A DNA stretch of 64,000 bases from contig NZ_KE386795.1 in the NCBI RefSeq assembly GCF_000428745.1, forward strand, positions 208,692 to 272,691. Reading direction: 5' to 3'. The DNA comes from Veillonella magna DSM 19857 (GTDB taxonomy: Bacteria > Bacillota > Negativicutes > Veillonellales > Veillonellaceae). Below the pieces are notes generated by a model, which worked only from the letters and a program-made list of their open reading frames with translations, did no database searches and was not told the origin of the DNA. Every line of letters begins with the position of its first letter. Positions within the stretch are counted from its first letter, which is position 1. The translations under genes and the position numbers were made by a program. Positions 1 to 64,000 of this stretch are shown piece after piece.

Positions 1-35
1 TAAGCGTATTGAGTAAAAGGAAGGAGCGTCGATAG

Positions 36-485
36 ATGAAAAAATGGATAGTCCTTGCCGTAGTGGCTGCGGTTATCGTGGCTATTTGGCATAATTCGTG
101 GCAATCGGCCGATGTGTCGGATGGACTGAGCTTATTGATTACCCGTAAGGTACGATGGATCTTTAACGATTTAGGATTTCACTGGTCGGTAGCCTATACA
201 AACCATGTGCTGCGCAAAATGGCGCATGCCTTTGAGTTTATGTGTTTAGGGATTACCGCTTATATAGCGTTTTTGGTTATCGGGTGGCGTCGATACGGAC
301 GGTGGATAGGCACTTTGCTTCTTTGCATAGTCGTTGCTGCTACCGATGAGTATTTTCAATTCTTTAGCCCCGGCCGGGCACCGATGTGGCAGGATGTGGT
401 GTTGGACAGTGCCGGCGGCTTGGTGGGAATTATTCTGGCATCCGTAGTAGGCAGTGTATTTCGTTATATTACAGGGCGTAACTGA
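36..485 (+). CDS. VanZ-like membrane protein
   Basis: A 149-residue integral membrane protein of the VanZ-like family, several members of which are linked to glycopeptide resistance or envelope stress; the biochemical activity is not known. The hallmarks are visible: an RKMAHAFEF block near residue 61, a TDEYFQFFSPGR block near residue 103, and a DVVLDSAGGLVG segment near residue 120. There is a hydrophobic segment at residues 4-19 and two or three more across the rest. The ATG follows a clear AAGGAAGGAG site. It converges on the next gene with 13 bp between stops. The family call is good; the physiological role is open. Confidence 0.8.
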   Translation: MKKWIVLAVVAAVIVAIWHNSWQSADVSDGLSLLITRKVRWIFNDLGFHWSVAYTNHVLRKMAHAFEFMCLGITAYIAFLVIGWRRYGRWIGTLLLCIVVAATDEYFQFFSPGRAPMWQDVVLDSAGGLVGIILASVVGSVFRYITGRN

Positions 486-498
486 TAAATGCTTAGTT

Positions 499-2100
499 TT
501 ATTTTGTTTCGATATAATCGCCGATTTTCTGAATCAATTCCGACAGAGGAATGCCACTGCGGTGGGATACTTTTTCTAAAGTGGCTTTGCCGGCCATCAT
601 TTTCGCCATCGGCGTAGCGAGCATGGTAAACATGGGATGAATGGAAGGCATGTGTTTTTTCAAACCGTCGACTTTATCGAAGAGGTCAAACAGTTTGGTA
701 TCGCCGGTTAACGTAATGCCTTTCACGGTGCGCGTCACTTCGGCGGTATCAGTTTTGCCGGTATCTGCTTTGTCGGTTTCGTCGGTAGCATTATCGGCGG
801 TATCGGCGTAGGCAGTATCGCCGTGAACTTCATCGTCCCAGGTAAGCAAGGTACGGGAGCCTTCGAGGGAGCGAATGCGCGTGCAGTCCTGCATCATTTC
901 CAATACGCCTTTGAAGTTTCCTTGTTCATCGCGAACGGCGGTATAGATGATATAAATAAAGAGATCCGGTTTGTTAATCCAGAACTCGGCCTTGTCCTGT
1001 TCGCCGCTGCGGAATTTTTCGATAATTTCTTCCACGAGGTGAACGCTCTTGGCAGGGTGACAGTTCTTTACTTCGCGGCCGATGACATTGGCACTGCGCG
1101 GGAAAATGCGATGCTTCGTGTCGCTGTAGAATTTGACCAGTTCGTTTTCATCAACGTAGGAAAGGTCTACAGGCATGTGCTTGAAGAGAAGGTTAATGCG
1201 TTCCAAGGAAAGCTTGCCCGTGGCTACATCCAGCTCTTCTTCCTTGCTCGTGGTGCCGATATTGTATTTGCCGAGAAGGGCAGCCAGTTCATCCATAAAG
1301 CCCGCCGGTGCTTTTGTTTCGGTGTTGGCGGTTGTTACAGTATCCGCCGGTACCGTGCCGTAGAAGGGCGGTGTAGGGATGAGGGCAAAGCCGATTTCAT
1401 GATCGCCGCGGCTCATTACGGCAAAGTCTTCTTCGCTGAGAAGCTTAAAGGCAGTAGGCAGAAGGACTTCTTGTTCTTTGCCCAGCAAATCGCGGAAGTC
1501 GTCAATCAGTTTCGGCATGGCGGCTATAAATTCATCCGTAGTGTCTGTGGTCAGCAACGTGTAGGCGCGGCTGATGGATTCGCGTACAGTATCGTCGAAG
1601 GTCCACATAATTTTGGTGGGGCGATCAAAGCCATAGCGTTCCAACATGGGATACAGCTGATTCTGTTTACGCGATAGGTGGGTAGGCCATTGACGGAAGC
1701 GATCGAAGAGACCGAGCCACGGATTTTTGATGAAGTGCGGTGCCTGCAACAGTGCTTCCGCTTCGCGGGCCAAGTCTTCGGCGGCATTGATTTCCTGTTT
1801 GTATACCCAAAGCGGGTGATTTTTGGGGAATTCATTGTTGGCGCGTACGAGAATGCCGTCAAAGAGGGCAAGCAGGTCATCCATGCGATGGGTAATTTCT
1901 TCGTCCGTGTAGGTTCCCTTTAATTGTTGTTCGCCGTACGCGAATTCATCCGGTGTACAGGTGCCGATTTTTTCTTTTAACTGGGCACGCGCTTCCTCCA
2001 TAGTGTATTCGCCGGATAAGTATTTATCTTTAATAGTAATTAATGTAGTTAAGCGATCGGTGTCGGTAAATTTAAAATTCTTTTGTAATTCGTTATTCAT
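499..2100 (-). CDS. DUF438 / PAS / DUF1858 sensor-like protein
   Basis: A 533-residue soluble protein of the DUF438 type. The order is an N-terminal DUF438 helical domain (about residues 10-110), a hemerythrin-like helical region (about 120-235, with HLSRKQNQLYPMLE from H141), a PAS-like domain (about 305-415, including YVDENELVKFYSD and a conserved GREVKNCHP), a Thr/Asp-rich linker (about 426-455), and a C-terminal DUF1858 domain (about 460-530). Relatives are thought to sense redox or small ligands. From memory of the family, the second hemerythrin helix usually carries a His in an HDEIR-like block; here it reads MWTFDDTVRES, so metal binding may be altered. The ATG follows an AAGGAGG site. 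It is transcribed away from fapR. Confidence 0.8.
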   Translation of the reverse strand: MNNELQKNFKFTDTDRLTTLITIKDKYLSGEYTMEEARAQLKEKIGTCTPDEFAYGEQQLKGTYTDEEITHRMDDLLALFDGILVRANNEFPKNHPLWVYKQEINAAEDLAREAEALLQAPHFIKNPWLGLFDRFRQWPTHLSRKQNQLYPMLERYGFDRPTKIMWTFDDTVRESISRAYTLLTTDTTDEFIAAMPKLIDDFRDLLGKEQEVLLPTAFKLLSEEDFAVMSRGDHEIGFALIPTPPFYGTVPADTVTTANTETKAPAGFMDELAALLGKYNIGTTSKEEELDVATGKLSLERINLLFKHMPVDLSYVDENELVKFYSDTKHRIFPRSANVIGREVKNCHPAKSVHLVEEIIEKFRSGEQDKAEFWINKPDLFIYIIYTAVRDEQGNFKGVLEMMQDCTRIRSLEGSRTLLTWDDEVHGDTAYADTADNATDETDKADTGKTDTAEVTRTVKGITLTGDTKLFDLFDKVDGLKKHMPSIHPMFTMLATPMAKMMAGKATLEKVSHRSGIPLSELIQKIGDYIETK

Positions 2101-2182
2101 TATAAAACCTCCTTAGCGTAGGGATTATGTAGTACAATTCACGTGGCGCACGCTGCGCAAACAGTGTGCTGTTGTGATTGTC

Positions 2183-2211
2183 ATTATAGTGAAATTGAAA
2201 CATATTTTCAG
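2183..2211 (-). promoter_or_regulatory. Putative promoter for the DUF438 gene
   Basis: Read on the minus strand, CTGAAA (2211-2206) and a perfect TATAAT (2188-2183) are separated by 17 bp. This lies about 85 bp before the ATG of the DUF438 gene. Confidence 0.4.
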
Positions 2212-2273
2212 TAGCTGGGGATACATTTTGCGCAATAACTGTTTGGCAGGATGCACATAGGTTAAATTTGTGC

Positions 2274-2302
2274 TTGCATAAATGGACATAGTCGCATATA
2301 AT
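2274..2302 (+). promoter_or_regulatory. Promoter of the fapR-fab operon
   Basis: TTGCAT (2274-2279), a 17-bp spacer and TATAAT (2297-2302) form a near-consensus housekeeping promoter about 40 bp before the fapR ATG. No convincing FapR operator (the ATTAGTACC-type palindrome known from Bacillus) is visible, so autoregulation is possible but unproven. Confidence 0.65.
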
Positions 2303-2342
2303 TGGAATGAACTATTATTACTTGGTCATAAAAGGTGGTCTC

Positions 2343-2903
2343 ATGAGTCGGATAAAAAAACAAGAGCGCCAGCAGCAGTTGCGGGAAAAACTGAATAATA
2401 CGCCCTTTGTTACTGATGAAGAGTTGGCTGCCTTTTTTCAGGTAAGCGTGCCAACGATTCGTCTGGATCGATTGGAATTGGGGATTCCCGAATTGCGAGA
2501 ACGCATTAAGGCTATGGCAGAAGAGCATAGTCATGATACAATAGAGAACGAACGGGTAGAAGTGGTAGGCGAGTTGCTCGATTTAACAGCGGGCAAACAA
2601 GGCCTTAGTATGTTGCACACTACGGCGGATATGCTGGATGCCACAGGGTATGTGGAACCACACTTCTTATATGCCCAGGCCGATTCGTTGGCAAAAGCGG
2701 TAATCGGTATTCCCGCCGCCATTGCCGGCGTAGGCAATATAAAATATAAAAATCCTGTTGCGGCGGAATGTAATTTAGTCGCTAAGGCAGAGGTTGTTCG
2801 TCGTCGCGGTGACAAAGCATTCATTTGGGTGACGATTAAGGATAAGGTTAGAGAAGTGTTTCGGGCCAAGTTTATCATGGAGCCCGTAAAGAATAGGATG
2901 TAA
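2343..2903 (+). CDS. fapR: FapR, lipid-synthesis repressor
   Basis: Transcription factor that represses fatty-acid and phospholipid genes and is released by malonyl-CoA. The 186-residue product has an N-terminal DeoR-like helix-turn-helix (about residues 20-50, around VTDEELAAFFQVSVPTIRLD) and a C-terminal hot-dog fold that would bind malonyl-CoA. The length matches the family. I chose the ATG at 2343 because an AAAGGTGG site sits just before it; an ATG 36 bp upstream has no such site. It leads the operon and is followed after 5 bp by plsX, the classical fapR-plsX-fab order of Firmicutes, so the cluster is probably its own regulon. Confidence 0.9.
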   Translation: MSRIKKQERQQQLREKLNNTPFVTDEELAAFFQVSVPTIRLDRLELGIPELRERIKAMAEEHSHDTIENERVEVVGELLDLTAGKQGLSMLHTTADMLDATGYVEPHFLYAQADSLAKAVIGIPAAIAGVGNIKYKNPVAAECNLVAKAEVVRRRGDKAFIWVTIKDKVREVFRAKFIMEPVKNRM

Positions 2904-2908
2904 TACGG

Positions 2909-3937
2909 ATGAAAATTGCAGTAGACGCTATGGGCGGTGATTTTGCGCCGCTGGAAATTGTCAAGGGCTCCATCGAGGCAGTCAAGGCATTTCCTCACAT
3001 GGAGATCGTCCTTGTCGGCGATGAAGCACAGATTCATAAGGTGTTAAGCGAACACGGTGAAGCGGATAATCCGCGTATCTCTATTCACCATGCCAGTGAA
3101 GTCATCGAGATGAACGAGCATCCGGGTATTGCCTTACGCAAGAAGAAAGATGCTTCCATCGTAGTCGCTACACGGTTGGTACGGGAAAAACAATGTCAGG
3201 CCGTTATCGCTCCGGGCAGTACGGGGGCGGCTGTGGCGGCTGCGTTGTTTGGTCTCGGTCGTATCAAAGGCATTGACAGACCGACGATTGCAACGCCGAT
3301 TCCTACACCGGAAGGTGTAACGGTTATGCTCGATTCCGGCGCCAACTCTAACAGTAAGCCAAAGCACTTGGTGCAGGGGGCCATCATGGGGTATAACTAC
3401 GCCAGACTTATGTTTGGTAAGGAAAACCCGACGGTGGGACTTTTGAATATCGGTGAAGAATCGACGAAGGGCAATGACGTTGTATTAGCGACGTACAAAC
3501 TATTGGAGCAGCTTAAGACGATTCCCTTCAAAGGCAATGTGGAAGGCCGCGATATTCCAAAAGGCACCGTGGACGTTGTTGTCTGCGACGGTTTTGTAGG
3601 AAACGTGGTGCTTAAATTTGCGGAAGGTCTTGTAGGCGTTGTAACGCAATTATTAAAAGAAGGTATTAAAGAAAGCGGATTATTCGCAAAGCTTGGTGCG
3701 TTATTGGTATATCCGGTGTTTAAGAAATTGAAGAAACGGCTGGATCATACAGAAAACGGCGGGGCGCCATTACTGGGTGTTAACGGTGTTTTCATGATTT
3801 GTCACGGCAGTTCGCGGTCAAAGGAAATTTTGACGGCCATTAAGATTGCCGGCGAATTGGTGGAACGCAAAATCATTGAGAATATTCAGCATAGTATAGA
3901 AGAAGAAGGAGCAATTACCTATGACGATGTGGACTAA
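2909..3937 (+). CDS. plsX: PlsX, phosphate acyltransferase
   Basis: Converts acyl-ACP to acyl-phosphate, which PlsY uses to make lysophosphatidic acid; it acts on the cytoplasmic face of the membrane. The 342-residue sequence starts with the typical MKIAVDAMGGDFAP block, contains an APGSTGAAVAA region near residue 99, and ends with GGAPLLGVNG and HGSS motifs of the family. Length and start fit PlsX. No strong ribosome site precedes the ATG, suggesting coupling to fapR 5 bp upstream. Its last 17 bp overlap the start of fabH. Confidence 0.95.
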   Translation: MKIAVDAMGGDFAPLEIVKGSIEAVKAFPHMEIVLVGDEAQIHKVLSEHGEADNPRISIHHASEVIEMNEHPGIALRKKKDASIVVATRLVREKQCQAVIAPGSTGAAVAAALFGLGRIKGIDRPTIATPIPTPEGVTVMLDSGANSNSKPKHLVQGAIMGYNYARLMFGKENPTVGLLNIGEESTKGNDVVLATYKLLEQLKTIPFKGNVEGRDIPKGTVDVVVCDGFVGNVVLKFAEGLVGVVTQLLKEGIKESGLFAKLGALLVYPVFKKLKKRLDHTENGGAPLLGVNGVFMICHGSSRSKEILTAIKIAGELVERKIIENIQHSIEEEGAITYDDVD

Positions 3938-4916
3938 GCCGGTCGGTATTATCGGTACAGGCAGCTTTTTACCGGATAATGTGGTGACAAACCATGATTT
4001 GGAAAAAATGGTGGACACCAGCGATCAATGGATTAGAGAACGGACCGGCATCGAGGAACGTCGTGTTGCGCCGGAAGGTATGAATGCTTCGGACATGGCT
4101 ACGGAAGCAGCTAAGAAAGCATTGGACGCGGCCGGACTTACGGCAGAGGACATCGACTGTATCATCGTGGCTACGTTAACCGGTGATATGGCCATTCCGT
4201 CTACGGCTTGTATCGTACAGGCCAATCTGGGTGCCACCAAGGCGGCGGCTTTTGATTTAGGGGCTGCTTGTTCCGGTTTTGTATACGGTTTGATTACAGC
4301 CGGTAGCTATGTAAATATGAATATGTTTAAAAACGTGTTGGTTATCGGGGTAGAAGTATTGTCCCGCGTGTTGAACTGGAAGGATCGCGGCACATGTATT
4401 CTCTTCGGTGACGGAGCCGGTGCGGCCGTAGTTTCTACCGTTGAAGAAGGGTACGGCATGCGCGGTATGGATATGGGGGCTGACGGTACCGGCGGAATGT
4501 CCTTGAGTATTCCGTCCAGCGGTACGGCGATGGTGCCAAACGATCAGCGCATAGAAGAAGGCTTGACCTATATTCATATGAACGGTTCGGAAGTTTATAA
4601 ATTTGCAGTAAAAACTATGGGACGGACTGTGCTAAATGCACTGGAACGTGCTAATATGGAATTAGAAGAATTGGATTGCTTTATTCCTCATCAAGCGAAC
4701 CTGCGCATTATCGATTCCGCAGCGCATCGTTTGAAATTATCCGAGGATAAGGTATTTGTTAATTTACCGAAGTACGGTAATACGTCGGCGGCATCTGTAG
4801 GGATTGCACTGGATGAGGCAGTACGCTCCGGTTTTGTGAAAAAAGGCGATAATGTAGCATTTGCCGGATTCGGGGCCGGATTGACATGGGCCGGCTTAGT
4901 AATGAAATGGTGCTAA
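3921..4916 (+). CDS. fabH: FabH, beta-ketoacyl-ACP synthase III
   Basis: Starts fatty-acid chains by condensing an acyl-CoA primer with malonyl-ACP. The 331-residue product has the Cys-His-Asn triad of KAS III: C117 in GAACSGF, H257 in FIPHQAN and N287 in YGNTSAAS. The start overlaps the end of plsX by 17 bp and follows a GAAGGAG site located inside plsX, so the two are probably translationally coupled. The second ATG two codons later cannot be excluded. FabH primer choice sets straight versus branched chains, but that cannot be read from sequence alone. Confidence 0.96.
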   Translation: MTMWTKPVGIIGTGSFLPDNVVTNHDLEKMVDTSDQWIRERTGIEERRVAPEGMNASDMATEAAKKALDAAGLTAEDIDCIIVATLTGDMAIPSTACIVQANLGATKAAAFDLGAACSGFVYGLITAGSYVNMNMFKNVLVIGVEVLSRVLNWKDRGTCILFGDGAGAAVVSTVEEGYGMRGMDMGADGTGGMSLSIPSSGTAMVPNDQRIEEGLTYIHMNGSEVYKFAVKTMGRTVLNALERANMELEELDCFIPHQANLRIIDSAAHRLKLSEDKVFVNLPKYGNTSAASVGIALDEAVRSGFVKKGDNVAFAGFGAGLTWAGLVMKWC

Positions 4917-4927
4917 GGAGGAAAATC

Positions 4928-5872
4928 ATGATAAGGACTGATATTTGCGATTTGTTAGGTATTGAGTATCCTATACTGCAAGGCGGTATGGCATGGCTCG
5001 GAACTGCCGAATTGGCAGCCGCTGTGTCTGAAGCAGGTGGTCTTGGCATCATTGGTGCAGGTCACATGCCACCGGATGTATTCCGCAACGAAATTCATAA
5101 GTTGAAGGAACGTACGAGTAAACCTTTCGGCTGTAACATCATGTTGATGTCGCCGTTTGTAAAAGAAGTTATGGAAGTGGTTTTGGAAGAACGCGTACCT
5201 GTAATCACCACGGGTGCCGGTAATCCGAGTACCTACATTCCTCGTTTGAAGGAAATTGGTACCAAGGTAATTCCGGTAGTGGCTTCCGTATTGTTGGCGA
5301 AGCGCTTGCTCCGCGGCGGTATTGATGCAGTCATTGCGGAAGGTACCGAATCCGGCGGACACGTAGGCGAAATTACTACGATGTGCTTAATCCCGCAGAT
5401 TGTTGATGCCGTAAATGTTCCTGTTATCGCAGCCGGCGGTATTGCCGACGGTCGCGGCATGGCAGCTGCCTTTGCTTTGGGTGCGCAGGCAGTACAGATG
5501 GGCAGTCGCTTTGTTGTATCCGAAGAATGTATTGCACATCCGAATTACAAGGAAGCCGTATTAAAGGCAAAGGATCGCTCTACGGTTATGACCGGTTTGA
5601 CTACAGGACATCCGGTTCGCATTTTGGAAAACCTTTTGTCTCACCAGTACCAGGAACTGGAATTCAGCGGTGCGCCTAAGGAAGAATTGGAAAACCTCGG
5701 TGCCGGTACGCTTCGTCGTGCAGCTATCGAAGGTGAAGTGAAACACGGCAGCGTAATGATCGGTCAGATTTCCGGTATGCTTACCGATATCAAGCCGTGC
5801 GCTACGATTATTAAGGATATTGTTACCGAAGCAGAATCCGTTATTGGCGGTTTGCAGACGGTTGTCAAGTAA
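4928..5872 (+). CDS. fabK: FabK, FMN enoyl-ACP reductase II
   Basis: Flavoprotein that reduces trans-2-enoyl-ACP in the last step of each elongation cycle, in place of FabI. The 314-residue sequence has the FabK / nitronate-monooxygenase TIM-barrel pattern: YPILQGGMAWLG near the N terminus, EGTESGGHVGE with the family's catalytic-type His, then AAGGIADGRGMAAAFALGAQ and VQMGSRF for FMN phosphate binding. I chose the ATG at 4928, which follows AAGGAGG; reading further upstream would run into fabH. A second paralogue lies after acpP. No fabI is seen in the window. Confidence 0.93.
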   Translation: MIRTDICDLLGIEYPILQGGMAWLGTAELAAAVSEAGGLGIIGAGHMPPDVFRNEIHKLKERTSKPFGCNIMLMSPFVKEVMEVVLEERVPVITTGAGNPSTYIPRLKEIGTKVIPVVASVLLAKRLLRGGIDAVIAEGTESGGHVGEITTMCLIPQIVDAVNVPVIAAGGIADGRGMAAAFALGAQAVQMGSRFVVSEECIAHPNYKEAVLKAKDRSTVMTGLTTGHPVRILENLLSHQYQELEFSGAPKEELENLGAGTLRRAAIEGEVKHGSVMIGQISGMLTDIKPCATIIKDIVTEAESVIGGLQTVVK

Positions 5873-5887
5873 CATAGGAGGGTACCG

Positions 5888-6829
5888 ATGAAAACAGCAT
5901 TTGTATTTCCCGGCCAAGGTTCGCAGAAGGTAGGTATGCTTCTGGACCTGTATAAGGAATATGAAATCGTGCGTCAGCGTTTTGCCGAAGCAGACGAAGC
6001 CTTGGGGTATTCTATTTCCCAGCTTTGCTTCGACGGTCCGGACACGGAATTGGTGAAGACGGCCAATACGCAACCGGCGATTCTTACAGCCAGTGTAGCA
6101 TGTTATGAAGTCTTAAAGGAAAAAGGCTTTACACCGGATGTAGTGGGTGGACACAGCCTCGGAGAATACAGTGCGTTGGTTGCGGCCGGCGTACTTGATT
6201 TCAAGGATGCGGTATATGTTGTTCATAAACGTGGCGAATATATGCAGGATGCGGTACCGCTCGGAAAAGGGGCTATGGCAGCTATTTTGGCCTTACCTCG
6301 CGAAACGGTAGTAGACATTTGCGAAGCCGTTGACGGTGAAGTCGGTTCCGTACAGGCGGTTAACTTTAACTGCCCGGGACAGATTGTTATCGCCGGTGAA
6401 ACCGCTGCCGTAGAAGAAGCATCCAAACGCATGAAGGAAGCCGGTGCGAAACGTGCCGTTATGCTTCCGGTAAGCGCTCCTTTCCACAGTCGCTTGATGG
6501 AACCGGCAGCAGCTCGTCTTGAAGAAGAATTGAATAAAATCGCCATCCATGATGCAACTATCCCGGTGGTAGCTAACGTTACCGGCCAGATGGTAACATC
6601 CGGCGAAGAAATTAAAAAGCTCTTAGTCGTACAGGCAGCGCATCCGGTACTTTGGGAAGACTGCGTGGATACGATGGTGAAGAGTGGCGTGGAAGCATTT
6701 GTCGAAGTAGGACCGGGCAAGGTGTTGACCGGCTTTACGAAGAAAATTAACAAAGAAATGAAGCTGGCAAATGTAGAGGATGTAGCATCCTTGGCTAAAA
6801 CACTTGAATTTTTGCAAGGAGGGATATAA
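5888..6829 (+). CDS. fabD: FabD, malonyl-CoA:ACP transacylase
   Basis: Moves malonyl groups from CoA to ACP to supply FabH and FabF. The 313-residue protein has an N-terminal FPGQGSQ, the nucleophile elbow GHSLGEYSA with S90, and the catalytic His H200 in SAPFHSRLM. Length matches FabD. The ATG follows a GGAGG site 16 bp after the fabK stop. The downstream fabG starts 1 bp after the stop. Confidence 0.96.
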   Translation: MKTAFVFPGQGSQKVGMLLDLYKEYEIVRQRFAEADEALGYSISQLCFDGPDTELVKTANTQPAILTASVACYEVLKEKGFTPDVVGGHSLGEYSALVAAGVLDFKDAVYVVHKRGEYMQDAVPLGKGAMAAILALPRETVVDICEAVDGEVGSVQAVNFNCPGQIVIAGETAAVEEASKRMKEAGAKRAVMLPVSAPFHSRLMEPAAARLEEELNKIAIHDATIPVVANVTGQMVTSGEEIKKLLVVQAAHPVLWEDCVDTMVKSGVEAFVEVGPGKVLTGFTKKINKEMKLANVEDVASLAKTLEFLQGGI

Positions 6830-6830
6830 A

Positions 6831-7574
6831 ATGCATTTGGCAGGTAAAGTAGCATTGATTACCGGTGCGTCTCGCGGTATCGGTCAGGCCGTAGCGTTGG
6901 AAATGGCACGGGCCGGTGCGGATATTGCCGTAAACTACAGCGGTAGCGAAGCAGCTGCACAGGCTACGGTGGATCAGGTAAAAGCATTGGGCCGTAAGGC
7001 TATTATGGTAAAGGCCAATGTAGCCGATGCGGATGAAGTGGCAGCAATGGTAGAAGCTGTACAGGCTGAATTTGGTCACATTGATATTTTGGTAAATAAT
7101 GCAGGCATTACGCGCGATACATTGTTGATGCGTATGAAGGACAGCGACTGGGATGATGTAATTAACATCAATCTTAAAGGGGTGTACCTGGTAACCAAGG
7201 CGGTGTCCAAGCTGATGATGAAACAGCGTAGCGGTCGCATTATAAATATGAGCTCTGTAGTCGGTGTTACGGGTAATGCGGGACAAGCGAATTACAGTGC
7301 CTCCAAGGCCGGCGTTATCGGCTTTACCAAGACCTGTGCTAAGGAATTGGCCAGTCGCGGTATTTTGGTAAATGCTATTGCACCGGGCTTTATTCATACA
7401 GATATGACCGACGTGCTTCCGGAAAAGGTGAAGGAAGCTACGCTGGCGGCTATTCCGTTACATCGGATGGCTGAACCGAAGGAAGTAGCATCGGTAGCTG
7501 TCTTCCTGGCATCTGAGTATGCGTCTTATATTACGGGCCAAGTGCTGAATGTAGACGGCGGCATGGTAATGTAA
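6831..7574 (+). CDS. fabG: FabG, 3-oxoacyl-ACP reductase
   Basis: NADPH-dependent short-chain dehydrogenase that reduces 3-ketoacyl-ACP. The 247-residue product shows the cofactor motif TGASRGIG (11-18), NNAG (89-92), and the catalytic S142, Y155 and K159 in the SSVVG and YSASK blocks, plus the C-terminal DGGMVM end typical of FabG. I chose the ATG at 6831 preceded by AAGGAGGG; the alternative upstream start lies within fabD. Its sequence and position between fabD and acpP make FabG more likely than another short-chain dehydrogenase. Confidence 0.95.
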   Translation: MHLAGKVALITGASRGIGQAVALEMARAGADIAVNYSGSEAAAQATVDQVKALGRKAIMVKANVADADEVAAMVEAVQAEFGHIDILVNNAGITRDTLLMRMKDSDWDDVININLKGVYLVTKAVSKLMMKQRSGRIINMSSVVGVTGNAGQANYSASKAGVIGFTKTCAKELASRGILVNAIAPGFIHTDMTDVLPEKVKEATLAAIPLHRMAEPKEVASVAVFLASEYASYITGQVLNVDGGMVM

Positions 7575-7616
7575 GCCAATATATAGATAGAACAATGTGA
7601 AAGGAGGTGAATCCCA

Positions 7617-7853
7617 ATGACCACGTTTGATAAAGTAAAGGCGATCGTTGTGGAACAGTTAGGCGTTGACGAGTCTGAAGTTACCATTGATTCTACTTTC
7701 ATCGATGACTTAGGCGCTGATTCCTTGGATATCGTTGAATTGATCATGGCTTTCGAAGAAGAATTCAACGTAGAAATCCCTGATGATGTAGCTGAAAAAA
7801 TTAAAACAGTAAAAGATACGGTAGAATATATCGATTCTATCAAAGAAGCGTAA
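7617..7853 (+). CDS. acpP: Acyl carrier protein
   Basis: The 78-residue acidic carrier of growing acyl chains. S36 in the DSLDIVE motif is the phosphopantetheine attachment site, and the rest is the usual four-helix acidic sequence. It has a near-ideal AAAGGAGGTG ribosome site, consistent with the high expression expected of ACP. A strong hairpin follows the stop codon, which may set the transcript end or stability. Confidence 0.97.
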
Positions 7854-7867
7854 GACTGTGCACCGAT

Positions 7868-7890
7868 GGAGGGTGGTATGGCCACCCTCC
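7868..7890 (+). terminator. Intercistronic hairpin after acpP
   Basis: A perfect 9-bp stem, GGAGGGTGG paired with CCACCCTCC around a 5-nt loop, starts 14 bp after the acpP stop. No T-run follows it, so it is more likely an attenuating or mRNA-stabilising stem than a complete intrinsic terminator. Confidence 0.5.
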
Positions 7891-7922
7891 TGTCGGTATG
7901 CACCCAACAGGAGGAATTAATA

Positions 7923-8879
7923 GTGAAGCTCCCTGAACTTCGCATTGGCAATTTGGTGGCTAAGGTGCCCATTATTCAAGGCGGTATGGCGATCAGATTA
8001 TCTACGGCTCGTCTCGCAGCGGCTGTAGCAAATGAAGGTGGCATCGGTCTTATTGCGGCCTCGGGTATGCCATTTGACGAATTACGTTACGAAATTAGAT
8101 TAGCACGAAAATTATCACCTACGGGGATTATTGGTATAAATGCAATGGTGGCGGCCACCCAGTTTGCGGGTTTGGTTCGTACCGCTATAGAAGAAGGAAT
8201 TGACCTTGTGGTAGCCGGCGCAGGTTTTTCGCGTGATATGTTCGGCATGGGCAGAGAGTCCGGAACGCCTATCGTTCCGATTGTATCGTCTGCTAAGTTG
8301 GCTCGTATCTCCGAAGGGCTGGGCGCATCTGCGGTTATCGTGGAAGGCAGTGAAGCCGGCGGACATTTAGGTACAAACCGCTCTTCGCGTGAGATTGTAC
8401 CGGAAGTTGTAGCAGCAGTGAAGAAGATTCCGGTTATCGGTGCCGGCGGTGTACTTGACGGTAAGGACATCGTGGACATGTTACGACTCGGTGCCAACGG
8501 TGTACAGATGGGAAGCCGATTTGCAGCCAGCGTGGAATGCAATGCTTCGGATGAATTGAAGAAGATGTATGTACGCGCTACGGATCCGGAAGATATCGTA
8601 TTGATTCAAAGTCCGGTAGGATTGCCGGGACAGGCCATTCGCAACAAGTTTGCGGAAACGGTATTGGACGGTACGGTACCACCACCGACGGAATGTGATC
8701 GTTGTTTGAAACATTGTTCACACAAGTTCTGTATTATAAAAGCGCTCTCCCGCGCACAGCAAGGTGACGTTGAGACGGGATTGGTATTTTCCGGCAATAA
8801 CATGCGCAAGGTAGATGAAATCTTGCCGGTTAAGGAGATTTTTGCCCGTTTGAAGAAACAGGTTGCCGAAATAGAGTAA
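7923..8879 (+). CDS. Second FabK-like flavin oxidoreductase
   Basis: A 318-residue FMN TIM-barrel protein of the FabK / nitronate-monooxygenase family, clearly related to the upstream FabK: PIIQGGMAIRLS, EGSEAGGHLG with the catalytic-type His, GAGGVLDGKDIVDML and VQMGSRF are all present. It differs by a Cys cluster near the C terminus, CDRCLKHCSHKFC, absent from the first copy. I chose the GTG at 7923, which follows AGGAGG; an upstream ATG would read across the hairpin. It may be a second enoyl-ACP reductase, or an oxidoreductase with other substrates; operon position favours lipid metabolism. Confidence 0.8.
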   Translation: MKLPELRIGNLVAKVPIIQGGMAIRLSTARLAAAVANEGGIGLIAASGMPFDELRYEIRLARKLSPTGIIGINAMVAATQFAGLVRTAIEEGIDLVVAGAGFSRDMFGMGRESGTPIVPIVSSAKLARISEGLGASAVIVEGSEAGGHLGTNRSSREIVPEVVAAVKKIPVIGAGGVLDGKDIVDMLRLGANGVQMGSRFAASVECNASDELKKMYVRATDPEDIVLIQSPVGLPGQAIRNKFAETVLDGTVPPPTECDRCLKHCSHKFCIIKALSRAQQGDVETGLVFSGNNMRKVDEILPVKEIFARLKKQVAEIE

Positions 8880-8909
8880 TGTAAGTGATAGATGTAAGAG
8901 GTGAAATAA

Positions 8910-10154
8910 TTGGAAAAACGTGTAGTTATTACCGGTCTCGGCGCCGTTACTCCGGTGGGCATCGGTAAGGATGCATTTTATGAAGCACTCTTGGCAGGTA
9001 AATCCGGTATTGGCCCGATTACCCATTTTGATGCCAGTGAATATGCCACTCGTATTGCCGGTGAAGTGAAGGATTTTGATATAACCAATTACGGTGTAGA
9101 AAAGAAGGAAGCACGCCGTATGGACCGTTCTGCTGAATTTGCTATTGCGGCAGCAGTAATGGCATTGGAAGATTCCCATTTGGATCTTGATGAAGAAGAT
9201 CGCGATCGTTGCGGTACTGTAGTAGGTACCGGTATCGGCGGGATCGACTCCATCCACGATGTATATGTAACGTTGTTTAATAAGGGACCTGCTCGCGTAA
9301 GTCCGTTCGCAGTGCCGATGATGATTGCCAACATGGTATCCGGTCGTGTTTCTATCCAGCTCGGTCTTCGCGGACCGGCTATTACGGATGTAACTGCTTG
9401 CGCATCCGGTACGAATGCTATCGGTGACGCATTCCGTATCGTTGCTCGCGGCGATGCCGATATTATGTTTGCCGGCGGTACGGAAGCAGCTGTATCTCCG
9501 GGAGCCGTAGCCGGCTTTGCTTCTATGAAAGCTATGTCTACGCGCAATGATGAACCGGAATTGGCATCTCGTCCGTTCGATGCCGAACGCGATGGCTTTG
9601 TTATGGGTGAAGGAGCCGGTATCGTTGTATTGGAAGAACTAGAACATGCCAAGGCTCGCGGTGCTCATATCTACGCAGAAGTTATCGGTTACGGCAGCAA
9701 TGGTGATGCATACCATATTACGGCTCCGGCACCGGGTGGTGTACAGGCACGTAAATGTATGGAATTAGCTATTAAGGATGCCGGTATTGATCCGAGCGAA
9801 ATTAACTACATCAATGCGCACGGTACGTCTACCGGTTTGAATGATAAGAACGAAACCTTTGCTATTAAGGAATTGTTCGGCGATCATGCTAAGGATATTG
9901 CCGTTAACTCTACCAAATCGATGACCGGTCATTTGCTTGGTGCCGCCGGTGCTATCGAAGCGATTGTTATGGCCATGGCTATCGAAACAGGTAAAATTCA
10001 TCCGACCATCAACTTGACGAATCCGGATCCGGAGTTGGATCTTGATTATGTTCCGGAAGGGGCTCGTGAATTGAAGGTTAACTGTGCACTTTCCAATTCC
10101 TTCGGCTTCGGCGGTCACAATGCTACATTGTTAGTACGCCGCTATGAGGACTAA
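8910..10154 (+). CDS. fabF: FabF, beta-ketoacyl-ACP synthase II
   Basis: Elongating condensing enzyme. The 414-residue protein begins at a TTG (8910) with a GAGGTG site before it, giving the canonical EKRVVITGLGAVTPVG start. The Cys-His-His triad is C164 (VTACASGTN), H304 (NAHGTSTG) and H341 (MTGHLLGAAGAIE). The two His residues make it an elongating KAS rather than FabH. No fabZ dehydratase and no acetyl-CoA carboxylase genes occur in this cluster; they must lie elsewhere. Confidence 0.96.
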   Translation: MEKRVVITGLGAVTPVGIGKDAFYEALLAGKSGIGPITHFDASEYATRIAGEVKDFDITNYGVEKKEARRMDRSAEFAIAAAVMALEDSHLDLDEEDRDRCGTVVGTGIGGIDSIHDVYVTLFNKGPARVSPFAVPMMIANMVSGRVSIQLGLRGPAITDVTACASGTNAIGDAFRIVARGDADIMFAGGTEAAVSPGAVAGFASMKAMSTRNDEPELASRPFDAERDGFVMGEGAGIVVLEELEHAKARGAHIYAEVIGYGSNGDAYHITAPAPGGVQARKCMELAIKDAGIDPSEINYINAHGTSTGLNDKNETFAIKELFGDHAKDIAVNSTKSMTGHLLGAAGAIEAIVMAMAIETGKIHPTINLTNPDPELDLDYVPEGARELKVNCALSNSFGFGGHNATLLVRRYED

Positions 10155-10901
10155 TTGAAAGGGCGCAGGACCCATAAGACAATCTCGTTACAGGCTCGTG
10201 AGGCTTCGCTTCAGGAGCTTGTGGCGCGTTTGCGCTTACCCTTGACGGATATTGCCTTACTGGACAGGGCATTTACGCATACGTCTTATGCAAATGAAAA
10301 TAAGGCACGTCATGTACAGCATAATGAACGCTTGGAATTTTTAGGTGATGCTGTATTGGACTTGATTATCGGCGAGTATCTTTTTAAAACATATCCTCAA
10401 ATGACTGAGGGTGAACTGACGAAAACAAAAGCAGCGATTGTCTGTGAAACTTCATTGGCAGCGTGCAGTAAGAAGCTGGGCTTTGGCAAATATTTATTAT
10501 TAGGACGCGGCGAAGCGGCCACCGGCGGAAGCGAACGTCCGTCGATTTTGGCGGATACCTTTGAAGCCTTGGTGGGAACGCTGTATGTGGATGTATCCTA
10601 TGAGGCAGCCTCGCAGTTTGTGTTGAGTCATTTGGCAGGATATTTGGAAAAAGCTCGAAAGGGTACCTTAGGTAAAGATTATAAAACGCTATTACAGGAA
10701 TTTGTACAGCAGGAAGGCGAACGCCAGATTCACTATTCGTTAATCGGCGAATCCGGCCCAGATCACGACAAGGTATTTTGTATGGAAGTACGCATTGACG
10801 GGCATCGGTACGCGTCCGGTACAGGTAAGAGCAAAAAAGAAGCAGAGCAGCATGCTGCACAGGTAACATTGGCGCAGCTGCAGCAGGCATCATCACATTG
10901 A
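10155..10901 (+). CDS. rnc: Ribonuclease III
   Basis: Double-strand-specific endoribonuclease for rRNA and mRNA processing. The 248-residue protein has the catalytic signature NERLEFLGDAVLDL near residue 54, the second acidic block DTFEALVGTLY, and a C-terminal double-stranded RNA-binding domain (about 170-245, ending in GKSKKEAEQHAA). The start is a TTG immediately after the fabF stop, implying translational coupling. It closes the lipid operon and is followed by an intrinsic terminator; fab-rnc linkage is common in bacteria. Confidence 0.94.
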   Translation: MKGRRTHKTISLQAREASLQELVARLRLPLTDIALLDRAFTHTSYANENKARHVQHNERLEFLGDAVLDLIIGEYLFKTYPQMTEGELTKTKAAIVCETSLAACSKKLGFGKYLLLGRGEAATGGSERPSILADTFEALVGTLYVDVSYEAASQFVLSHLAGYLEKARKGTLGKDYKTLLQEFVQQEGERQIHYSLIGESGPDHDKVFCMEVRIDGHRYASGTGKSKKEAEQHAAQVTLAQLQQASSH

Positions 10902-10910
10902 TTAGGGAAA

Positions 10911-10934
10911 GGAGTGGGAGACCGCTCCTTTTTT
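10911..10934 (+). terminator. Intrinsic terminator of the fab-rnc operon
   Basis: The stem GGAGTGG / CCGCTCC (one G-U pair) closes a GAGA tetraloop and is followed by six T. This is a textbook rho-independent terminator 9 bp after the rnc stop. Confidence 0.85.
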
Positions 10935-10937
10935 GTT

Positions 10938-11012
10938 GATGTAAAAGACAGTGATGTAAAAGAGAGTAATGTAAAAGAAAGTAATGTAAAAGAAAGTAAT
11001 GTAAAAGAGAGT
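10938..11012. repeat. Minisatellite, 5 x 15 bp
   Basis: Five head-to-tail copies of a 15-bp unit, consensus RATGTAAAAGARAGT, with 1-3 differences between copies; copies three and four are identical. They start 3 bp after the terminator T-run. The unit is a multiple of three and lies in the rnc frame beyond its stop, but the terminator makes translation unlikely. No spacers are present, so this is not a CRISPR array. Confidence 0.9.
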
Positions 11013-11083
11013 ATGATTGGGATTGAATACAGCCGATGATGAATACGGTTGTGCGTAGGATAGGAAGGAGTGACGAAGGGGAG

Positions 11084-12178
11084 ATGGCAAAGCAAGGATT
11101 GATTCCTTTTTTTATTCCTCATATCGGATGTCCGCAGCAATGCGTGTTTTGTAATCAACATCGCATAGCTTCGGGACAAGTACAGGCAACGGCGGAAGAT
11201 GTGGCACGCACCATTGAGGACTGTACGACAGGGGCAAGTTGCCACAGACAGTCGTTTTGGGAAGTCGCTTTTTACGGCGGTAGCTTTACAGCATTGCCGG
11301 CAGAGCGTCAAGAACGTTTACTTACGCCGGCTTGGCAGGCATTGCAGCGCGGTGCCATTCAAGCCATTCGTTGCTCCACAAGACCGGATGCCATTGATAA
11401 AGCAGTGATAGCCAGGCTTCGCCGCTTTGGCGTCACTACCGTTGAACTAGGCGTACAGACGATGAATCAAGCGATGCTGGATGCATCAAAGCGCGGCCAT
11501 ACGACAGAGGATGTAATCCGTGCGGTGGCACTTCTTAACGAGGCAGGGTTTACCGTAGGTATTCAACTCTTACCGGGACTGCCCGGTGAAAACTGGCATA
11601 CCTTGGTAGCCACGGCAGTAGCGGTGGCAGCCTTAGCACCTGATTTTATTCGCATCTATCCGGTAGTAGTGGTGGAGGATACGGAATTGGCAGATATGAT
11701 GCGCCGTGGTGAATATACACCATTAACTACGGAAGAAGCAGTCGCCTACAGTGCGTTTTTACACAGCTATATGAAGAGTAAAGGGATTCCCACTATTCGC
11801 ATCGGTTTACAGGCAACAGAGGATTTTGATAAAGGCATCGGTCTTGTAGGTGGTCCTTACGAACCGGCGATGGGAGAAATGGTTGTCAATTATGAATATC
11901 TTATGCGAATGAAAGCAGTTCTGCAAAGCCATCAAGTACAATGGGGACAGCCGAATACAGTGGTTGTGGTGTATCCGCGTGCATTTACTTCAAAGGTGCG
12001 CGGTTTACATAACAGCAATCGCGAACAGATGGAGAGCTTGTATGATACTGTGCGATGGTCCTGGTGCGAATGGGGTAGTCGGTCGTGGCAACGCTTGATC
12101 CCGATTCATCGTCGATGGGGAACGGCAGAAGCAACAACCGTACAAATGTATATAGATGGTATAGCCTATGTGGTATAA
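11084..12178 (+). CDS. Elp3-like radical SAM protein
   Basis: A 364-residue radical S-adenosylmethionine enzyme of the COG1243/Elp3-related group that sits near rnc and smc in many Firmicutes. The [4Fe-4S] motif is CPQQCVFC (C16, C20, C23). GGSFTALP and an ELGVQTMN block follow, with a GIQLLPGLPG segment near the middle and a C-terminal Radical_SAM_C-like region. The acetyltransferase domain of true Elp3 is missing. tRNA modification is a reasonable guess, but the substrate is unknown. I chose the ATG at 11084, just upstream of the conserved core; upstream ATGs at 11036 and 11039 are possible and would add 15-16 residues. Confidence 0.8.
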   Translation: MAKQGLIPFFIPHIGCPQQCVFCNQHRIASGQVQATAEDVARTIEDCTTGASCHRQSFWEVAFYGGSFTALPAERQERLLTPAWQALQRGAIQAIRCSTRPDAIDKAVIARLRRFGVTTVELGVQTMNQAMLDASKRGHTTEDVIRAVALLNEAGFTVGIQLLPGLPGENWHTLVATAVAVAALAPDFIRIYPVVVVEDTELADMMRRGEYTPLTTEEAVAYSAFLHSYMKSKGIPTIRIGLQATEDFDKGIGLVGGPYEPAMGEMVVNYEYLMRMKAVLQSHQVQWGQPNTVVVVYPRAFTSKVRGLHNSNREQMESLYDTVRWSWCEWGSRSWQRLIPIHRRWGTAEATTVQMYIDGIAYVV

Positions 12179-12179
12179 T
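12171..12179 (+). promoter_or_regulatory. Extended -10 promoter before smc
   Basis: TGG followed by a perfect TATAAT forms an extended -10 element about 53 bp before the smc start, overlapping the stop codon of the radical SAM gene. No good -35 is visible. Confidence 0.4.
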
Positions 12180-12231
12180 AGATAAGATAATACATAGTGC
12201 ATAGGTACAAGCAGTAGGAAAGGTGGTAGCC

Positions 12232-15200
12232 ATGCAGCTTCTTCGTTTGGAGCTACGAGGATTTAAATCCTTTGCGGACAAAACTATAGTGAAATTTTCA
12301 CCGGGCATGACTGCCATAGTAGGGCCTAACGGCAGTGGTAAAAGTAACATTACGGATGCCATGCGTTGGGTGTTGGGCGAATCGAATGTGCGTAATTTGC
12401 GTGGCCAGCGTTCGGAAGATGTCATCTTTGCGGGAACGGAAAAGCGTAAACCGCTCAGTACGGCAGAGGTGACTTTAGTCTTTGATAACAGCGACGGGCA
12501 ATTACCGGTAGAGCGAGCGGAGGTGGCCGTAACCAGACGGTTGTATCGTACCGGGGAAAGCGAATTCTTTATTAATAAGCAAGCATGTCGATTAAAGGAT
12601 ATTCATTTGCTTTTGGCGGATACCGGGCTTGGTAAGGATTCCATGGCCATTATCGGACAGAATCGCGTGGATGCCATTTTAAACAGCAAACCGGAGGAAC
12701 GACGTCTGATTTTTGAAGAGGTAGCCGGTATTGCTCGGTTTAAGCTCAATAAAGAAGAGGCATTGCGGCGCATTGGAACGACGACGCGCAATATGGAACG
12801 CGTGGCGGATTTAATGGCCAATCTATCGGAGCAAACGGAAAGCTTGGCAGAGAAGGCCGAGGCTACGCGCGAGTATAACCGCCTCAGTCGAGAACGACGG
12901 ACCTATGAAGCCGTGCTGACTCTGCATGAGTATCGCACGGCGGATCGCTTATTTACGCGACAGGAAAACGATAAGCTGGCGTTGGAAGCAGAGGATGTGG
13001 AGCTACAAACGACGGAGGCGACGACCGGCGCGGAAGAGCAACGGTTACAGCTGGCGTTGACGGAACAGCGTACCGCGCTGCGTACCTGCGAAGAGGATTA
13101 TGCCAAAGCACAGCGCCGCGAGGCAGAATGCGAAGGAGACGTACGCATGTTGTGCGAGCAAATGCGAACCATGGAAAAGGAAGCGGCGGATAAAAAGAGT
13201 CGCTTGGATGAATTGGATGCCTCTCGGGAAGCTGATTCGCAGCAGGTGCAGTTATTGGAGAAACTGATGGCTGACGAAGAAGCGGAGCTTGTATTGCTGC
13301 GTGCTAAAGAACGGGAAGCGGAGAGCTATTATACATCGGCTACGGCAGCCTTGACGGCCGGACAAGCATCGTTTATGGAGGCGCAACAAAAGGAGCGGAC
13401 CCGACGGGAACAGGAAATGGCGTTGATTGCGAAAGCGGAAAGCTATCGTTCGGATGTGACGGCGGCGGAAGACGAGTATCGGCGCTTAACGGAAAGTTTG
13501 GAACGTTTGGAAACGGAAATCGAAGAAGCGCGTCGTGACACCGCATCTATCCGCGAAGGCTATGAACAGCTGACGATACAACTAACCGAGGCGGAAGCAG
13601 ACGGACGCCGTTGCCGGGAACGTCAGAGCGAATGCCAGCAAACGATGCGCCGCTTGGAAAAGGAACAGCGCCAGAATCGACAACGCTTGGAGCAGGATAA
13701 AGGGCGACGGGAGCTGTTATCACAATGGGCCGAACAGTACGAAGGCTACAGTGAAGGTACGCGAAACGTATTGAAAGCTACCTTGCCGTGGCGTAAGGCG
13801 GTGGCCGGTGCCGTAGCCGAATTATTTACGGTAGATGACACGTATGCAACGGCTATCGAAATTGCTCTCGGCGGCAGTGTCAATCACGTCGTAACCACTA
13901 CGTCGCAGGTAGCCTCGCAAGCGGTGGCGTATTTGAAGGAAACCCAAGGCGGACGCGTTACATTTTTGCCGTTGGAAGCGGTGAAGGGGCGACGTCTTAC
14001 ATCGCCGGCACTGCAGGAACCGCATGTACAAGGATTGGCTGTTGATTGTATCAAATTTGATAATCGCTATGAGGGAATTTTTGCACAGTTGTTGGGCAGA
14101 GTGATTGTAGTTGATACATTAGAACATGCTATAGGGTTGCAGAAAAAATACCAGCATCGGTTGTCCGTAGTTACTCTTGGCGGTGAACAATTACAACCCG
14201 GCGGATCGTTAACGGGCGGTGCCGTAAAACGGCGGAAGGCTACCGTTATGGCGCGCAAACGAGAAGCACAGCAACTGGACGAGCGCATCGCCGTAACGGA
14301 GCATCGCTTGGAAGCGGCCAAGGCAGAGATGGCAACCTGTGAAACGGCACTGAGTGAAACGGATACAGCCTTGCAAGTAGCGACGGAGCGGTATCGCGAT
14401 TTACATTTGCAGCAGGCGAGTCGCGAGGCTACACTTACGGTAGCTAAGGAACGGTTGGAGCGCAAGGAACGAGTATATCATGATGAAACGGCGCGTCGTC
14501 ATGAATTGGAGACGCGCAGAGTTCAGCTTACGCAGGCATTACAGGATGCAGAGCAACAGCGAACAGCGTTGTACAGCGAAGGGGAAAGTGCGGAGGACGA
14601 AGCGGAACGCGTGAAAGAGCTGAGTCGACTGCAGGAGGCCCAACAAAAAGCGTATGAAGTGTTGAGTCAAGCGAAGTTGGCCGTTATGCAAGGAGACAAT
14701 GCACAAGACGAACGACGTCGCACGATTCACGAAAAGAAGGGTGCCATTGCTTCTTATGAATTGCGTCGTCAACCGTTGTATACGGCTTGGCAGGAAGCCA
14801 GCGAAGCAATGCAGCATCGGTTACCGCAAGCGCTGTCCGAGGCGGAAACAGCATTGAAGGAATGCCGCGCTATTATACAGACGATGGCGTCGGGCAAGGA
14901 TGCCATGTACGGACGCATTAAAGAGTGTGAGCAAGCTGTCAATGAATTACGAGAGCGCCGACGGGTAAATGAAAATCGTCTTCGCCAGGTGCAGCGTCGC
15001 TTAGGCGATATGCGCGAACAGCTGGCAAAGTATGAGGTACAGAAGGAGCAAGCCTTGGAAAAATTGGATGCTCTCGGCTTTACCCGCGAGGAAGCGCAGG
15101 CACTGCGCGTGGATGGTGCCGTTGCCGATTGGAAGACAGCACATATTACTTTATCCACAGCCATCGAAGCGTTGGGGGCCGTTAATCCCAATGCTATCGA

Positions 15201-15783
15201 GGAGTATGAAGAGGCAAGGAATAAGCTGGCCTTCTACGAAGCGCAGCAAAATGATTTAACCGAAGCAAAAGCACAGCTGGAAACAGTAATCGAAGAAATC
15301 GACAAGGCGATGACCGATCAACTGTTGCAGGTATTGGATATCGTTGGCGAACGCTTTCAAAGTATTTTCAGTCAGCTGTTCGGCGGTGGACAGGCACAGA
15401 TTGTAGTGACTGATCGGGAGCATATTTTGACGGGGGGCATTGATTTTTATATTCAGCCACCGGGAAAGAAGCGTCAGCAGCTGAGTTTATTGTCCGGCGG
15501 TGAACGGGCTTTGACGGTTATTGCGCTACTGTTTTCGTTTCTCGATTACCGGCCGGCTCCGTTTTGCGTGTTGGATGAAGTGGATGCGGCCTTGGACGAA
15601 GCAAATGTAGAACGCTTCGGTCGGTATCTTAAAACCTTGGGTGAGGATACCCAATTCATTGTGGTATCTCATCGTAAGCGAACCATGGAGGCAGCTCATG
15701 TATTGCAAGGGGTAACGATGGTGGAACGCGGTGTATCGCGATTGCTCACGGTAACCTTAGAGGATGTAAAGGAGGATATGTAA
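12232..15783 (+). CDS. smc: SMC chromosome condensation ATPase
   Basis: Core subunit of the SMC-ScpAB condensin that compacts and segregates chromosomes. The 1183-residue protein has an N-terminal Walker A (GPNGSGKS, 31-38), long coiled coils, a hinge at roughly residues 505-665 with Gly-rich LGGS and GGSLTGGA segments, and a C-terminal ABC signature LLSGGERALT followed by Walker B VLDEVDAALDEAN. The ATG at 12232 follows AAAGGTGG; an earlier in-frame GTG overlaps that site and is less likely. It overlaps ftsY by one base. Confidence 0.97.
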   Translation: MQLLRLELRGFKSFADKTIVKFSPGMTAIVGPNGSGKSNITDAMRWVLGESNVRNLRGQRSEDVIFAGTEKRKPLSTAEVTLVFDNSDGQLPVERAEVAVTRRLYRTGESEFFINKQACRLKDIHLLLADTGLGKDSMAIIGQNRVDAILNSKPEERRLIFEEVAGIARFKLNKEEALRRIGTTTRNMERVADLMANLSEQTESLAEKAEATREYNRLSRERRTYEAVLTLHEYRTADRLFTRQENDKLALEAEDVELQTTEATTGAEEQRLQLALTEQRTALRTCEEDYAKAQRREAECEGDVRMLCEQMRTMEKEAADKKSRLDELDASREADSQQVQLLEKLMADEEAELVLLRAKEREAESYYTSATAALTAGQASFMEAQQKERTRREQEMALIAKAESYRSDVTAAEDEYRRLTESLERLETEIEEARRDTASIREGYEQLTIQLTEAEADGRRCRERQSECQQTMRRLEKEQRQNRQRLEQDKGRRELLSQWAEQYEGYSEGTRNVLKATLPWRKAVAGAVAELFTVDDTYATAIEIALGGSVNHVVTTTSQVASQAVAYLKETQGGRVTFLPLEAVKGRRLTSPALQEPHVQGLAVDCIKFDNRYEGIFAQLLGRVIVVDTLEHAIGLQKKYQHRLSVVTLGGEQLQPGGSLTGGAVKRRKATVMARKREAQQLDERIAVTEHRLEAAKAEMATCETALSETDTALQVATERYRDLHLQQASREATLTVAKERLERKERVYHDETARRHELETRRVQLTQALQDAEQQRTALYSEGESAEDEAERVKELSRLQEAQQKAYEVLSQAKLAVMQGDNAQDERRRTIHEKKGAIASYELRRQPLYTAWQEASEAMQHRLPQALSEAETALKECRAIIQTMASGKDAMYGRIKECEQAVNELRERRRVNENRLRQVQRRLGDMREQLAKYEVQKEQALEKLDALGFTREEAQALRVDGAVADWKTAHITLSTAIEALGAVNPNAIEEYEEARNKLAFYEAQQNDLTEAKAQLETVIEEIDKAMTDQLLQVLDIVGERFQSIFSQLFGGGQAQIVVTDREHILTGGIDFYIQPPGKKRQQLSLLSGGERALTVIALLFSFLDYRPAPFCVLDEVDAALDEANVERFGRYLKTLGEDTQFIVVSHRKRTMEAAHVLQGVTMVERGVSRLLTVTLEDVKEDM

Positions 15784-16715
15784 TGGCCTTAGGCTTTTTT
15801 AATAAAATAAAAAAAGGGTTGGAAAAAACCCGTAAACAATTTGTAAAAAACGTAGAACGCGTTGTTATCGGTTATGCGCAGATTGACGATGATTTCTTGG
15901 ATGATTTGGAAGCCGTTATGCTCACCGGTGATTTAGGGGTGCGCACTACGGAGTATTTGATGAAAGAAATTCGTCGCGGTGTTACGGAAGGAATCATTAA
16001 CAATACCGGCGATGTTATGCCTTTCATGGAAGCGCGTATTGCCGAAATGCTGGGTGCGCAGGAAGAAGAACTGACGTTGCACAATCCAGAGGTTATTTTA
16101 GTGGTAGGTGTCAACGGTGTAGGCAAAACGACGACGATTGCCAAGCTGGCGCATTATTACAAAGAAGAAGGTAAATCGGTTATTTTGGCAGCGGCCGATA
16201 CGTTCCGTGCAGCTGCGTCCGAACAGCTTACGATTTGGGCGGAACGGGCCGGTGTTCCCATTGTAAAGCATAAAGAAGGCGCCGATCCGGCAGCGGTTGT
16301 ATTCGATGCCTTGGCCTCGGCGAAAGCCAAACAGGCGGATGTAGTCATCATTGATACGGCCGGTCGTCTTCATACCAAAACAAACTTGATGGAAGAGCTG
16401 AAAAAAATTGGTCGCGTAGCCGACAAACAGGTACCGGGCGCACCGCATCAGACGCTGTTGGTACTGGACGGTACAACGGGACAAAATGCAGTAAGCCAGG
16501 CGAAACTGTTCGGCCAAGCCGTGCCGGTTAATGGCATTGTTGTTACGAAGCTGGACGGTACGGCCAAAGGCGGCGTGGTTATTTCCATCAAAGAGGAATT
16601 AGGGGTTCCCGTACGGTGGATCGGCGTAGGCGAAGGCATGGACGATTTGCGTCCGTTTAATGCCAAGGATTTCACGAATGCCTTATTTGCCAAAACGACG
16701 GAAGAGCAGCCGTAG
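15783..16715 (+). CDS. ftsY: FtsY, signal recognition particle receptor
   Basis: SRP GTPase receptor that delivers ribosome-nascent chain complexes to the translocon. The 310-residue NG domain carries G1 GVNGVGKTT (109-117), DTFRAAASEQL (139-149), G3 DTAGRLH (191-197) and TKLDGTAKGG. The acidic A domain of E. coli FtsY is absent; a short basic N-terminal helix (KIKKGLEKTRKQF) may serve as the membrane anchor, as in other Firmicutes. The start overlaps the smc stop (TAATG). Confidence 0.96.
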   Translation: MALGFFNKIKKGLEKTRKQFVKNVERVVIGYAQIDDDFLDDLEAVMLTGDLGVRTTEYLMKEIRRGVTEGIINNTGDVMPFMEARIAEMLGAQEEELTLHNPEVILVVGVNGVGKTTTIAKLAHYYKEEGKSVILAAADTFRAAASEQLTIWAERAGVPIVKHKEGADPAAVVFDALASAKAKQADVVIIDTAGRLHTKTNLMEELKKIGRVADKQVPGAPHQTLLVLDGTTGQNAVSQAKLFGQAVPVNGIVVTKLDGTAKGGVVISIKEELGVPVRWIGVGEGMDDLRPFNAKDFTNALFAKTTEEQP

Positions 16716-16814
16716 AAATAGAGTAAGATAAAATAAAAGAAAAGGCATAGGTACGCGAGACGAGTTGTATGGGATTGTAAAATTAGTAAGGACGAATAGA
16801 AGGACAAAGAGAGA

Positions 16815-17228
16815 ATGAATGTACGTACTATGACACGAGATGATATTATCGCTTATAGCGAACGTGAAAACGAAGTAAACCAATACGGCGCACCGAAGGA
16901 AGCCTTTGCCACCATTGCGGATCTTGTTATGTATATGGGGCGCGAATTATATCGCCCCATTACACGCCTGTTACTGGCAAATTGGCGCGAGCTGCAGGGG
17001 CGGTTGGCTTCCTTTAAAGACAGCGAATGGGAGCTACCTGCTAAAGTAGCTGACGAAAGCGGACTGGACAAGCGTTCGGTAGCATTACTTATTGAGGTAT
17101 TGGAAGGACAAGACACGACAATTCAGGCAGAAGCCGGTAAGACGACACTGACCGCGGCAGAGCGCGCAATGATTCAAGAACACTTGCAGGCCAGTCGTAC
17201 GGAGGTTCCGGCGGAACAGGAGCAGTAA
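16815..17228 (+). CDS. Uncharacterised 137-residue protein
   Basis: I do not recognise this protein. It is hydrophilic and looks mostly helical, without signal peptide or membrane segment. The middle (about residues 73-98, ending LLIEVLEGQ) could form a small helical, winged-helix-like unit, but that is inference. The C terminus is rich in Glu, Gln and Ala. It lies 99 bp after ftsY and ends 1 bp before the uvrB ATG, so it probably shares a transcript with the uvr genes. The codon use resembles its neighbours. An internal ATG five codons later is an alternative start. Confidence 0.6.
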
Positions 17229-17229
17229 T

Positions 17230-19386
17230 ATGGCGACGCCTACTATACACAGAAATTACAGCGGCGAGCCTACACCGTTTAAGGTGGAGGCTCCCTTTGC
17301 GCCTATGGGGGATCAACCGGCAGCGATTGATTCTTTGGCGAAGGGAATAGAAAACGGCGATTGGGCACAGGTACTCCTCGGGGCTACCGGTACGGGCAAG
17401 ACCTATACGATGGCTAAGCTTATCGAACGGGTGCAAAAGCCGACGTTGATTATTGCCCATAATAAAACATTGGCGGCGCAGTTGGCCAGTGAATTTAAAA
17501 GTTTTTTCCCGAATAACGCCGTAGAATATTTCGTATCCTATTACGATTTTTATCAACCGGAAGCGTATATTGCTTCTACCGACACATATATTGAGAAAGA
17601 TGCGTCCATTAACGATGAAATCGATAAATTGCGCCACTCGGCGACGATGAGCCTTTTCGAACGACGGGATGTCATTATTGTAGCTTCCGTCAGCTGTATT
17701 TACGGCTTAGGCGATCCGGAGGATTACAGTGATTTGGTATTGTCTCTTCGCTTAGGGCAAGAAAAGTCGCGCGAAGACATTCTAAAAAAATTGGTGGATA
17801 TTCAATACAGCCGTAACGATATGAATTTTACCCGCGGTACTTTCCGCGTTCACGGGGATACCATTGAAATTTTCCCGGCCGCTTACAGTGAAAGGGCGGT
17901 ACGGGTGGAACTATTCGGTGATGAAATCGATCGCCTGGCGGAAATTGATGTACTTACCGGTGAGGTCGTGGCGGAGCGCAAGCATATTGCTGTCTACCCG
18001 GCATCACATTATGTAACGACTAAGGATAAATTAAATCTGGCCATTCAACGAATTGAAGCCGAATTGGAGGAACGTTTGGCACAACTGAAGGCGAAGGATC
18101 GTTTGTTGGAAGCGCAACGCTTGGAGCAACGCACGCGATACGATATTGAAATGATGCAGGAAATGGGGTATTGCTCCGGTATCGAAAACTATTCCCGTCT
18201 TCTATCGAATCGCAAGCCCGGTGAAGCACCGTTTACGTTGATTGACTACTTCCCCGATGATTTTATGATTCTCATCGATGAGTCTCACGTGACCTTGCCC
18301 CAGCTGCGTGCTATGTATAACGGGGACCGAGCCCGCAAGGAAAACCTGATTGAATACGGATTTCGCTTGCCGTCGGCTCTCGATAATCGCCCCTTGAAGT
18401 TTGAGGAGTTTGAAGAACGCATTAATCAAATTGTTTACGTGTCGGCTACGCCGGGACCCTACGAAATGGAAGTGCAAACCAATATTGCGGAACAGATTAT
18501 CCGTCCTACCGGTTTGTTGGATCCGGTTATCGAAATTCGTCCCATCAAGGGGCAGATGGATGATTTATTAGGTGAAATTCATCAGCGTACAAAACGGAAC
18601 GAGCGCGTACTGGTAACGACGCTGACGAAAAAAATGGCCGAGGATTTAACGGATTATCTCAAGGAAATGGGCGTGCGGGTGCGATACCTGCATTCCGATA
18701 TTGCCACTATCGAGCGGGCCGATATTATACGCGATTTGCGTGCCGGCGTATTCGATGTTCTGGTGGGGATTAACTTGCTTCGCGAAGGATTGGATATGCC
18801 GGAGGTGTCCTTGGTGGCTATTCTTGATGCGGATAAGGAAGGCTTTTTGCGCAGCGATACGTCACTGATTCAGACGATAGGTCGTGCGGCGCGCAATGAA
18901 AACGGGCGCGTTATTATGTATGCGGATCGCGTAACCGGATCTATGGATAGAGCCATAGCGGAAACGAATCGTCGCCGCAAGGTACAGCAAGCATATAATG
19001 AAGAGCATGGTATTGTGCCGAAGTCGATTCGCAAAGAAGTAAAGAACCTTATTGATTTAACGAAACTGGAAGATGAAGAGCAGCCGACAAGTCGCAAGCG
19101 AGGACGACGCAGTAAAGATAGCACGGATACGTCTTCGCAAGTGGCGGAAACAACAGCTTCTTATAAAACAGGTGTGACGGCAGCAGCAGAAATGACTGCG
19201 GAGGATATATATAATCGGATTGAACGGTTAACCCGTGAAATGAAGGAAGCCGCTAAGCTGTTAGAATTTGAAAAGGCCGCTGCATTGCGCGATGAACTGG
19301 GTGAATTGCGTCAGCGTTGGTCTGATATGCATGAGGCAGGCCGGCGTAAACCGCGTGCGGCCAAGGATCAGAAACAACAAAAGTGA
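17230..19386 (+). CDS. uvrB: UvrB, excision repair helicase subunit
   Basis: Damage-verifying subunit of UvrABC. The 718-residue protein has Walker A GATGTGKT (51-58), the beta-hairpin region around [14 protein letters not shown], the Walker B-like [11 protein letters not shown], helicase motifs ending QTIGRAARN, and a C-terminal UVR domain for UvrC binding (about 660-695). It is longer than the usual ~660-670 residues because of a charged, low-complexity linker before the UVR domain (about 617-655) and a basic tail. It starts 1 bp after the unknown gene and leads directly into uvrA. Confidence 0.97.
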
Positions 19387-19397
19387 AAGGAGTTGCC

Positions 19398-22247
19398 GTG
19401 AAGGATCAAATTATAGTAAAAGGAGCCCGTCAACATAATTTAAAAAATATTGATGTCAGCTTGCCGCGAGACAAGTTTATTGTCATTACCGGATTGAGCG
19501 GTTCCGGCAAGTCATCATTGGCATTTGATACCATATATGCGGAAGGGCAGCGTCGTTATGTGGAATCGCTTTCGGCGTATGCTCGACAATTTTTGGGACA
19601 AATGGATAAGCCCGATGTGGATTATATCGAAGGACTGTCACCGGCAATATCTATCGATCAAAAAACTACCAGTCGTAATCCCCGTTCTACGGTGGGCACG
19701 GTGACGGAGATTTACGATTACCTGCGCTTGCTGTTTGCCCGTATCGGTAGAGCTTATTGCCCGTCTTGCGGCAAACCGATTACGCAACAAACCATCGAGC
19801 AGATGGTAGACGATGTGATGCGCTTGCCGGAACGAACGAAAATTCTCGTCATTGCGCCTGTATTGCGCGGCAAGAAAGGGGAACATAAAAATCTGCTGGA
19901 ACGGTTGCGCAAGGAAGGCTTTGTGCGCGTGCGTATCGATGGTACGATTCATACCTTGGAAGAAGAAATTAACCTGGAGAAGAATAAAAAACATAGCATT
20001 GAATTGGTTGTGGATCGTCTGGTAGTGAAGGAAGGCATCGAGTCGCGTTTGACGGATTCCATGGAAACAGCGGCGCAATGGGGCGAAGGCCTTGTGGTCG
20101 TACAGGAGGTAGATGGGCCGGAGCATACCTATAGCCAACACTTTGCCTGCCCGGATTGTCAAATATCGCTGCCGGAAATCGAACCGCGCATGTTTTCCTT
20201 TAACAGTCCCTTCGGAGCTTGTCCGGCCTGCTCAGGGTTGGGCAGCACTATGGAGGTCGATGAAGACAGAGTGCTGTTGGACGGCGATACCAGTTTTGCG
20301 GACGGTGCCGTATTGCCTCTCAGTTCGAATCCCAATGCGTGGTTTATGCGTCAGTTGGAAGGACTTTTGAAGGAGTATGGCTACACGCTGGATAATTGCT
20401 GGAACGATCTTCCCAAAGAATTACAGGACAAGGTTATGAACGGCACGACGGAAAAGGTACGTTTCGAATATGAAAATATGCGGGGGGAAATAAAAACCTT
20501 CCATACCGAATATGAAGGAATTTTACCAATGGTGAAACGGCGCCATAGCGAAGCATCTACGGACAGCATGCGGGAAAGTTTTGAAGAATTTATGTCTATT
20601 AAGCCGTGTAAAACCTGTCACGGTGCGCGGTTAAAACCGGAAGCCTTGGCTATTCGGGTAGGAGATAAAAATATTGACGAAGTGACGCAGATGACAATCA
20701 ATGAGGCCGGAGCATACTTCAATGAGGTAGTACTGACAGAACGGGAACAGTTTATCGGTGCGCAGATTCTAAAGGAAATCAAAGCCCGTTTGCAATTTTT
20801 AAATGATGTAGGCTTGGATTATTTAACTATGAGTCGCAGTGCCGGTACGCTGTCCGGCGGTGAAGCGCAGCGCATTCGCTTAGCTACGCAAATCGGATCC
20901 GGGTTGGTAGGGGTCCTGTATATTTTGGACGAACCTTCTATCGGCTTGCACCAGCGCGATAATGATCGCTTGATTGCTACGTTAAAGGGTTTGCGTGATT
21001 TGGGCAATACCCTATTAGTGGTAGAGCATGATGAAGATACGATGCTGGCTTCCGATTATTTGGTTGATATCGGTCCGGCAGCCGGTGAAAACGGCGGACA
21101 GGTTGTAGCGGCCGGCACGGTGGCGGAAGTTATGGCTAACGATGCATCTATAACCGGTCAATATTTAAGTGGTAAAAAATATATTGCTTTGCCGGAGCAG
21201 CGACGTAAGCCGGGCAAGCAGTATTTGGAAATCCGCGGGGCCAAGGAAAATAATTTAAAAGGTATTAACGTGAAATTCCCTATTGGTGTGTTCACGGTAG
21301 TAACCGGCGTCAGCGGTTCGGGAAAATCCACGTTAATTAATGAGATTTTGTATAAGGGCTTGGCCAATACGCTGTATCGTTCCCATCATAAGGTAGGAGC
21401 GCACAAAGAAATTCGCGGTACCGAATATATAGATAAGATTATTAATATCGATCAAAGTCCTATCGGGCGTACGCCGCGTTCCAACCCGGCTACCTATACC
21501 GGCGTGTTCGATGCGATTCGCGAGTTGTACAGTCAAACACCGGAAGCGAAGATGCGCGGCTATAAACAAGGACGTTTCAGCTTTAACGTGCGCGGCGGTC
21601 GCTGCGAATCTTGTCGCGGCGACGGTATCATCAAGATCGAAATGCATTTCCTGCCGGATGTGTACGTACCTTGCGAGGTCTGCAAGGGGGCGCGTTACAA
21701 TCGGGAAACCTTAGAGGTGAAATACAAAGGAAAATCCATTGCCGATGTGTTGGATATGGTCGTAGATGATGCGGTAGAGTTCTTTAAGGCAATTCCTAAG
21801 ATTCACCGGAAGTTGGTAACGTTGCAAGAGGTAGGCCTGGGTTATATTCGCCTGGGACAGCCGGCAACGACTTTGTCCGGCGGCGAAGCGCAGCGAGTTA
21901 AACTGGCGACGGAATTGGCGCGGCGCAGTACAGGGAAAACCTTGTATATTCTGGACGAACCGACTACGGGACTTCATGCCGAAGATATTCGTAAGCTCCT
22001 CGATGTATTGCAGAAACTGGTAGACGGTGGCGATACGGTAGTTGTTATCGAGCATAACCTCGATGTGATAAAAACGGCGGATCATATTATCGATCTCGGT
22101 CCCGAAGGGGGAACGCGAGGTGGCACCATTGTGGCTACGGGTACACCGGAAGCGATATGCCGAGTACCGGAAAGCTATACGGGGCGTTTTTTGGCACCTG
22201 TTTTAGCCAAGACTAAGGCACATATGGAAGGAAAGATTGATGGTTAG
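19398..22247 (+). CDS. uvrA: UvrA, excision repair ATPase
   Basis: DNA damage recognition ATPase of UvrABC. The 949-residue product has two ABC ATPase cores, with Walker A at about 32-39 (GLSGSGKS) and about 638-646 (GVSGSGKST), two LSGGEAQR signatures, and Cys-rich zinc modules ([32 protein letters not shown] with CEVCKG). I chose the GTG at 19398, which has AAAGGAG 5 bp before it, rather than an in-frame GTG overlapping the uvrB stop. It overlaps uvrC by 8 bp. Confidence 0.97.
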
Positions 22248-24069
22248 CGAAGAATTACTGGAGAAAGTCAGCCATTTACCGACTACGCCGGGCGTATATT
22301 TATGGCACGATCAGTACAAGCGAATTATTTATGTCGGTAAAGCAATTAATTTGCGCAATCGCGTGCGTTCCTATGTGCGCCATGACAGCCGACGTGCCCC
22401 AAAGGTGGAAGCTATGATGCGACGCGCCGTCGATGTGGAGGTTATACAAACCAAGACGGAAATGGAAGCGTTGATTTTGGAAGCTACTCTTATTAAGGAA
22501 CATCATCCGCGCTATAATATTATGCTTCGCGACGACAAGACATATCCGTATGTGAAAATTACGGTGCAAGAGGAGTTTCCCCGTGTATTGATGACACGGC
22601 GCATGGAACGGGACGGGGCGAAGTATTTCGGCCCCTTCACGGATGTAACGGCAGTACATCGTACGCTTAAGCTGTTGCGGCAACATTTTCCCCTGCGTAC
22701 ATGCCGCAATATGAAGGTGGACCGGCCATGTCTGCAATATCATATGGGATATTGCGAGGCTCCTTGTATGGGCTATGTGAAGAAAGAACACTATGCGACG
22801 TACATTGATGAGATTGTTCATCTTTTTGAAGGAAAGCGTATTCCCTTATTGGATGTGCTGCAGCAAAAAATGGAAGCTGCCGCGGAAGATTTAGACTTTG
22901 AAACGGCGGCGCTATACCGCGATCAGCTGCAAAGCATCGAGAAGGTACAGGAAAAGCAACGGATGGTGACGCAGCGTGGCGATATTGATGTAATGGGGAT
23001 TGCTGCGGAAGGACAACTGGCCTGTGTGCAACTCTTTTTTATTCGCAGCGGTCGCTTGTTGGGACGGGAAAACTATTTCGTGCAAAATGACGGCGATGAA
23101 CCGGTGACGATTATGACGGAATTTATTAAGCAATATTACGGTGCGTCTACATTTATCCCAAAGGAATTGTTATTGCCGCTGGAAACGGAGGACCGTACGC
23201 TTTTCAGCGAATGGTTCAGTGCCATGAAGGGACAGCAGGTGGAAGTCAGTGTACCGCAGCGGGGTTATAAAAAAGATTTGCTTCGCATGGCGGAAGAAAA
23301 TGCACATAATTTTTTGAACGAACGCCGTCGTCAATGGCAATATAATTTGGATAAAAGCGGCGGTGCGGTGAAAAAATTGGCAGAGGTGTTGGATTTACCG
23401 CGTTTGCCGGAGCGCATGGAATGCTTTGATATTTCTCATACCCAAGGAAGTGAAACGGTAGCCTCCATGGTTGTCTTTGAAGGCGGACGGCCGGCAAAAA
23501 AAGAATATCGCCGGTTTAAATTGAAAACCGTGCAGGGAAAGCCGGATGATTTTAAATCCATGGCAGAAATTATGGAACGCCGCTACGGTAATGAACGGGA
23601 TTGGCCCTTGCCGGATTTGATTATTATTGACGGCGGCAAAGGTCAGCTGAATGCGGCACTTCCGTTGATACGCAAGGTAGGTGTCAGCGATGTACCCGTT
23701 ATTTCCTTGGCCAAGCGCATTGAAGAAGTGTTTGTGGAAGGCAAATCGGAAAGCATTATCTTGTCACATCATTCGCCGGAATTACAATTGCTCCAGCAAA
23801 TTCGCGATGAAGCCCATCGTTTTGCCATTACGTACCATCGCAAGCTGAGGGGCAAGCGCAATCTGGAATCCATTCTCGATCATATTGAGGGAATTGGCCC
23901 CAAGCGCCGACAGGCACTGTGGAAGCATTTCGGTACTATGGAAGCCATCAAGGCGGCGACGGTGGAAGAACTGGCGGCGGCAGACGGCATGAATCATAAA
24001 GCGGCGGAAGCAGTATATCGTTTTTTCCGCTTGTCGAAGGATGAAAAAAAGAAAATTATCGAAGGCTGA
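22240..24069 (+). CDS. uvrC: UvrC, excision nuclease subunit
   Basis: Makes both incisions in nucleotide excision repair. The 609-residue protein has an N-terminal GIY-YIG domain ([19 protein letters not shown]), a central UVR domain that binds UvrB ([18 protein letters not shown]), the RNase H-like C-terminal nuclease ([31 protein letters not shown]) and tandem helix-hairpin-helix motifs ([17 protein letters not shown]). I chose the ATG at 22240 preceded by GGAAGGAAAG. With uvrB and uvrA directly upstream, the whole system is encoded in one block. Confidence 0.96.
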
Positions 24070-24078
24070 TATACATGT

Positions 24079-24107
24079 TTGACTATGGTCTTTATTTGGG
24101 ATACTAT
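24079..24107 (+). promoter_or_regulatory. Promoter of brnQ
   Basis: TTGACT (24079-24084), 17-bp spacer, TACTAT (24102-24107). It sits just after uvrC and about 48 bp before the brnQ start. The leader is too short for a T-box or other large riboswitch. Confidence 0.5.
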
Positions 24108-24154
24108 GGTAATTGTGTGCAATATATTACCTAATTAACAGGAGAGTGATTCCA

Positions 24155-25501
24155 GTGCAGCAAAAATTATCATTGAGTTCGTCGATACTTATCGGCTCAA
24201 TGTTGTTCGGCATGTTCTTCGGTGCCGGCAATTTGATTTTCCCTGTTCATATGGGACAGGAAGCCGGTGCTTCTGTATGGCTAGCGACAGCAGGCTTTCT
24301 TATTACGGCTATCGGGTTACCGTTTTTAGGTGTGGTAGCCATCGGTATTTCTCGAAGCAACGGCTTATTTGATTTGGCTTCGCGCATACATCCGACCTAT
24401 GCGAAATTATTTACGGTGTTATTATATCTAACCATAGGTCCTGCGTTTGCTTTGCCGCGTACGGCTACGGTATCCTATCAAATCGGATTGGCACCGTATA
24501 TCGGCGAAGCATATCAGACGATGGCCTTGGCCGGTTTTACGTTGGCATTTTTTGTGGTAGCTTTATTCTTTGCCATGAATCCGGGCAAGCTGATGGTATA
24601 TATCGGAAAATTGCTCAACCCTTTATTTTTACTCTTTTTGGCAGTGCTTTTGGTGACGGCCTTGCTCGCACCTATGGGAAGTATTGCGGGAGCACCCGTT
24701 AGCGGTGATTATGTAAGTCATGCTTTCTTCAAAGGATTTACGGAAGGCTATAACACAATGGATGCACTGGCAGCGTTAGCATTTGGTATTGTCGTAGTAC
24801 GTGCCATGCGCGAATTGGGCGTGACCGAACCGAGTGCCATTGCCGGAGGTATTGTAAAATCCGGGATTGTTACGGTTATTTTAATGGTAGTTATCTATGG
24901 CTTCTTAGCGTATGTAGGGGCATCCAGTGTAACGACGCTGACGCTTTCGGCAAATGGCGGGATTGCTTTGGCACAAACGGCGGATTATTATTTTGGATCC
25001 GTAGGGGCTGTTCTTCTGGCTGTTATTGTTACCTTGGCCTGTTTGAAAACAGCGGTCGGTCTTATCAGTGCTTGTTCGGAAACCTTCGCTGATTTATTTC
25101 CGGCAAGTATGAGTTATAAACCGTATGCATATGTGTTTACCGTAGTCTCCTTTTTAATCGGCAATGTAGGGTTGACACAAATTATTACGTTGGCTATTCC
25201 TATTCTAATGCTCTTATATCCATTGACGATCACGTTGATTTTATTAACCTTTTTATCACCGTTGTTCCATCATCGTCGCGCTGTATATGCTTGGACTACG
25301 GGCTTTGCCGTATTGGCTGCTATCGGTGATGCATTGAATACATTGCCGGCAGCGCTAGCGCACACGGCAACGGTGCAAAGCATACTGGCTGCATACGGGC
25401 AATTGCCGTTTTTCGATATTGGCATGGGATGGGTGGTGCCATCGATTATCGGTTGTATCATCGGCTGTATACATGCGGCTTTTTCGCGTGCCCAAGTATA
25501 A
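24155..25501 (+). CDS. brnQ: BrnQ-type branched-chain amino acid carrier
   Basis: Sodium-coupled importer of leucine, isoleucine and valine (LIVCS family). The 448-residue protein is almost wholly hydrophobic with about 12 predicted membrane helices. It has the family N terminus (SSILIGSMLFGMFFGAGNLI, then FPVHMGQEAG) and a GPAFALPRTATVSY block near residue 95. I chose the GTG at 24155, which has AGGAG 10 bp upstream; the other in-frame GTG is too close to that site. It appears monocistronic, with its own promoter. Confidence 0.9.
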   Translation: MQQKLSLSSSILIGSMLFGMFFGAGNLIFPVHMGQEAGASVWLATAGFLITAIGLPFLGVVAIGISRSNGLFDLASRIHPTYAKLFTVLLYLTIGPAFALPRTATVSYQIGLAPYIGEAYQTMALAGFTLAFFVVALFFAMNPGKLMVYIGKLLNPLFLLFLAVLLVTALLAPMGSIAGAPVSGDYVSHAFFKGFTEGYNTMDALAALAFGIVVVRAMRELGVTEPSAIAGGIVKSGIVTVILMVVIYGFLAYVGASSVTTLTLSANGGIALAQTADYYFGSVGAVLLAVIVTLACLKTAVGLISACSETFADLFPASMSYKPYAYVFTVVSFLIGNVGLTQIITLAIPILMLLYPLTITLILLTFLSPLFHHRRAVYAWTTGFAVLAAIGDALNTLPAALAHTATVQSILAAYGQLPFFDIGMGWVVPSIIGCIIGCIHAAFSRAQV

Positions 25502-25560
25502 CGCATCTATAATTTCACTGACCATGTACGGCTATATTAATTAAGTAGGAGGAATGCTCC

Positions 25561-26493
25561 ATGAATATTTGTGTTACCGGCGGGGCCGGTTTTATCGGGT
25601 CCCATTTGACAGATCGTTTGATTGAAGAAGGACATCGGGTTCTTGTGATTGACAATTTATTTACCGGCAGTCGTGAGTTTGTCAATGCTAAGGCCGATTT
25701 CCGTGAAATGGATATTCGCGATACGGCATTAACAGAGGTATTGCTTGCATTTAAACCGGACTACGTATTTCATGAAGCGGCGCAAACGATGGTGCCTGTA
25801 TCCATGGAGAAGCCTGCATTGGATTGTGATATCAATCTGATGGGATTGATTAATGTCCTTAATGCGTGTCGGGCGGCTCATGTTAAAAAATTGATTATGC
25901 CATCTTCCGCAGCCGTGTATGGTGATTTAGATACGTTGCCGTTAACGGAAGCCATGCAGGGGGCACCGTCTTCCTTTTACGGCTTGACGAAGCTGACGAC
26001 GGAAAGTTACCTGCGTATCTATAAGGAAGCCTTTGGTCTTGATTATATTTGTTTCCGTTATTCTAACGTGTACGGGCCTCGTCAGGGGCACGGCGGTGAA
26101 GGCGGTGTTATCAGTATATTCTGTGAACGTTTAGCCAAAGGACAAGGTGTTACGGTATATGGCGACGGCGAGCAAACCCGTGATTTTATTTATGTCGGCG
26201 ATGTAGTGGAAGCAAATATGTTGGCGTTGCAGCATACGGAATGCAGCGGAGTGTATAATGTAAGTACCGAGGTAGGCACTTCTTTGAATACACTGCTTAA
26301 CGAATTGAAATCTATTATCGGAACCGATATTGATGTCAACTATGAGCCGACTCGAACTGGTGATATAAAACACTCAAGATTAAGTATCAAAAAAAGCAAT
26401 GATAACCTTGGATTTAGAGCAAAAATAGATTTGACAAGTGGCCTGAAAACAACGTATCATTATTTTGCAGATATGGAAAATTTTGATATGTAA
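25561..26493 (+). CDS. NAD-dependent sugar-nucleotide epimerase
   Basis: Extended short-chain dehydrogenase of the UDP-glucose 4-epimerase group. The 310-residue protein has GGAGFIGS (7-14), an SSAAVYG block (S115/S116), and the catalytic pair Y140 and K144 (YGLTK). It is a different gene from the galE at 31.3 kb and may act on another UDP-sugar, such as an envelope sugar. The ATG follows GGAGGA. The last 50 codons or so are visibly AT-richer, with AGA, TCA and AAA codons unlike the rest of the gene, suggesting a recombination junction near 26340. Confidence 0.8.
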
Positions 26494-26506
26494 AGGTGAG
26501 AGTATA

Positions 26507-26528
26507 TTACACTTTTACAGATGTGTAA
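26507..26528. promoter_or_regulatory. Small inverted repeat after the epimerase
   Basis: TTACAC and GTGTAA arms flank 10 bp, between the epimerase stop and the next gene. There is no T-run, so a protein binding site is as likely as an RNA hairpin. The role is unknown. Confidence 0.3.
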
Positions 26529-26579
26529 ACGAAAACTATTTATGACATATTGATGTGTTAGATGATGAAGGAGAGATGT

Positions 26580-27179
26580 ATGGAAACGAAGAAGCAACAA
26601 GAGAAGAAGATACAGTATATTATTTGCCGCGTTTGCGGATACATCGAAACGGCAGATAAGGCAGATCAGCCTTGTCCGGCTTGTGGTTTTCCAAAGACGG
26701 TTTGGATGGAATATAATCCGCGCCGTTTGAATCCGACACGTAAGAAATTATTGGATTTGCATTTACATCCGATTGCCGTACACTTCCCAATTACCGGTTC
26801 GGCAAGTACCTTATTGTTGCCGTTGATTGCCTTAGTAGTACCTTATGGTTTATCTTATCGTTTGTTCGATATGGTAACTTTGATTGCTATGATTATGCCG
26901 CTTTTGACATTAATCGGTGCAGTTAGTGGTTATATCGGTGGTAAGCTGCGGTATAAGACGACTACGGCACCGTTGTTAAAACGCAAGATGTACTTGAGTA
27001 TTGTGTATTTCCTCATTACGTTGGGACAGTCCTATATTGCCTTTTCAACCGGCGTGGGACCGGAAAATGCGTTGATCATGGCCGGTTTGGGGTTAGTTTC
27101 GTCCGTTGTGGCAGCTATTCTCGGGAAGCAAGGTTCCCATTTGTTTGCCGGTTTGCACGGACCGTATGTAGCCGGTTAA
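26580..27179 (+). CDS. Rubredoxin-like / DUF2231-like membrane protein
   Basis: A 199-residue two-part protein. The N terminus carries a rubredoxin-like metal knuckle (CRVCGYIE and CPACGF, about residues 16-41) of the kind found at the end of rubrerythrins. The rest is a small membrane domain with about four helices that opens with HLHPIAVHFPITG, the hallmark of DUF2231 proteins. It may pass electrons or sense redox state at the membrane; this is inference. I chose the ATG at 26580, 6 bp after AAGGAG. It stands alone between an epimerase and a nucleoid protein. Confidence 0.75.
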   Translation: METKKQQEKKIQYIICRVCGYIETADKADQPCPACGFPKTVWMEYNPRRLNPTRKKLLDLHLHPIAVHFPITGSASTLLLPLIALVVPYGLSYRLFDMVTLIAMIMPLLTLIGAVSGYIGGKLRYKTTTAPLLKRKMYLSIVYFLITLGQSYIAFSTGVGPENALIMAGLGLVSSVVAAILGKQGSHLFAGLHGPYVAG

Positions 27180-27222
27180 CGAATATTAATAAAATATGTA
27201 ATAATGAGTGCTCCGATTCATG

Positions 27223-27231
27223 TGTTATAAT
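27223..27231 (+). promoter_or_regulatory. Extended -10 promoter before the nucleoid protein gene
   Basis: TGT followed by TATAAT (27226-27231), about 45 bp before the ATG at 27276. No clear -35 is present. Confidence 0.4.
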
Positions 27232-27275
27232 ACGTGATGACAGAGCACTTAATTTTTTTATAGGAGTTGTGATAG

Positions 27276-28277
27276 ATGCAGGTAAATAAAGCAGTACTGC
27301 AAATTTTTGACTTTACCTCGTCCTTAGCAGTGTATTCGGAAAATGAACTACAGGTAGGCGAAGAGCATATACAAAATTATTTGCAAGCTCATGTGGATAA
27401 GGCGTTTAGAGATCCCGGCGCTCGTACCGGCTATATTCGGGAAGAGAGTCACATAGGTCAGCAGCTGGCATCGTATGCGGCAGGCGAAACTTCGTTGGTA
27501 GCATTGTCTAAGACGATGGGGGAACAACTGTTCAATTATATGAAGCAAGCTACGGAGCCGGTAGTTATGGATGGGATTTTCTGTGAAGCTGCCGGTGATG
27601 CAGGCAATTATCTGTGCTTACTTCTTTGTCAAGCACACGATGCATATACGCATCAACTGTTTAGCGAGGATGATGGTACCTTGACGACGGAACTGGTTGA
27701 GCATCGGGCAGTACTTCCCATGCCGACGCAGAAAATACGATCTTTTTTTGCCGTCAATTTAGAGAATTACAGTGTGCGCGTATTTGAGCCTAAGGGAGAA
27801 TATGACGGTGAGGTTGTGTATATTCTCAGCGATAAGCTTCTTGACATCGGAACCAATCAGTCGTCACGCGACACGGTGCGTAAAGTAAAAAATATCGTAA
27901 ATCGAGTGGCAACGGCTCATGAGTCGGACGGCGTAGCAGAGATGGCCAAGGCGAAGGAAATCATTGCAAAGAATGCCGAGGTGTCCGATACCTTAGATCC
28001 GGTAGCTGTTATTGAAGATGTGTTCAGCAGTAATCCTATTCAGCAGGAAGCGGCTAAAAAGGAATTGGCCGAAGCCGATATGATGCGACCTTTGCCGGTG
28101 AATCGCGAGTTTGCCGGCAAGCAGGGACGACAGCATAAGATAAAAACGGATACGGGCATCGAAATCAGTTTTCCCGTAGAATATATGAAGAATCGAGATT
28201 TTATTGAAATCGTTACGAATCCTGACGGTACGTTGCGAATCGAGTTAAAGAATATAAATAAAATTTCTAATAAGTAA
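27276..28277 (+). CDS. Nucleoid-associated protein, NdpA family
   Basis: A 333-residue soluble protein resembling the NdpA/YejK family (PF04245), which binds the nucleoid; its exact role is poorly known. Family-like features are the N-terminal block with conserved hydrophobic spacing, a central RSFFAVNLENYSVRVFEP-type strand region, and a C-terminal IEISFPVEYMKNRDFIEI segment. It has its own promoter, and the ATG follows AGGAGTTG. The family assignment rests on overall pattern, so I am fairly but not fully sure. Confidence 0.7.
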   Translation: MQVNKAVLQIFDFTSSLAVYSENELQVGEEHIQNYLQAHVDKAFRDPGARTGYIREESHIGQQLASYAAGETSLVALSKTMGEQLFNYMKQATEPVVMDGIFCEAAGDAGNYLCLLLCQAHDAYTHQLFSEDDGTLTTELVEHRAVLPMPTQKIRSFFAVNLENYSVRVFEPKGEYDGEVVYILSDKLLDIGTNQSSRDTVRKVKNIVNRVATAHESDGVAEMAKAKEIIAKNAEVSDTLDPVAVIEDVFSSNPIQQEAAKKELAEADMMRPLPVNREFAGKQGRQHKIKTDTGIEISFPVEYMKNRDFIEIVTNPDGTLRIELKNINKISNK

Positions 28278-28325
28278 CGTCTGATAAAGAAAAATAAAAC
28301 ATAGTAAACGAGGTATGAAGTAGGT

Positions 28326-28811
28326 ATGAGTAAGAAGGATCACAAGAAAACAAATGCTATGCGTATTTTGGATACACATAAGGTGGCATATAATGTATTG
28401 GAATATGAATGGGAAGAAGGGCGTGGTACCGGTGTGCATGTGGCAGAAGAATTACATTTGCCGGCAGAGCGTGTGTTTAAAACATTGGTTGGCCGCGGCG
28501 CCAAGACAGGTCCGGTTGTTTTTTGTATTCCCGTAGCGGCGGAATTGGATTTGAAGCAAGCTGCTAGAATCAGCGGTAACAAGTCGGTGGAATTAATTCA
28601 CGTGAAGGAGTTATTGGGTATTACCGGTTATATGCGCGGCGGCTGCTCGCCGGTGGGGATGAAGAAGCTTTTCCCTACATATTTCGATGAAACTATGGCG
28701 CAATTTGATGCGGTCTATGTCAGTGCGGGACTGCGCGGCATGCAAATTCAGCTGAATCCGCAGGAATTGGCAGAGGTGGTACAAGCACAGTTCGTACCGC
28801 TTACCATGTAA
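28326..28811 (+). CDS. ybaK: YbaK-type Cys-tRNA(Pro) deacylase
   Basis: Trans-editing enzyme that hydrolyses Cys-tRNA(Pro) mischarged by prolyl-tRNA synthetase. The 161-residue product has the YbaK/EbsC fold pattern: the N-terminal MRILDTHKVAYNVLEYEW block, RVFKTLV with its conserved Lys, VVFCIPVAAELDLKQAA, and the GYMRGGCSPVGMKK motif diagnostic of YbaK. The start at 28326 has only a weak ribosome site. A second ATG at 28359 lies inside the conserved N terminus and is rejected. Confidence 0.88.
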   Translation: MSKKDHKKTNAMRILDTHKVAYNVLEYEWEEGRGTGVHVAEELHLPAERVFKTLVGRGAKTGPVVFCIPVAAELDLKQAARISGNKSVELIHVKELLGITGYMRGGCSPVGMKKLFPTYFDETMAQFDAVYVSAGLRGMQIQLNPQELAEVVQAQFVPLTM

Positions 28812-28940
28812 CCGATTAGTCCTATGCAGTGGATTATAGAAGCGTATAATATACAGGCAATAGATTCGTATGTAATATATGGTCAATCGAGAATATACAA
28901 TGTATTAATACTAGTGAAGATGTAATGCAAAGGAGGTCGC

Positions 28941-29663
28941 ATGGCCAAAAAGTTTTATGCCGTACAACGAGGGCGTACACCGGGGATCTACGTGACCTGG
29001 AGCGACTGTGAAAAGCAGGTGAAGGGATATGCCGGAGCTGTTTTCAAATCATTTCCCACGATGCAGGAAGCGGAGGCTTTTATGACAGGGGGCAGTGTAA
29101 GCATGTCCTTAGCCGATTATTTCGGATCACCTAAGGAAGCCGAGGAAAGAAGGATATTAAGCCGTGGCGTGCCTACGTCTCGTAAATCTATAGGAGAGAG
29201 TATATCCGACAAAACCGGAAAAGAAGAGGTCGCACCATCGACAGAAACTATATTGACCGCATATATTGACGGTAGCTTTGATAAAAGAACGGGGGCGGTA
29301 GGTGCCGGCGGAATTATATTCCGTGGCAATGAAGAGGCGGAGTTTTCGTTCGGTACTCGAGAATCCCTGTACACGGCGTATTGGAATGTGGCCGGAGAAT
29401 TGTTGGCAGCACGGCATGTTATTGAGGAAGCCTTGGCAGGCAGATACGATGAGTGTCATATTTACTACGATTATATGGGCATAGAAATGTGGGCCACGGG
29501 CCGGTGGAAGGCAAACAATCCTTTAACGCAATCGTACGCTGCTTTTTGTAAAGCCGCAGCTAACAACGTGAAGCTAGTATTTCATAAGGTGGCGGCGCAT
29601 ACCGGAGTAGCCTACAATGAACGGGCAGACAGTTTGGCTAAGGCAGGAACCAAAAAGGTATAG
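28941..29663 (+). CDS. rnhA: Ribonuclease H1 with viroplasmin-like domain
   Basis: Degrades RNA in RNA-DNA hybrids. The 240-residue protein has an N-terminal hybrid-binding (viroplasmin-like) domain (about residues 3-48: FYAVQRGRTPGIYVTWSDC), a variable linker, and a catalytic RNase H domain from about residue 107. The metal-binding acids are seen in AYIDGSFD, in the Glu of NVAGELLAA, in the Asp of YYDYMGI and in the Asp of ERADSLAK. This is the eukaryote-like RNase HI architecture known from several Firmicutes. The ATG follows AAAGGAGG. Confidence 0.92.
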   Translation: MAKKFYAVQRGRTPGIYVTWSDCEKQVKGYAGAVFKSFPTMQEAEAFMTGGSVSMSLADYFGSPKEAEERRILSRGVPTSRKSIGESISDKTGKEEVAPSTETILTAYIDGSFDKRTGAVGAGGIIFRGNEEAEFSFGTRESLYTAYWNVAGELLAARHVIEEALAGRYDECHIYYDYMGIEMWATGRWKANNPLTQSYAAFCKAAANNVKLVFHKVAAHTGVAYNERADSLAKAGTKKV

Positions 29664-29726
29664 TATGCGCATTGACAAGAGTTATGTGAATAGTGGGAAT
29701 ATAGACTGCTAATGAGCATTTATTGG

Positions 29727-29755
29727 TTGCTAATGAACAAAAATACCGTTACAAT
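29727..29755 (+). promoter_or_regulatory. Promoter of pgi-galE
   Basis: TTGCTA (29727-29732), 17-bp spacer, TACAAT (29750-29755), about 60 bp before the pgi ATG. Two direct copies of TGCTAATGARCA lie here, at 29707 and 29728; the second overlaps the -35. Confidence 0.5.
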
Positions 29756-29815
29756 GAAAAAGGTAGCTATTTTCATGATTGCTATGCAAATAATTAATAA
29801 AGGACGGTGACAGTT

Positions 29816-31252
29816 ATGAAAAAGATCACATTATCATCGGGTTTTTCCTTTGATTATACAAATATAATGATGGATGGCGGCGTAGTACAACAGGATATCG
29901 AAGAATCCTTTGAACGCATTGCCAATGCCGTAAAGGCATCTGAACGTGTACGGCGCAGCGGCGTTGTAGACGGTCATCTTTCCAAAGACGGCGAGCCGGA
30001 GGCAGTGTTGTTTCCTCAATTACCGTATATAGAGGAAGGGAATATTAACAGCCCGGCGGTACTTCATCGTTTAGAGGCGCTGGGAAAGCATGCGCAGGCA
30101 GAGATTGATGCGGTAGTGAGCTTTGGTATCGGTGGCTCCTATTTGGGAGGCAAGGTGCTGTTTGATGTACATTGCGGCGAATTTTGGAATTCCATGAGTG
30201 CGGAAGAACGTAATCAATATCCGCGATTATATTTTAGTGGTAATAATGTAGACGGTGATCGCACGGCAGCACTTATTGATCAGCTTTGCCGTGAAGCACA
30301 GGCGAAGAGCGGTAACTACAAGGTTATGCTCATCGTCATTTCTAAATCCGGATCTACGATAGAGCCTATGTCTAATTTTATGGTAGTAGAGCAAGGACTG
30401 CGGGATGCAGGCATTGATTACGAAGTCATTGCTGTGACGGATCCTCATGAAGGCGAAAAGGAAACGCTGCTGCACAGTTTGGCAGTAGAAAAGAATTGGC
30501 CTATCTTTTCCGTACCGGACGGTGTAGGCGGTCGTTTCTCCGTGTTTACCGAAGTAGGTCTTATTATCGGTGCCGTGACCGGCTTTGCCATTCGAGAATT
30601 TTTAGATGGTGCCAAGTCTATGGATGAAGCGTGTCAGACAGGCATTGTTACAGAGAATCCGGCGTTGATGAATGCATTGTTAAAATATATTGCAGCAGAA
30701 AAATACGGTCGCAATATAGAAATTATGATGCCCTACGGTGATAATCTTAAGTCCTTATCGGAATGGTATGTACAGCTGTTGGCGGAATCTCTCGGCAAGG
30801 AGCAAAAGAATGGCAGTCGGTACGGTCGCACACCGGTGGTGGCCGTAGGTACGACGGATATGCATGCGCAGACGCAGGAGCATCAAGAGGGTCGATACAA
30901 TAAAATCGTCAGCTTTGTGCGGATAGCAAAAGGAAAATCGGATCTCGTCGTACCGCATACATACGATACGTACAGTAAACTGGCTGCCTTCAGCGGATTA
31001 CCCTTACATACGATTATGAATACAGCCTTGGAAGCTAACGCAGAAGCATTGACCAGCGACAATCGTTTTAATTGTACGGTGGAATTGCCGCAATTGAATG
31101 CATTTCATTTGGGGGAAATCATGTTCATGTATTGCTGGGCTATTTTCTATGAAGGACAGCTCGCCGGCGTAGATGCGTTTAATCAACCGGGCGTGGAAGT
31201 GTATAAGAAGCTGCTGGGTCCTAAATTGGCAGCGCACAAGGAAGAAAAATAG
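29816..31252 (+). CDS. pgi: Glucose-6-phosphate isomerase
   Basis: Interconverts glucose-6-phosphate and fructose-6-phosphate. The 478-residue protein has the sugar-isomerase blocks SFGIGGSYLGG, ISKSGSTIEP and GVGGRFSVFTEVG, plus the catalytic-type QEHQEGRYNKI segment. Length matches the shorter Gram-positive PGI class. I chose the ATG at 29816, after AAAGGACGG; a GTG three codons earlier overlaps that site. galE follows after 14 bp, so the pair links central carbon flux to UDP-sugar supply. Confidence 0.93.
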   Translation: MKKITLSSGFSFDYTNIMMDGGVVQQDIEESFERIANAVKASERVRRSGVVDGHLSKDGEPEAVLFPQLPYIEEGNINSPAVLHRLEALGKHAQAEIDAVVSFGIGGSYLGGKVLFDVHCGEFWNSMSAEERNQYPRLYFSGNNVDGDRTAALIDQLCREAQAKSGNYKVMLIVISKSGSTIEPMSNFMVVEQGLRDAGIDYEVIAVTDPHEGEKETLLHSLAVEKNWPIFSVPDGVGGRFSVFTEVGLIIGAVTGFAIREFLDGAKSMDEACQTGIVTENPALMNALLKYIAAEKYGRNIEIMMPYGDNLKSLSEWYVQLLAESLGKEQKNGSRYGRTPVVAVGTTDMHAQTQEHQEGRYNKIVSFVRIAKGKSDLVVPHTYDTYSKLAAFSGLPLHTIMNTALEANAEALTSDNRFNCTVELPQLNAFHLGEIMFMYCWAIFYEGQLAGVDAFNQPGVEVYKKLLGPKLAAHKEEK

Positions 31253-31266
31253 GAGGCGTTACAGCT

Positions 31267-32259
31267 ATGAAGTTATTGGTTACCGGCGGTGCCGGTTACA
31301 TCGGCAGTCACACTGTGAAGGCTTTATTGGCAGCCGGTCACGAACCGGTGGTATTGGATAATCTATCGCGAGGGCATGTGGCAGCCGTACCGGCGGGAGT
31401 TACGTTTATTAATAAAGATATTGCGGATCCGAATCTGGCGGAGCTTCTCCGGGAGGAACAGATAGAGGGCATTATGCATTTTGCCGCACATTCGCAAGTA
31501 GGCGAATCTATGATAAACCCTGCGATTTATTATGAAAATAACGTGGTCGGTTCGTTTCGCCTTATCGAAGCAGCACGGCAGGCCGGTGTTCGTTACTTCG
31601 TATTTTCTTCGACAGCTGCCGTATACGGCGAACCGGATGAGGTGCCCATTAAGGAAACAGCAGACTTGCATCCTACTAATGTATATGGACGTACGAAACT
31701 TATGATTGAACATATGCTTCGCGATTACAGTTCCATTTACGGTATGCGCTATGTAGCCTTGCGGTATTTTAATGCGGCCGGTGCCGATCATTCGGGTTGT
31801 ATTGGCGAAGATCACACACCGGAAACACATTTAATTCCGCTTGTATTGCAGGCAGCACAGGGAAAACGTGAGTCTATTACCGTGTTTGGTACAGACTATC
31901 CTACGGCAGACGGTACTTGTATACGCGACTATATCCATGTCAGCGATTTAGCGTCGGCTCATGTGTTGGCAATGGAATATTTACGTGACGGCGGCGAATC
32001 GCAGGTATTTAATTTAGGAACGGGCAATGGTTTTAGTGTTAAGGAAATTATTGATGCGGCTAAGAAAGTGACGGGCATTGATTTTAACGTGACTATCGGT
32101 GAACGCCGTGCCGGTGACCCGGCAAAATTGATTGCTTCTTCGGATAAAATTAAAGATATGCTGGGATGGAAGCCGGTAGCCAGTGAGGTAGAACAAGTAT
32201 TGGCTGATGCATGGCGTTGGCATGAAGCACATCCTAACGGATATGATGACAAAGACTGA
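31267..32259 (+). CDS. galE: GalE, UDP-glucose 4-epimerase
   Basis: Interconverts UDP-glucose and UDP-galactose using bound NAD. The 330-residue protein has GGAGYIGS (7-14), HFAAHSQVGES, the SST block (114-116), catalytic Y140 and K144 (YGRTK), and RYFNAAGAD, all typical of GalE. The ATG follows AGGAGG, 14 bp after the pgi stop. It probably provides UDP-galactose for envelope sugars. It shares only the general fold with the epimerase at 25.6 kb. Confidence 0.93.
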   Translation: MKLLVTGGAGYIGSHTVKALLAAGHEPVVLDNLSRGHVAAVPAGVTFINKDIADPNLAELLREEQIEGIMHFAAHSQVGESMINPAIYYENNVVGSFRLIEAARQAGVRYFVFSSTAAVYGEPDEVPIKETADLHPTNVYGRTKLMIEHMLRDYSSIYGMRYVALRYFNAAGADHSGCIGEDHTPETHLIPLVLQAAQGKRESITVFGTDYPTADGTCIRDYIHVSDLASAHVLAMEYLRDGGESQVFNLGTGNGFSVKEIIDAAKKVTGIDFNVTIGERRAGDPAKLIASSDKIKDMLGWKPVASEVEQVLADAWRWHEAHPNGYDDKD

Positions 32260-32291
32260 TGAAGAATACGGAATAAACTAGCAAGTAGTGA

Positions 32292-32321
32292 TTGTTCTAC
32301 GGCAGAAAAGTAGTCTATTAT
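32292..32321 (+). promoter_or_regulatory. Possible promoter before the secretin module
   Basis: TTGTTC (32292-32297), 18-bp spacer, TATTAT (32316-32321). It lies about 40 bp before the ATG at 32361. Confidence 0.35.
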
Positions 32322-32360
32322 AAGTGAAAGAAGATAAATAAGTAAAAGAAGGCAAAACAT

Positions 32361-33047
32361 ATGAATATAAAAAGACCGAACCGACAGGCAGTATGGGATA
32401 TAGTAAAAAGAAAGGGCCGACTCCTGTGTGGAGCGGTCTTTTTATTTTGCAGTATAGGTATATACGGTTGGCATGTAGGCGCATTACATACTGTTTTTGG
32501 ACATACATTGGCAGCAAATACAACGTCAACGATAGATGCACATAATAGAGGATATGAATTGACTGAGGGCAAACAGGTAACAGACGACGGAGAAAAAGAG
32601 TTAGTAAGTGTAGCCAATAGTCAGCGAGCTTGGCCATTGGAGAATCCCTTCGACGGAATTATACATCACGGAGATACGACTGAGAGTATGTCGATGGAAT
32701 TAGTTCCGCTACAAGATAGAGGGGGAGAGAATACAGCAAAAAGACAGCGCGGAAGCAGTGAGATGAGAGTAGGAAACTATGTACAGGCGCTGCGGAGCCG
32801 GACACCACAAGCATTACAGGGAGATGCTTCGACGTTGCCGAAGAAAAGCGTCTCCTCTTCTCGAAATAAAACGGTTACGCTACAAGGTATCGTAACCGGG
32901 GGACATCCGGTAGCACTTTTGCGTGTAGGTGGGCAGGAAGAAGCCTGCGGAGTAGGTGAAGGTGTAGGCGGTGTGCGTATTGTTTCTATTGCAGATACCA
33001 GCGTTGTCATTGCCGACGGCACCGGTACGAGAAGAATATATTTATAG
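32361..33047 (+). CDS. PilP/GspC-like inner-membrane secretin partner
   Basis: A 228-residue protein, not firmly recognised. It has a basic N-terminal tail, one membrane segment (about residues 22-44), a long Ser/Thr/Arg-rich periplasmic linker, and a C-terminal beta-rich domain (about 170-228) beginning VTLQGIVTGGHPVALLRVGG. The last part resembles the homology region of GspC or the beta domain of PilP, which couple the inner membrane to the secretin. The next gene, 3 bp later, is a secretin, which supports this. The ATG has AGAAGG upstream. A terminator-like hairpin lies inside codons 17-28. Confidence 0.65.
   Translation: MNIKRPNRQAVWDIVKRKGRLLCGAVFLFCSIGIYGWHVGALHTVFGHTLAANTTSTIDAHNRGYELTEGKQVTDDGEKELVSVANSQRAWPLENPFDGIIHHGDTTESMSMELVPLQDRGGENTAKRQRGSSEMRVGNYVQALRSRTPQALQGDASTLPKKSVSSSRNKTVTLQGIVTGGHPVALLRVGGQEEACGVGEGVGGVRIVSIADTSVVIADGTGTRRIYL
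32411..32448 (+). terminator. Terminator-like hairpin inside a coding region
   Basis: Arms 32411-32424 (AAAGGGCCGACTCC) and 32430-32441 (GGAGCGGTCTTT) pair along most of their length with one bulged A and a TGTGT loop, followed by TTATTTT. It has the full form of an intrinsic terminator yet lies 51 bp into the secretin-partner gene, where its T-rich arm encodes part of the membrane helix. It may attenuate the module, or terminate galE read-through. Confidence 0.6.
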
Positions 33048-33059
33048 GAGATGGAATAC

Positions 33060-34304
33060 ATGGTAATCGGGTATGTACCTAAATCGTTAGTAAAGAAATT
33101 TATGTTCATTATGGTAGCTGTGATAACGGTGAGCCTGTGGGGCGGGCGCACTACAGTGGAAGCCGCCGTAACAATGCATGTTAATAATGCCAATATAGCC
33201 GCATTAGTACGGGGGATTGCCAGATCGGAGGGGATTCCTATTATAGGGACGGAAACCTTATCCGGCGAAGTAACGGCTGACTTTAATCACGAAAGCGGTA
33301 AGGAAGCTATCTATATGTTGGGAAAACTAAAGCATTTTTCCGTAACGGAAGAAAAGGGAATTCTCGTAGTAGATGGCAGCGGAATGGAAAACAAAGAGGA
33401 TCGACAGGCACATATTATTGTCCCAAAACATTTATCGCCGCCGGCACTGGCCGACGCATTGGCAGCAGTTATTGATACGAAACGGTGCCGTGTTATAAAA
33501 GCTACCAATCAAATTATGGTGTATGCTACGCCGGCCGAATGGCGTCGTATTACAGAGGTGCTGGATACGATAGATCGTATACCGCAACAGGTTCATATTG
33601 AAGCGGCCGTGGTAGCTATGGAGGCTTCTTATATGAAGGAAGCCGGAATTGAATGGAGTTGGCAAAGCTTGACTGGGCATGGAGAAGATAGCACGCATGA
33701 ATACGGCGCGATTACTTACGGTAAGCTGCTGCGAAGCGATAGGTACCACGTATTAGTAAAACCGACACTTCATGCGTCGGAAACGGAAGGTAAAAGTGTA
33801 CTTATTACAAAACCATCCATCATGACGGTAAACGGAGAGGAAGCAAAAATTCTTATCGGTGATAAGCTGCCTGTATTGGTAGAAAATCGCGAAGACGGTG
33901 AAACGAGAACGACCGTGCGCTATGAAGAGTCGGGGATTCGATTGACCTGTACACCATATGTTACATCCGACGGTAGTGTAGATGCAGATATTTTTGCAGA
34001 GGTCAGCAGCCCTTCCATGGTGTCCGAATTAAAGGCGTACAGAATTACATCACGAGAAGCACACACGCGTGTACATTTACGGCGGGGAGAAGTCTTGGTT
34101 ATCGGCGGTCTGATGGATAATCGCACAGGACGCCAGGAAAGTAAAGTGCCATTGTTAGGGGATTTACCGTTGGTAGGTCATTTATTTCGCCATGCGCGAC
34201 GTACGAAAGACAGCGTGGAGCTTTGTATTTTAGTAAAAGCCGATGTGATTCCCTCTGTCGGCTATGACGAGGGACCTTTACAATACGCGCCGGATAGAGG
34301 ATAA
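33060..34304 (+). CDS. Compact secretin (type II/IV pilus family)
   Basis: Outer-membrane secretin, 414 residues, unusually small. It has a signal peptide (hydrophobic core about residues 14-24, likely cleavage after VEA), an N0/STN-like domain (about 35-105), an N1-like domain (about 110-175), and the C-terminal secretin domain with VPLLGDLPLVGHLFRH near the end. PilQ and GspD are usually longer because of extra N domains. The ATG at 33060 lies 9 bp after AGGAG. The gene pairs with the PilP/GspC-like gene upstream; no other pilus or secretion genes are near. Confidence 0.85.
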   Translation: MVIGYVPKSLVKKFMFIMVAVITVSLWGGRTTVEAAVTMHVNNANIAALVRGIARSEGIPIIGTETLSGEVTADFNHESGKEAIYMLGKLKHFSVTEEKGILVVDGSGMENKEDRQAHIIVPKHLSPPALADALAAVIDTKRCRVIKATNQIMVYATPAEWRRITEVLDTIDRIPQQVHIEAAVVAMEASYMKEAGIEWSWQSLTGHGEDSTHEYGAITYGKLLRSDRYHVLVKPTLHASETEGKSVLITKPSIMTVNGEEAKILIGDKLPVLVENREDGETRTTVRYEESGIRLTCTPYVTSDGSVDADIFAEVSSPSMVSELKAYRITSREAHTRVHLRRGEVLVIGGLMDNRTGRQESKVPLLGDLPLVGHLFRHARRTKDSVELCILVKADVIPSVGYDEGPLQYAPDRG

Positions 34305-34341
34305 TTAAATAGATTATGTAATGACGAGCAAGGAGGCAGGT

Positions 34342-36309
34342 ATGGAGCGAATTCGTATTATAGGATTGGGTAAGTCCTTCGGCATACGTGAAATTTTTAA
34401 AGATATATCTTTTGAAATAAAAACCGGCGATCGTCTTGGGTTAGTAGGTCCTAACGGTGCCGGTAAATCGACATTACTTAAATGCATTATGGGGCTGGAA
34501 GAACCGGATGCAGGACAAGTAGTCATTGATGATGCGGCCAGTATCGGTTATTTGCAGCAGGATATCAGCCTCGGTAATGATAGCTTGGAAGAGGAAATAC
34601 AAAAAGCATGGCGCGATGTGCAGCATTTGGAAGAACAGCTGCAAGAAGTGACGGCACGGCTGGAGAAGCAACCGGATAATGAACGTGATTTACAGCGATT
34701 AGCACATTTGCAGGAACGGTTGGAATGGCTAGGCGGTTATGATTATGAAGCACAAAGTCGTCGCATCGCTTACGGGTTGGGCTTTACCGATGAAGATCTT
34801 AAGAAACCGGCGGATGAATTTTCCGGGGGACAGAAGACACGTATTAACCTGGCGAAGGCATTGGTGCGCAGACCGGAATTTCTTTTCTTGGATGAACCGA
34901 CCAACCATTTGGATATGGATATGCTGGAATGGTTGGAAGGCTATTTGAGTGCTTATCGCGGCGGAATTCTTATCGTCAGCCATGACCGCTATTTTTTAGA
35001 TCGCGTAGCGACGGGTATTGTCGAATTGGATCATCATAAGGCTACCGTATATAAAGGAAATTATAGTCGCTATTTACAGCTCCGGGACGAACGTATGAAG
35101 GCGGCGAGAACGGCATATGAAAAACAGCAAGAATATATCCGTAAGACTGAGGAGTATATTGATAAATACAGAGCCGGTATTAAGTCTAAAATGGCGCGGG
35201 GCCGACAATCCCAGCTGAATCGTTTGGAACGTCTAGAAGCACCGGAAGCATCACAACACTTGCGCTTTACATTTCCGCCGGCTGCCGTCAGTGCCGACAA
35301 GGTATTAGTAGTAGAAGAAGTATCTGTAGGTTATGGGGACCGAGATATTATTGATGATGTATCGTTTACCGTACGCCGTGGTGAAGCAGTAGGCCTTATT
35401 GGTCCTAACGGTGCCGGTAAATCGACATTGGTTAAAGCGATTATGGGTGAACTGGTGCCAGAGATAGGGTTTATCGATATTGGCAATCGCGTGCAAATAG
35501 GTTACTTCTCACAGGAGCACGAGGAGTTGCATGACCACTGGACCGTATTGGAAGAAATTATGAATAATTTTAATTATTCCGAAGAAAAAGCACGCAATGT
35601 GCTGGGCATGTTCCTCTACCGCGGGGATGATGTATTTAAAACGGTAGGCGATTTATCCGGTGGCGAACGGGCACGATTGGCTTTGCTAAAATTATTTTTG
35701 GAAGGAGATAACTTTCTCGTACTGGATGAACCGACCAATCACTTGGACATTCCTACGCGTGAAGTGGTAGAAGAGGCGTTACAACGCTTTGAAGGAACCT
35801 GCTTTGTTATCTCCCATGACCGTTACTTTTTGGATAAGGTAGCCAAGCGTATTCTTGTCTTGGATGAAGGGAAAATCACGGAATACGGAGGTAATTTTTC
35901 CTATTATAAGGAAAAGCTGCATGAGCAAGCGGAGCGTGAACGATTGGCTAACGAAGAGTCCGAAGCAGGCAAAAAAAATCATGGTGCGAATAGCGGAACA
36001 CCTACAGCCGATAATGCAGTAGGTGTTAAGGGAGCACAGACAAAGAGTCCTGTCGATACCGGTAGTGCTGAAGCAACACCAGCAGCAGAGGTTAAAAAAC
36101 CCAATGCCTATATGCAAGCAAAGCGTTTGACAGAAATAGAAACAGAGATTGCCCGTTTGGAAGCAACGCTAAAAATGTATGAAGTACAGGTAGCCAATCC
36201 TGAAGTACAATCAGATCTTGAAGAAATGGCACAGGTAGCTCATGCAATGGAAGAGGTTACTACAAAATTAGAAACTCTTTATGAACAATGGGAGGCCTTG
36301 GCAGAATGA
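34342..36309 (+). CDS. ABC-F ATPase
   Basis: A 655-residue soluble protein with two ABC ATPase domains and no membrane segments, so a ribosome-associated ABC-F factor. Both Walker A motifs read GPNGAGKST; the signatures are FSGGQKTR and LSGGERAR; both Walker B motifs lead into LDEPTNHLD. A charged interdomain linker and a C-terminal coiled-coil domain (about 600-655) resemble the YdiF/Uup subgroup. The role could be translation quality control or, less likely, antibiotic resistance. The ATG follows AAGGAGG, and the gene end overlaps gluQ by 4 bp. Confidence 0.88.
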   Translation: MERIRIIGLGKSFGIREIFKDISFEIKTGDRLGLVGPNGAGKSTLLKCIMGLEEPDAGQVVIDDAASIGYLQQDISLGNDSLEEEIQKAWRDVQHLEEQLQEVTARLEKQPDNERDLQRLAHLQERLEWLGGYDYEAQSRRIAYGLGFTDEDLKKPADEFSGGQKTRINLAKALVRRPEFLFLDEPTNHLDMDMLEWLEGYLSAYRGGILIVSHDRYFLDRVATGIVELDHHKATVYKGNYSRYLQLRDERMKAARTAYEKQQEYIRKTEEYIDKYRAGIKSKMARGRQSQLNRLERLEAPEASQHLRFTFPPAAVSADKVLVVEEVSVGYGDRDIIDDVSFTVRRGEAVGLIGPNGAGKSTLVKAIMGELVPEIGFIDIGNRVQIGYFSQEHEELHDHWTVLEEIMNNFNYSEEKARNVLGMFLYRGDDVFKTVGDLSGGERARLALLKLFLEGDNFLVLDEPTNHLDIPTREVVEEALQRFEGTCFVISHDRYFLDKVAKRILVLDEGKITEYGGNFSYYKEKLHEQAERERLANEESEAGKKNHGANSGTPTADNAVGVKGAQTKSPVDTGSAEATPAAEVKKPNAYMQAKRLTEIETEIARLEATLKMYEVQVANPEVQSDLEEMAQVAHAMEEVTTKLETLYEQWEALAE

Positions 36310-37271
36310 AGGGGCGATTTGCACCAAGTCCCACCGGCCATATTCATTTAGGCAATGTATGGATAGCCATGTTATCGTATATATCCACACGGCAACAGCA
36401 GGGTTCGTATGTGCTTCGTATGGAGGATATCGATTATGTACGAGCCAAGCGCAGTTTAGGTGAAGATTTACTGGATGATTTGGAATGGCTTGGTTTCGAT
36501 TGGGATGAAGGACCGCGAACGGGTGGTCCCGATGGTCCTTACTGGCAAAGTGAACGCTATGATAGATATACGGAAATTTTGGAAGCGTGGCAAGAAAAAG
36601 GGCGCATTTATCCGTGCTACTGCAATCGGGCACGCTTACAAAGTATTGCGTCGGCACCGCATCCGGGAGAACCGCCTCATAGTTATGATGGCCGCTGTCG
36701 TCATTTATCTGCTGATGAGAGAAAGGCGTTGCGCAGTAAGAAGGACCCTTCGTGGCGATTGTGCTGTGATACGCGAAGCGTATATTTCTATGATACTTGG
36801 CAAGGACCTCAGTTATATGAATTACAGGCAGCTACCCATGACTGCGTAGTTCGTCGGGCCGATGGAATGTTTGCTTATAATTTGGCAGTCGTGCTCGATG
36901 ATGCGGCGATGGGGGTTACCGAAATCGTTAGAGGCTATGACTTATTGGACAGCACACCGATTCAGTTGTATATATACGATATATTAGGAAAGGAACCACC
37001 GGTTTATAAGCATGCACCGCTTATCGTAGATGGCAAAGGGTATCGCTTGTCCAAGCGGCAGCAAAGTATTACGATTCGAGAACTAAAGGCCTCGGGATTC
37101 AGTGCGGCCATGATATGGGGGCGCTTAGCATTGTTAGGTGGATTAGTAGAGGAATCTATGCTGGGACCGCACCGGACAATAACATTAGCACAGTTGAGAA
37201 ACATAAAACTAAATTTTACAAAATTAAAATGCCCATCTATAAGATTGACAAATTTCGATATTAAGGTATAA
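36306..37271 (+). CDS. gluQ: GluQRS, glutamyl-Q tRNA(Asp) synthetase
   Basis: Attaches glutamate to the queuosine at position 34 of tRNA(Asp). The 321-residue protein is a glutamyl-tRNA synthetase catalytic core without an anticodon-binding domain: FAPSPTGHIHLGN is the HIGH-type motif, and SKRQQS replaces KMSKS. The GluQRS zinc site is kept (C104, C106, Y127, C131). The start overlaps the ABC-F stop (ATGA) and has GGGAGG upstream. The last 30 codons are AT-rich and carry the promoter of the next gene. GluQRS is mainly described from proteobacteria. Confidence 0.85.
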   Translation: MKGRFAPSPTGHIHLGNVWIAMLSYISTRQQQGSYVLRMEDIDYVRAKRSLGEDLLDDLEWLGFDWDEGPRTGGPDGPYWQSERYDRYTEILEAWQEKGRIYPCYCNRARLQSIASAPHPGEPPHSYDGRCRHLSADERKALRSKKDPSWRLCCDTRSVYFYDTWQGPQLYELQAATHDCVVRRADGMFAYNLAVVLDDAAMGVTEIVRGYDLLDSTPIQLYIYDILGKEPPVYKHAPLIVDGKGYRLSKRQQSITIRELKASGFSAAMIWGRLALLGGLVEESMLGPHRTITLAQLRNIKLNFTKLKCPSIRLTNFDIKV

Positions 37272-37272
37272 T
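37245..37272 (+). promoter_or_regulatory. Strong promoter overlapping the gluQ stop
   Basis: Perfect TTGACA (37245-37250) and TATAAT (37267-37272) with a 16-bp spacer, 23 bp before the CoA-binding gene. It is the closest to consensus in the window and overlaps the gluQ stop codon. Confidence 0.7.
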
Positions 37273-37294
37273 TAATGGCGTGAGGTGATATACT

Positions 37295-37669
37295 ATGATG
37301 CCCCAAGAAGCATTGAAGAAAAAGGTTTGGGCCGTTATCGGTGCCACGGCACGAACAGAAAAATTCGGTTATAAAATTTACAAACATCTTCGTGACCATG
37401 GCTATACGGTATATCCCGTAAATCCGAATGTCACCGCTATTGACGGTGATGTTTGCTATCCATCGTTACGCGCTTTGCCGGAAGTGCCGCAGGTAGTCGA
37501 TTTTGTTGTTCCTGAACGGGTTGGACTTGAGGCTGTTGACGAATGTCAACAGCTGGGCGTGGAAATCGCTTGGTTGCAGCCGGGTGCGGATACATCGGCA
37601 GTGATTACAAAGGCGAATGAGGCCGGTTTAGCAGTTATAACGGATTGCGTATTAGTACAACTTAAGTAG
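37295..37669 (+). CDS. CoA-binding domain protein
   Basis: A 124-residue single-domain Rossmann protein of the CoA_binding_2 (YccU-like) family, related to the CoA-binding part of succinyl-CoA ligases. It has VWAVIGATARTEKFGYKI, then VYPVNPN, DFVVPE and EIAWLQPGA in family order. The molecular role is not established for the family. The ATG follows GAGGTG. It has its own strong promoter and may be cotranscribed with the thioredoxin gene 61 bp downstream. Confidence 0.85.
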   Translation: MMPQEALKKKVWAVIGATARTEKFGYKIYKHLRDHGYTVYPVNPNVTAIDGDVCYPSLRALPEVPQVVDFVVPERVGLEAVDECQQLGVEIAWLQPGADTSAVITKANEAGLAVITDCVLVQLK

Positions 37670-37729
37670 CCGTAAGTATGGCAGGCTTACAGCATGTAAA
37701 TATAGAGTGACAGTAAAGGAGATATACAC

Positions 37730-38056
37730 ATGAGCGAAGTAATTAAAGATGTAACCGTAGAAAATTTTAAAGATACCGTAGTTAATTATGAAGGCGTAGC
37801 TGTCGTTGATTTTTGGGCACCGTGGTGCGGCTATTGCGTACGTATGATGCCTGTATATGATGAGCTGGCAGCTAACTTGGGCGATAAGGTTGTGCTTGCA
37901 AAGGTTAATACGGATGAACAGGTTGACTTAGCAAAGGAATACCAGATTGAAGTATTGCCGACATTTGCTATTTTCAAGAATGGTGAAATTGTTGATCGTA
38001 AAATCGGTTATGTACCGCTAAGCGAATTGCAGGCTGCTGTAGAAAAACATTTATAA
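37730..38056 (+). CDS. Thioredoxin-like protein with CGYC active site
   Basis: A 108-residue cytoplasmic thioredoxin-fold protein. Nearly every landmark is classical (VVDFWAPWCGYC, KVNTDEQVDLAKEYQIEVLPTFAIF with the cis-Pro), but the active site is C33-G-Y-C36 instead of CGPC. The residue between the cysteines tunes redox potential, so it may be less reducing than TrxA or have a special partner. An AAAGGAG site precedes the ATG. A strong bidirectional terminator follows. Confidence 0.85.
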   Translation: MSEVIKDVTVENFKDTVVNYEGVAVVDFWAPWCGYCVRMMPVYDELAANLGDKVVLAKVNTDEQVDLAKEYQIEVLPTFAIFKNGEIVDRKIGYVPLSELQAAVEKHL

Positions 38057-38118
38057 TTGAATAGCGGTAAAGTGGATACGAGCTTTGCCAAGGTATAAAA
38101 CATCATAAATTACAAATG

Positions 38119-38166
38119 AAGAAGCAGTAACGAATGGGATATTTTCTCGTTTCGTTACTGCTTCTT
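38119..38166. terminator. Bidirectional intrinsic terminator
   Basis: A perfect 16-bp inverted repeat (38119-38134 and 38151-38166) with a 16-nt loop, preceded by A-rich and followed by T-rich sequence. It lies between the convergent thioredoxin and exporter genes and can serve both. Confidence 0.85.
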
Positions 38167-38182
38167 TTTATGTCTTATATTA

Positions 38183-39520
38183 TTACTGGTGACCGGCACC
38201 TCTATCCTGTAATAGCTGTAAGAGTCGTTGATGTTTAGCACGATCCAGATAACGACTGGCCAGAATATGCGGAATAGATACGCCGATAGCAATACAAATA
38301 ATAGTTGTTATTCCGGTTACACCGCTACGTAGTGCATGAAGAAGACTTTCAGTATCCAATGTGTTAATCGTAACAATTCCAAAAAGGAAACGATACAGTA
38401 ATACGCCGGGAATCAAAGGGATCACCGAGGGAATGGAAAGTACTGGTGCAGCGGTTCGGAAGTAGCGACTTGCTTTCAAAGCACATATGCTGATAATAGC
38501 AGTAGCTAGAAAGGTAGCACCGGGAAGAGAAAATCCTAAGTACACCAGTAGGGTGTTGCGTATGGCTACGGCAATAAGTCCTCCAATGCCCACCAATGGT
38601 AAAAGACGGTACGGAATATTAAAAATAATAGAAAATCCTATGGCACCAACCACAGAAGCTGCTAACTGTAAAGGATATAGTTGACCGGGAAGAATACTCA
38701 GGCTGGTAAAATTGGACAGGCGATCAAAATATAATGCCATCGTTATACCGACTGTCATGCTGCCGACGATAAGAAAGGTATTCATAGCTCTTGTCATACC
38801 GGCCATGATATGATTGTTTATCATGTCATCTACCGCATTAATGAGGGGAACACCAGGAATCATGAATAAGGTACAGCTTATCATGGCGTAAATCATGGCA
38901 TCGGAAGCAAACAGTGTGTGCAGTAGATAGGCGGATGTGGTAGCAGCGAAGGCAGCAGCCATGATACTGATATAAATATTGACTTCCCAGCGATTACAGA
39001 GTGTACGAACAAAAAATCCTATGATTGCACATAAGGTTGTAACCCACGCAGAAAGAATAGTACCACCGAAGAGCAAAGCAAATGCGCCACAGGCAAAACC
39101 GGCAGCTATGTTAAGGAGACCATGAGGATAACGTGGCGGTGTTTCGGCAATGGTTCGTAAACGTTTTTCAAATTCATCTAAGGTAAACGATTGCTCCAGC
39201 GCTTTCCAAGTTAGCTTACTCAGTACGGAAAGCGTTGTCATATTTACTCCGTGATGTAATGTTTTTCTAAAAACCGTGTAGGCATGTGAGTCATCGGAAA
39301 TATTCAACATAATCGTGGTATATGAAATATGAACATGCACTAAATTTTCATCAATACCCATATAGGCGGCAGCGCGTAGTATATCACGTAAAATCTGATT
39401 GGTGTTGGCGCCGTTCTCCATAAGAAGTTGACCCAGTAGAAGCAGGAGATCCATTTTTCGACGGATGTCGTCAAACGGCGTTTCTAGCAGGGTCAACTCT
39501 TTTTTTGTATATACATTCAT
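38183..39520 (-). CDS. ThrE-family threonine/serine exporter
   Basis: A 445-residue membrane protein of the ThrE family (DUF1212 plus ThrE_2), with a soluble N-terminal part (about residues 1-130, including LLLLGQLLMENGANTNQI) followed by about ten membrane helices in two sets. The second set includes the ALKASRYFRTAAPVLSIPSV and LIPGVLLYR landmarks. Both halves are fused in one chain, whereas many Firmicutes split them. The likely substrates, threonine or serine, are inferred from the family. I chose the ATG at 39520 with AAAGGAC upstream; a longer frame through the 22-bp repeats is rejected. Confidence 0.83.
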   Translation of the reverse strand: MNVYTKKELTLLETPFDDIRRKMDLLLLLGQLLMENGANTNQILRDILRAAAYMGIDENLVHVHISYTTIMLNISDDSHAYTVFRKTLHHGVNMTTLSVLSKLTWKALEQSFTLDEFEKRLRTIAETPPRYPHGLLNIAAGFACGAFALLFGGTILSAWVTTLCAIIGFFVRTLCNRWEVNIYISIMAAAFAATTSAYLLHTLFASDAMIYAMISCTLFMIPGVPLINAVDDMINNHIMAGMTRAMNTFLIVGSMTVGITMALYFDRLSNFTSLSILPGQLYPLQLAASVVGAIGFSIIFNIPYRLLPLVGIGGLIAVAIRNTLLVYLGFSLPGATFLATAIISICALKASRYFRTAAPVLSIPSVIPLIPGVLLYRFLFGIVTINTLDTESLLHALRSGVTGITTIICIAIGVSIPHILASRYLDRAKHQRLLQLLQDRGAGHQ

Positions 39521-39647
39521 TACATACTGTCCTTTCTCTTTATTATCGTTTCTAAAGTATAGCATGATTAAGAGTTGGGCAAAAGAGCATTCCTTTTGTA
39601 AAAGAGAGGAGGCCGAAGATAATACCGTTATGGTGTGACAGATTATG

Positions 39648-39757
39648 AGGTGGTGTGTAGTGGTATATAAGGTGATATGTAGTGGTGCATGAGGTGGTAT
39701 GCAGTGGTACATGAGGTGGTATGCAGTGGTACATAAGGTGGTGGAAAGTGGTGCCCA
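39648..39757. repeat. Minisatellite, 5 x 22 bp, upstream of mraZ
   Basis: Five head-to-tail copies of a 22-bp unit, consensus AGGTGGTATGCAGTGGTACATG; the middle copies are nearly identical and the outer ones diverged. Each unit holds two TGGT motifs, so TGGT recurs alternately every 10 and 12 bp. It lies in the 444-bp intergenic region between the divergent exporter and mraZ genes. The stretch between it and the mraZ promoter is AT-rich and holds no other gene. Confidence 0.9.
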
Positions 39758-39886
39758 GTAGGCAAGCTGATGTTATAGAAACGAAAAAATGAACAATTAT
39801 ATAGAACTAATATATTATAAAATAGTATGAATACAATAAGAAATTACATTAAATTTCAGAAAAATTTACAAATTAGGCTATATTTA

Positions 39887-39915
39887 TTGTGATAAGTGGG
39901 GGATTGTGGTAGAAT
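39887..39915 (+). promoter_or_regulatory. Promoter of the dcw cluster
   Basis: TTGTGA (39887-39892), 17-bp spacer, TAGAAT (39910-39915), with an extended -10 TGG before it. It is about 50 bp upstream of the mraZ ATG. Confidence 0.6.
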
Positions 39916-39930
39916 TTACCATATAGTGGG
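39897..39930 (+). promoter_or_regulatory. Possible MraZ boxes over the mraZ promoter
   Basis: TGGG (39897), TGGT (39907) and TGGG (39927) lie on a 10-bp grid over and just after the -10 element. MraZ in E. coli binds TGGGN repeats with a 10-bp period at its own promoter, so autoregulation is plausible here. Confidence 0.4.
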
Positions 39931-39964
39931 TGTGAAGAACAAGGATGGAAGGAGGCGAGACAAC

Positions 39965-40396
39965 ATGTTCATGGGTGAGTTTTCACATACGATTGATACA
40001 AAGGGTCGTTTGATTATCCCTGCAAAGATGCGTGAGCAATTGGGAGAGACTTGTGTTATCACTCGTGGATTTGATTCTTGTCTGGCCGTATACACCTTGG
40101 AAAAATTTGAAGATATGCGGGCGCGGTTAGCAAAGCTGTCCGATACCAAAAGCGGCGTACGCGCATTGAAACGCCTTTTATTCGGACGCGCTGCGGAATT
40201 GGATTTTGACAAGCAGGGCCGTGTTCTCATTCCCAATTCGTTGCGCACCTATGCCATGTTGAAAAAAGATGCTGTTGTAGTCGGTACCAGTGATCATATT
40301 GAAATCTGGAGCCGAGAACAATGGGATCGGTATAACGATGAAGTCGGGGGCAATTTAGAAGCGTTAGTTGAAGAGTTTGATGATATTATGCTGTAG
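39965..40396 (+). CDS. mraZ: MraZ, dcw transcriptional regulator
   Basis: DNA-binding regulator that heads division and cell-wall clusters. The 143-residue protein has two SpoVT-AbrB-like swapped-hairpin units, SHTIDTKGRLIIPAKMR and LDFDKQGRVLIPNSLR, as in all MraZ. I chose the ATG at 39965 after AAGGAGG; earlier in-frame starts would lie in the promoter. In E. coli it represses its own operon. Next gene: rsmH after 13 bp. Confidence 0.95.
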   Translation: MFMGEFSHTIDTKGRLIIPAKMREQLGETCVITRGFDSCLAVYTLEKFEDMRARLAKLSDTKSGVRALKRLLFGRAAELDFDKQGRVLIPNSLRTYAMLKKDAVVVGTSDHIEIWSREQWDRYNDEVGGNLEALVEEFDDIML

Positions 40397-40409
40397 AAAG
40401 GGGTCTTGT

Positions 40410-41342
40410 ATGGAATTTCAGCACGTAAGCGTTTTATTGGAAGAAACAGTGACGGCTGTCTTAACAGATCCCGATGGCATTTATGTGGATTGCACGCTGG
40501 GCGGTGCAGGTCATTCGCATGCGTTGGGAGAACGCCTTAGCGAAAAAGGTCTGTTAATCGGATTCGACCAAGATGAAGTAGCGTTAGAAGTAGCTAAGAA
40601 GCGACTGTCCGATTTACCATGTCGGGTTATGACGATTCCCAGCAATTTTCGGTATCTTAAAAAGGAATTGGCTGAGCGGGGAATTGATGCCGTCAATGGT
40701 ATTATTTTTGACTTAGGTGTATCCAGTTATCAGTTGGATACGGCAGAGCGTGGATTCTCATATATGAACGATGGACCGTTGGATATGCGCATGGATCAGC
40801 ATAATCAGCTATCGGCGGAGGCTGTAGTCAATGACTATGATGCAGAGGAACTGGTTCGAATTATCAAAGAGTACGGTGAAGAGCGATGGGCTAAACGCAT
40901 TGTAGAATTTATCGTAGATGCTCGGCAAGAAGAACGTATTACGACGACGGGGCAATTGGTATCCATTATAAAAAAGGCAATCCCGGCCAAGGCACGTCAG
41001 GATGGGCCGCATCCTGCGAAGCGCACCTTTCAGGCTATCCGCATCGAAGTTAACCAGGAGCTGTCGATTTTGCACGATACCTTTGTGGATGCAGCGGAAT
41101 TACTTACACCCGGCGGTCGTATGGGGGTTATCACCTTCCACTCGTTGGAAGACCGAATTACAAAACAAACATTTAAAGAATTAAGTACAGGATGTATTTG
41201 CCCGCCGGAATTGCCGGTGTGTGTATGCCATCATGTAGCAACAGTGAAAGCAAGAAATAAGGCAATAGAGCCCAGTGTGGAAGAGATAGAGCGTAATCCG
41301 CGTTCGCGCAGTGCCAAGCTTCGTGTAGCGGAAAAGTTATGA
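40410..41342 (+). CDS. rsmH: RsmH, 16S rRNA m4C1402 methyltransferase
   Basis: Methylates N4 of C1402 in 16S rRNA. The 310-residue protein starts FQHVSVLLEETV, then has the SAM motif VDCTLGGAGHS, an NGIIFDLGVSSYQLD segment, an RTFQAIRIEVN block, and VITFHSLEDRI, all family hallmarks. I chose the ATG at 40410 after AAAGGGG. Its place between mraZ and ftsL is the standard order. Confidence 0.96.
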   Translation: MEFQHVSVLLEETVTAVLTDPDGIYVDCTLGGAGHSHALGERLSEKGLLIGFDQDEVALEVAKKRLSDLPCRVMTIPSNFRYLKKELAERGIDAVNGIIFDLGVSSYQLDTAERGFSYMNDGPLDMRMDQHNQLSAEAVVNDYDAEELVRIIKEYGEERWAKRIVEFIVDARQEERITTTGQLVSIIKKAIPAKARQDGPHPAKRTFQAIRIEVNQELSILHDTFVDAAELLTPGGRMGVITFHSLEDRITKQTFKELSTGCICPPELPVCVCHHVATVKARNKAIEPSVEEIERNPRSRSAKLRVAEKL

Positions 41343-41360
41343 TAGACGGGAGAGGATAAC

Positions 41361-41768
41361 ATGTTGGTAGAAAAGGCAGCCTGGAAGATGAATTCGGCAC
41401 AGCCCTATGTCGGTGACGTACAAAAAGTCAGGCGCCGGGGTGGCTCTTTTCTGAGCATGTCTCCGGAGATGAAAGGGATATGCATAGTTGTCGGAATGAT
41501 AGTGCTTTGTGTTATAATGTTACTGTTCATGCAGTCGATGAAAGCACGTACCGGTTATGAAGTTGTTCGTATGCAGCAAGAAGTTGTACAACTGACCAAA
41601 GCCAATGATGAATTAAATTTAGAAGTGGCAGAACTTAAATCGCCGACGCGTATACAAAAAATCGCGCAGGACAAATTAGGGATGGTATTACCGGACGCTT
41701 TCGTGTACAATAGCAAAGGTACTACGGTAGAACGTGACGTACAAGTAACGAAGCGTATTGTAGATTAA
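41361..41768 (+). CDS. ftsL: FtsL-like cell division protein
   Basis: A 135-residue bitopic protein: a basic cytoplasmic tail, one membrane helix (about 39-57), then a coiled coil (about 68-95) and a short C-terminal part with LKSPTRIQKIAQDKLGM, the usual FtsL/septum-formation-initiator pattern. It would form a complex with FtsQ and FtsB in the septal peptidoglycan machine. The identification rests on topology and position, since FtsL sequences diverge widely. A strong hairpin follows, and ftsI, expected next, is missing. Confidence 0.82.
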   Translation: MLVEKAAWKMNSAQPYVGDVQKVRRRGGSFLSMSPEMKGICIVVGMIVLCVIMLLFMQSMKARTGYEVVRMQQEVVQLTKANDELNLEVAELKSPTRIQKIAQDKLGMVLPDAFVYNSKGTTVERDVQVTKRIVD

Positions 41769-41779
41769 TCTATGGTATA

Positions 41780-41801
41780 GAGCAGCCCTCAAGGGCTGCT
41801 C
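41780..41801 (+). terminator. Intercistronic hairpin between ftsL and murE
   Basis: Perfect 9-bp stem GAGCAGCCC / GGGCTGCTC with a TCAA tetraloop, 11 bp after the ftsL stop. No T-run follows, so partial attenuation or mRNA processing is more likely than full termination. Confidence 0.5.
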
Positions 41802-41828
41802 TCCTTGTTTGAAGTGGAGGTTTTACTG

Positions 41829-43313
41829 GTGAAGACGGTAAACGAAGTATATAACAGTATCACAAATGCCACCCTGACGGGCAACGGTGACATACAAATT
41901 ACCGGCATTACTGCGGATTCTCGCGAAGTAAAAAAAGGAAGTTTATTTATTTGCTTAGTGGGGGCTCACGTAAACGGACATAACTATATTGATAAGGCGG
42001 TACAAGCAGGAGCGGCAGCCGTCTTGGTATCCGAAGATGTGAAGGTGCCTACGGAAGTAGCGGTTATTCGTGTCGACGATACGAGAAAGGCAATGCAAGA
42101 GTGCGTGCCTTATTTTTATGAATATCCGGCGAATAAAATGCGGATGATAGGTGTAACAGGAACGAATGGTAAAACGACAACAACGCATATTATCGGACAT
42201 ATTTTGCGTAAACAAGGATATAAGGTAGGTATTATCGGAACGGTACATGTGCTCATCGGAGATAAAACGTATCCTATTCATAACACGACACCGGATGTAG
42301 TCGATTTACAGCATATACTGGCACAGATGGTAGAAGAAGGGGTAACACATTGTGTAATGGAAGTATCTTCTCATGCTTTGGCATTAGGACGTACGGCCGG
42401 TGTAGAATACGATACGGCAGTATTCACTAATTTGACGCAGGATCACCTGGACTTCCATCATACCTTTGAAAATTACTTGGCAGCTAAATGTAAGCTTTTT
42501 GAACAGGTAAGTGCCACCAATCAGCATAAAGGGAAAAAAGGTGCCGTTATTAATATTGACGATCCTTACGGAAAACGTGTTATGGAAAAGAACTCGGCGC
42601 CGCTGATTACCTATGGTACGGAAGGTAGAGGTTCGCTGGAAGCTTCTCATTTGACGATTACAGCTAAGACGTCGGCGTACGATATAGTATGGGATGGTAC
42701 TACGTATCATAATCATATGCGTATTACAGGCTTGTTTAATGTATATAATACATTGGCGGCAGTAGGTGCTTGTCTCAACGAAGGCATAGGTATGGATGCT
42801 ATTATTCAGGCATTGAGTGATTTTACAGCTGTGCCGGGACGATTTGAGCTTATCGAAGAAGGACAACCTTTCGCAGTGGTAGTGGATTACGCACATACAC
42901 CGGATGGATTGGAAAATATATTACAAACAGCCAAGAAGATTGTTGAACATAGAATTTTGGTTGTCTTTGGTTGCGGCGGTGACCGCGATGCAACAAAGCG
43001 ACCGATTATGGGACGTATTGCTGCACAATACGGTGATGTTGTATTTGTTACCTCGGATAATCCGCGTACAGAAGATCCGGTACAGATTGTAAAGGATGTA
43101 GAGGTAGGTGTAAAAGAAGGCCTTCGTGATGGCGTACGCTACGAGGTTATCGTCGACAGAGCAGAGGCTATTCACAAGGCAATTGCCCAAGCACAGGCCG
43201 GTGATGTTGTTATTATTGCCGGCAAAGGACATGAAGATTATCAGATTTTGAAGGATAAAACAATACATTTCGATGACCGCGAAGTTGCTCGAGATGCTCT
43301 TAAGGAGAGATAA
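41829..43313 (+). CDS. murE: MurE, meso-DAP-adding ligase
   Basis: Adds the third stem-peptide residue to UDP-MurNAc-L-Ala-D-Glu. The 494-residue protein has the Mur ATP loop GVTGTNGKTTTTH, the EVSSHALALGR block, and VFVTSDNPRTEDP. The DNPR motif is the established marker for meso-diaminopimelate rather than lysine, consistent with a diderm cell wall. I chose the GTG at 41829, 8 bp after GTGGAGG. murF starts 2 bp after the stop. Confidence 0.95.
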   Translation: MKTVNEVYNSITNATLTGNGDIQITGITADSREVKKGSLFICLVGAHVNGHNYIDKAVQAGAAAVLVSEDVKVPTEVAVIRVDDTRKAMQECVPYFYEYPANKMRMIGVTGTNGKTTTTHIIGHILRKQGYKVGIIGTVHVLIGDKTYPIHNTTPDVVDLQHILAQMVEEGVTHCVMEVSSHALALGRTAGVEYDTAVFTNLTQDHLDFHHTFENYLAAKCKLFEQVSATNQHKGKKGAVINIDDPYGKRVMEKNSAPLITYGTEGRGSLEASHLTITAKTSAYDIVWDGTTYHNHMRITGLFNVYNTLAAVGACLNEGIGMDAIIQALSDFTAVPGRFELIEEGQPFAVVVDYAHTPDGLENILQTAKKIVEHRILVVFGCGGDRDATKRPIMGRIAAQYGDVVFVTSDNPRTEDPVQIVKDVEVGVKEGLRDGVRYEVIVDRAEAIHKAIAQAQAGDVVIIAGKGHEDYQILKDKTIHFDDREVARDALKER

Positions 43314-43315
43314 TC

Positions 43316-44680
43316 ATGGCTGAATTTACATTGCAGGAAGTCATTGAAGCTACCGGAGGAAATTATTCGGGAACAGCAGGAAATGATACGATGTTTACGC
43401 ATATTTCAACGGACACTCGAGCTATTGAGGCCGGTAATTTATTTGTGGCATTAAAAGGCGACACCTTTGATGGTCATGATTTTTTAAAGACTGCCAGAGA
43501 AAAAGGGGCTATCGGTGCCATTGTTGATCATGGACGAGGCATAGATGGTCTCGTTTGTATCGAAGTCGATTCCACGCTGCAAGCATACCAGGATCTTGCT
43601 CGGTATCATCGGCGTCGTTTTACGATACCGGTAGTTGCTGTAACCGGTTCGTCGGGAAAAACAACAACAAAGGAAATGATTGCTGCTGTGTTGGCAACAA
43701 AGTATGCTGTTTTAAAGACTGAAAAAAACTTTAATAATGAAATTGGTTTGCCTAAAACATTATTACAGCTTACTGATGAGCATGAAGCATGCGTAGTAGA
43801 AATGGGTATGCGTGGTTTGGGGCAAATTAAAGAGCTGGCTGATATTGCGGAACCTACGATAGGGGTCATTACCAATGTGGGAACCAGTCATATTGAACTG
43901 TTAGGCTCACAGGAGGCCATTGCTCAAGCGAAAGGTGAATTAATCCAAGCCATTAAAGAGGATGGTACTGCGATTCTTAATGGTGATGATAATTTCGTTA
44001 AAGCTATGGACAGCCTTACTGCGGGGAAAACGATTTATTATGGTATACACCGGCCGGCTACGGTGCAGGGTGTCCAATTAAAATATCGGAAGGACGGGAT
44101 AGGATTTACTTGTCGGTGTTTTGATGAAGTATTTCCGGTAACCTTACCGATGATTGGGGAACACAATGTATACGATGCATTAGCGGCAATTACCGTAGGA
44201 CGTGTTCTCGGTGTGCCATCGGCAAAGATTGCCAAAGGGTTGGCAGCGTTTGCCGGTACACCGATGCGTCAGGAAATCGTATCTTTCCCGGATTTTGTTA
44301 TTTTGAATGATGCGTATAATGCAAATCCGGCATCGATGGCAGAGTCGATTAGAGCATTAGGCCAGCTGGAAGGTAAACGAAAAATTGCTATGCTAGGCGA
44401 TATGTTGGAACTTGGTGGATACACCAAGGAAAGTCACCGTGAGGTAGGAAGCTTACTGGCAGAAGAAGGGTATAGCGCAGTCTTTACCTTTGGTGAAGCA
44501 GCAAAATACATAGCAAAAGCAGCTAAGGAAGCCGGTGTGCCAATTGTTAAGCCATGTACCAGTCATATGGAAATGGCTAATGAATATTTGGAAATGGCCG
44601 TAAAGGGCGATGTTATTTTGGTAAAAGGCTCGCGCGGCCTGCGGATGGAACGGGTAGTACAGGAACTAAAAGAACGGTAA
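43316..44680 (+). CDS. murF: MurF, D-Ala-D-Ala-adding ligase
   Basis: Adds D-Ala-D-Ala to the UDP-MurNAc tripeptide. The 454-residue sequence has the MurF-type ATP loop VTGSSGKTTTKE, the NFNNEIGLP block, EMGMRGLGQI, and LNDAYNANPASM, which separates it from MurE, MurC and MurD. It begins 2 bp after murE with AAGGAGAG just inside the murE end, so the two are likely coupled. A 110-bp gap follows. Confidence 0.95.
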   Translation: MAEFTLQEVIEATGGNYSGTAGNDTMFTHISTDTRAIEAGNLFVALKGDTFDGHDFLKTAREKGAIGAIVDHGRGIDGLVCIEVDSTLQAYQDLARYHRRRFTIPVVAVTGSSGKTTTKEMIAAVLATKYAVLKTEKNFNNEIGLPKTLLQLTDEHEACVVEMGMRGLGQIKELADIAEPTIGVITNVGTSHIELLGSQEAIAQAKGELIQAIKEDGTAILNGDDNFVKAMDSLTAGKTIYYGIHRPATVQGVQLKYRKDGIGFTCRCFDEVFPVTLPMIGEHNVYDALAAITVGRVLGVPSAKIAKGLAAFAGTPMRQEIVSFPDFVILNDAYNANPASMAESIRALGQLEGKRKIAMLGDMLELGGYTKESHREVGSLLAEEGYSAVFTFGEAAKYIAKAAKEAGVPIVKPCTSHMEMANEYLEMAVKGDVILVKGSRGLRMERVVQELKER

Positions 44681-44686
44681 AATATA

Positions 44687-44766
44687 TTGCATTGTAATCG
44701 GTTATGTACTACTATATATAGCGGTGCTTTTTCGTGGCATCATGGCTATCACTATGTTCAATGCAA
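44687..44766. promoter_or_regulatory. Inverted repeat and possible promoter before mraY
   Basis: Perfect 8-bp inverted repeats TTGCATTG (44687-44694) and CAATGCAA (44759-44766) enclose a possible promoter, TTGTAA (44692-44697), 17 bp, TATATA (44715-44720). The arrangement may be an internal promoter with an operator, or a weak RNA stem in the murF-mraY gap. Confidence 0.35.
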
Positions 44767-44790
44767 GAATAAGGGAGCGAACCTGATAAA

Positions 44791-45759
44791 ATGATTTTAC
44801 AATTGATATATACGTTTATTTTTACATTAGTTGTTACGGTAGTGCTGGGACATTTTGGCATTCCTATGTTGCGACGATTACATGCACAGCAAAGTATACG
44901 TGAGGAAGGTCCGAAAAATCATCAAGCAAAGGCGGGGACCCCAACTATGGGCGGGCTTTTTATGATGCTGGCTCTCATCATTGGTGTGCTATTCATGGCT
45001 CCGTTGAGTATCACAACAGGAATTTTGTTGTTTCTGACATTGGGTCATGCACTCTTAGGTTTTAGTGATGATTTTATTAAGGCTGTTAAAAAACGTAATC
45101 TGGGGTTGACAGCTAAGCAAAAATTGGCAGGTCAGTTGGTGATGGCAGCTATTTTTTGTTACATTGCAACAGAATATATAACTCTGCCTACGACAGTATG
45201 GATTCCTTTTGTTGATACTACCGTAGATATCGGTGCGTTCTATTACTTCTTAGTATTTATCGTTATTGTAGGGACGACGAATGCAGTTAATTTAACGGAT
45301 GGGCTTGATGGCTTGGCAGCCGGCACAGGTGCGGTTGCGGCAATTTCTTATGCGGTTATCGGCTTATTGGCAGGACTGCCCAGCGTAGCTTTCTATGGTG
45401 TAGCACTCTGCGGTGCCGCCTTAGGATTTTTGTATTACAATATGAATCCTGCAAAAGTGTTTATGGGCGATACCGGATCGTTGGCACTGGGCGGTGCGTT
45501 TGCCGGCATGGCTATTATGACAAAAACAGAGTTATTACTTGTGATTATCGGGGGCATTTTCGTTATGGAAGCGCTTTCGGTTATTATACAGGTGGCTTCT
45601 TTTAAAACGCGGGGTGTTCGTGTCTTTAAGATGAGCCCGATTCACCACCATTTTGAATTATCCGGATGGGGTGAGCAAAAGGTAGTAACACGTTTTTGGT
45701 TGGGCGGATGCATATGCGCGATTATAGGATTGGCTGTGTACATCGTGCAATGTCAATAA
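44791..45759 (+). CDS. mraY: MraY, lipid I synthase
   Basis: Transfers phospho-MurNAc-pentapeptide to undecaprenyl phosphate, making lipid I. The 322-residue membrane protein has about ten helices and the conserved loops: AGTPTMGG, FSDDFIKAVKKRNLGL with the DD pair, NLTDGLDGLA, FMGDTGSLALGG, and SPIHHHFELSGW near the end. The ribosome site AAGGGAG is 13 bp before the ATG, a long spacing. No better start is seen. Confidence 0.96.
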   Translation: MILQLIYTFIFTLVVTVVLGHFGIPMLRRLHAQQSIREEGPKNHQAKAGTPTMGGLFMMLALIIGVLFMAPLSITTGILLFLTLGHALLGFSDDFIKAVKKRNLGLTAKQKLAGQLVMAAIFCYIATEYITLPTTVWIPFVDTTVDIGAFYYFLVFIVIVGTTNAVNLTDGLDGLAAGTGAVAAISYAVIGLLAGLPSVAFYGVALCGAALGFLYYNMNPAKVFMGDTGSLALGGAFAGMAIMTKTELLLVIIGGIFVMEALSVIIQVASFKTRGVRVFKMSPIHHHFELSGWGEQKVVTRFWLGGCICAIIGLAVYIVQCQ

Positions 45760-45784
45760 AGTCATTAGCTGAGCAGGTGAAATT

Positions 45785-47158
45785 ATGGAATATAAAGGTA
45801 CACATATTTTAGTATTGGGGGCCGGTGTCAGCGGCATTGGCGTGGCACATATTGTGGCCGGATTGGGAGCTCATGTAGTTTTAAACGACTATAAGCAAGT
45901 TTCCTTTGATAAAAAAACGGAACACCTTTTGGAAGAATCCGGTGTTGAGGTCATTACAGGCCGTCAGGATTTTTCATTACTGGATGGAGTAGAGCGTATC
46001 ATCGTTTCTCCGGGAATTGCGTTGACAATTCCTATTTTGGAAGAGGCGAAGCGTCGCCATATAGAAATTGTTGGCGAGGTGGAACTGGCCTATGAAATTT
46101 CCAAGGCTCCCATATTGGCCGTAACAGGAACTAACGGTAAGACAACGACGACTACATTGTTGGCTGAGGTAGTAAAAGCAGCAGGCAAGCCGGTATTTGT
46201 CGGTGGCAATATTGGTCTGTCTCTCAGTGAGGCTGCCCATAAGGCAACGGAGGACGGGTATGTGGTAGCGGAATTATCCAGTTATCAGTTGGAAAGCAGT
46301 GTCACTTTCCGGCCTAAAGGTGGCATCATGCTAAATATTACGCCGGATCATCTGCAGCGACATAAGACAATGGAAGCCTATCAATATGCGAAGGAAGCTA
46401 TTTTCCGTCGACAACGGGCCGACGATTTTATGGTTTTGAATATAGATGATCCTATAGTAGCCGATATGGCCATGCGTGTACCTGGCAAAGTCCTCTCAAT
46501 CAGTCAACAGCGGCGCGTAACAGACGGTGCATTTTTTGAAGACGGCGTATGTTATGCCGTACAAAACGGCAAACCGGATCCGGTAGTCACTGTAAAAGAG
46601 ATTCATATTCCGGGAGCCCATAATGTAGAAAATATTTTAGCGGTTGTTGCCCTGTCCTATGCACTAGGCTTTTCTAAAGCGAGCATTGCATTAGCCATCG
46701 ACAGTTTTAATGGGGTGGAACATCGTATAGAAAAAGTAACGACCTATAAAGGTGTTACGTACTATAATGATTCAAAAGCTACAAATACCGATTCGGCTAT
46801 AAAGGCATTAGATGCATTTCATCAGCCGGTGATTCTGTTGGCAGGTGGTCATGATAAGATGACTCCGCTGGAAGACTTTATGGCTAAGGTAAAATCGAAT
46901 ACAAAAGCCGTAATTTTCATGGGTGAAGCAGCCAATCGATTTACACAAGCCGCTATAACAGCAGGCGTAACGAATATATACCGGGCCGACTCTATGGAAG
47001 AAGCAGTTACTATGGGGGCTGATTTGGCTACGGAAGGAGATGTGGTACTGCTGTCGCCGGCATGCTCCAGTTTTGATTGGTATCATTGCTTTGAAGAACG
47101 AGGCGACGATTTTAAGCAATGTGTACATGAAATGGCAAAAAAGGGGGCTACGGAATGA
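45785..47158 (+). CDS. murD: MurD, D-glutamate-adding ligase
   Basis: Adds D-Glu to UDP-MurNAc-L-Ala. The 457-residue protein has an N-terminal VLGAGVSGIGVA nucleotide-binding segment, the ATP loop VTGTNGKTTTTTLL, the YNDSKATNTDSA block typical of MurD, and a C-terminal LLSPACSSFDWY motif. ftsW usually follows murD, but here the end overlaps murG by 4 bp and ftsW is absent. Confidence 0.95.
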   Translation: MEYKGTHILVLGAGVSGIGVAHIVAGLGAHVVLNDYKQVSFDKKTEHLLEESGVEVITGRQDFSLLDGVERIIVSPGIALTIPILEEAKRRHIEIVGEVELAYEISKAPILAVTGTNGKTTTTTLLAEVVKAAGKPVFVGGNIGLSLSEAAHKATEDGYVVAELSSYQLESSVTFRPKGGIMLNITPDHLQRHKTMEAYQYAKEAIFRRQRADDFMVLNIDDPIVADMAMRVPGKVLSISQQRRVTDGAFFEDGVCYAVQNGKPDPVVTVKEIHIPGAHNVENILAVVALSYALGFSKASIALAIDSFNGVEHRIEKVTTYKGVTYYNDSKATNTDSAIKALDAFHQPVILLAGGHDKMTPLEDFMAKVKSNTKAVIFMGEAANRFTQAAITAGVTNIYRADSMEEAVTMGADLATEGDVVLLSPACSSFDWYHCFEERGDDFKQCVHEMAKKGATE

Positions 47159-48261
47159 AACGGGTAATCATATCCGGTGGCGGTACCGGAGGTCATATCT
47201 ATCCGGCGATTACTATTTATAAAGAAATAGCGGCTATGACAGAAGCTGAGTTTTTGTATATCGGTACGGAACGTGGCTTAGAGGCTTCTATTGTACCTAA
47301 AGAAGGATTGCCGTTTCGCACGTTACCGGTTCAGGGGTTAGCTCGCAAGCTGTCTCTCCAAACCGCGGTGACATTAGGAAAATCGGTGGGATCTTTGTTT
47401 ATGGCCAACAGTATTATTTCCGAATTTAAGCCGGATGTGGTTATAGGTACCGGCGGTTACGTGTGTGGCCCTATATTAATGGCAGCAGCATTGCGTAAAA
47501 TACCTACATTAATTCAGGAGCAAAATGTAATTGCCGGTATTACCAATAAAATTCTCAGCCGTTTCGTCGATGTTGTGGCTGTAGGCTATGAAGAAGCGGC
47601 AGCATCGTTTAGTCATTGTAAGCGCGTTATTTACACAGGCAACCCTGTGCGACCTGAAGTCCTTATCGATTCACGCTCCGATGGTCGGCGTCATTTTAAA
47701 CTGGACGATTCCGACTTTGCCGTTTTAATTGCCGGCGGATCGCGCGGTGCACGTAGTATAAATAATGCTATGATAGAGGTGCATCGCCATTTTAAAGATA
47801 GAAAGGGTATTAAACTCATTCATGTAACCGGAAGTGCCGAATACGATCGAGTGCTAGCAGAATTGGGTGCCGAAGATGGCAACTCTTTCAGTGAGTCGTC
47901 GTTAATTTTGTCATATTTACATGATATGCCAAAAGGCTTGGCAGCAGCGGATTTAGCCGTGTTCAGAGCCGGAGCGGTAGGTCTGGCTGAGTTGACCGTA
48001 CGCGGGATACCTTCTATCTTGATACCGTATCCCTACGCGGCAGAGGATCATCAGACATATAATGCACGTTCGTTGGTAACAGCCGGAGCGGCGCGTATGA
48101 TTGTGGATAAGATGCTTACCGGTGAAGATTTAATCGGAGAAATAGAATACTTTTTAGAAAATCGAGAAGAGTTGGCGCATATGGCGTCGGAAGCCAAGGC
48201 ATTGGGACGACCGAATGCAGCAAGAGATATTGCTCAATTGGCATTGGAAATAGCAAAATAA
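47155..48261 (+). CDS. murG: MurG, lipid II synthase
   Basis: Transfers GlcNAc to lipid I on the inner face of the membrane. The 368-residue GT28 protein has the N-terminal loop SGGGTGGHIYPAI, a GTGGYVCGPIL segment, IAGGSRGARSIN and the C-terminal FRAGAVGLAELTVRG block with the UDP-GlcNAc binding region. The start overlaps the murD stop (ATGA), indicating translational coupling. Confidence 0.96.
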   Translation: MKRVIISGGGTGGHIYPAITIYKEIAAMTEAEFLYIGTERGLEASIVPKEGLPFRTLPVQGLARKLSLQTAVTLGKSVGSLFMANSIISEFKPDVVIGTGGYVCGPILMAAALRKIPTLIQEQNVIAGITNKILSRFVDVVAVGYEEAAASFSHCKRVIYTGNPVRPEVLIDSRSDGRRHFKLDDSDFAVLIAGGSRGARSINNAMIEVHRHFKDRKGIKLIHVTGSAEYDRVLAELGAEDGNSFSESSLILSYLHDMPKGLAAADLAVFRAGAVGLAELTVRGIPSILIPYPYAAEDHQTYNARSLVTAGAARMIVDKMLTGEDLIGEIEYFLENREELAHMASEAKALGRPNAARDIAQLALEIAK

Positions 48262-48282
48262 ATGTGAGGAGCGAATGCGACC

Positions 48283-49662
48283 ATGTTGGATGGTATACAT
48301 AAAATTCATTTAATCGGGATTGCCGGATCAGGCATGCGGGCAATTGCGAATATACTGATTAGTCAAGGATTTCAAGTGTCCGGATCGGATATCAAGGAGT
48401 CAGCTGTAACGGAACGTTTTCGTTCTATGGGAGCGACAATTCATATCGGACATAAGGCAGAATATGTAAACGGTACGGATGCAGTGGTTCGTTCGACAGC
48501 TATTCATGACGATAATCCTGAGTTGATGGCAGCAAAGGAAAAAGGAATTCCTATTCTTCATCGTTCGGACATCGTAAAAGCTGTACTTGATGTTACGACC
48601 GGTATCGCAGTGGCCGGTGCTCATGGCAAGACAACGACTACATCCATGCTGGGACAGATTTTTGTGGAAGCCGGTGAGGATCCTACCGTTATTATCGGTG
48701 GCGAAGTAGATTACTTGAAAGGCAGCAGCCAATGGGGGAAAGGGAAGTACAGTATTGCGGAAGCTGATGAAAGCGATGGTTCTTTTCTTAAGCTGCGACC
48801 GAAAAAAATTGTTGTAACCAATATTGAGAATGACCATATGGATCACTATGGGACCATTGAAAATTTGCATCGTGCGTTTGCACAATTCCTATCTGTATTA
48901 CCTAGTGACGGAGTAGCTGTAGTTTGTGGTGATAATACAGCGATTCAATCTATTATTCCTCAAGTAGAACGACGCTTTATCACTTATGGTCTAGGTGAAA
49001 ATAATGAGTATCGTGCACTGAATATTCATTATGAAAAGGGAAAGCTTGTGTATGATATTGCTTTCAAAGGGAATGTTATCGGTCAAATGGTATTACGCGT
49101 GCCGGGTACTCACAATGCACTTAACTCGTTAGCTGCTTTTATTATGGCGAAAGAATGCGGATTGGATGCAAAAACTATTTGTGATGCATTATCTCACTTT
49201 ACAGGTGCCAAACGTCGTTTCGAAACAAAAGGACATACGGCAGGCATATGGGTGGTTGATGATTATGCACATCACCCTACGGAGATTAATGCGACCTTGC
49301 AAGCAGCTAAGGCCTTGGAAGAACATCGGGTGATTTGTTTATTTCAACCACATCGTTATACGCGCACAAAGTTGTTGCTTTCTGAGTTTGGGAATGCATT
49401 TAAAGCAGCCGATAAAATTTATATGACAGATATTTATAGTGCCGGAGAAGATCCTATAGAAGGCATTGACGGTATGTCTATTCCTACTATGATTAAGAAA
49501 ACAACGGGACAAGACGTATGCTATGTGGCAGATATAGAAGAACTGCCTGCCCGTGTAAAAAGCGAATTACGTCCCGGGGATTTGGTAATCACCATGGGAG
49601 CCGGTTCGATTAATCAGTACGGCCCTAAATTGTTGGCACTATTAGGAGACGATAATAAATGA
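48283..49662 (+). CDS. murC: MurC, L-alanine-adding ligase
   Basis: Adds L-Ala to UDP-MurNAc. The 459-residue protein has the N-terminal HLIGIAGSGM, the ATP loop GAHGKTTTTSML (in MurC the loop reads AHGKT), EADESDGSFL, and DDYAHHPTEI. murB often follows murC; here ddl follows directly with a 4-bp overlap. Confidence 0.96.
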   Translation: MLDGIHKIHLIGIAGSGMRAIANILISQGFQVSGSDIKESAVTERFRSMGATIHIGHKAEYVNGTDAVVRSTAIHDDNPELMAAKEKGIPILHRSDIVKAVLDVTTGIAVAGAHGKTTTTSMLGQIFVEAGEDPTVIIGGEVDYLKGSSQWGKGKYSIAEADESDGSFLKLRPKKIVVTNIENDHMDHYGTIENLHRAFAQFLSVLPSDGVAVVCGDNTAIQSIIPQVERRFITYGLGENNEYRALNIHYEKGKLVYDIAFKGNVIGQMVLRVPGTHNALNSLAAFIMAKECGLDAKTICDALSHFTGAKRRFETKGHTAGIWVVDDYAHHPTEINATLQAAKALEEHRVICLFQPHRYTRTKLLLSEFGNAFKAADKIYMTDIYSAGEDPIEGIDGMSIPTMIKKTTGQDVCYVADIEELPARVKSELRPGDLVITMGAGSINQYGPKLLALLGDDNK

Positions 49663-50591
49663 AAGACAAAAAAATTGTTGTATTAATGGGTGGCCCTTCT
49701 AAGGAAGCGGAAGTATCTCGTCGTACAGGGGCTGCCATTGCCGAAGCACTGCAAAGCATTGGTTACAAGGCTGAAACGTTGGAACTTCGTCCGGCACATG
49801 TAGTTGAAGATATACGTTCTGTAGGCGGTGATGTCGTGTTTATCGCTCTTCACGGAAAATTTGGTGAAGACGGGGCTGTACAGGGAGCACTGGAAATGGC
49901 CGGCATTCCTTATACCGGTTCAGGTGTTATGGCACATGCGGTAGGGATGAATAAAAAAATCAGTAAAGATGTATTCCGCGGTGCCGGCATTCCTACGGCA
50001 TCATCCGTATCCTACAACGGTGCGGTACAAAGCGAAGAGGAAATTATTGAAGATATTCACCATCGCTTTTCCTTGCCGGTTGTATTAAAACCGGCTACAC
50101 AAGGGTCGAGTATTGGTGTGGTAATCGTTAAAGATGAGTCTACATTGGGAACAGCGGTGAAAGAAGCATTATCGTATGACCCAATCTTGGTAGTGGAAAC
50201 ATACTTGGACGGTCGGGAATTTACGGTATCCGTATTGGATGGTAAAGCATTGCCTGTCATTGAAATCAGACCGCACTCCGGTGAATATGATTACTCGTCT
50301 AAGTATACAAGCGGTGCTACGGATTATTTAGTACCGGCTCCGATTGATGAAGAATTGACGGCTACCATGCAACGTATTGGTGAAACTGTATTTAAAGAAT
50401 TACAGTGCAGCGGAACTATTCGCGTAGATGTTATGACAGACAGCCACGGTGATGCGTATGTGTTGGAATACAACACGATACCGGGAATGACGGCTACCTC
50501 GTTGGTGCCTAAAGCCGCGGGCGCATTGGGAATTGACTTTCCTACATTATGCGAAAAAATATTACAGTCTGCAGGCTTAGGAAAATTCTAG
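49659..50591 (+). CDS. ddl: D-alanine--D-alanine ligase
   Basis: Makes the D-Ala-D-Ala dipeptide used by MurF. The 310-residue ATP-grasp protein has MGGPSKEAEVS, FIALHGKFGEDG, VVLKPATQGSSIGV, and the C-terminal VLEYNTIPGMTATSLVP. Y-S-S-K sequence near the active site fits DdlB-type D-Ala rather than D-Lac ligases, although this cannot be settled by eye. Overlaps murC by 4 bp. Confidence 0.95.
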   Translation: MKDKKIVVLMGGPSKEAEVSRRTGAAIAEALQSIGYKAETLELRPAHVVEDIRSVGGDVVFIALHGKFGEDGAVQGALEMAGIPYTGSGVMAHAVGMNKKISKDVFRGAGIPTASSVSYNGAVQSEEEIIEDIHHRFSLPVVLKPATQGSSIGVVIVKDESTLGTAVKEALSYDPILVVETYLDGREFTVSVLDGKALPVIEIRPHSGEYDYSSKYTSGATDYLVPAPIDEELTATMQRIGETVFKELQCSGTIRVDVMTDSHGDAYVLEYNTIPGMTATSLVPKAAGALGIDFPTLCEKILQSAGLGKF

Positions 50592-50607
50592 GAGGATAGG
50601 GTCGCCC

Positions 50608-51642
50608 ATGAGAGAGTATAAAGGTGGTAACAGCCAGGGCGAACGTCAGTCTGAGCGACCCTGGCAAGCAGTAGCGGCTCCGGTAGTGTCTTTTGCCGAA
50701 GAATTGCGTAGACGTGGTGTTATCGTTGCCGGTGTTAATGATGACACTACGTTATCATCATCCGGTTCGGTTGCGATGACGGAGGATGACGGGCACTATA
50801 GGAATGGCGAATTTCCTGAAAACGCCTCTGACTTAGATACTACGCAAACCGAAGCTAACCAAGACAATAGAAGACGAAAAATGACAACGGATGGGCAACG
50901 GCCAATGCGAGGCAGTGGCGGAACACAGTTTCGAAAAGGCCCGCACCGTTGGCAGAGAAAAGCGATTATCAGCACGATACTGGTTATCGTGGTTCTTGCC
51001 TTGCTTTATGTATTACCGATTCCTTTGGGAACGATACAAGTAGTGGGCAGTGATAAGGTGACGGTACAGGACGTGATGGCCGCCGGAGATATTCGTTCTC
51101 CCGTTAATTTATTGCAGATTAATACGGGACGTTTGGAAGATCGATTGGCAAATGATTTACGTGTTGAAGTTGCCAAAGTTAACTATGTATTTCCTTTAAC
51201 TCTTCAAGTTAATATCACCGATAGAAAAGCATTAGCGGTAGTAACGACTAAATTCGGATTTGCGTCGATAGATAAGAACGGACAGGTAATTGCTATGGGG
51301 CCGGCTATTGAGGACACGGCAGTACCGATTATATCCGGCGTTAAGCTAGGCAATATTTTATTAGGCGATAAGCTTGATAACAAGGCAATTCACGATGCGT
51401 TGGTTTACCTGAATGCCTTGACACCGGATGGCTTAAAATCTATTGCCGAAGTCAATGTAGGTGATGAAAATCAGTTGACGGCATATACCGTAGACGGGCT
51501 TCCGCTCCGATTAGGTGATGGCTCCGAACTGGTTAAAAAAGCACAGTTAAGCGAAGAAATGATTAAAGATGTGAAAACACGCGGCGTAGCAGCACAGTAT
51601 TTAGATGTAAATGTTACGTCACCGTTTATTAAGGTGCAATAG
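50608..51642 (+). CDS. ftsQ: FtsQ/DivIB-like division protein
   Basis: Bitopic division protein that assembles with FtsL and FtsB. The 344-residue sequence has an unusually long polar cytoplasmic tail (about 118 residues, Asp/Thr/Arg-rich), one membrane helix (119-138), a POTRA domain (about 141-210), and a beta domain ending near residue 340. POTRA landmarks include IQVVGSDKVTVQDVMAAG. The ATG follows GGAGGA. Position after ddl is standard. Confidence 0.88.
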   Translation: MREYKGGNSQGERQSERPWQAVAAPVVSFAEELRRRGVIVAGVNDDTTLSSSGSVAMTEDDGHYRNGEFPENASDLDTTQTEANQDNRRRKMTTDGQRPMRGSGGTQFRKGPHRWQRKAIISTILVIVVLALLYVLPIPLGTIQVVGSDKVTVQDVMAAGDIRSPVNLLQINTGRLEDRLANDLRVEVAKVNYVFPLTLQVNITDRKALAVVTTKFGFASIDKNGQVIAMGPAIEDTAVPIISGVKLGNILLGDKLDNKAIHDALVYLNALTPDGLKSIAEVNVGDENQLTAYTVDGLPLRLGDGSELVKKAQLSEEMIKDVKTRGVAAQYLDVNVTSPFIKVQ

Positions 51643-51659
51643 ATAGGAAAGGACAAGCA

Positions 51660-52346
51660 TTGAAGCAAGGACGTTGGGCCATTGCGGCGGTAAGTATGGT
51701 ATTGGGAATCATGTTGGTTACTCAATACAGAATGACTCAGACCATTACAGAGAATAATGTGCATTTGCAGCGAGCCGGGGACTTGGCGTTACAACTTAAT
51801 GCGGCGCAAAAAGAGCGCGATGAGTTACGGGCTCAGCTGGAAAAAATAAAAAAAGGCACCACTGATGATGTTAATTCGGATTACAGTGTGTTGAAACAAC
51901 GAGCCGGCTTAACTACGGTCAGTGGTACGGGTGTTGTGGTTACTATCAATGATAGTAAAGTACCTGTTAAGGATAACGAAAACCCCAACTTATATTTAAT
52001 TCATGACGAAGATATTCTGCGCATTGTTAATGAGTTACGTGCCGGAGGTGCGGAAGCCATTGCGATAAACGATCAACGACTAATCGGTGTATCGGAAGTT
52101 CGATGTGCAGGACCGACGATTATGGTTAACGGCAAAGTGTTTGCACCGCCTTTTGTTATAAAGGCAATCGGTGATCCCAAAACATTATCTGCAGCACTTA
52201 CGATGCGAGGTGGCATTGTGGATACATTGAAATATTGGGGCATTGAGCTAAAAATCCAAAAAGAAAATCAAGTAGTAGTACCTGCCTTTAATGGTACCTT
52301 TCGAGAAGAGCATTTGACAGCTGTAAAAGAGGGGGCGACTACATGA
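51660..52346 (+). CDS. DUF881 protein (YlxW/YlxX-like)
   Basis: A 228-residue bitopic protein of the DUF881 family found before ftsA/ftsZ in Firmicutes; the role is unknown. It has one membrane helix (about 7-24), a coiled coil (about 31-64) and a compact extracytoplasmic domain with GTGVVVTINDSK and LRAGGAEAIAINDQRL. The start is a TTG with AAAGGAC 8 bp upstream. It overlaps the next gene by 4 bp. Confidence 0.88.
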   Translation: MKQGRWAIAAVSMVLGIMLVTQYRMTQTITENNVHLQRAGDLALQLNAAQKERDELRAQLEKIKKGTTDDVNSDYSVLKQRAGLTTVSGTGVVVTINDSKVPVKDNENPNLYLIHDEDILRIVNELRAGGAEAIAINDQRLIGVSEVRCAGPTIMVNGKVFAPPFVIKAIGDPKTLSAALTMRGGIVDTLKYWGIELKIQKENQVVVPAFNGTFREEHLTAVKEGATT

Positions 52347-52687
52347 TATATGTATATATAGTGTTGGGCCTGATTGTAGGTATCAGCTTAGGTTCGATAT
52401 CACCCTTGGAAATTCCGCCGGTATATGCCAAATATACATCAGTAGCATTGTTGGCTGCTTTAGACAGTGTGTTTGGCGGAACCAGGGCTGCCTTGGAACG
52501 CGTATTTGACTTGTCCATCTTTTTGACAGGATTCTTTTCTAACTCGTTGTTGGCAGCGCTACTTGTATTTTTGGGAAACATTGTCGGTATTGATTTATAC
52601 TATGTAGCATTAATCAGCTTTGGTTTACGACTCTTTCAAAATACGGCGGCGATACGACGCTTATTGCTTTCGCGCCGTACAAAATGA
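52343..52687 (+). CDS. sbp: Sbp, small basic protein (DUF1290)
   Basis: A 114-residue membrane protein of the DUF1290 family, known as Sbp in Bacillus, where it lies just before ftsA. It has about three hydrophobic segments, the FGGTRAALE loop, and the basic tail RRLLLSRRTK. Function is unknown. ftsA would be expected next but is absent; a 194-bp gap and then ftsZ follow. Confidence 0.88.
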   Translation: MIYVYIVLGLIVGISLGSISPLEIPPVYAKYTSVALLAALDSVFGGTRAALERVFDLSIFLTGFFSNSLLAALLVFLGNIVGIDLYYVALISFGLRLFQNTAAIRRLLLSRRTK

Positions 52688-52719
52688 GGAATGACTACTG
52701 GAAAAAGTAGGGGCGATAA

Positions 52720-52728
52720 TGATATAAT
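52720..52728 (+). promoter_or_regulatory. Extended -10 promoter of ftsZ
   Basis: TGA followed by TATAAT, 154 bp before the ftsZ ATG. It would give ftsZ its own transcript with a leader of about 145 bases containing the hairpin below. No good -35 is seen. Confidence 0.45.
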
Positions 52729-52799
52729 GTAAATCAGAATGCAATTATAAAGTGGAAAAACTTTGAAATCTATTGTAAAATAGACTAAACAAACTATGG

Positions 52800-52848
52800 C
52801 AAGTATTGTGTGATAATGCAGCGTTAGCAAACGCGGCTACAATACTTG
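52800..52848 (+). promoter_or_regulatory. Two-stem leader element before ftsZ
   Basis: Outer arms CAAGTATTGT (52800-52809) and ACAATACTTG (52839-52848) form a perfect 10-bp stem. Inside it, GCGTT/AACGC (52821-52834) closes an AGCA tetraloop. It ends 33 bp before the ftsZ ATG, and its lack of a T-run argues against a terminator. It may regulate ftsZ translation or mRNA stability. Confidence 0.5.
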
Positions 52849-52881
52849 TAATATCCTGCGGAAATAGGAGGAGGATCTTAG

Positions 52882-53904
52882 ATGTCGGAATTCGCAAATA
52901 TTAAGGTAATAGGTGTAGGTGGCGGCGGAAGCAATGCCGTAAACCGCATGATTGATAGTGGCCTTCAGGGTGTTGACTTCTTAGTGGCCAATACAGAAAC
53001 ACAGGCATTGGATAATTCTAAAGCAGATATTAAGATTCAATTGGGTGAAAAGCTTACAAAAGGCTTAGGTGCCGGTGCAAATCCTCAGGTAGGAGAAGAA
53101 GCAGCACAGGAAAGTCGCGAAGAAATAACTAAGGCACTTCAGGGTTCCGACATGGTATTTGTTACTGCCGGCATGGGTGGCGGTACCGGTACCGGTGCTG
53201 CACCGATTGTTGCCGAATGTGCCCGTGAAATCGGTGCTTTAACGGTAGGCGTAGTAACGAAGCCGTTTACGTTTGAAGGTAAACGTCGTCGTACACAGGC
53301 GGATAAAGGTGTTGAAATGTTGACTAGCAAAGTAGACACGATTATCGTAATTCCGAATGATAAATTGTTACAGGTAGTTGATAAGAAAACCCCGCTTAAC
53401 GAAGCATTCCGCACGGCGGATGATGTATTGCGCCAAGGTATCAAGGGTATTTCTGATTTGATTACTGTACCTGGTTTAATCAATCTTGACTTTGCTGACG
53501 TAAAAACCATTATGACTAATCAAGGTGAAGCCTTGATGGGTATTGGTGTAGGCGAAGGTGAAAATCGTGCTGTTGATGCTGCTAAGATGGCTATTAACAG
53601 TCCTTTGCTTGAAACTTCTATTGAAGGTGCAAAGGGAATTCTTTTGAATATTACCGGTAGCAGTGACTTGAGCTTGTTTGAAATTAATGAAGCAGCGGAA
53701 ATTATTTCCGAAGCTGCCGATCCGGAAGCAAACATCATCTTCGGTTCCGTTATTGACGAAAATCTCGGTGACCGTGTACAGATTACTGTAGTAGCTACCG
53801 GATTTGGTGCTTCTCACAATCCAGGACCGGACTTTGGCGGAAACCGCGCTAAACGTCCTATGTCGACAGGAGGTCTCGAAATTCCTACGTTCATGAAACG
53901 GTAG
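52882..53904 (+). CDS. ftsZ: FtsZ, division tubulin
   Basis: GTPase that forms the division ring. The 340-residue protein has [15 protein letters not shown], the tubulin signature [12 protein letters not shown] (97-108), and the T7-loop region [11 protein letters not shown]. The globular core ends near residue 308, and the conserved C-terminal peptide ([10 protein letters not shown]) starts near residue 331, so the flexible linker is only about 22 residues, much shorter than the roughly 50 of E. coli or Bacillus. No ftsA is present upstream. An AGGAGGAG site precedes the ATG. Confidence 0.97.
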
Positions 53905-53909
53905 GAGTT

Positions 53910-53925
53910 TCACAGATATCTGTGA
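53910..53925. promoter_or_regulatory. 16-bp perfect palindrome after ftsZ
   Basis: TCACAGATATCTGTGA, 5 bp after the ftsZ stop and about 48 bp before the barrel-protein ATG. It could be an operator for the downstream gene or a 6-bp stem with an AUAU loop. The half-sites point the opposite way from a CRP site. Confidence 0.45.
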
Positions 53926-53972
53926 GAAGAATATATTTTTATATTGTGTAGTAGTGCTTGGAGGGATACCCG

Positions 53973-54551
53973 ATGAATAAAACATTACTTTTGAGTGCAG
54001 TAGTGACTGCTACGGTGACCGGTGCAGCATTTGCGGCTTCCGTTCCGGTGACAGACATTAATGCAGGCCAGAGTAAGGTTGCCGTAGAATACAGCTTTGC
54101 TCAACATGCTGAGGGCAACGGCGGTTCCAACGATGGGTTTGGGGCCTCTCTATCGACTGGTTTGTCCGATAAATTGGCATTGCAGTACGAATACAGCCGT
54201 GTTAATCTTGACAAAGGCGGCGATGTGAAGGATCATCGCTTAGAAGCTGTATATAAAGTAAGCAAAAATGTTAATTTATATGGGGCAGGTACATATCTTA
54301 GAGCCGATGGTGAACATGAAACCGGTTTCCAAGGTGGCGTAATCGGTCACGTTCCTTTAGCAGATAACTTAAGAGGTTTTGCTAAGGTTGGCTTTGGTAA
54401 TGATATTAAACAAACGTATCAGATTGGTGCTACTTACGATTTGACGAACGATTTAGGCCTTAACGTATATTATCAGTATGATAAATATAGCGTTGATGGT
54501 AATGACAGCGATATTAAAGGCTTACATGCCGGTTTAGGCTATTCGTTCTAA
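53973..54551 (+). CDS. Small outer-membrane beta-barrel protein
   Basis: A 192-residue exported protein. A clear signal peptide (residues 1-22, ending GAAFAA) is followed by alternating polar/apolar strands and an aromatic C terminus (GLGYSF), the sign of a BAM-assembled barrel, probably eight strands as in OmpX/Opa-like proteins. This is a key sign of a diderm. I chose the ATG at 53973 with GGAGGG upstream. The exact family is not recognised. Confidence 0.75.
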   Translation: MNKTLLLSAVVTATVTGAAFAASVPVTDINAGQSKVAVEYSFAQHAEGNGGSNDGFGASLSTGLSDKLALQYEYSRVNLDKGGDVKDHRLEAVYKVSKNVNLYGAGTYLRADGEHETGFQGGVIGHVPLADNLRGFAKVGFGNDIKQTYQIGATYDLTNDLGLNVYYQYDKYSVDGNDSDIKGLHAGLGYSF

Positions 54552-54592
54552 GTAGGATTGGCGAAGAACGCTGAGATTACTTTACAAAGAAG

Positions 54593-54635
54593 AAAGGCTC
54601 CCGAGTACGAGTTGAACTTGTGCTTGGGAGCTTTT
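54593..54635 (+). terminator. Intrinsic terminator after the barrel gene
   Basis: A 19-bp stem (54593-54611 with 54617-54635, several G-U pairs) and a TTGAA loop, with the right arm ending in TTTT and T-rich sequence after it. It lies 41 bp after the stop. Confidence 0.8.
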
Positions 54636-54722
54636 CTTTATATTTTTATAGTTTGCTCTATATTGTATACAATATTTTTTTATAAAAATGTAAAAAACAT
54701 GGCACTTTTCATGGTTTATCCC

Positions 54723-54773
54723 TTGTATAGTGTATATATTTAGGCTATTATAAATATAGATTATTGCTATAAT
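54723..54773 (+). promoter_or_regulatory. Two candidate promoters of the aminotransferase gene
   Basis: P1 is TTGTAT (54723-54728), 17 bp, TATTAT (54746-54751). P2 is an extended -10, TGC plus TATAAT (54768-54773), 20 bp before the ATG. Confidence 0.45.
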
Positions 54774-54792
54774 GGATAGGAAGGTGTAGGAC

Positions 54793-56043
54793 ATGACTAT
54801 GAGTATGGCGGCTACGCACGCGAAAGGCAAGAAAGCAAAGGATAATATTTTTGTTATGAATTCACGTGCGCAGGAAGACGCAAAAAAAATCGGTAAGGAA
54901 AACGTATTGAATGGTACCTTAGGTTCTATTTTGGACGAAAACGGGGATATCGTTTTCTTGAAAACCGTAGAACATGAATACCTTAATTTACCGCGCAACG
55001 AATACGTAGCCTATGCTCCGATTGCAGGCTTGCCGGAATTTTTGGATGCAGCAATCAGTGAATGCTTCGGTGAATCGAAACCGGATGCATATCTTGAAGC
55101 GGTAGCGACAGCCGGCGGTACAGGTGGCATTCATCACTTGGTACATAATTATACGAATCCGGGGGATACAGTGTTGACTGCTGATTGGTATTGGGGTGCT
55201 TATCAACAGATTTGTGGCGATAATCATAGAACATTAGATACATATCAACTCTTTACACCGGATAATACGTTTAATTTTGAAGCGTTTAAAGCAAAGGCTA
55301 CAGAGATAGCTGCGAAACAGGAAAATGTAGTATGGATTTTTAATACACCGGGGAACAATCCTACGGGCTTTAGTTTAACCGAAGAGGATTGGGACAAAGT
55401 AATTTCTTTTGCAAAGGAATTGGTTGCCAAAGGGAAAAACAAGGTGATTATTGCTTGCGATGTAGCATATATTGATTATTCCGGAGAAAAGCAATCGGTA
55501 CGTCGCTTCTTTAAAAAATTTGGCAACTTGCCTAAGGAAATTCTCGGTGTTGTTTGCTATAGCTTATCCAAAGGATTTACCATGTACGGTCAGCGTGTAG
55601 GCGCTATGATCGGTATTACTTCCGATAAAGATGTACATGAGGAGTTCCATGAAATTAATCAGTTAACGTCTCGTGCAACTTGGTCTAATATTTGTAGACC
55701 GGCTATGCGCACGATGGCAAATATCGTACACGATCCGGCCAAGTTGGCAGCGTACGAAAAAGAAAGAAATGAGTATTGCCGATTAATTAACGAACGAGCA
55801 CAGATTTTCGTAGAGGAAGCAAAAGAAGTCGGATTGCCTTGTTTACCGTATTGCGGCGGTTTCTTCTTAACGATTCCGACGGAACATTCTAAGGAAGTTG
55901 TAGAAGAATTAACTAAGGAACATGTATATGTTATTCCGTTAGGACATGGTATACGTGTTGCGGCATGCAGCATTCCGAAGCGCCAGATGAAAGGTTTGGC
56001 AACGACGATGCATACGATTATGAAACGATTGGGGTATTTATAA
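54793..56043 (+). CDS. PLP aminotransferase, class I/II
   Basis: Fold-type I pyridoxal-phosphate aminotransferase, 416 residues, related to aromatic or aspartate aminotransferases. It has VATAGGTGGIHH for cofactor phosphate binding, NTPGNNPTG, the IIACDVAYIDYSG segment with the conserved Asp, and SLSKGF with K260 as the Schiff-base lysine. The amino-acid substrate cannot be told from sequence. The stop overlaps the start of the kinase-like gene by 1 bp, so the two are coupled. Confidence 0.85.
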   Translation: MTMSMAATHAKGKKAKDNIFVMNSRAQEDAKKIGKENVLNGTLGSILDENGDIVFLKTVEHEYLNLPRNEYVAYAPIAGLPEFLDAAISECFGESKPDAYLEAVATAGGTGGIHHLVHNYTNPGDTVLTADWYWGAYQQICGDNHRTLDTYQLFTPDNTFNFEAFKAKATEIAAKQENVVWIFNTPGNNPTGFSLTEEDWDKVISFAKELVAKGKNKVIIACDVAYIDYSGEKQSVRRFFKKFGNLPKEILGVVCYSLSKGFTMYGQRVGAMIGITSDKDVHEEFHEINQLTSRATWSNICRPAMRTMANIVHDPAKLAAYEKERNEYCRLINERAQIFVEEAKEVGLPCLPYCGGFFLTIPTEHSKEVVEELTKEHVYVIPLGHGIRVAACSIPKRQMKGLATTMHTIMKRLGYL

Positions 56044-57686
56044 TGAATATAACGGTTACCGATGCTAACGGCACAGCTGTAACCGTACCAAGTGGGACGA
56101 CAGTAGGTGAGGTAGCTCGCCTACTGCCGTTTTTTACTACGGAGAATGCTGTGCTAGCAATCATACATAATGATATTTGTGATTTTCAGACGGCCTTGTA
56201 TGAAGATGTAACGATACGATGGTTACCTCTGAATACGCGAGAAGGATTTATGGCGTATCAGCGAAGTCTTATCTTACTGATGGTGCGCGCGGTAAATGAT
56301 GAATTTCCGGGAGCCACTGTTAAAGTGCTGCATACACTGGGCAATGCCTTATATTGTGAATTAACACATACGAACGGGCGCAGTGCCGGTTACGAAGATA
56401 TACAACGTATACAGCGAAGAATGCGTCTAATCCAGCGTGAGGAACCGGCCATAAAAAAAGAATTTATGTCTAAAAGCGATTGCTTACGCTATGTGCGTAA
56501 GCATGGAAATGATTTTGATTGTAAAATTCTGGAATCTCTGGATTTACCGGAAATAACGTATTACCAAACGGGAAAAACGGCAGATTATTATTTTGGTCCT
56601 ATGGTCCCTGATTTTTCTTATTTGCGTTACTTTTCGTTAGAGTTATACACGCCGGGATTTTTACTTCGCTATCCTGATTGGGAGCGACCGCGTGAATTGG
56701 CAACATATAAAGAGGTTCCTAAATTTGCAAAGGTGTTTTTGGAAGCTAAAGAGTGGGGGCGTATGCTCGACTGTAGTTATGTAAGTCAGCTAAACGATCA
56801 CATTCATGACGGTAGTATTACAGAGATTATCGATTTGGCCGAAGCACTTCAGGAAAAGCGTCGGGCACAGATGGCAGACTATGTAGTTTCGCAGAAGCCA
56901 GCGATTCGTTTAATTTTGGTAGCCGGGCCATCCTCGGCGGGAAAGACAACCTTTACCAAACGTTTTTGTACACAACTCAAGGTCAATGGATTGCGTCCTA
57001 TCATGCTATCCTTAGATGATTATTTTGTGGAACGCGCCTACACGCCACGCTTGCCTGACGGAAGTTATGATTTCGAATCGATTCATGCAATTGATGTAGG
57101 CTTTTTTTCACAACAACTATTGGCACTGTATGCCGGTGAAGAAGTACGACTGCCACAATTTAATTTTTTAACCGGTACCCGTGAATGGCAAGATAAAACT
57201 GTTCGGTTAACGCCGGGATCGCCTGTTGTTGTGGAAGGGTTACATGCGTTGAATGATGACCTTAGTCGCGTCGTGCCGCGCTATGAGAAGTGTAAAATTT
57301 ATTTGGGGGCATTAACGCAGTTGGCGATTAATGATCATAATCGTATTTCTACATCCTATACACGTTTGGTGCGACGATTGGTGCGAGATCACCAATTTCG
57401 TGGACATGGTGCGGAACGTACATTGGAAATGTGGGACAATGTGCGACGCGGAGAGGAAAGTAATATTTTCCCGTTCCAAGAAGATGCGGATATGATTTTT
57501 AATTCCGCCTTATTATATGAGTTGCCGGTGTTAAAGGGATTGGCCGTTCCTTTATTGGAGGCAATTACTCCGGAGAGTCCGTATTACTATCGGGCACATC
57601 AGCTGCTTCGCTTTTTATCACCTTTCAAGGTATTAGATCCCAGCTATGTACCGAGTAATAGTATTTTAAAAGAATTTATTGGTTAG
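56043..57686 (+). CDS. TGS-containing uridine-kinase-like protein
   Basis: A 547-residue protein: an N-terminal TGS-like beta domain (about 1-60), a threonyl-tRNA-synthetase-like second domain (about 60-230), and a C-terminal uridine kinase / phosphoribulokinase domain (about 285-490) with Walker A GPSSAGKT (295-302), then SLDDYFVER and VVEGLHALN. This matches a nucleoside kinase family found in Firmicutes and Thermotoga. The substrate is uncertain. It starts within the aminotransferase stop (TAATG). Confidence 0.82.
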   Translation: MNITVTDANGTAVTVPSGTTVGEVARLLPFFTTENAVLAIIHNDICDFQTALYEDVTIRWLPLNTREGFMAYQRSLILLMVRAVNDEFPGATVKVLHTLGNALYCELTHTNGRSAGYEDIQRIQRRMRLIQREEPAIKKEFMSKSDCLRYVRKHGNDFDCKILESLDLPEITYYQTGKTADYYFGPMVPDFSYLRYFSLELYTPGFLLRYPDWERPRELATYKEVPKFAKVFLEAKEWGRMLDCSYVSQLNDHIHDGSITEIIDLAEALQEKRRAQMADYVVSQKPAIRLILVAGPSSAGKTTFTKRFCTQLKVNGLRPIMLSLDDYFVERAYTPRLPDGSYDFESIHAIDVGFFSQQLLALYAGEEVRLPQFNFLTGTREWQDKTVRLTPGSPVVVEGLHALNDDLSRVVPRYEKCKIYLGALTQLAINDHNRISTSYTRLVRRLVRDHQFRGHGAERTLEMWDNVRRGEESNIFPFQEDADMIFNSALLYELPVLKGLAVPLLEAITPESPYYYRAHQLLRFLSPFKVLDPSYVPSNSILKEFIG

Positions 57687-57931
57687 GACACGATACATAT
57701 ATTTAGTTTACGATATATAATGTAAAAATATATTACGTGTAAAATATGGTAAATGAAAAATATAGTATATGCAAAGTAGGATAACTTTAGAATATGGCAA
57801 ATGTGAAATAATAAGTATTAATAGTATGTAGTAAAGGCAGAAGGCAGTACATATAAAATGTGATAGGTGTAAAACGAAGTAACTGTAAAGATATGATATA
57901 AGACATAATGAAAATAAAAATCTAATAATAA

Positions 57932-58015
57932 AAGAGGAACACAGGAGCAAGGACTGTTCTAATGAATAAGTGTATACGATGTAATCATTGAACAGCATGC
58001 TACTGTGTTCCTCTT
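57932..58015. terminator. Two-stem inverted repeat in an AT-rich gap
   Basis: A perfect 13-bp outer stem (57932-57944 with 58003-58015) encloses a second interrupted stem (57954-57965 with 57985-57995). T-rich sequence follows on both strands, so it may act as a bidirectional terminator for the convergent kinase-like and DUF896 genes. The large structured loop also fits a small RNA. The rest of the 397-bp gap (57687-58083) is AT-rich, and I see no gene in it. Confidence 0.55.
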
Positions 58016-58083
58016 ATTTTGTTTGTGTAGATTGTTTAGTATTTAATCTTTGATGATGCATTAAAGCCGATAGCAAATGAGTT

Positions 58084-58317
58084 TTAATTTAATTTTTTAA
58101 AACCTACATTATCATAGGTACAATGTCCGGCATCTTCCGGTAGTTCATCAACAAACTCAATGGAGTCGAGCTGTTGTTTTACTTGACCGCGAATAAAGTC
58201 AAGATAAATTTTATAAAGTTCTTTCTTTTCAGCCAACTCTTCTTCGGTTAAAGGAATACCGGCCTTTTTCTTTTTTGCTAATTCGTTAATACGTTGTAAT
58301 GTTTCATTTATATTCAT
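58084..58317 (-). CDS. DUF896 family small protein
   Basis: A 77-residue helical protein of the DUF896/YnzC family: the N-terminal helical hairpin INELAKKKKAGIPLTEEE, then KELYKIYLDFIRGQVKQQLDSI. Its function is unknown, though some relatives are controlled by the SOS response. The AAGGGGGGG site lies about 9 bp upstream of the ATG on the minus strand. An extended -10 promoter lies upstream. Confidence 0.88.
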   Translation of the reverse strand: MNINETLQRINELAKKKKAGIPLTEEELAEKKELYKIYLDFIRGQVKQQLDSIEFVDELPEDAGHCTYDNVGFKKLN

Positions 58318-58356
58318 TATCAGGTTACCCCCCCTTATTAATAGATATATACTGCT

Positions 58357-58365
58357 ATTATAGCA
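58357..58365 (-). promoter_or_regulatory. Extended -10 promoter of the DUF896 gene
   Basis: On the minus strand TGC precedes TATAAT (58362-58357), about 40 bp before the ATG. Confidence 0.4.
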
Positions 58366-58422
58366 TGGACGTCAAGCCTTTATCTCATCTATGCATAATG
58401 TGTAGCTTTTATCGACAAGGAG

Positions 58423-58431
58423 TGATATAAT
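58423..58431 (+). promoter_or_regulatory. Extended -10 promoter of nth
   Basis: TGA followed by TATAAT (58426-58431), 38 bp before the nth ATG. It lies back to back with the DUF896 promoter. Confidence 0.45.
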
Positions 58432-58469
58432 CGTGGAGAAATACATTGCATCATTCAAAGGAGTTGTAC

Positions 58470-59108
58470 ATGAGAGTAACAAAGGCGATAAAGGCAGAGC
58501 AGATTCGGATTTTAGAAGAAACGTATCCGGACGCGAAGCCGGCGTTGACGTATAATAGTCCGTTTGAATTGCTGGTGGCCGTGGTTTTATCGGCACAGTG
58601 CACGGACGAACGAGTGAATATCATCACAGCGCGTTTATTTCCGACGTATAGCAATCCGGCGGATATGCTGGCGTTGGGTGTTTCTAAATTGGAAGTGTTA
58701 ATTCGCGATTGCGGTTTATACAGAGCGAAGGCAGCTAATCTGATTAAAACTTGTGATATTTTGGTGCATACCTATCATGGTGAAGTGCCGGAGTCCTTTG
58801 ATGAGTTAATCAAGCTACCCGGTGTGGGACGTAAAACGGCAAATGTTTTAGTTTCTGTTTTATTCGGTGTCCCTGCCATTGCCGTTGATACACATGTGTT
58901 TCGTGTATCAAACCGGTTGGGCTTAGCAAAAGGGAAGACGCCGGAAGAGGTAGAAGAAAAATTAAAAAAGGCGATTCCTATGGAAAAATGGAGTGCCGCT
59001 CATCATTGGCTGATATGGCACGGCCGAAAAATATGTAAAGCGCGTAAACCGTTATGCGGGGAGTGTCCGTTGGCACCGGTGTGTCCATCGGCAGATAAGG
59101 AGGCTTAA
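58470..59108 (+). CDS. nth: Endonuclease III
   Basis: Base-excision DNA glycosylase/AP lyase for oxidised pyrimidines. The 212-residue protein has the helix-hairpin-helix LPGVGRKTANVL with the catalytic Lys, the catalytic Asp in AVDTHVFRVSNRLG, and a C-terminal [4Fe-4S] loop (CKARKPLCGECPLAPVC). I chose the ATG at 58470 after AAAGGAG. The next gene starts 2 bp after the stop, so nth leads a three-gene operon. Confidence 0.95.
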   Translation: MRVTKAIKAEQIRILEETYPDAKPALTYNSPFELLVAVVLSAQCTDERVNIITARLFPTYSNPADMLALGVSKLEVLIRDCGLYRAKAANLIKTCDILVHTYHGEVPESFDELIKLPGVGRKTANVLVSVLFGVPAIAVDTHVFRVSNRLGLAKGKTPEEVEEKLKKAIPMEKWSAAHHWLIWHGRKICKARKPLCGECPLAPVCPSADKEA

Positions 59109-59110
59109 GA

Positions 59111-60610
59111 ATGACAAAGGAAATTGAGTCGTTAATTGCACGTTTTGAGGCCATCGGCTTACGAGGTGTCGCTATCATCAACGAGTTATTGCGTTTCCGT
59201 GCATTGGACCAAATGATCAGTGCCAGCGCAGAGGTACGTGAATGGGGCATTACGGCGGACAAATTATATACATTGGCAAAACAGTCTACGGAAGAGGAGT
59301 TTGGCCCTATCACGTATTCGGAAAATGATTTCGGTGCTTTGTATGGTCCGTCCTTTGCGGTAGAGCTGATGGATGTTATCAGTGAAACCGGTTATTTGGA
59401 AGGTATCGATGCGGGACGTCAGTGGACGGTACCTATGAAGGATATTATCGAAGAACATAAGCATACAGACGGAATTATTTTATTTGCGTATATTGAAGAG
59501 TACGCAGCATTGGCGGAAGATATCCTGCAGGAGCTTCCAGCGGATCGCTTAATTTTTTATACACCGTCGGAAAGCTGTTATGCCTTATTTAAAAAATTAT
59601 ATCCTTTGGCACCGATTACCAATGAATGGCCGGAGGATGTTATTTTTGATCATATCGTAGCGGCGTCGACAGGAATTTTCCAAGCTCCGGTGAAGATGAT
59701 GGAGGAAGTGGCCTCCCGTGTTATGAACATCACCGAAGTGGGAACAGCGCATTACTTTATACCGCTGGCAGCAGTACAAGATCAGGTGGGCATGAATCGC
59801 ATGGCCATTCAGTACATGCTGTTGCAGCGTCGCTTGGAAAGTGTGCGCGAATGGGCACCTCTAGGGGCGGTAGAATTTTTCTACACAAATCGAGATATCA
59901 AAAAGGTTGCACTGGAAATCAGAGAAATTATGAATGACTCTTGGCGGAGCACGCCGTTTATTGCGTTGCCTCATGAAGTACTGGCATCCATGGACACCTT
60001 CTCGGTTGTACAATACGGTTTATCTTTGTGTGGTTTCATTCCGGCGTTAAACCCGCAGGATACGGCTATGGGCGATGATGGCTTTATGAAAAACGACGGC
60101 CGCTTACCTTTGTATATGCGCCGTGTATTTGAAGCATACAAGGCAACGCGCCTTGAAGTGGAACGCAAAAAAGGGCGTGTCGATTTAAAAATCACGCAGG
60201 TAGAAGGTTTGGCACCGGACACGGCTATGAGCGAAGAACAGTTTGCTACAGCGGTAGCTGCTGAATCCAAGGATGATGGCGTTGCATACTGGATGTTTAC
60301 GAATCCTGTGGCCGCGTATATCTGGTATGCTTATTTCAAAAGCGAAGAAGGCAGTAAGATATTGACGACGTTATCCCATATGGTTCTTACAACGGAAGCA
60401 TTGTTACAGCTTATGGGCAGTTGCCGACGTCGAATTATCAAAAAAGATGCCTTGGCAGTTTTGGAAGAACGTTTCGAAAAGGGACGCAGTGCCTACAAGG
60501 ATGCACTGGCTCAAGCAGATGCAACATGGGGTGCGGAACTGGAAGCAATGGCGCAGGTAATCTTGCCGGAAGCACCGGAAGTACCGGCGGAAGACACCGA
60601 TAATAAATAA
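59111..60610 (+). CDS. Uncharacterised 499-residue protein after nth
   Basis: I do not recognise this protein. It has no signal peptide or membrane segment. The first half shows alternating strands and helices (DGIILFAYIEE; DRLIFYTPSE; DVIFDHIVAASTGIFQ) that could be a Rossmann-like or degenerate methyltransferase fold, but no Gly-rich cofactor loop or NPPY motif is present; this is inference. The second half is mostly helical and ends in a long helix rich in Ala and Glu. It follows nth by 2 bp with AAGGAGG, and a PC4-like gene comes 21 bp later, which hints at nucleic-acid biology. Confidence 0.6.
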   Translation: MTKEIESLIARFEAIGLRGVAIINELLRFRALDQMISASAEVREWGITADKLYTLAKQSTEEEFGPITYSENDFGALYGPSFAVELMDVISETGYLEGIDAGRQWTVPMKDIIEEHKHTDGIILFAYIEEYAALAEDILQELPADRLIFYTPSESCYALFKKLYPLAPITNEWPEDVIFDHIVAASTGIFQAPVKMMEEVASRVMNITEVGTAHYFIPLAAVQDQVGMNRMAIQYMLLQRRLESVREWAPLGAVEFFYTNRDIKKVALEIREIMNDSWRSTPFIALPHEVLASMDTFSVVQYGLSLCGFIPALNPQDTAMGDDGFMKNDGRLPLYMRRVFEAYKATRLEVERKKGRVDLKITQVEGLAPDTAMSEEQFATAVAAESKDDGVAYWMFTNPVAAYIWYAYFKSEEGSKILTTLSHMVLTTEALLQLMGSCRRRIIKKDALAVLEERFEKGRSAYKDALAQADATWGAELEAMAQVILPEAPEVPAEDTDNK

Positions 60611-60631
60611 CCGATAAAGGAGATTGATAGA

Positions 60632-60940
60632 ATGGCAGTCGTTAATTTTGAAATTTTTAAAGTATTGGGGACGTTGTCAGAAAATAAAGATGGTTGGAAG
60701 AAACAGCTTACCTGCACCAGTTGGGGCCGTTATAATCCAAAGTTTGATTTACGTTCTTGGGACAGCGAATATACGGGCATGACAAAAGGTGTTACATTGA
60801 CGCTGGAAGAAATTTTAGCATTGAAAGAGTTACTGAACTCCGTTGATTTAGAGCAGGCTATGCAGGAATCTTTGGAAGAACGGGCGGCTGCGAAAGCGGC
60901 AGCTAAAGCAGCGGAAAAGGCAGAAGAAAAAAGCGAGTGA
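60632..60940 (+). CDS. PC4/YdbC-like ssDNA-binding protein
   Basis: A 102-residue protein of the YdbC family, a bacterial relative of the eukaryotic coactivator PC4 that binds single-stranded DNA. It has FEIFKVLGTLSENKDGWKKQ, then SWGRYNPKFDLRSWD and KGVTLTLEE, matching the family's strand-turn-strand and helix pattern. The last 25 residues are an Ala/Glu/Lys-rich tail. The ATG follows AAAGGAG. It is last in the nth operon. Confidence 0.8.
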   Translation: MAVVNFEIFKVLGTLSENKDGWKKQLTCTSWGRYNPKFDLRSWDSEYTGMTKGVTLTLEEILALKELLNSVDLEQAMQESLEERAAAKAAAKAAEKAEEKSE

Positions 60941-60944
60941 TGAC

Positions 60945-60973
60945 TTGCATTACAGATAACTGTATGATACAAT
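60945..60973 (+). promoter_or_regulatory. Promoter of rpmE
   Basis: TTGCAT (60945-60950), 17 bp, TACAAT (60968-60973) with a TGA extended -10, 40 bp before the rpmE ATG. Confidence 0.65.
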
Positions 60974-61013
60974 CATTAAGTATAGTTTAGTCAGTGGAAA
61001 GAGGTGTTACAGA

Positions 61014-61211
61014 ATGAAAGAAGGAATTCATCCGAATTATGGTGAAGCTACCGTAACTTGCGGTTGTGGCAATACCTTTAAAACCGGTTCCGTGAAAAGC
61101 GATCTCCGCGTAGACGTTTGCTCCAAATGCCATCCATTCTTTACCGGTCAGCAGCGTGCAGCGCAGGCTCGTGGTCGTATTGAAAAATTCAACAAACGTT
61201 ACGGTAAATAA
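61014..61211 (+). CDS. rpmE: Ribosomal protein L31
   Basis: Large-subunit protein L31 of the zinc-containing (C+) type. The 65-residue product keeps the Cys pairs (CGCGNTF and CSKCHPF) and the conserved HPFFTG block. An AAAGAGG site precedes the ATG. A palindromic hairpin follows 29 bp after the stop. Confidence 0.96.
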
Positions 61212-61240
61212 TTATCGCAATGTAATTATACAAATTATAC

Positions 61241-61260
61241 GGCAGAGCCTAGGCTCTGCC
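61241..61260. terminator. Hairpin after rpmE
   Basis: A perfect 20-bp palindrome, GGCAGAGCCTAGGCTCTGCC, able to form an 8-bp stem with a CUAG loop. The following TATATTTG is only weakly T-rich, so termination before the next gene may be partial. Confidence 0.5.
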
Positions 61261-61286
61261 TATATTTGTTTGAGAGAGGAGTTCTC

Positions 61287-62177
61287 GTGGAGCAAAAGCG
61301 GATTAAAAAATTTGTTGGAGGCCAGGCAGTCATAGAAGGCGTTATGATGCGTGGCCCAAAATATACAGCGACAGCCGTTCGAGAACCGGACGGCGGCATT
61401 GTGGTAGATACGACTCCGACTACATCTTTAGCGGAGCGCTACCCTATACTCAAGCAACCGTTGCTACGCGGTTGCTTGGCATTGTATGAATCACTGACAA
61501 TCGGGATGAAGGCATTAGCCTATTCAGCTAAAGCAGCCGGCGAAGAAGAGGAGAGTATGTCCAATAAGGATATTGCCATTACTATGGTGGTGTCTACCCT
61601 ATTTGCTATCGGACTCTTTTTGGCTTTGCCCACCTTTGTAGCCAAGTACATACCGGGCATCGGAGATAACCATATTGCATTGAATTTAGTAGAAGGGGTT
61701 ATCCGATTAGCCTTATTCTTAGTGTACATTTGGGCTATCGGGCTTACGCCGGATATAAAACGCGTGTTTCAATACCATGGAGCAGAGCACAAAGTTATTC
61801 ACACCTATGAAGAGGACCAGCCGCTTACCGTGGAAAATGTACGCAAGCATTCACGGTTGCATGCACGGTGCGGAACAAACTTTTTGCTTATTGTCATGGT
61901 AGTAAGTATTATTGTATTCGCATTTTTAGGCTGGCCGAATTTATTGGAACGCATTGTATCCAGAGTGTTGTTGATGCCGGTGGTAGCCGGTATTGCTTAT
62001 GAAGTGATACGATGGGCAGGACGCAGTGATTCGGTAGTAGTAAAAGCACTTATCGGTCCCGGCTTGTGGCTTCAGTACATGACAACGCGGGAGCCTGAAG
62101 CCGATCAAATCGAAGTGGCTATTCGCGCGTTAGAAGCTGTGCGCCCGTCCGAAGAAGATGCCTACGAATATATATAA
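61287..62177 (+). CDS. YqhQ-like DUF1385 membrane protein
   Basis: A 296-residue membrane protein of the DUF1385/YqhQ family. Landmarks are GGQAVIEGVMMRGP at the N terminus, FQYHGAEHKVIHTYE, HARCGTNFLL and GLWLQYMTTREP, in family order, with four or five hydrophobic segments. The molecular role is not established. I chose the GTG at 61287 with GAGGAG upstream. It usually sits near rpmE and prfA in Firmicutes, as it does here. Confidence 0.9.
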   Translation: MEQKRIKKFVGGQAVIEGVMMRGPKYTATAVREPDGGIVVDTTPTTSLAERYPILKQPLLRGCLALYESLTIGMKALAYSAKAAGEEEESMSNKDIAITMVVSTLFAIGLFLALPTFVAKYIPGIGDNHIALNLVEGVIRLALFLVYIWAIGLTPDIKRVFQYHGAEHKVIHTYEEDQPLTVENVRKHSRLHARCGTNFLLIVMVVSIIVFAFLGWPNLLERIVSRVLLMPVVAGIAYEVIRWAGRSDSVVVKALIGPGLWLQYMTTREPEADQIEVAIRALEAVRPSEEDAYEYI

Positions 62178-62201
62178 ATAACCGAAAGGGGTAACGCACC
62201 G

Positions 62202-63287
62202 ATGATGTTGGTGGATAAATTACAAGTAATAGAAGATAAATATATGGATTTGGAACAGCGCATTAGCGATCCGGAAGTGATTGCACGTCAACAGGAGTGG
62301 CAAAAGCTGACGCGCCAGCATGCGGGGCTGACGGAAACGGTAGAAACGTTCCGTGAGTACAAAAAGGTGCTGACCGGAATTGACGAAGCGCTGGAAGTGT
62401 TGGAAGATAAAAGCATGGATGAAGAATTTCGAGAAATGGCGCAGGAAGAACTTAAAGAGTTAAAAGAACGACGCCAGGAATTGGAAGATAAGCTTCATAT
62501 CTTATTATTGCCTAAAGACCCGAATGATGATAAAAATGTTATCGTGGAAATTCGTGGCGGTGCAGGCGGTGACGAAGCAGCATTGTTTGCCGGTGATTTA
62601 TTCCGTATGTATACTAAATATGCGGAAGCGCAAGGCTGGCGCTGCGGAATTATTGATGCTAACGAACCTGAATTGGGCGGTTTTAAGGAAGTCGTATTCT
62701 CTGTTGATGGTGACAGCGCATACTCAAAATTAAAATTTGAAAGTGGTGTTCATCGTGTGCAGCGTGTACCGGAAACTGAATCGTCCGGTCGTATCCATAC
62801 ATCGACGGTAACCGTGGCGGTATTGCCGGAAGCGGAAGACGTAGACGTAGAAATTAATGATAAAGATTTACAAATCGATACCTATTGTGCCAGTGGTGCC
62901 GGCGGTCAGCACGTTAACCGTACGGAATCGGCAGTGCGTATTACGCATAAGCCGACGGGGATTGTTGTTGCCTGTCAGGACGAAAGGTCTCAATTAAAAA
63001 ATAAGGATAAAGCCATGCGCGTATTGCGTGCAAAATTACAGGATAAGGCGGAACAGGAAGCAGCGGCCAGCGTAGCTGCTGACAGAAAGAGCCAGGTGGG
63101 TACCGGCGATCGCAGCGAACGTATCCGCACATATAATTATCCGCAGGGGCGCGTAACGGATCACCGAATCAACTTAACTTTATATAAGCTGGATGCCGTA
63201 TTGAATGGGGATTTGGAAGAACTCATTCAAGCGTTGATTACCGCTGACCAAGCGGCAAAAATGCAGGAGGCAGATGCGAATGAATAA
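62202..63287 (+). CDS. prfA: Peptide chain release factor 1
   Basis: Recognises UAA and UAG stop codons and releases the peptide. The 361-residue protein has the codon-reading PxT motif as PET in [13 protein letters not shown] and the catalytic GGQ in [15 protein letters not shown]. The PxT motif marks RF1 rather than RF2 (SPF). AAAGGGG precedes the start; the second Met one codon later is also possible. prmC, encoding its methylase, overlaps its end by 8 bp. Confidence 0.97.
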
Positions 63288-64000
63288 GGAGCTGTGGACC
63301 ATCGGTCGCTTGCTCCAGTGGACGGAGCAGTATTTTCGCAACAAGGGGATTGAAAGCAGTCGCCTTGATGGGGAAGTGCTGCTTTCTCATATATTGGGGC
63401 AGGAACGAATTTACTTGTATGTCAATTACGACAAGCCGATGACTAAGGAAGAGTTGGATGCGTTCCGTCCTTTGGTGATGAAACGGGCGGAAGGATTGAG
63501 CGTAGCAGCCATTATTGGCAAAAAGGAATTTATGGGTCTCATGTTTAATGTATCTGAAGATGTGCTTATACCGCGTCCCGATACGGAAACATTGGTGGAA
63601 GATATACTGTCTCTTCTCGATAAGGATACGGAATACCGTTTACTCGACGTATGTACCGGTCCGGGAACTATTTTGTATAGCTTGTTGCATTATCTGCCTA
63701 AATCTACAGGTATGGGACTTGATATTTCGAAAAAAGCACTTCAAGTCGCAGCTACCAATCGACAGCAGTTGGAGTTAGAAGAACGTGCCAAGCTTTGTGT
63801 ATCCGATATGTTCGGTGCACTGCGCGAATTAGGGGGCTATGAAGAAAGCTTTGATGTTATCACATCGAATCCGCCGTATATACCGACGGCAGAGATTGCC
63901 ACACTATCCGAGGAGGTTAAACGAGAACCGATGATAGCCTTAGATGGCGGAGAAACGGGACTTGATTTTTATGATATACTGGTAAAAGAGGCAGCGCCGT
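63280..64000 (+). CDS. prmC: PrmC, release factor glutamine methyltransferase (partial)
   Basis: Methylates the GGQ glutamine of release factors. The frame is open from an ATG at 63280, after AGGAGG within prfA, to the window edge, so only the first 240 residues are seen. The motifs include [16 protein letters not shown] and the catalytic SNPPYIP. SAM motif I reads [12 protein letters not shown] where PrmC usually has a D-x-GTGSG-like loop. The prfA-prmC order is the standard one. Confidence 0.92.

Follow-up and report, generated by a model that had tools for sequence, protein, structure and literature searches.

The secretin-partner locus of V. magna

We analysed a 64,000-nt stretch of the Veillonella magna DSM 19857 genome (hereafter the window; contig NZ_KE386795.1, positions 208,692 to 272,691 of the forward strand), in which pgi and galE are followed by a secretin-partner gene and a secretin gene (Table 1). 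A 101-nt gap separates the galE stop codon from the partner start codon. The partner protein of the window had no Pfam match; among 46 members of the partner family, four matched T2SSC, the best of them weakly (E 0.0092), and a profile of 46 partner relatives gave weak matches to GspC chains (E 0.014 and 0.067). The secretin scored under the curated cut-offs of the NCBIfam GspD and PilQ models. No relatives of the partner protein were found in plasmids, and none of the secretin were found in a search of the genome contigs collection.

Table 1. Features of the window and of further loci. Coordinates without a prefix are window positions; L139, L179 and L181 are other surveyed pieces of contig C1.
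Feature	Coordinates	Strand	Remarks
pgi gene	29807-31252	+	upstream of galE
galE-like epimerase gene	31267-32259	+	Pfam Epimerase 2.2e-63; presumed upstream unit ending at the hairpin
Secretin-partner ORF, 228 aa	32361-33047	+	N-terminal-side membrane helix; weakly GspC-like C-terminal part
Start region able to pair with the putative terminator in an alternative long fold	32364-32390	+	
Putative terminator hairpin in partner ORF	32410-32443	+	14-15 bp stem, bulged A at 32420, loop 32425-32429
T-tract TTTTTATTTT	32439-32448	+	overlaps part of the 3' arm; encodes F-L-F
Secretin gene (GspD/PilQ-like)	33051-34304	+	Pfam Secretin 4e-39
Second window hairpin	56096-56131	+	53 nt into uridine-kinase-like ORF 56043-57686, which overlaps an aminotransferase stop codon
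prmA, behind dnaJ	L139:13688-14539	-	hairpin 30 nt after start; family set L190-L217
comF, overlapping recD2 by 4 nt	L181:5524-6195	-	family set L246-L273
hemW, behind lepA	L179:10741-11913	-	hairpin spans start region; family set L218-L245

An earlier note on this DNA had described a hairpin with one bulged base, a TGTGT loop and a T-tract, lying 51 bp into the partner ORF and encoding part of a membrane helix with its T-rich arm. Both the structure and its placement were confirmed. The 5' arm (32411-32424, AAAGGGCCGACTCC) begins at the 51st base of the ORF, counted from the ATG at 32361, and pairs across the TGTGT loop (32425-32429) with the 3' arm (32430-32441, GGAGCGGTCTTT). The fold energy of 32410-32443 was -18.8 kcal/mol, with a 5-nt loop and a single bulged A. 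A U-rich tract with 8 T in the best 9-nt window follows the stem and is kept in relatives, and the T-rich side of the hairpin encodes F-L-F-C of the predicted membrane helix.

The same note had offered an alternative, namely that the real gene starts later and the hairpin ends galE. The partner protein diverges fast, but in relatives the N-terminal peptide K-x-G-R-L-x-x-G-A-V-F-L-F-C persists across the hairpin. Upstream of the hairpin, 5 of 13 codons differ among the six close relatives, with the third codon position affected at 4 of the 5 variable sites. Since the peptide is conserved both before and through the hairpin and changes fall mostly at third positions, a later start is unlikely, and we rejected a gene start downstream of the hairpin. 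The other half of that alternative fared better: the hairpin likely does end galE transcripts.

A terminator-like appearance is weak evidence alone, because a generic terminator scan found 11 sites against a shuffle mean of 11.5, with no excess, and its list did not include the site at 32410-32443; conservation was therefore taken as the test. The 90-nt stretch folded with a z of -4.64 relative to 200 dinucleotide shuffles, but the lowest-energy fold there is not the putative terminator itself; it is a longer, alternative hairpin involving the start region. Rfam gave no matches up to E 1 across 32000-33200, and thus no catalogued RNA family or riboswitch. A repeated element was rejected, the stem-loop core being found once in the genome with at most one mismatch allowed; so was a bidirectional terminator, as the reverse-strand T-run after the stem in V. 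magna is absent from the relatives compared.

Conservation of the hairpin and its position relative to the partner start codon

We followed the hairpin through V. magna's own family (family 1; 28 genomes in four genera) and a second family of the same order (family 2; 17 genomes, 16 with a secretin, G060 having no secretin match). Of the 44 genomes scored, 43 had a terminator-like hairpin in the interval from the upstream gene to the secretin: 30 within the partner ORF and 13 shortly upstream of the partner start codon. The T-tract was always on the side of sense transcription. In family 1 the hairpin was intragenic in 15 of 28 genomes, comprising all 7 of the own genus, all 6 of the second, the only member of the third, and 1 of 14 in the fourth (G026). 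In another 12 genomes, all of the fourth genus, the interval from galE to the partner start contained a strong hairpin with its T-tract. None was seen in G013, in which 123 nt of contig precede the start codon. In family 2, 15 of 16 genomes had a strong hairpin with a T-rich tail 128-158 nt into the partner ORF, after the membrane helix; in the exception, G043, the hairpin precedes the ORF and has a 15-nt loop. A pattern built on the relatives' hairpin matched ten contigs exactly, all from Veillonella, including V. ratti, V. seminalis and V. intestinalis. In two further families of the order, none of 7 scorable partner genes and 1 of 22 control genes scored, and G038 gave a single weak, non-compact match upstream of the secretin (-14.4).

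Position went with the distance between the genes, as judged with hand-picked start codons and G057 left out. All 25 genomes in which the gap from the upstream stop to the partner start is at most 17 nt, overlaps included, had an intragenic hairpin, and among the 17 genomes with a gap of at least 101 nt it was intergenic in 13 and intragenic in 4 (G000, G008, G026 and G041). Lack of room is therefore not the whole reason for the intragenic position. Mapping the two labels onto a tree of 50 secretins took 4 changes for intragenic and 3 for intergenic, numbers forced by well-supported branches; the labels were set by eye from scan output and some placements are on long branches. By this tree, there were three or more moves of the hairpin into or out of the ORF.

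These positions bear on the attenuation proposed in the earlier note, whereby ribosomes that cover the hairpin would allow transcription into the secretin. Such ribosomes would be translating the partner or arriving from galE, and lagging translation would let the hairpin form and stop transcription. The hairpin does lie within the partner ORF, behind a conserved start, and it is intragenic in 30 of the 43 hairpin-bearing genomes; in 25 genomes the upstream stop codon overlaps the partner start or precedes it by at most 17 nt, which would favour coupled translation. The family 2 hairpin falls within the range in which E. coli ribosomes can suppress terminators (PMC4824070), and pyrL (PMC5021804) and bmrB (PMC4191407) provide precedents. 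Against this, the hairpin is outside the ORF in 13 genomes, and where it precedes the start codon (12 family 1 genomes and G043), ribosomes translating the partner cannot cover it. Moreover, translation has little effect on E. coli terminators located within 100 bp of the start of a coding region: one placed 30 bp into an ORF loses about 10% of its efficiency to translation and keeps about 90% (PMC4824070). There are also signs that polymerase may outrun ribosomes in the V. magna genome. Both the relocation of the hairpin outside the ORF and the finding from E. coli speak against ribosome gating as the general mode, and we consider it unlikely.

Selection on the RNA pairing

The conserved peptide K-x-G-R-L-x-x-G-A-V-F-L-F has codons that can form part of the stem, and the hairpin might thus be a by-product of peptide and codon use without an RNA function. 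When hairpin energies were compared with those of 5000 synonymous recodings drawn from local codon use, however, the native sequence was extreme in all 28 sequences tested (of 30 intragenic sequences, G055 and G057 being left out), with z from -3.06 to -7.8 and P at most 0.005. For the window hairpin, z was -4.67 (P 0.0002), or -4.49 (P 0.0002) with an alternative codon table. Compensatory changes also altered the protein itself, giving GAVF, GVAF and GATV. Finally, G-R-[LS]-x-x-G is present in 15 of 15 intragenic family 1 members and is absent from the N-termini of fourth-genus members that lack an intragenic hairpin. We read the motif that goes with the hairpin as an RNA constraint probably written into the protein, through few independent events. 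A mere by-product is, given these results, scarcely credible.

The earlier note had also proposed comparing related genomes for compensatory changes, and the outcome was positive in both families. In family 1 (alignment A1, 15 sequences), 91.7% of cells across 13 pairs were paired and 4 pairs had changed on both sides; none of 500 shuffles reached the covariation score, and 26 had at least as many doubly changed pairs. In family 2 (alignment A2, 14 of 15 sequences, without G057), 86.8% of cells across 17 pairs were paired and 13 pairs had changed on both sides, with the score reached by 0 of 500 shuffles and the doubly changed number by 1 of 500. Identical rows were used once (13 and 12 rows), the rows of both alignments were picked by eye from scan output, and G047 at least is out of register in A2 and was counted as unpaired. 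The sequences are related, and the tests are to be taken as non-independent trials.

Codon variation followed the same outline. Among the six close relatives, 1 of the 13 hairpin codons varies, in the loop, as against 18 of 21 just downstream, and in the second genus the corresponding figures are 3 of 11 and 11 of 17. A strict scan of the two families scored 28 of 43 partner genes (G057 left out; the hairpin of G039 was missed though present) but only 1 of 119 control genes from the same loci (pgi, galE, secretin and abcF). The suggestion in the earlier note that one DNA segment has a dual use holds in part: the start of the membrane anchor coincides with a terminator-like RNA element under selection, and ribosome-gated attenuation was not supported.

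The alternative long fold raised another explanation, in which the start region pairs with the putative terminator and hides the start codon, thereby limiting translation of the partner or of terminated RNA that has no stop codon. The comparison with synonymous leaders covered 11 sequences, G002 not being among them. All 5 own-genus relatives tested had a long fold better than that of synonymous leaders, with z from -4.0 to -5.5, and the start codon had an unpaired probability of at most 0.09 in six own-genus relatives (L003-L008, first 85 nt). The effect was absent from five sequences of other genera and from the window genome itself, where this antiterminator-type fold was no better than with synonymous leaders (z -0.01) and the AUG was open; furthermore, the own-genus relatives are close, so few events are represented. 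A switch of this kind is very improbable as the explanation of the hairpin. For the own-genus relatives, we speculate that start-region pairing might silence terminated RNAs that lack a stop codon.

Hairpins embedded at other loci

A census of 688 kb of contig C1 (the window, L120-L139 and L178-L189), with 617 crude ORFs, gave 43 sense intragenic terminator-like sites, most with imperfect stems. Eleven of these lay within the opening 100 nt of an ORF, a portion totalling 61.7 kb, and 32 in the remaining 536.6 kb, which looks denser near starts, the starts being crude. Two candidates (L130:12428 and L132:874) were rejected as embedded hairpins since both precede the likely start, and a third (L136:5946) was rejected because it looks spurious.

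Three clean sites, in prmA, comF and hemW, which in the V. magna genome follow dnaJ, recD2 and lepA, were traced through the 28 family 1 genomes. The prmA hairpin was found in 28 of 28, with z from -3.1 to -5.5 against the synonymous null, and 6 of its 15 pairs had changed on both sides; the covariation score was reached by 0 of 500 shuffles. By scan, the comF hairpin was likewise present in 28 of 28, some 200-220 nt after the match begins; z ranged from -2.98 to -6.87 in the 27 sequences tested (L247 left out), and 6 of 15 pairs were doubly changed among 26 aligned sequences (L247 and L254 left out). The hemW hairpin exceeded the synonymous expectation in 28 of 28 (z -2.67 to -6.14), and the terminator scan scored 20 of 22 pattern-parsed sequences; the hemW T-tract is short. 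The second hairpin of the window was also stable (-23.0 kcal/mol) and extreme against its synonymous null (z -5.41, P <1/5000), and it was not seen in its one close homologue. The PrmA, ComF, secretin and uridine-kinase assignments are from model matches under the curated cut-offs.

It is possible, at somewhat less than even odds, that terminators embedded in the next gene (galE/partner, dnaJ/prmA, recD2/comF and lepA/hemW) constitute a systematic, conserved form of gene control in these diderm Firmicutes, in which the secretin, the ComF-family gene and others would be expressed via read-through only and RNA pairing would shape several proteins.

Two side observations concern the relation of transcription to translation in this genome. 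Across 298 crude ORFs of the window and L120-L139, the median purine fraction was 0.547, so that genes are purine-rich; B. subtilis genes have 53-54% purine (PMC13323073). Among 76 intergenic terminator-like sites at most 200 nt from a stop codon, 12 begin at most 10 nt from the stop, again by crude ORFs. Purine-rich genes and hairpins near stops are what would be expected if polymerase outruns ribosomes.

A putative terminator of the upstream unit

The explanation that we favour, with a probability of roughly two in three, is that the hairpin is an intrinsic (Rho-independent) terminator of the pgi-galE unit that is housed in the next gene, the partner and secretin being expressed by read-through. 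The hairpin and T-tract would stop pgi-galE transcription just inside the next gene, within its first codons. With the hairpin lying downstream of the ORF start, any polymerase making the partner-secretin mRNA must cross the hairpin; all partner transcripts do so, and the partner and secretin would therefore be made mainly by read-through, probably with an output that is low relative to the metabolic enzymes. In the tight gene pairs, the terminator may be kept in coding sequence for want of intergenic space, and the RNA pairing would then dictate part of the partner protein sequence. This explanation is supported by G041, G047 and G059, which keep the hairpin with pgi, not galE, directly upstream, and which led us to reject a hairpin specific to galE. 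Comparable behaviour is known from operons of Clostridia, where internal terminators set ratios (PMC9045158), and from B. subtilis, where dprA is expressed via read-through from sucCD (PMC12350095).

As a counterpoint, the hairpin RNA could act as a block to exonucleases instead of as a terminator. Transcription would then stop at a later point, Rho being one possible agent, and the hairpin would only define and protect the trimmed 3' end of the galE mRNA, an alternative that has been proposed and left open for the B. subtilis sucCD-dprA hairpin (PMC12350095). The short T-tract of hemW speaks for such a barrier. In family 1 the peptide by itself accounts for the T content of the tract (P 0.07 to 0.78; for the window site, P 0.51), which counts against the terminator reading. 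A barrier can do without a T-tract, but the stem has a T-rich tail behind it in all the intragenic cases listed; in family 2, where the same comparison gave P from 0.0006 to 0.18, such a tail is rarer than the peptide would lead one to expect in 4 of the 13 sequences tested (P <0.005). An exonuclease barrier seems improbable to us.

Relation to known systems and implications

Most of the terminators described so far within coding sequence are isolated sites or belong to short leader ORFs. Precedents exist for attenuators in leader ORFs, for ORF-internal 3' ends and for internal terminators that set ratios. The arrangement described here resembles that of dprA and sucCD in B. subtilis, in which a promoterless DNA-uptake gene lies behind a metabolic operon with a terminator-like hairpin between them and read-through is needed for transformation (PMC12350095). 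Rho is the main stop there, and the part of that report examined describes neither conservation nor covariation of the hairpin (PMC12350095); a role in DNA uptake is, unlike that of dprA, presumed for the secretin here. In cellulolytic Clostridia, a leaky terminator within an operon likewise sets the ratio of upstream to downstream mRNA, but those terminators are intergenic (PMC9045158), whereas in 30 of our 43 hairpin-bearing genomes the site is within the downstream ORF.

An intrinsic terminator inside a translated ORF is also found in B. subtilis bmrB (PMC4191407) and E. coli pyrL (PMC4824070, PMC5021804). These are short regulatory leader ORFs that sense translation or UTP, whereas the ORF here is full-length and encodes a conserved protein. 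The ORF-internal 3' ends of E. coli are similar in that they represent a stop inside coding sequence, as we infer here; they were mapped in one species (PMC7815308), whereas the present element shows covariation in two families and is found again at several loci. A test of coding-region terminators in E. coli showed that they can work within the first 100 bp, but in an artificial construct (PMC4824070).

Among the papers listed by our literature search, which had partial journal coverage, none reported conserved, covarying terminators in the coding sequence of these bacteria. What would be new is a conserved, covarying terminator in full-length coding sequence that is repeated at several loci. 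Because the genes are full-length, the covariation extends over two families and several loci are involved, coding sequence and stop signal would have evolved together. If termination is confirmed, terminator searches limited to intergenic regions would miss such sites, and some conserved peptide motifs would be RNA constraints. Expression of the secretin and of ComF could then be tested as read-through from the neighbouring housekeeping genes.
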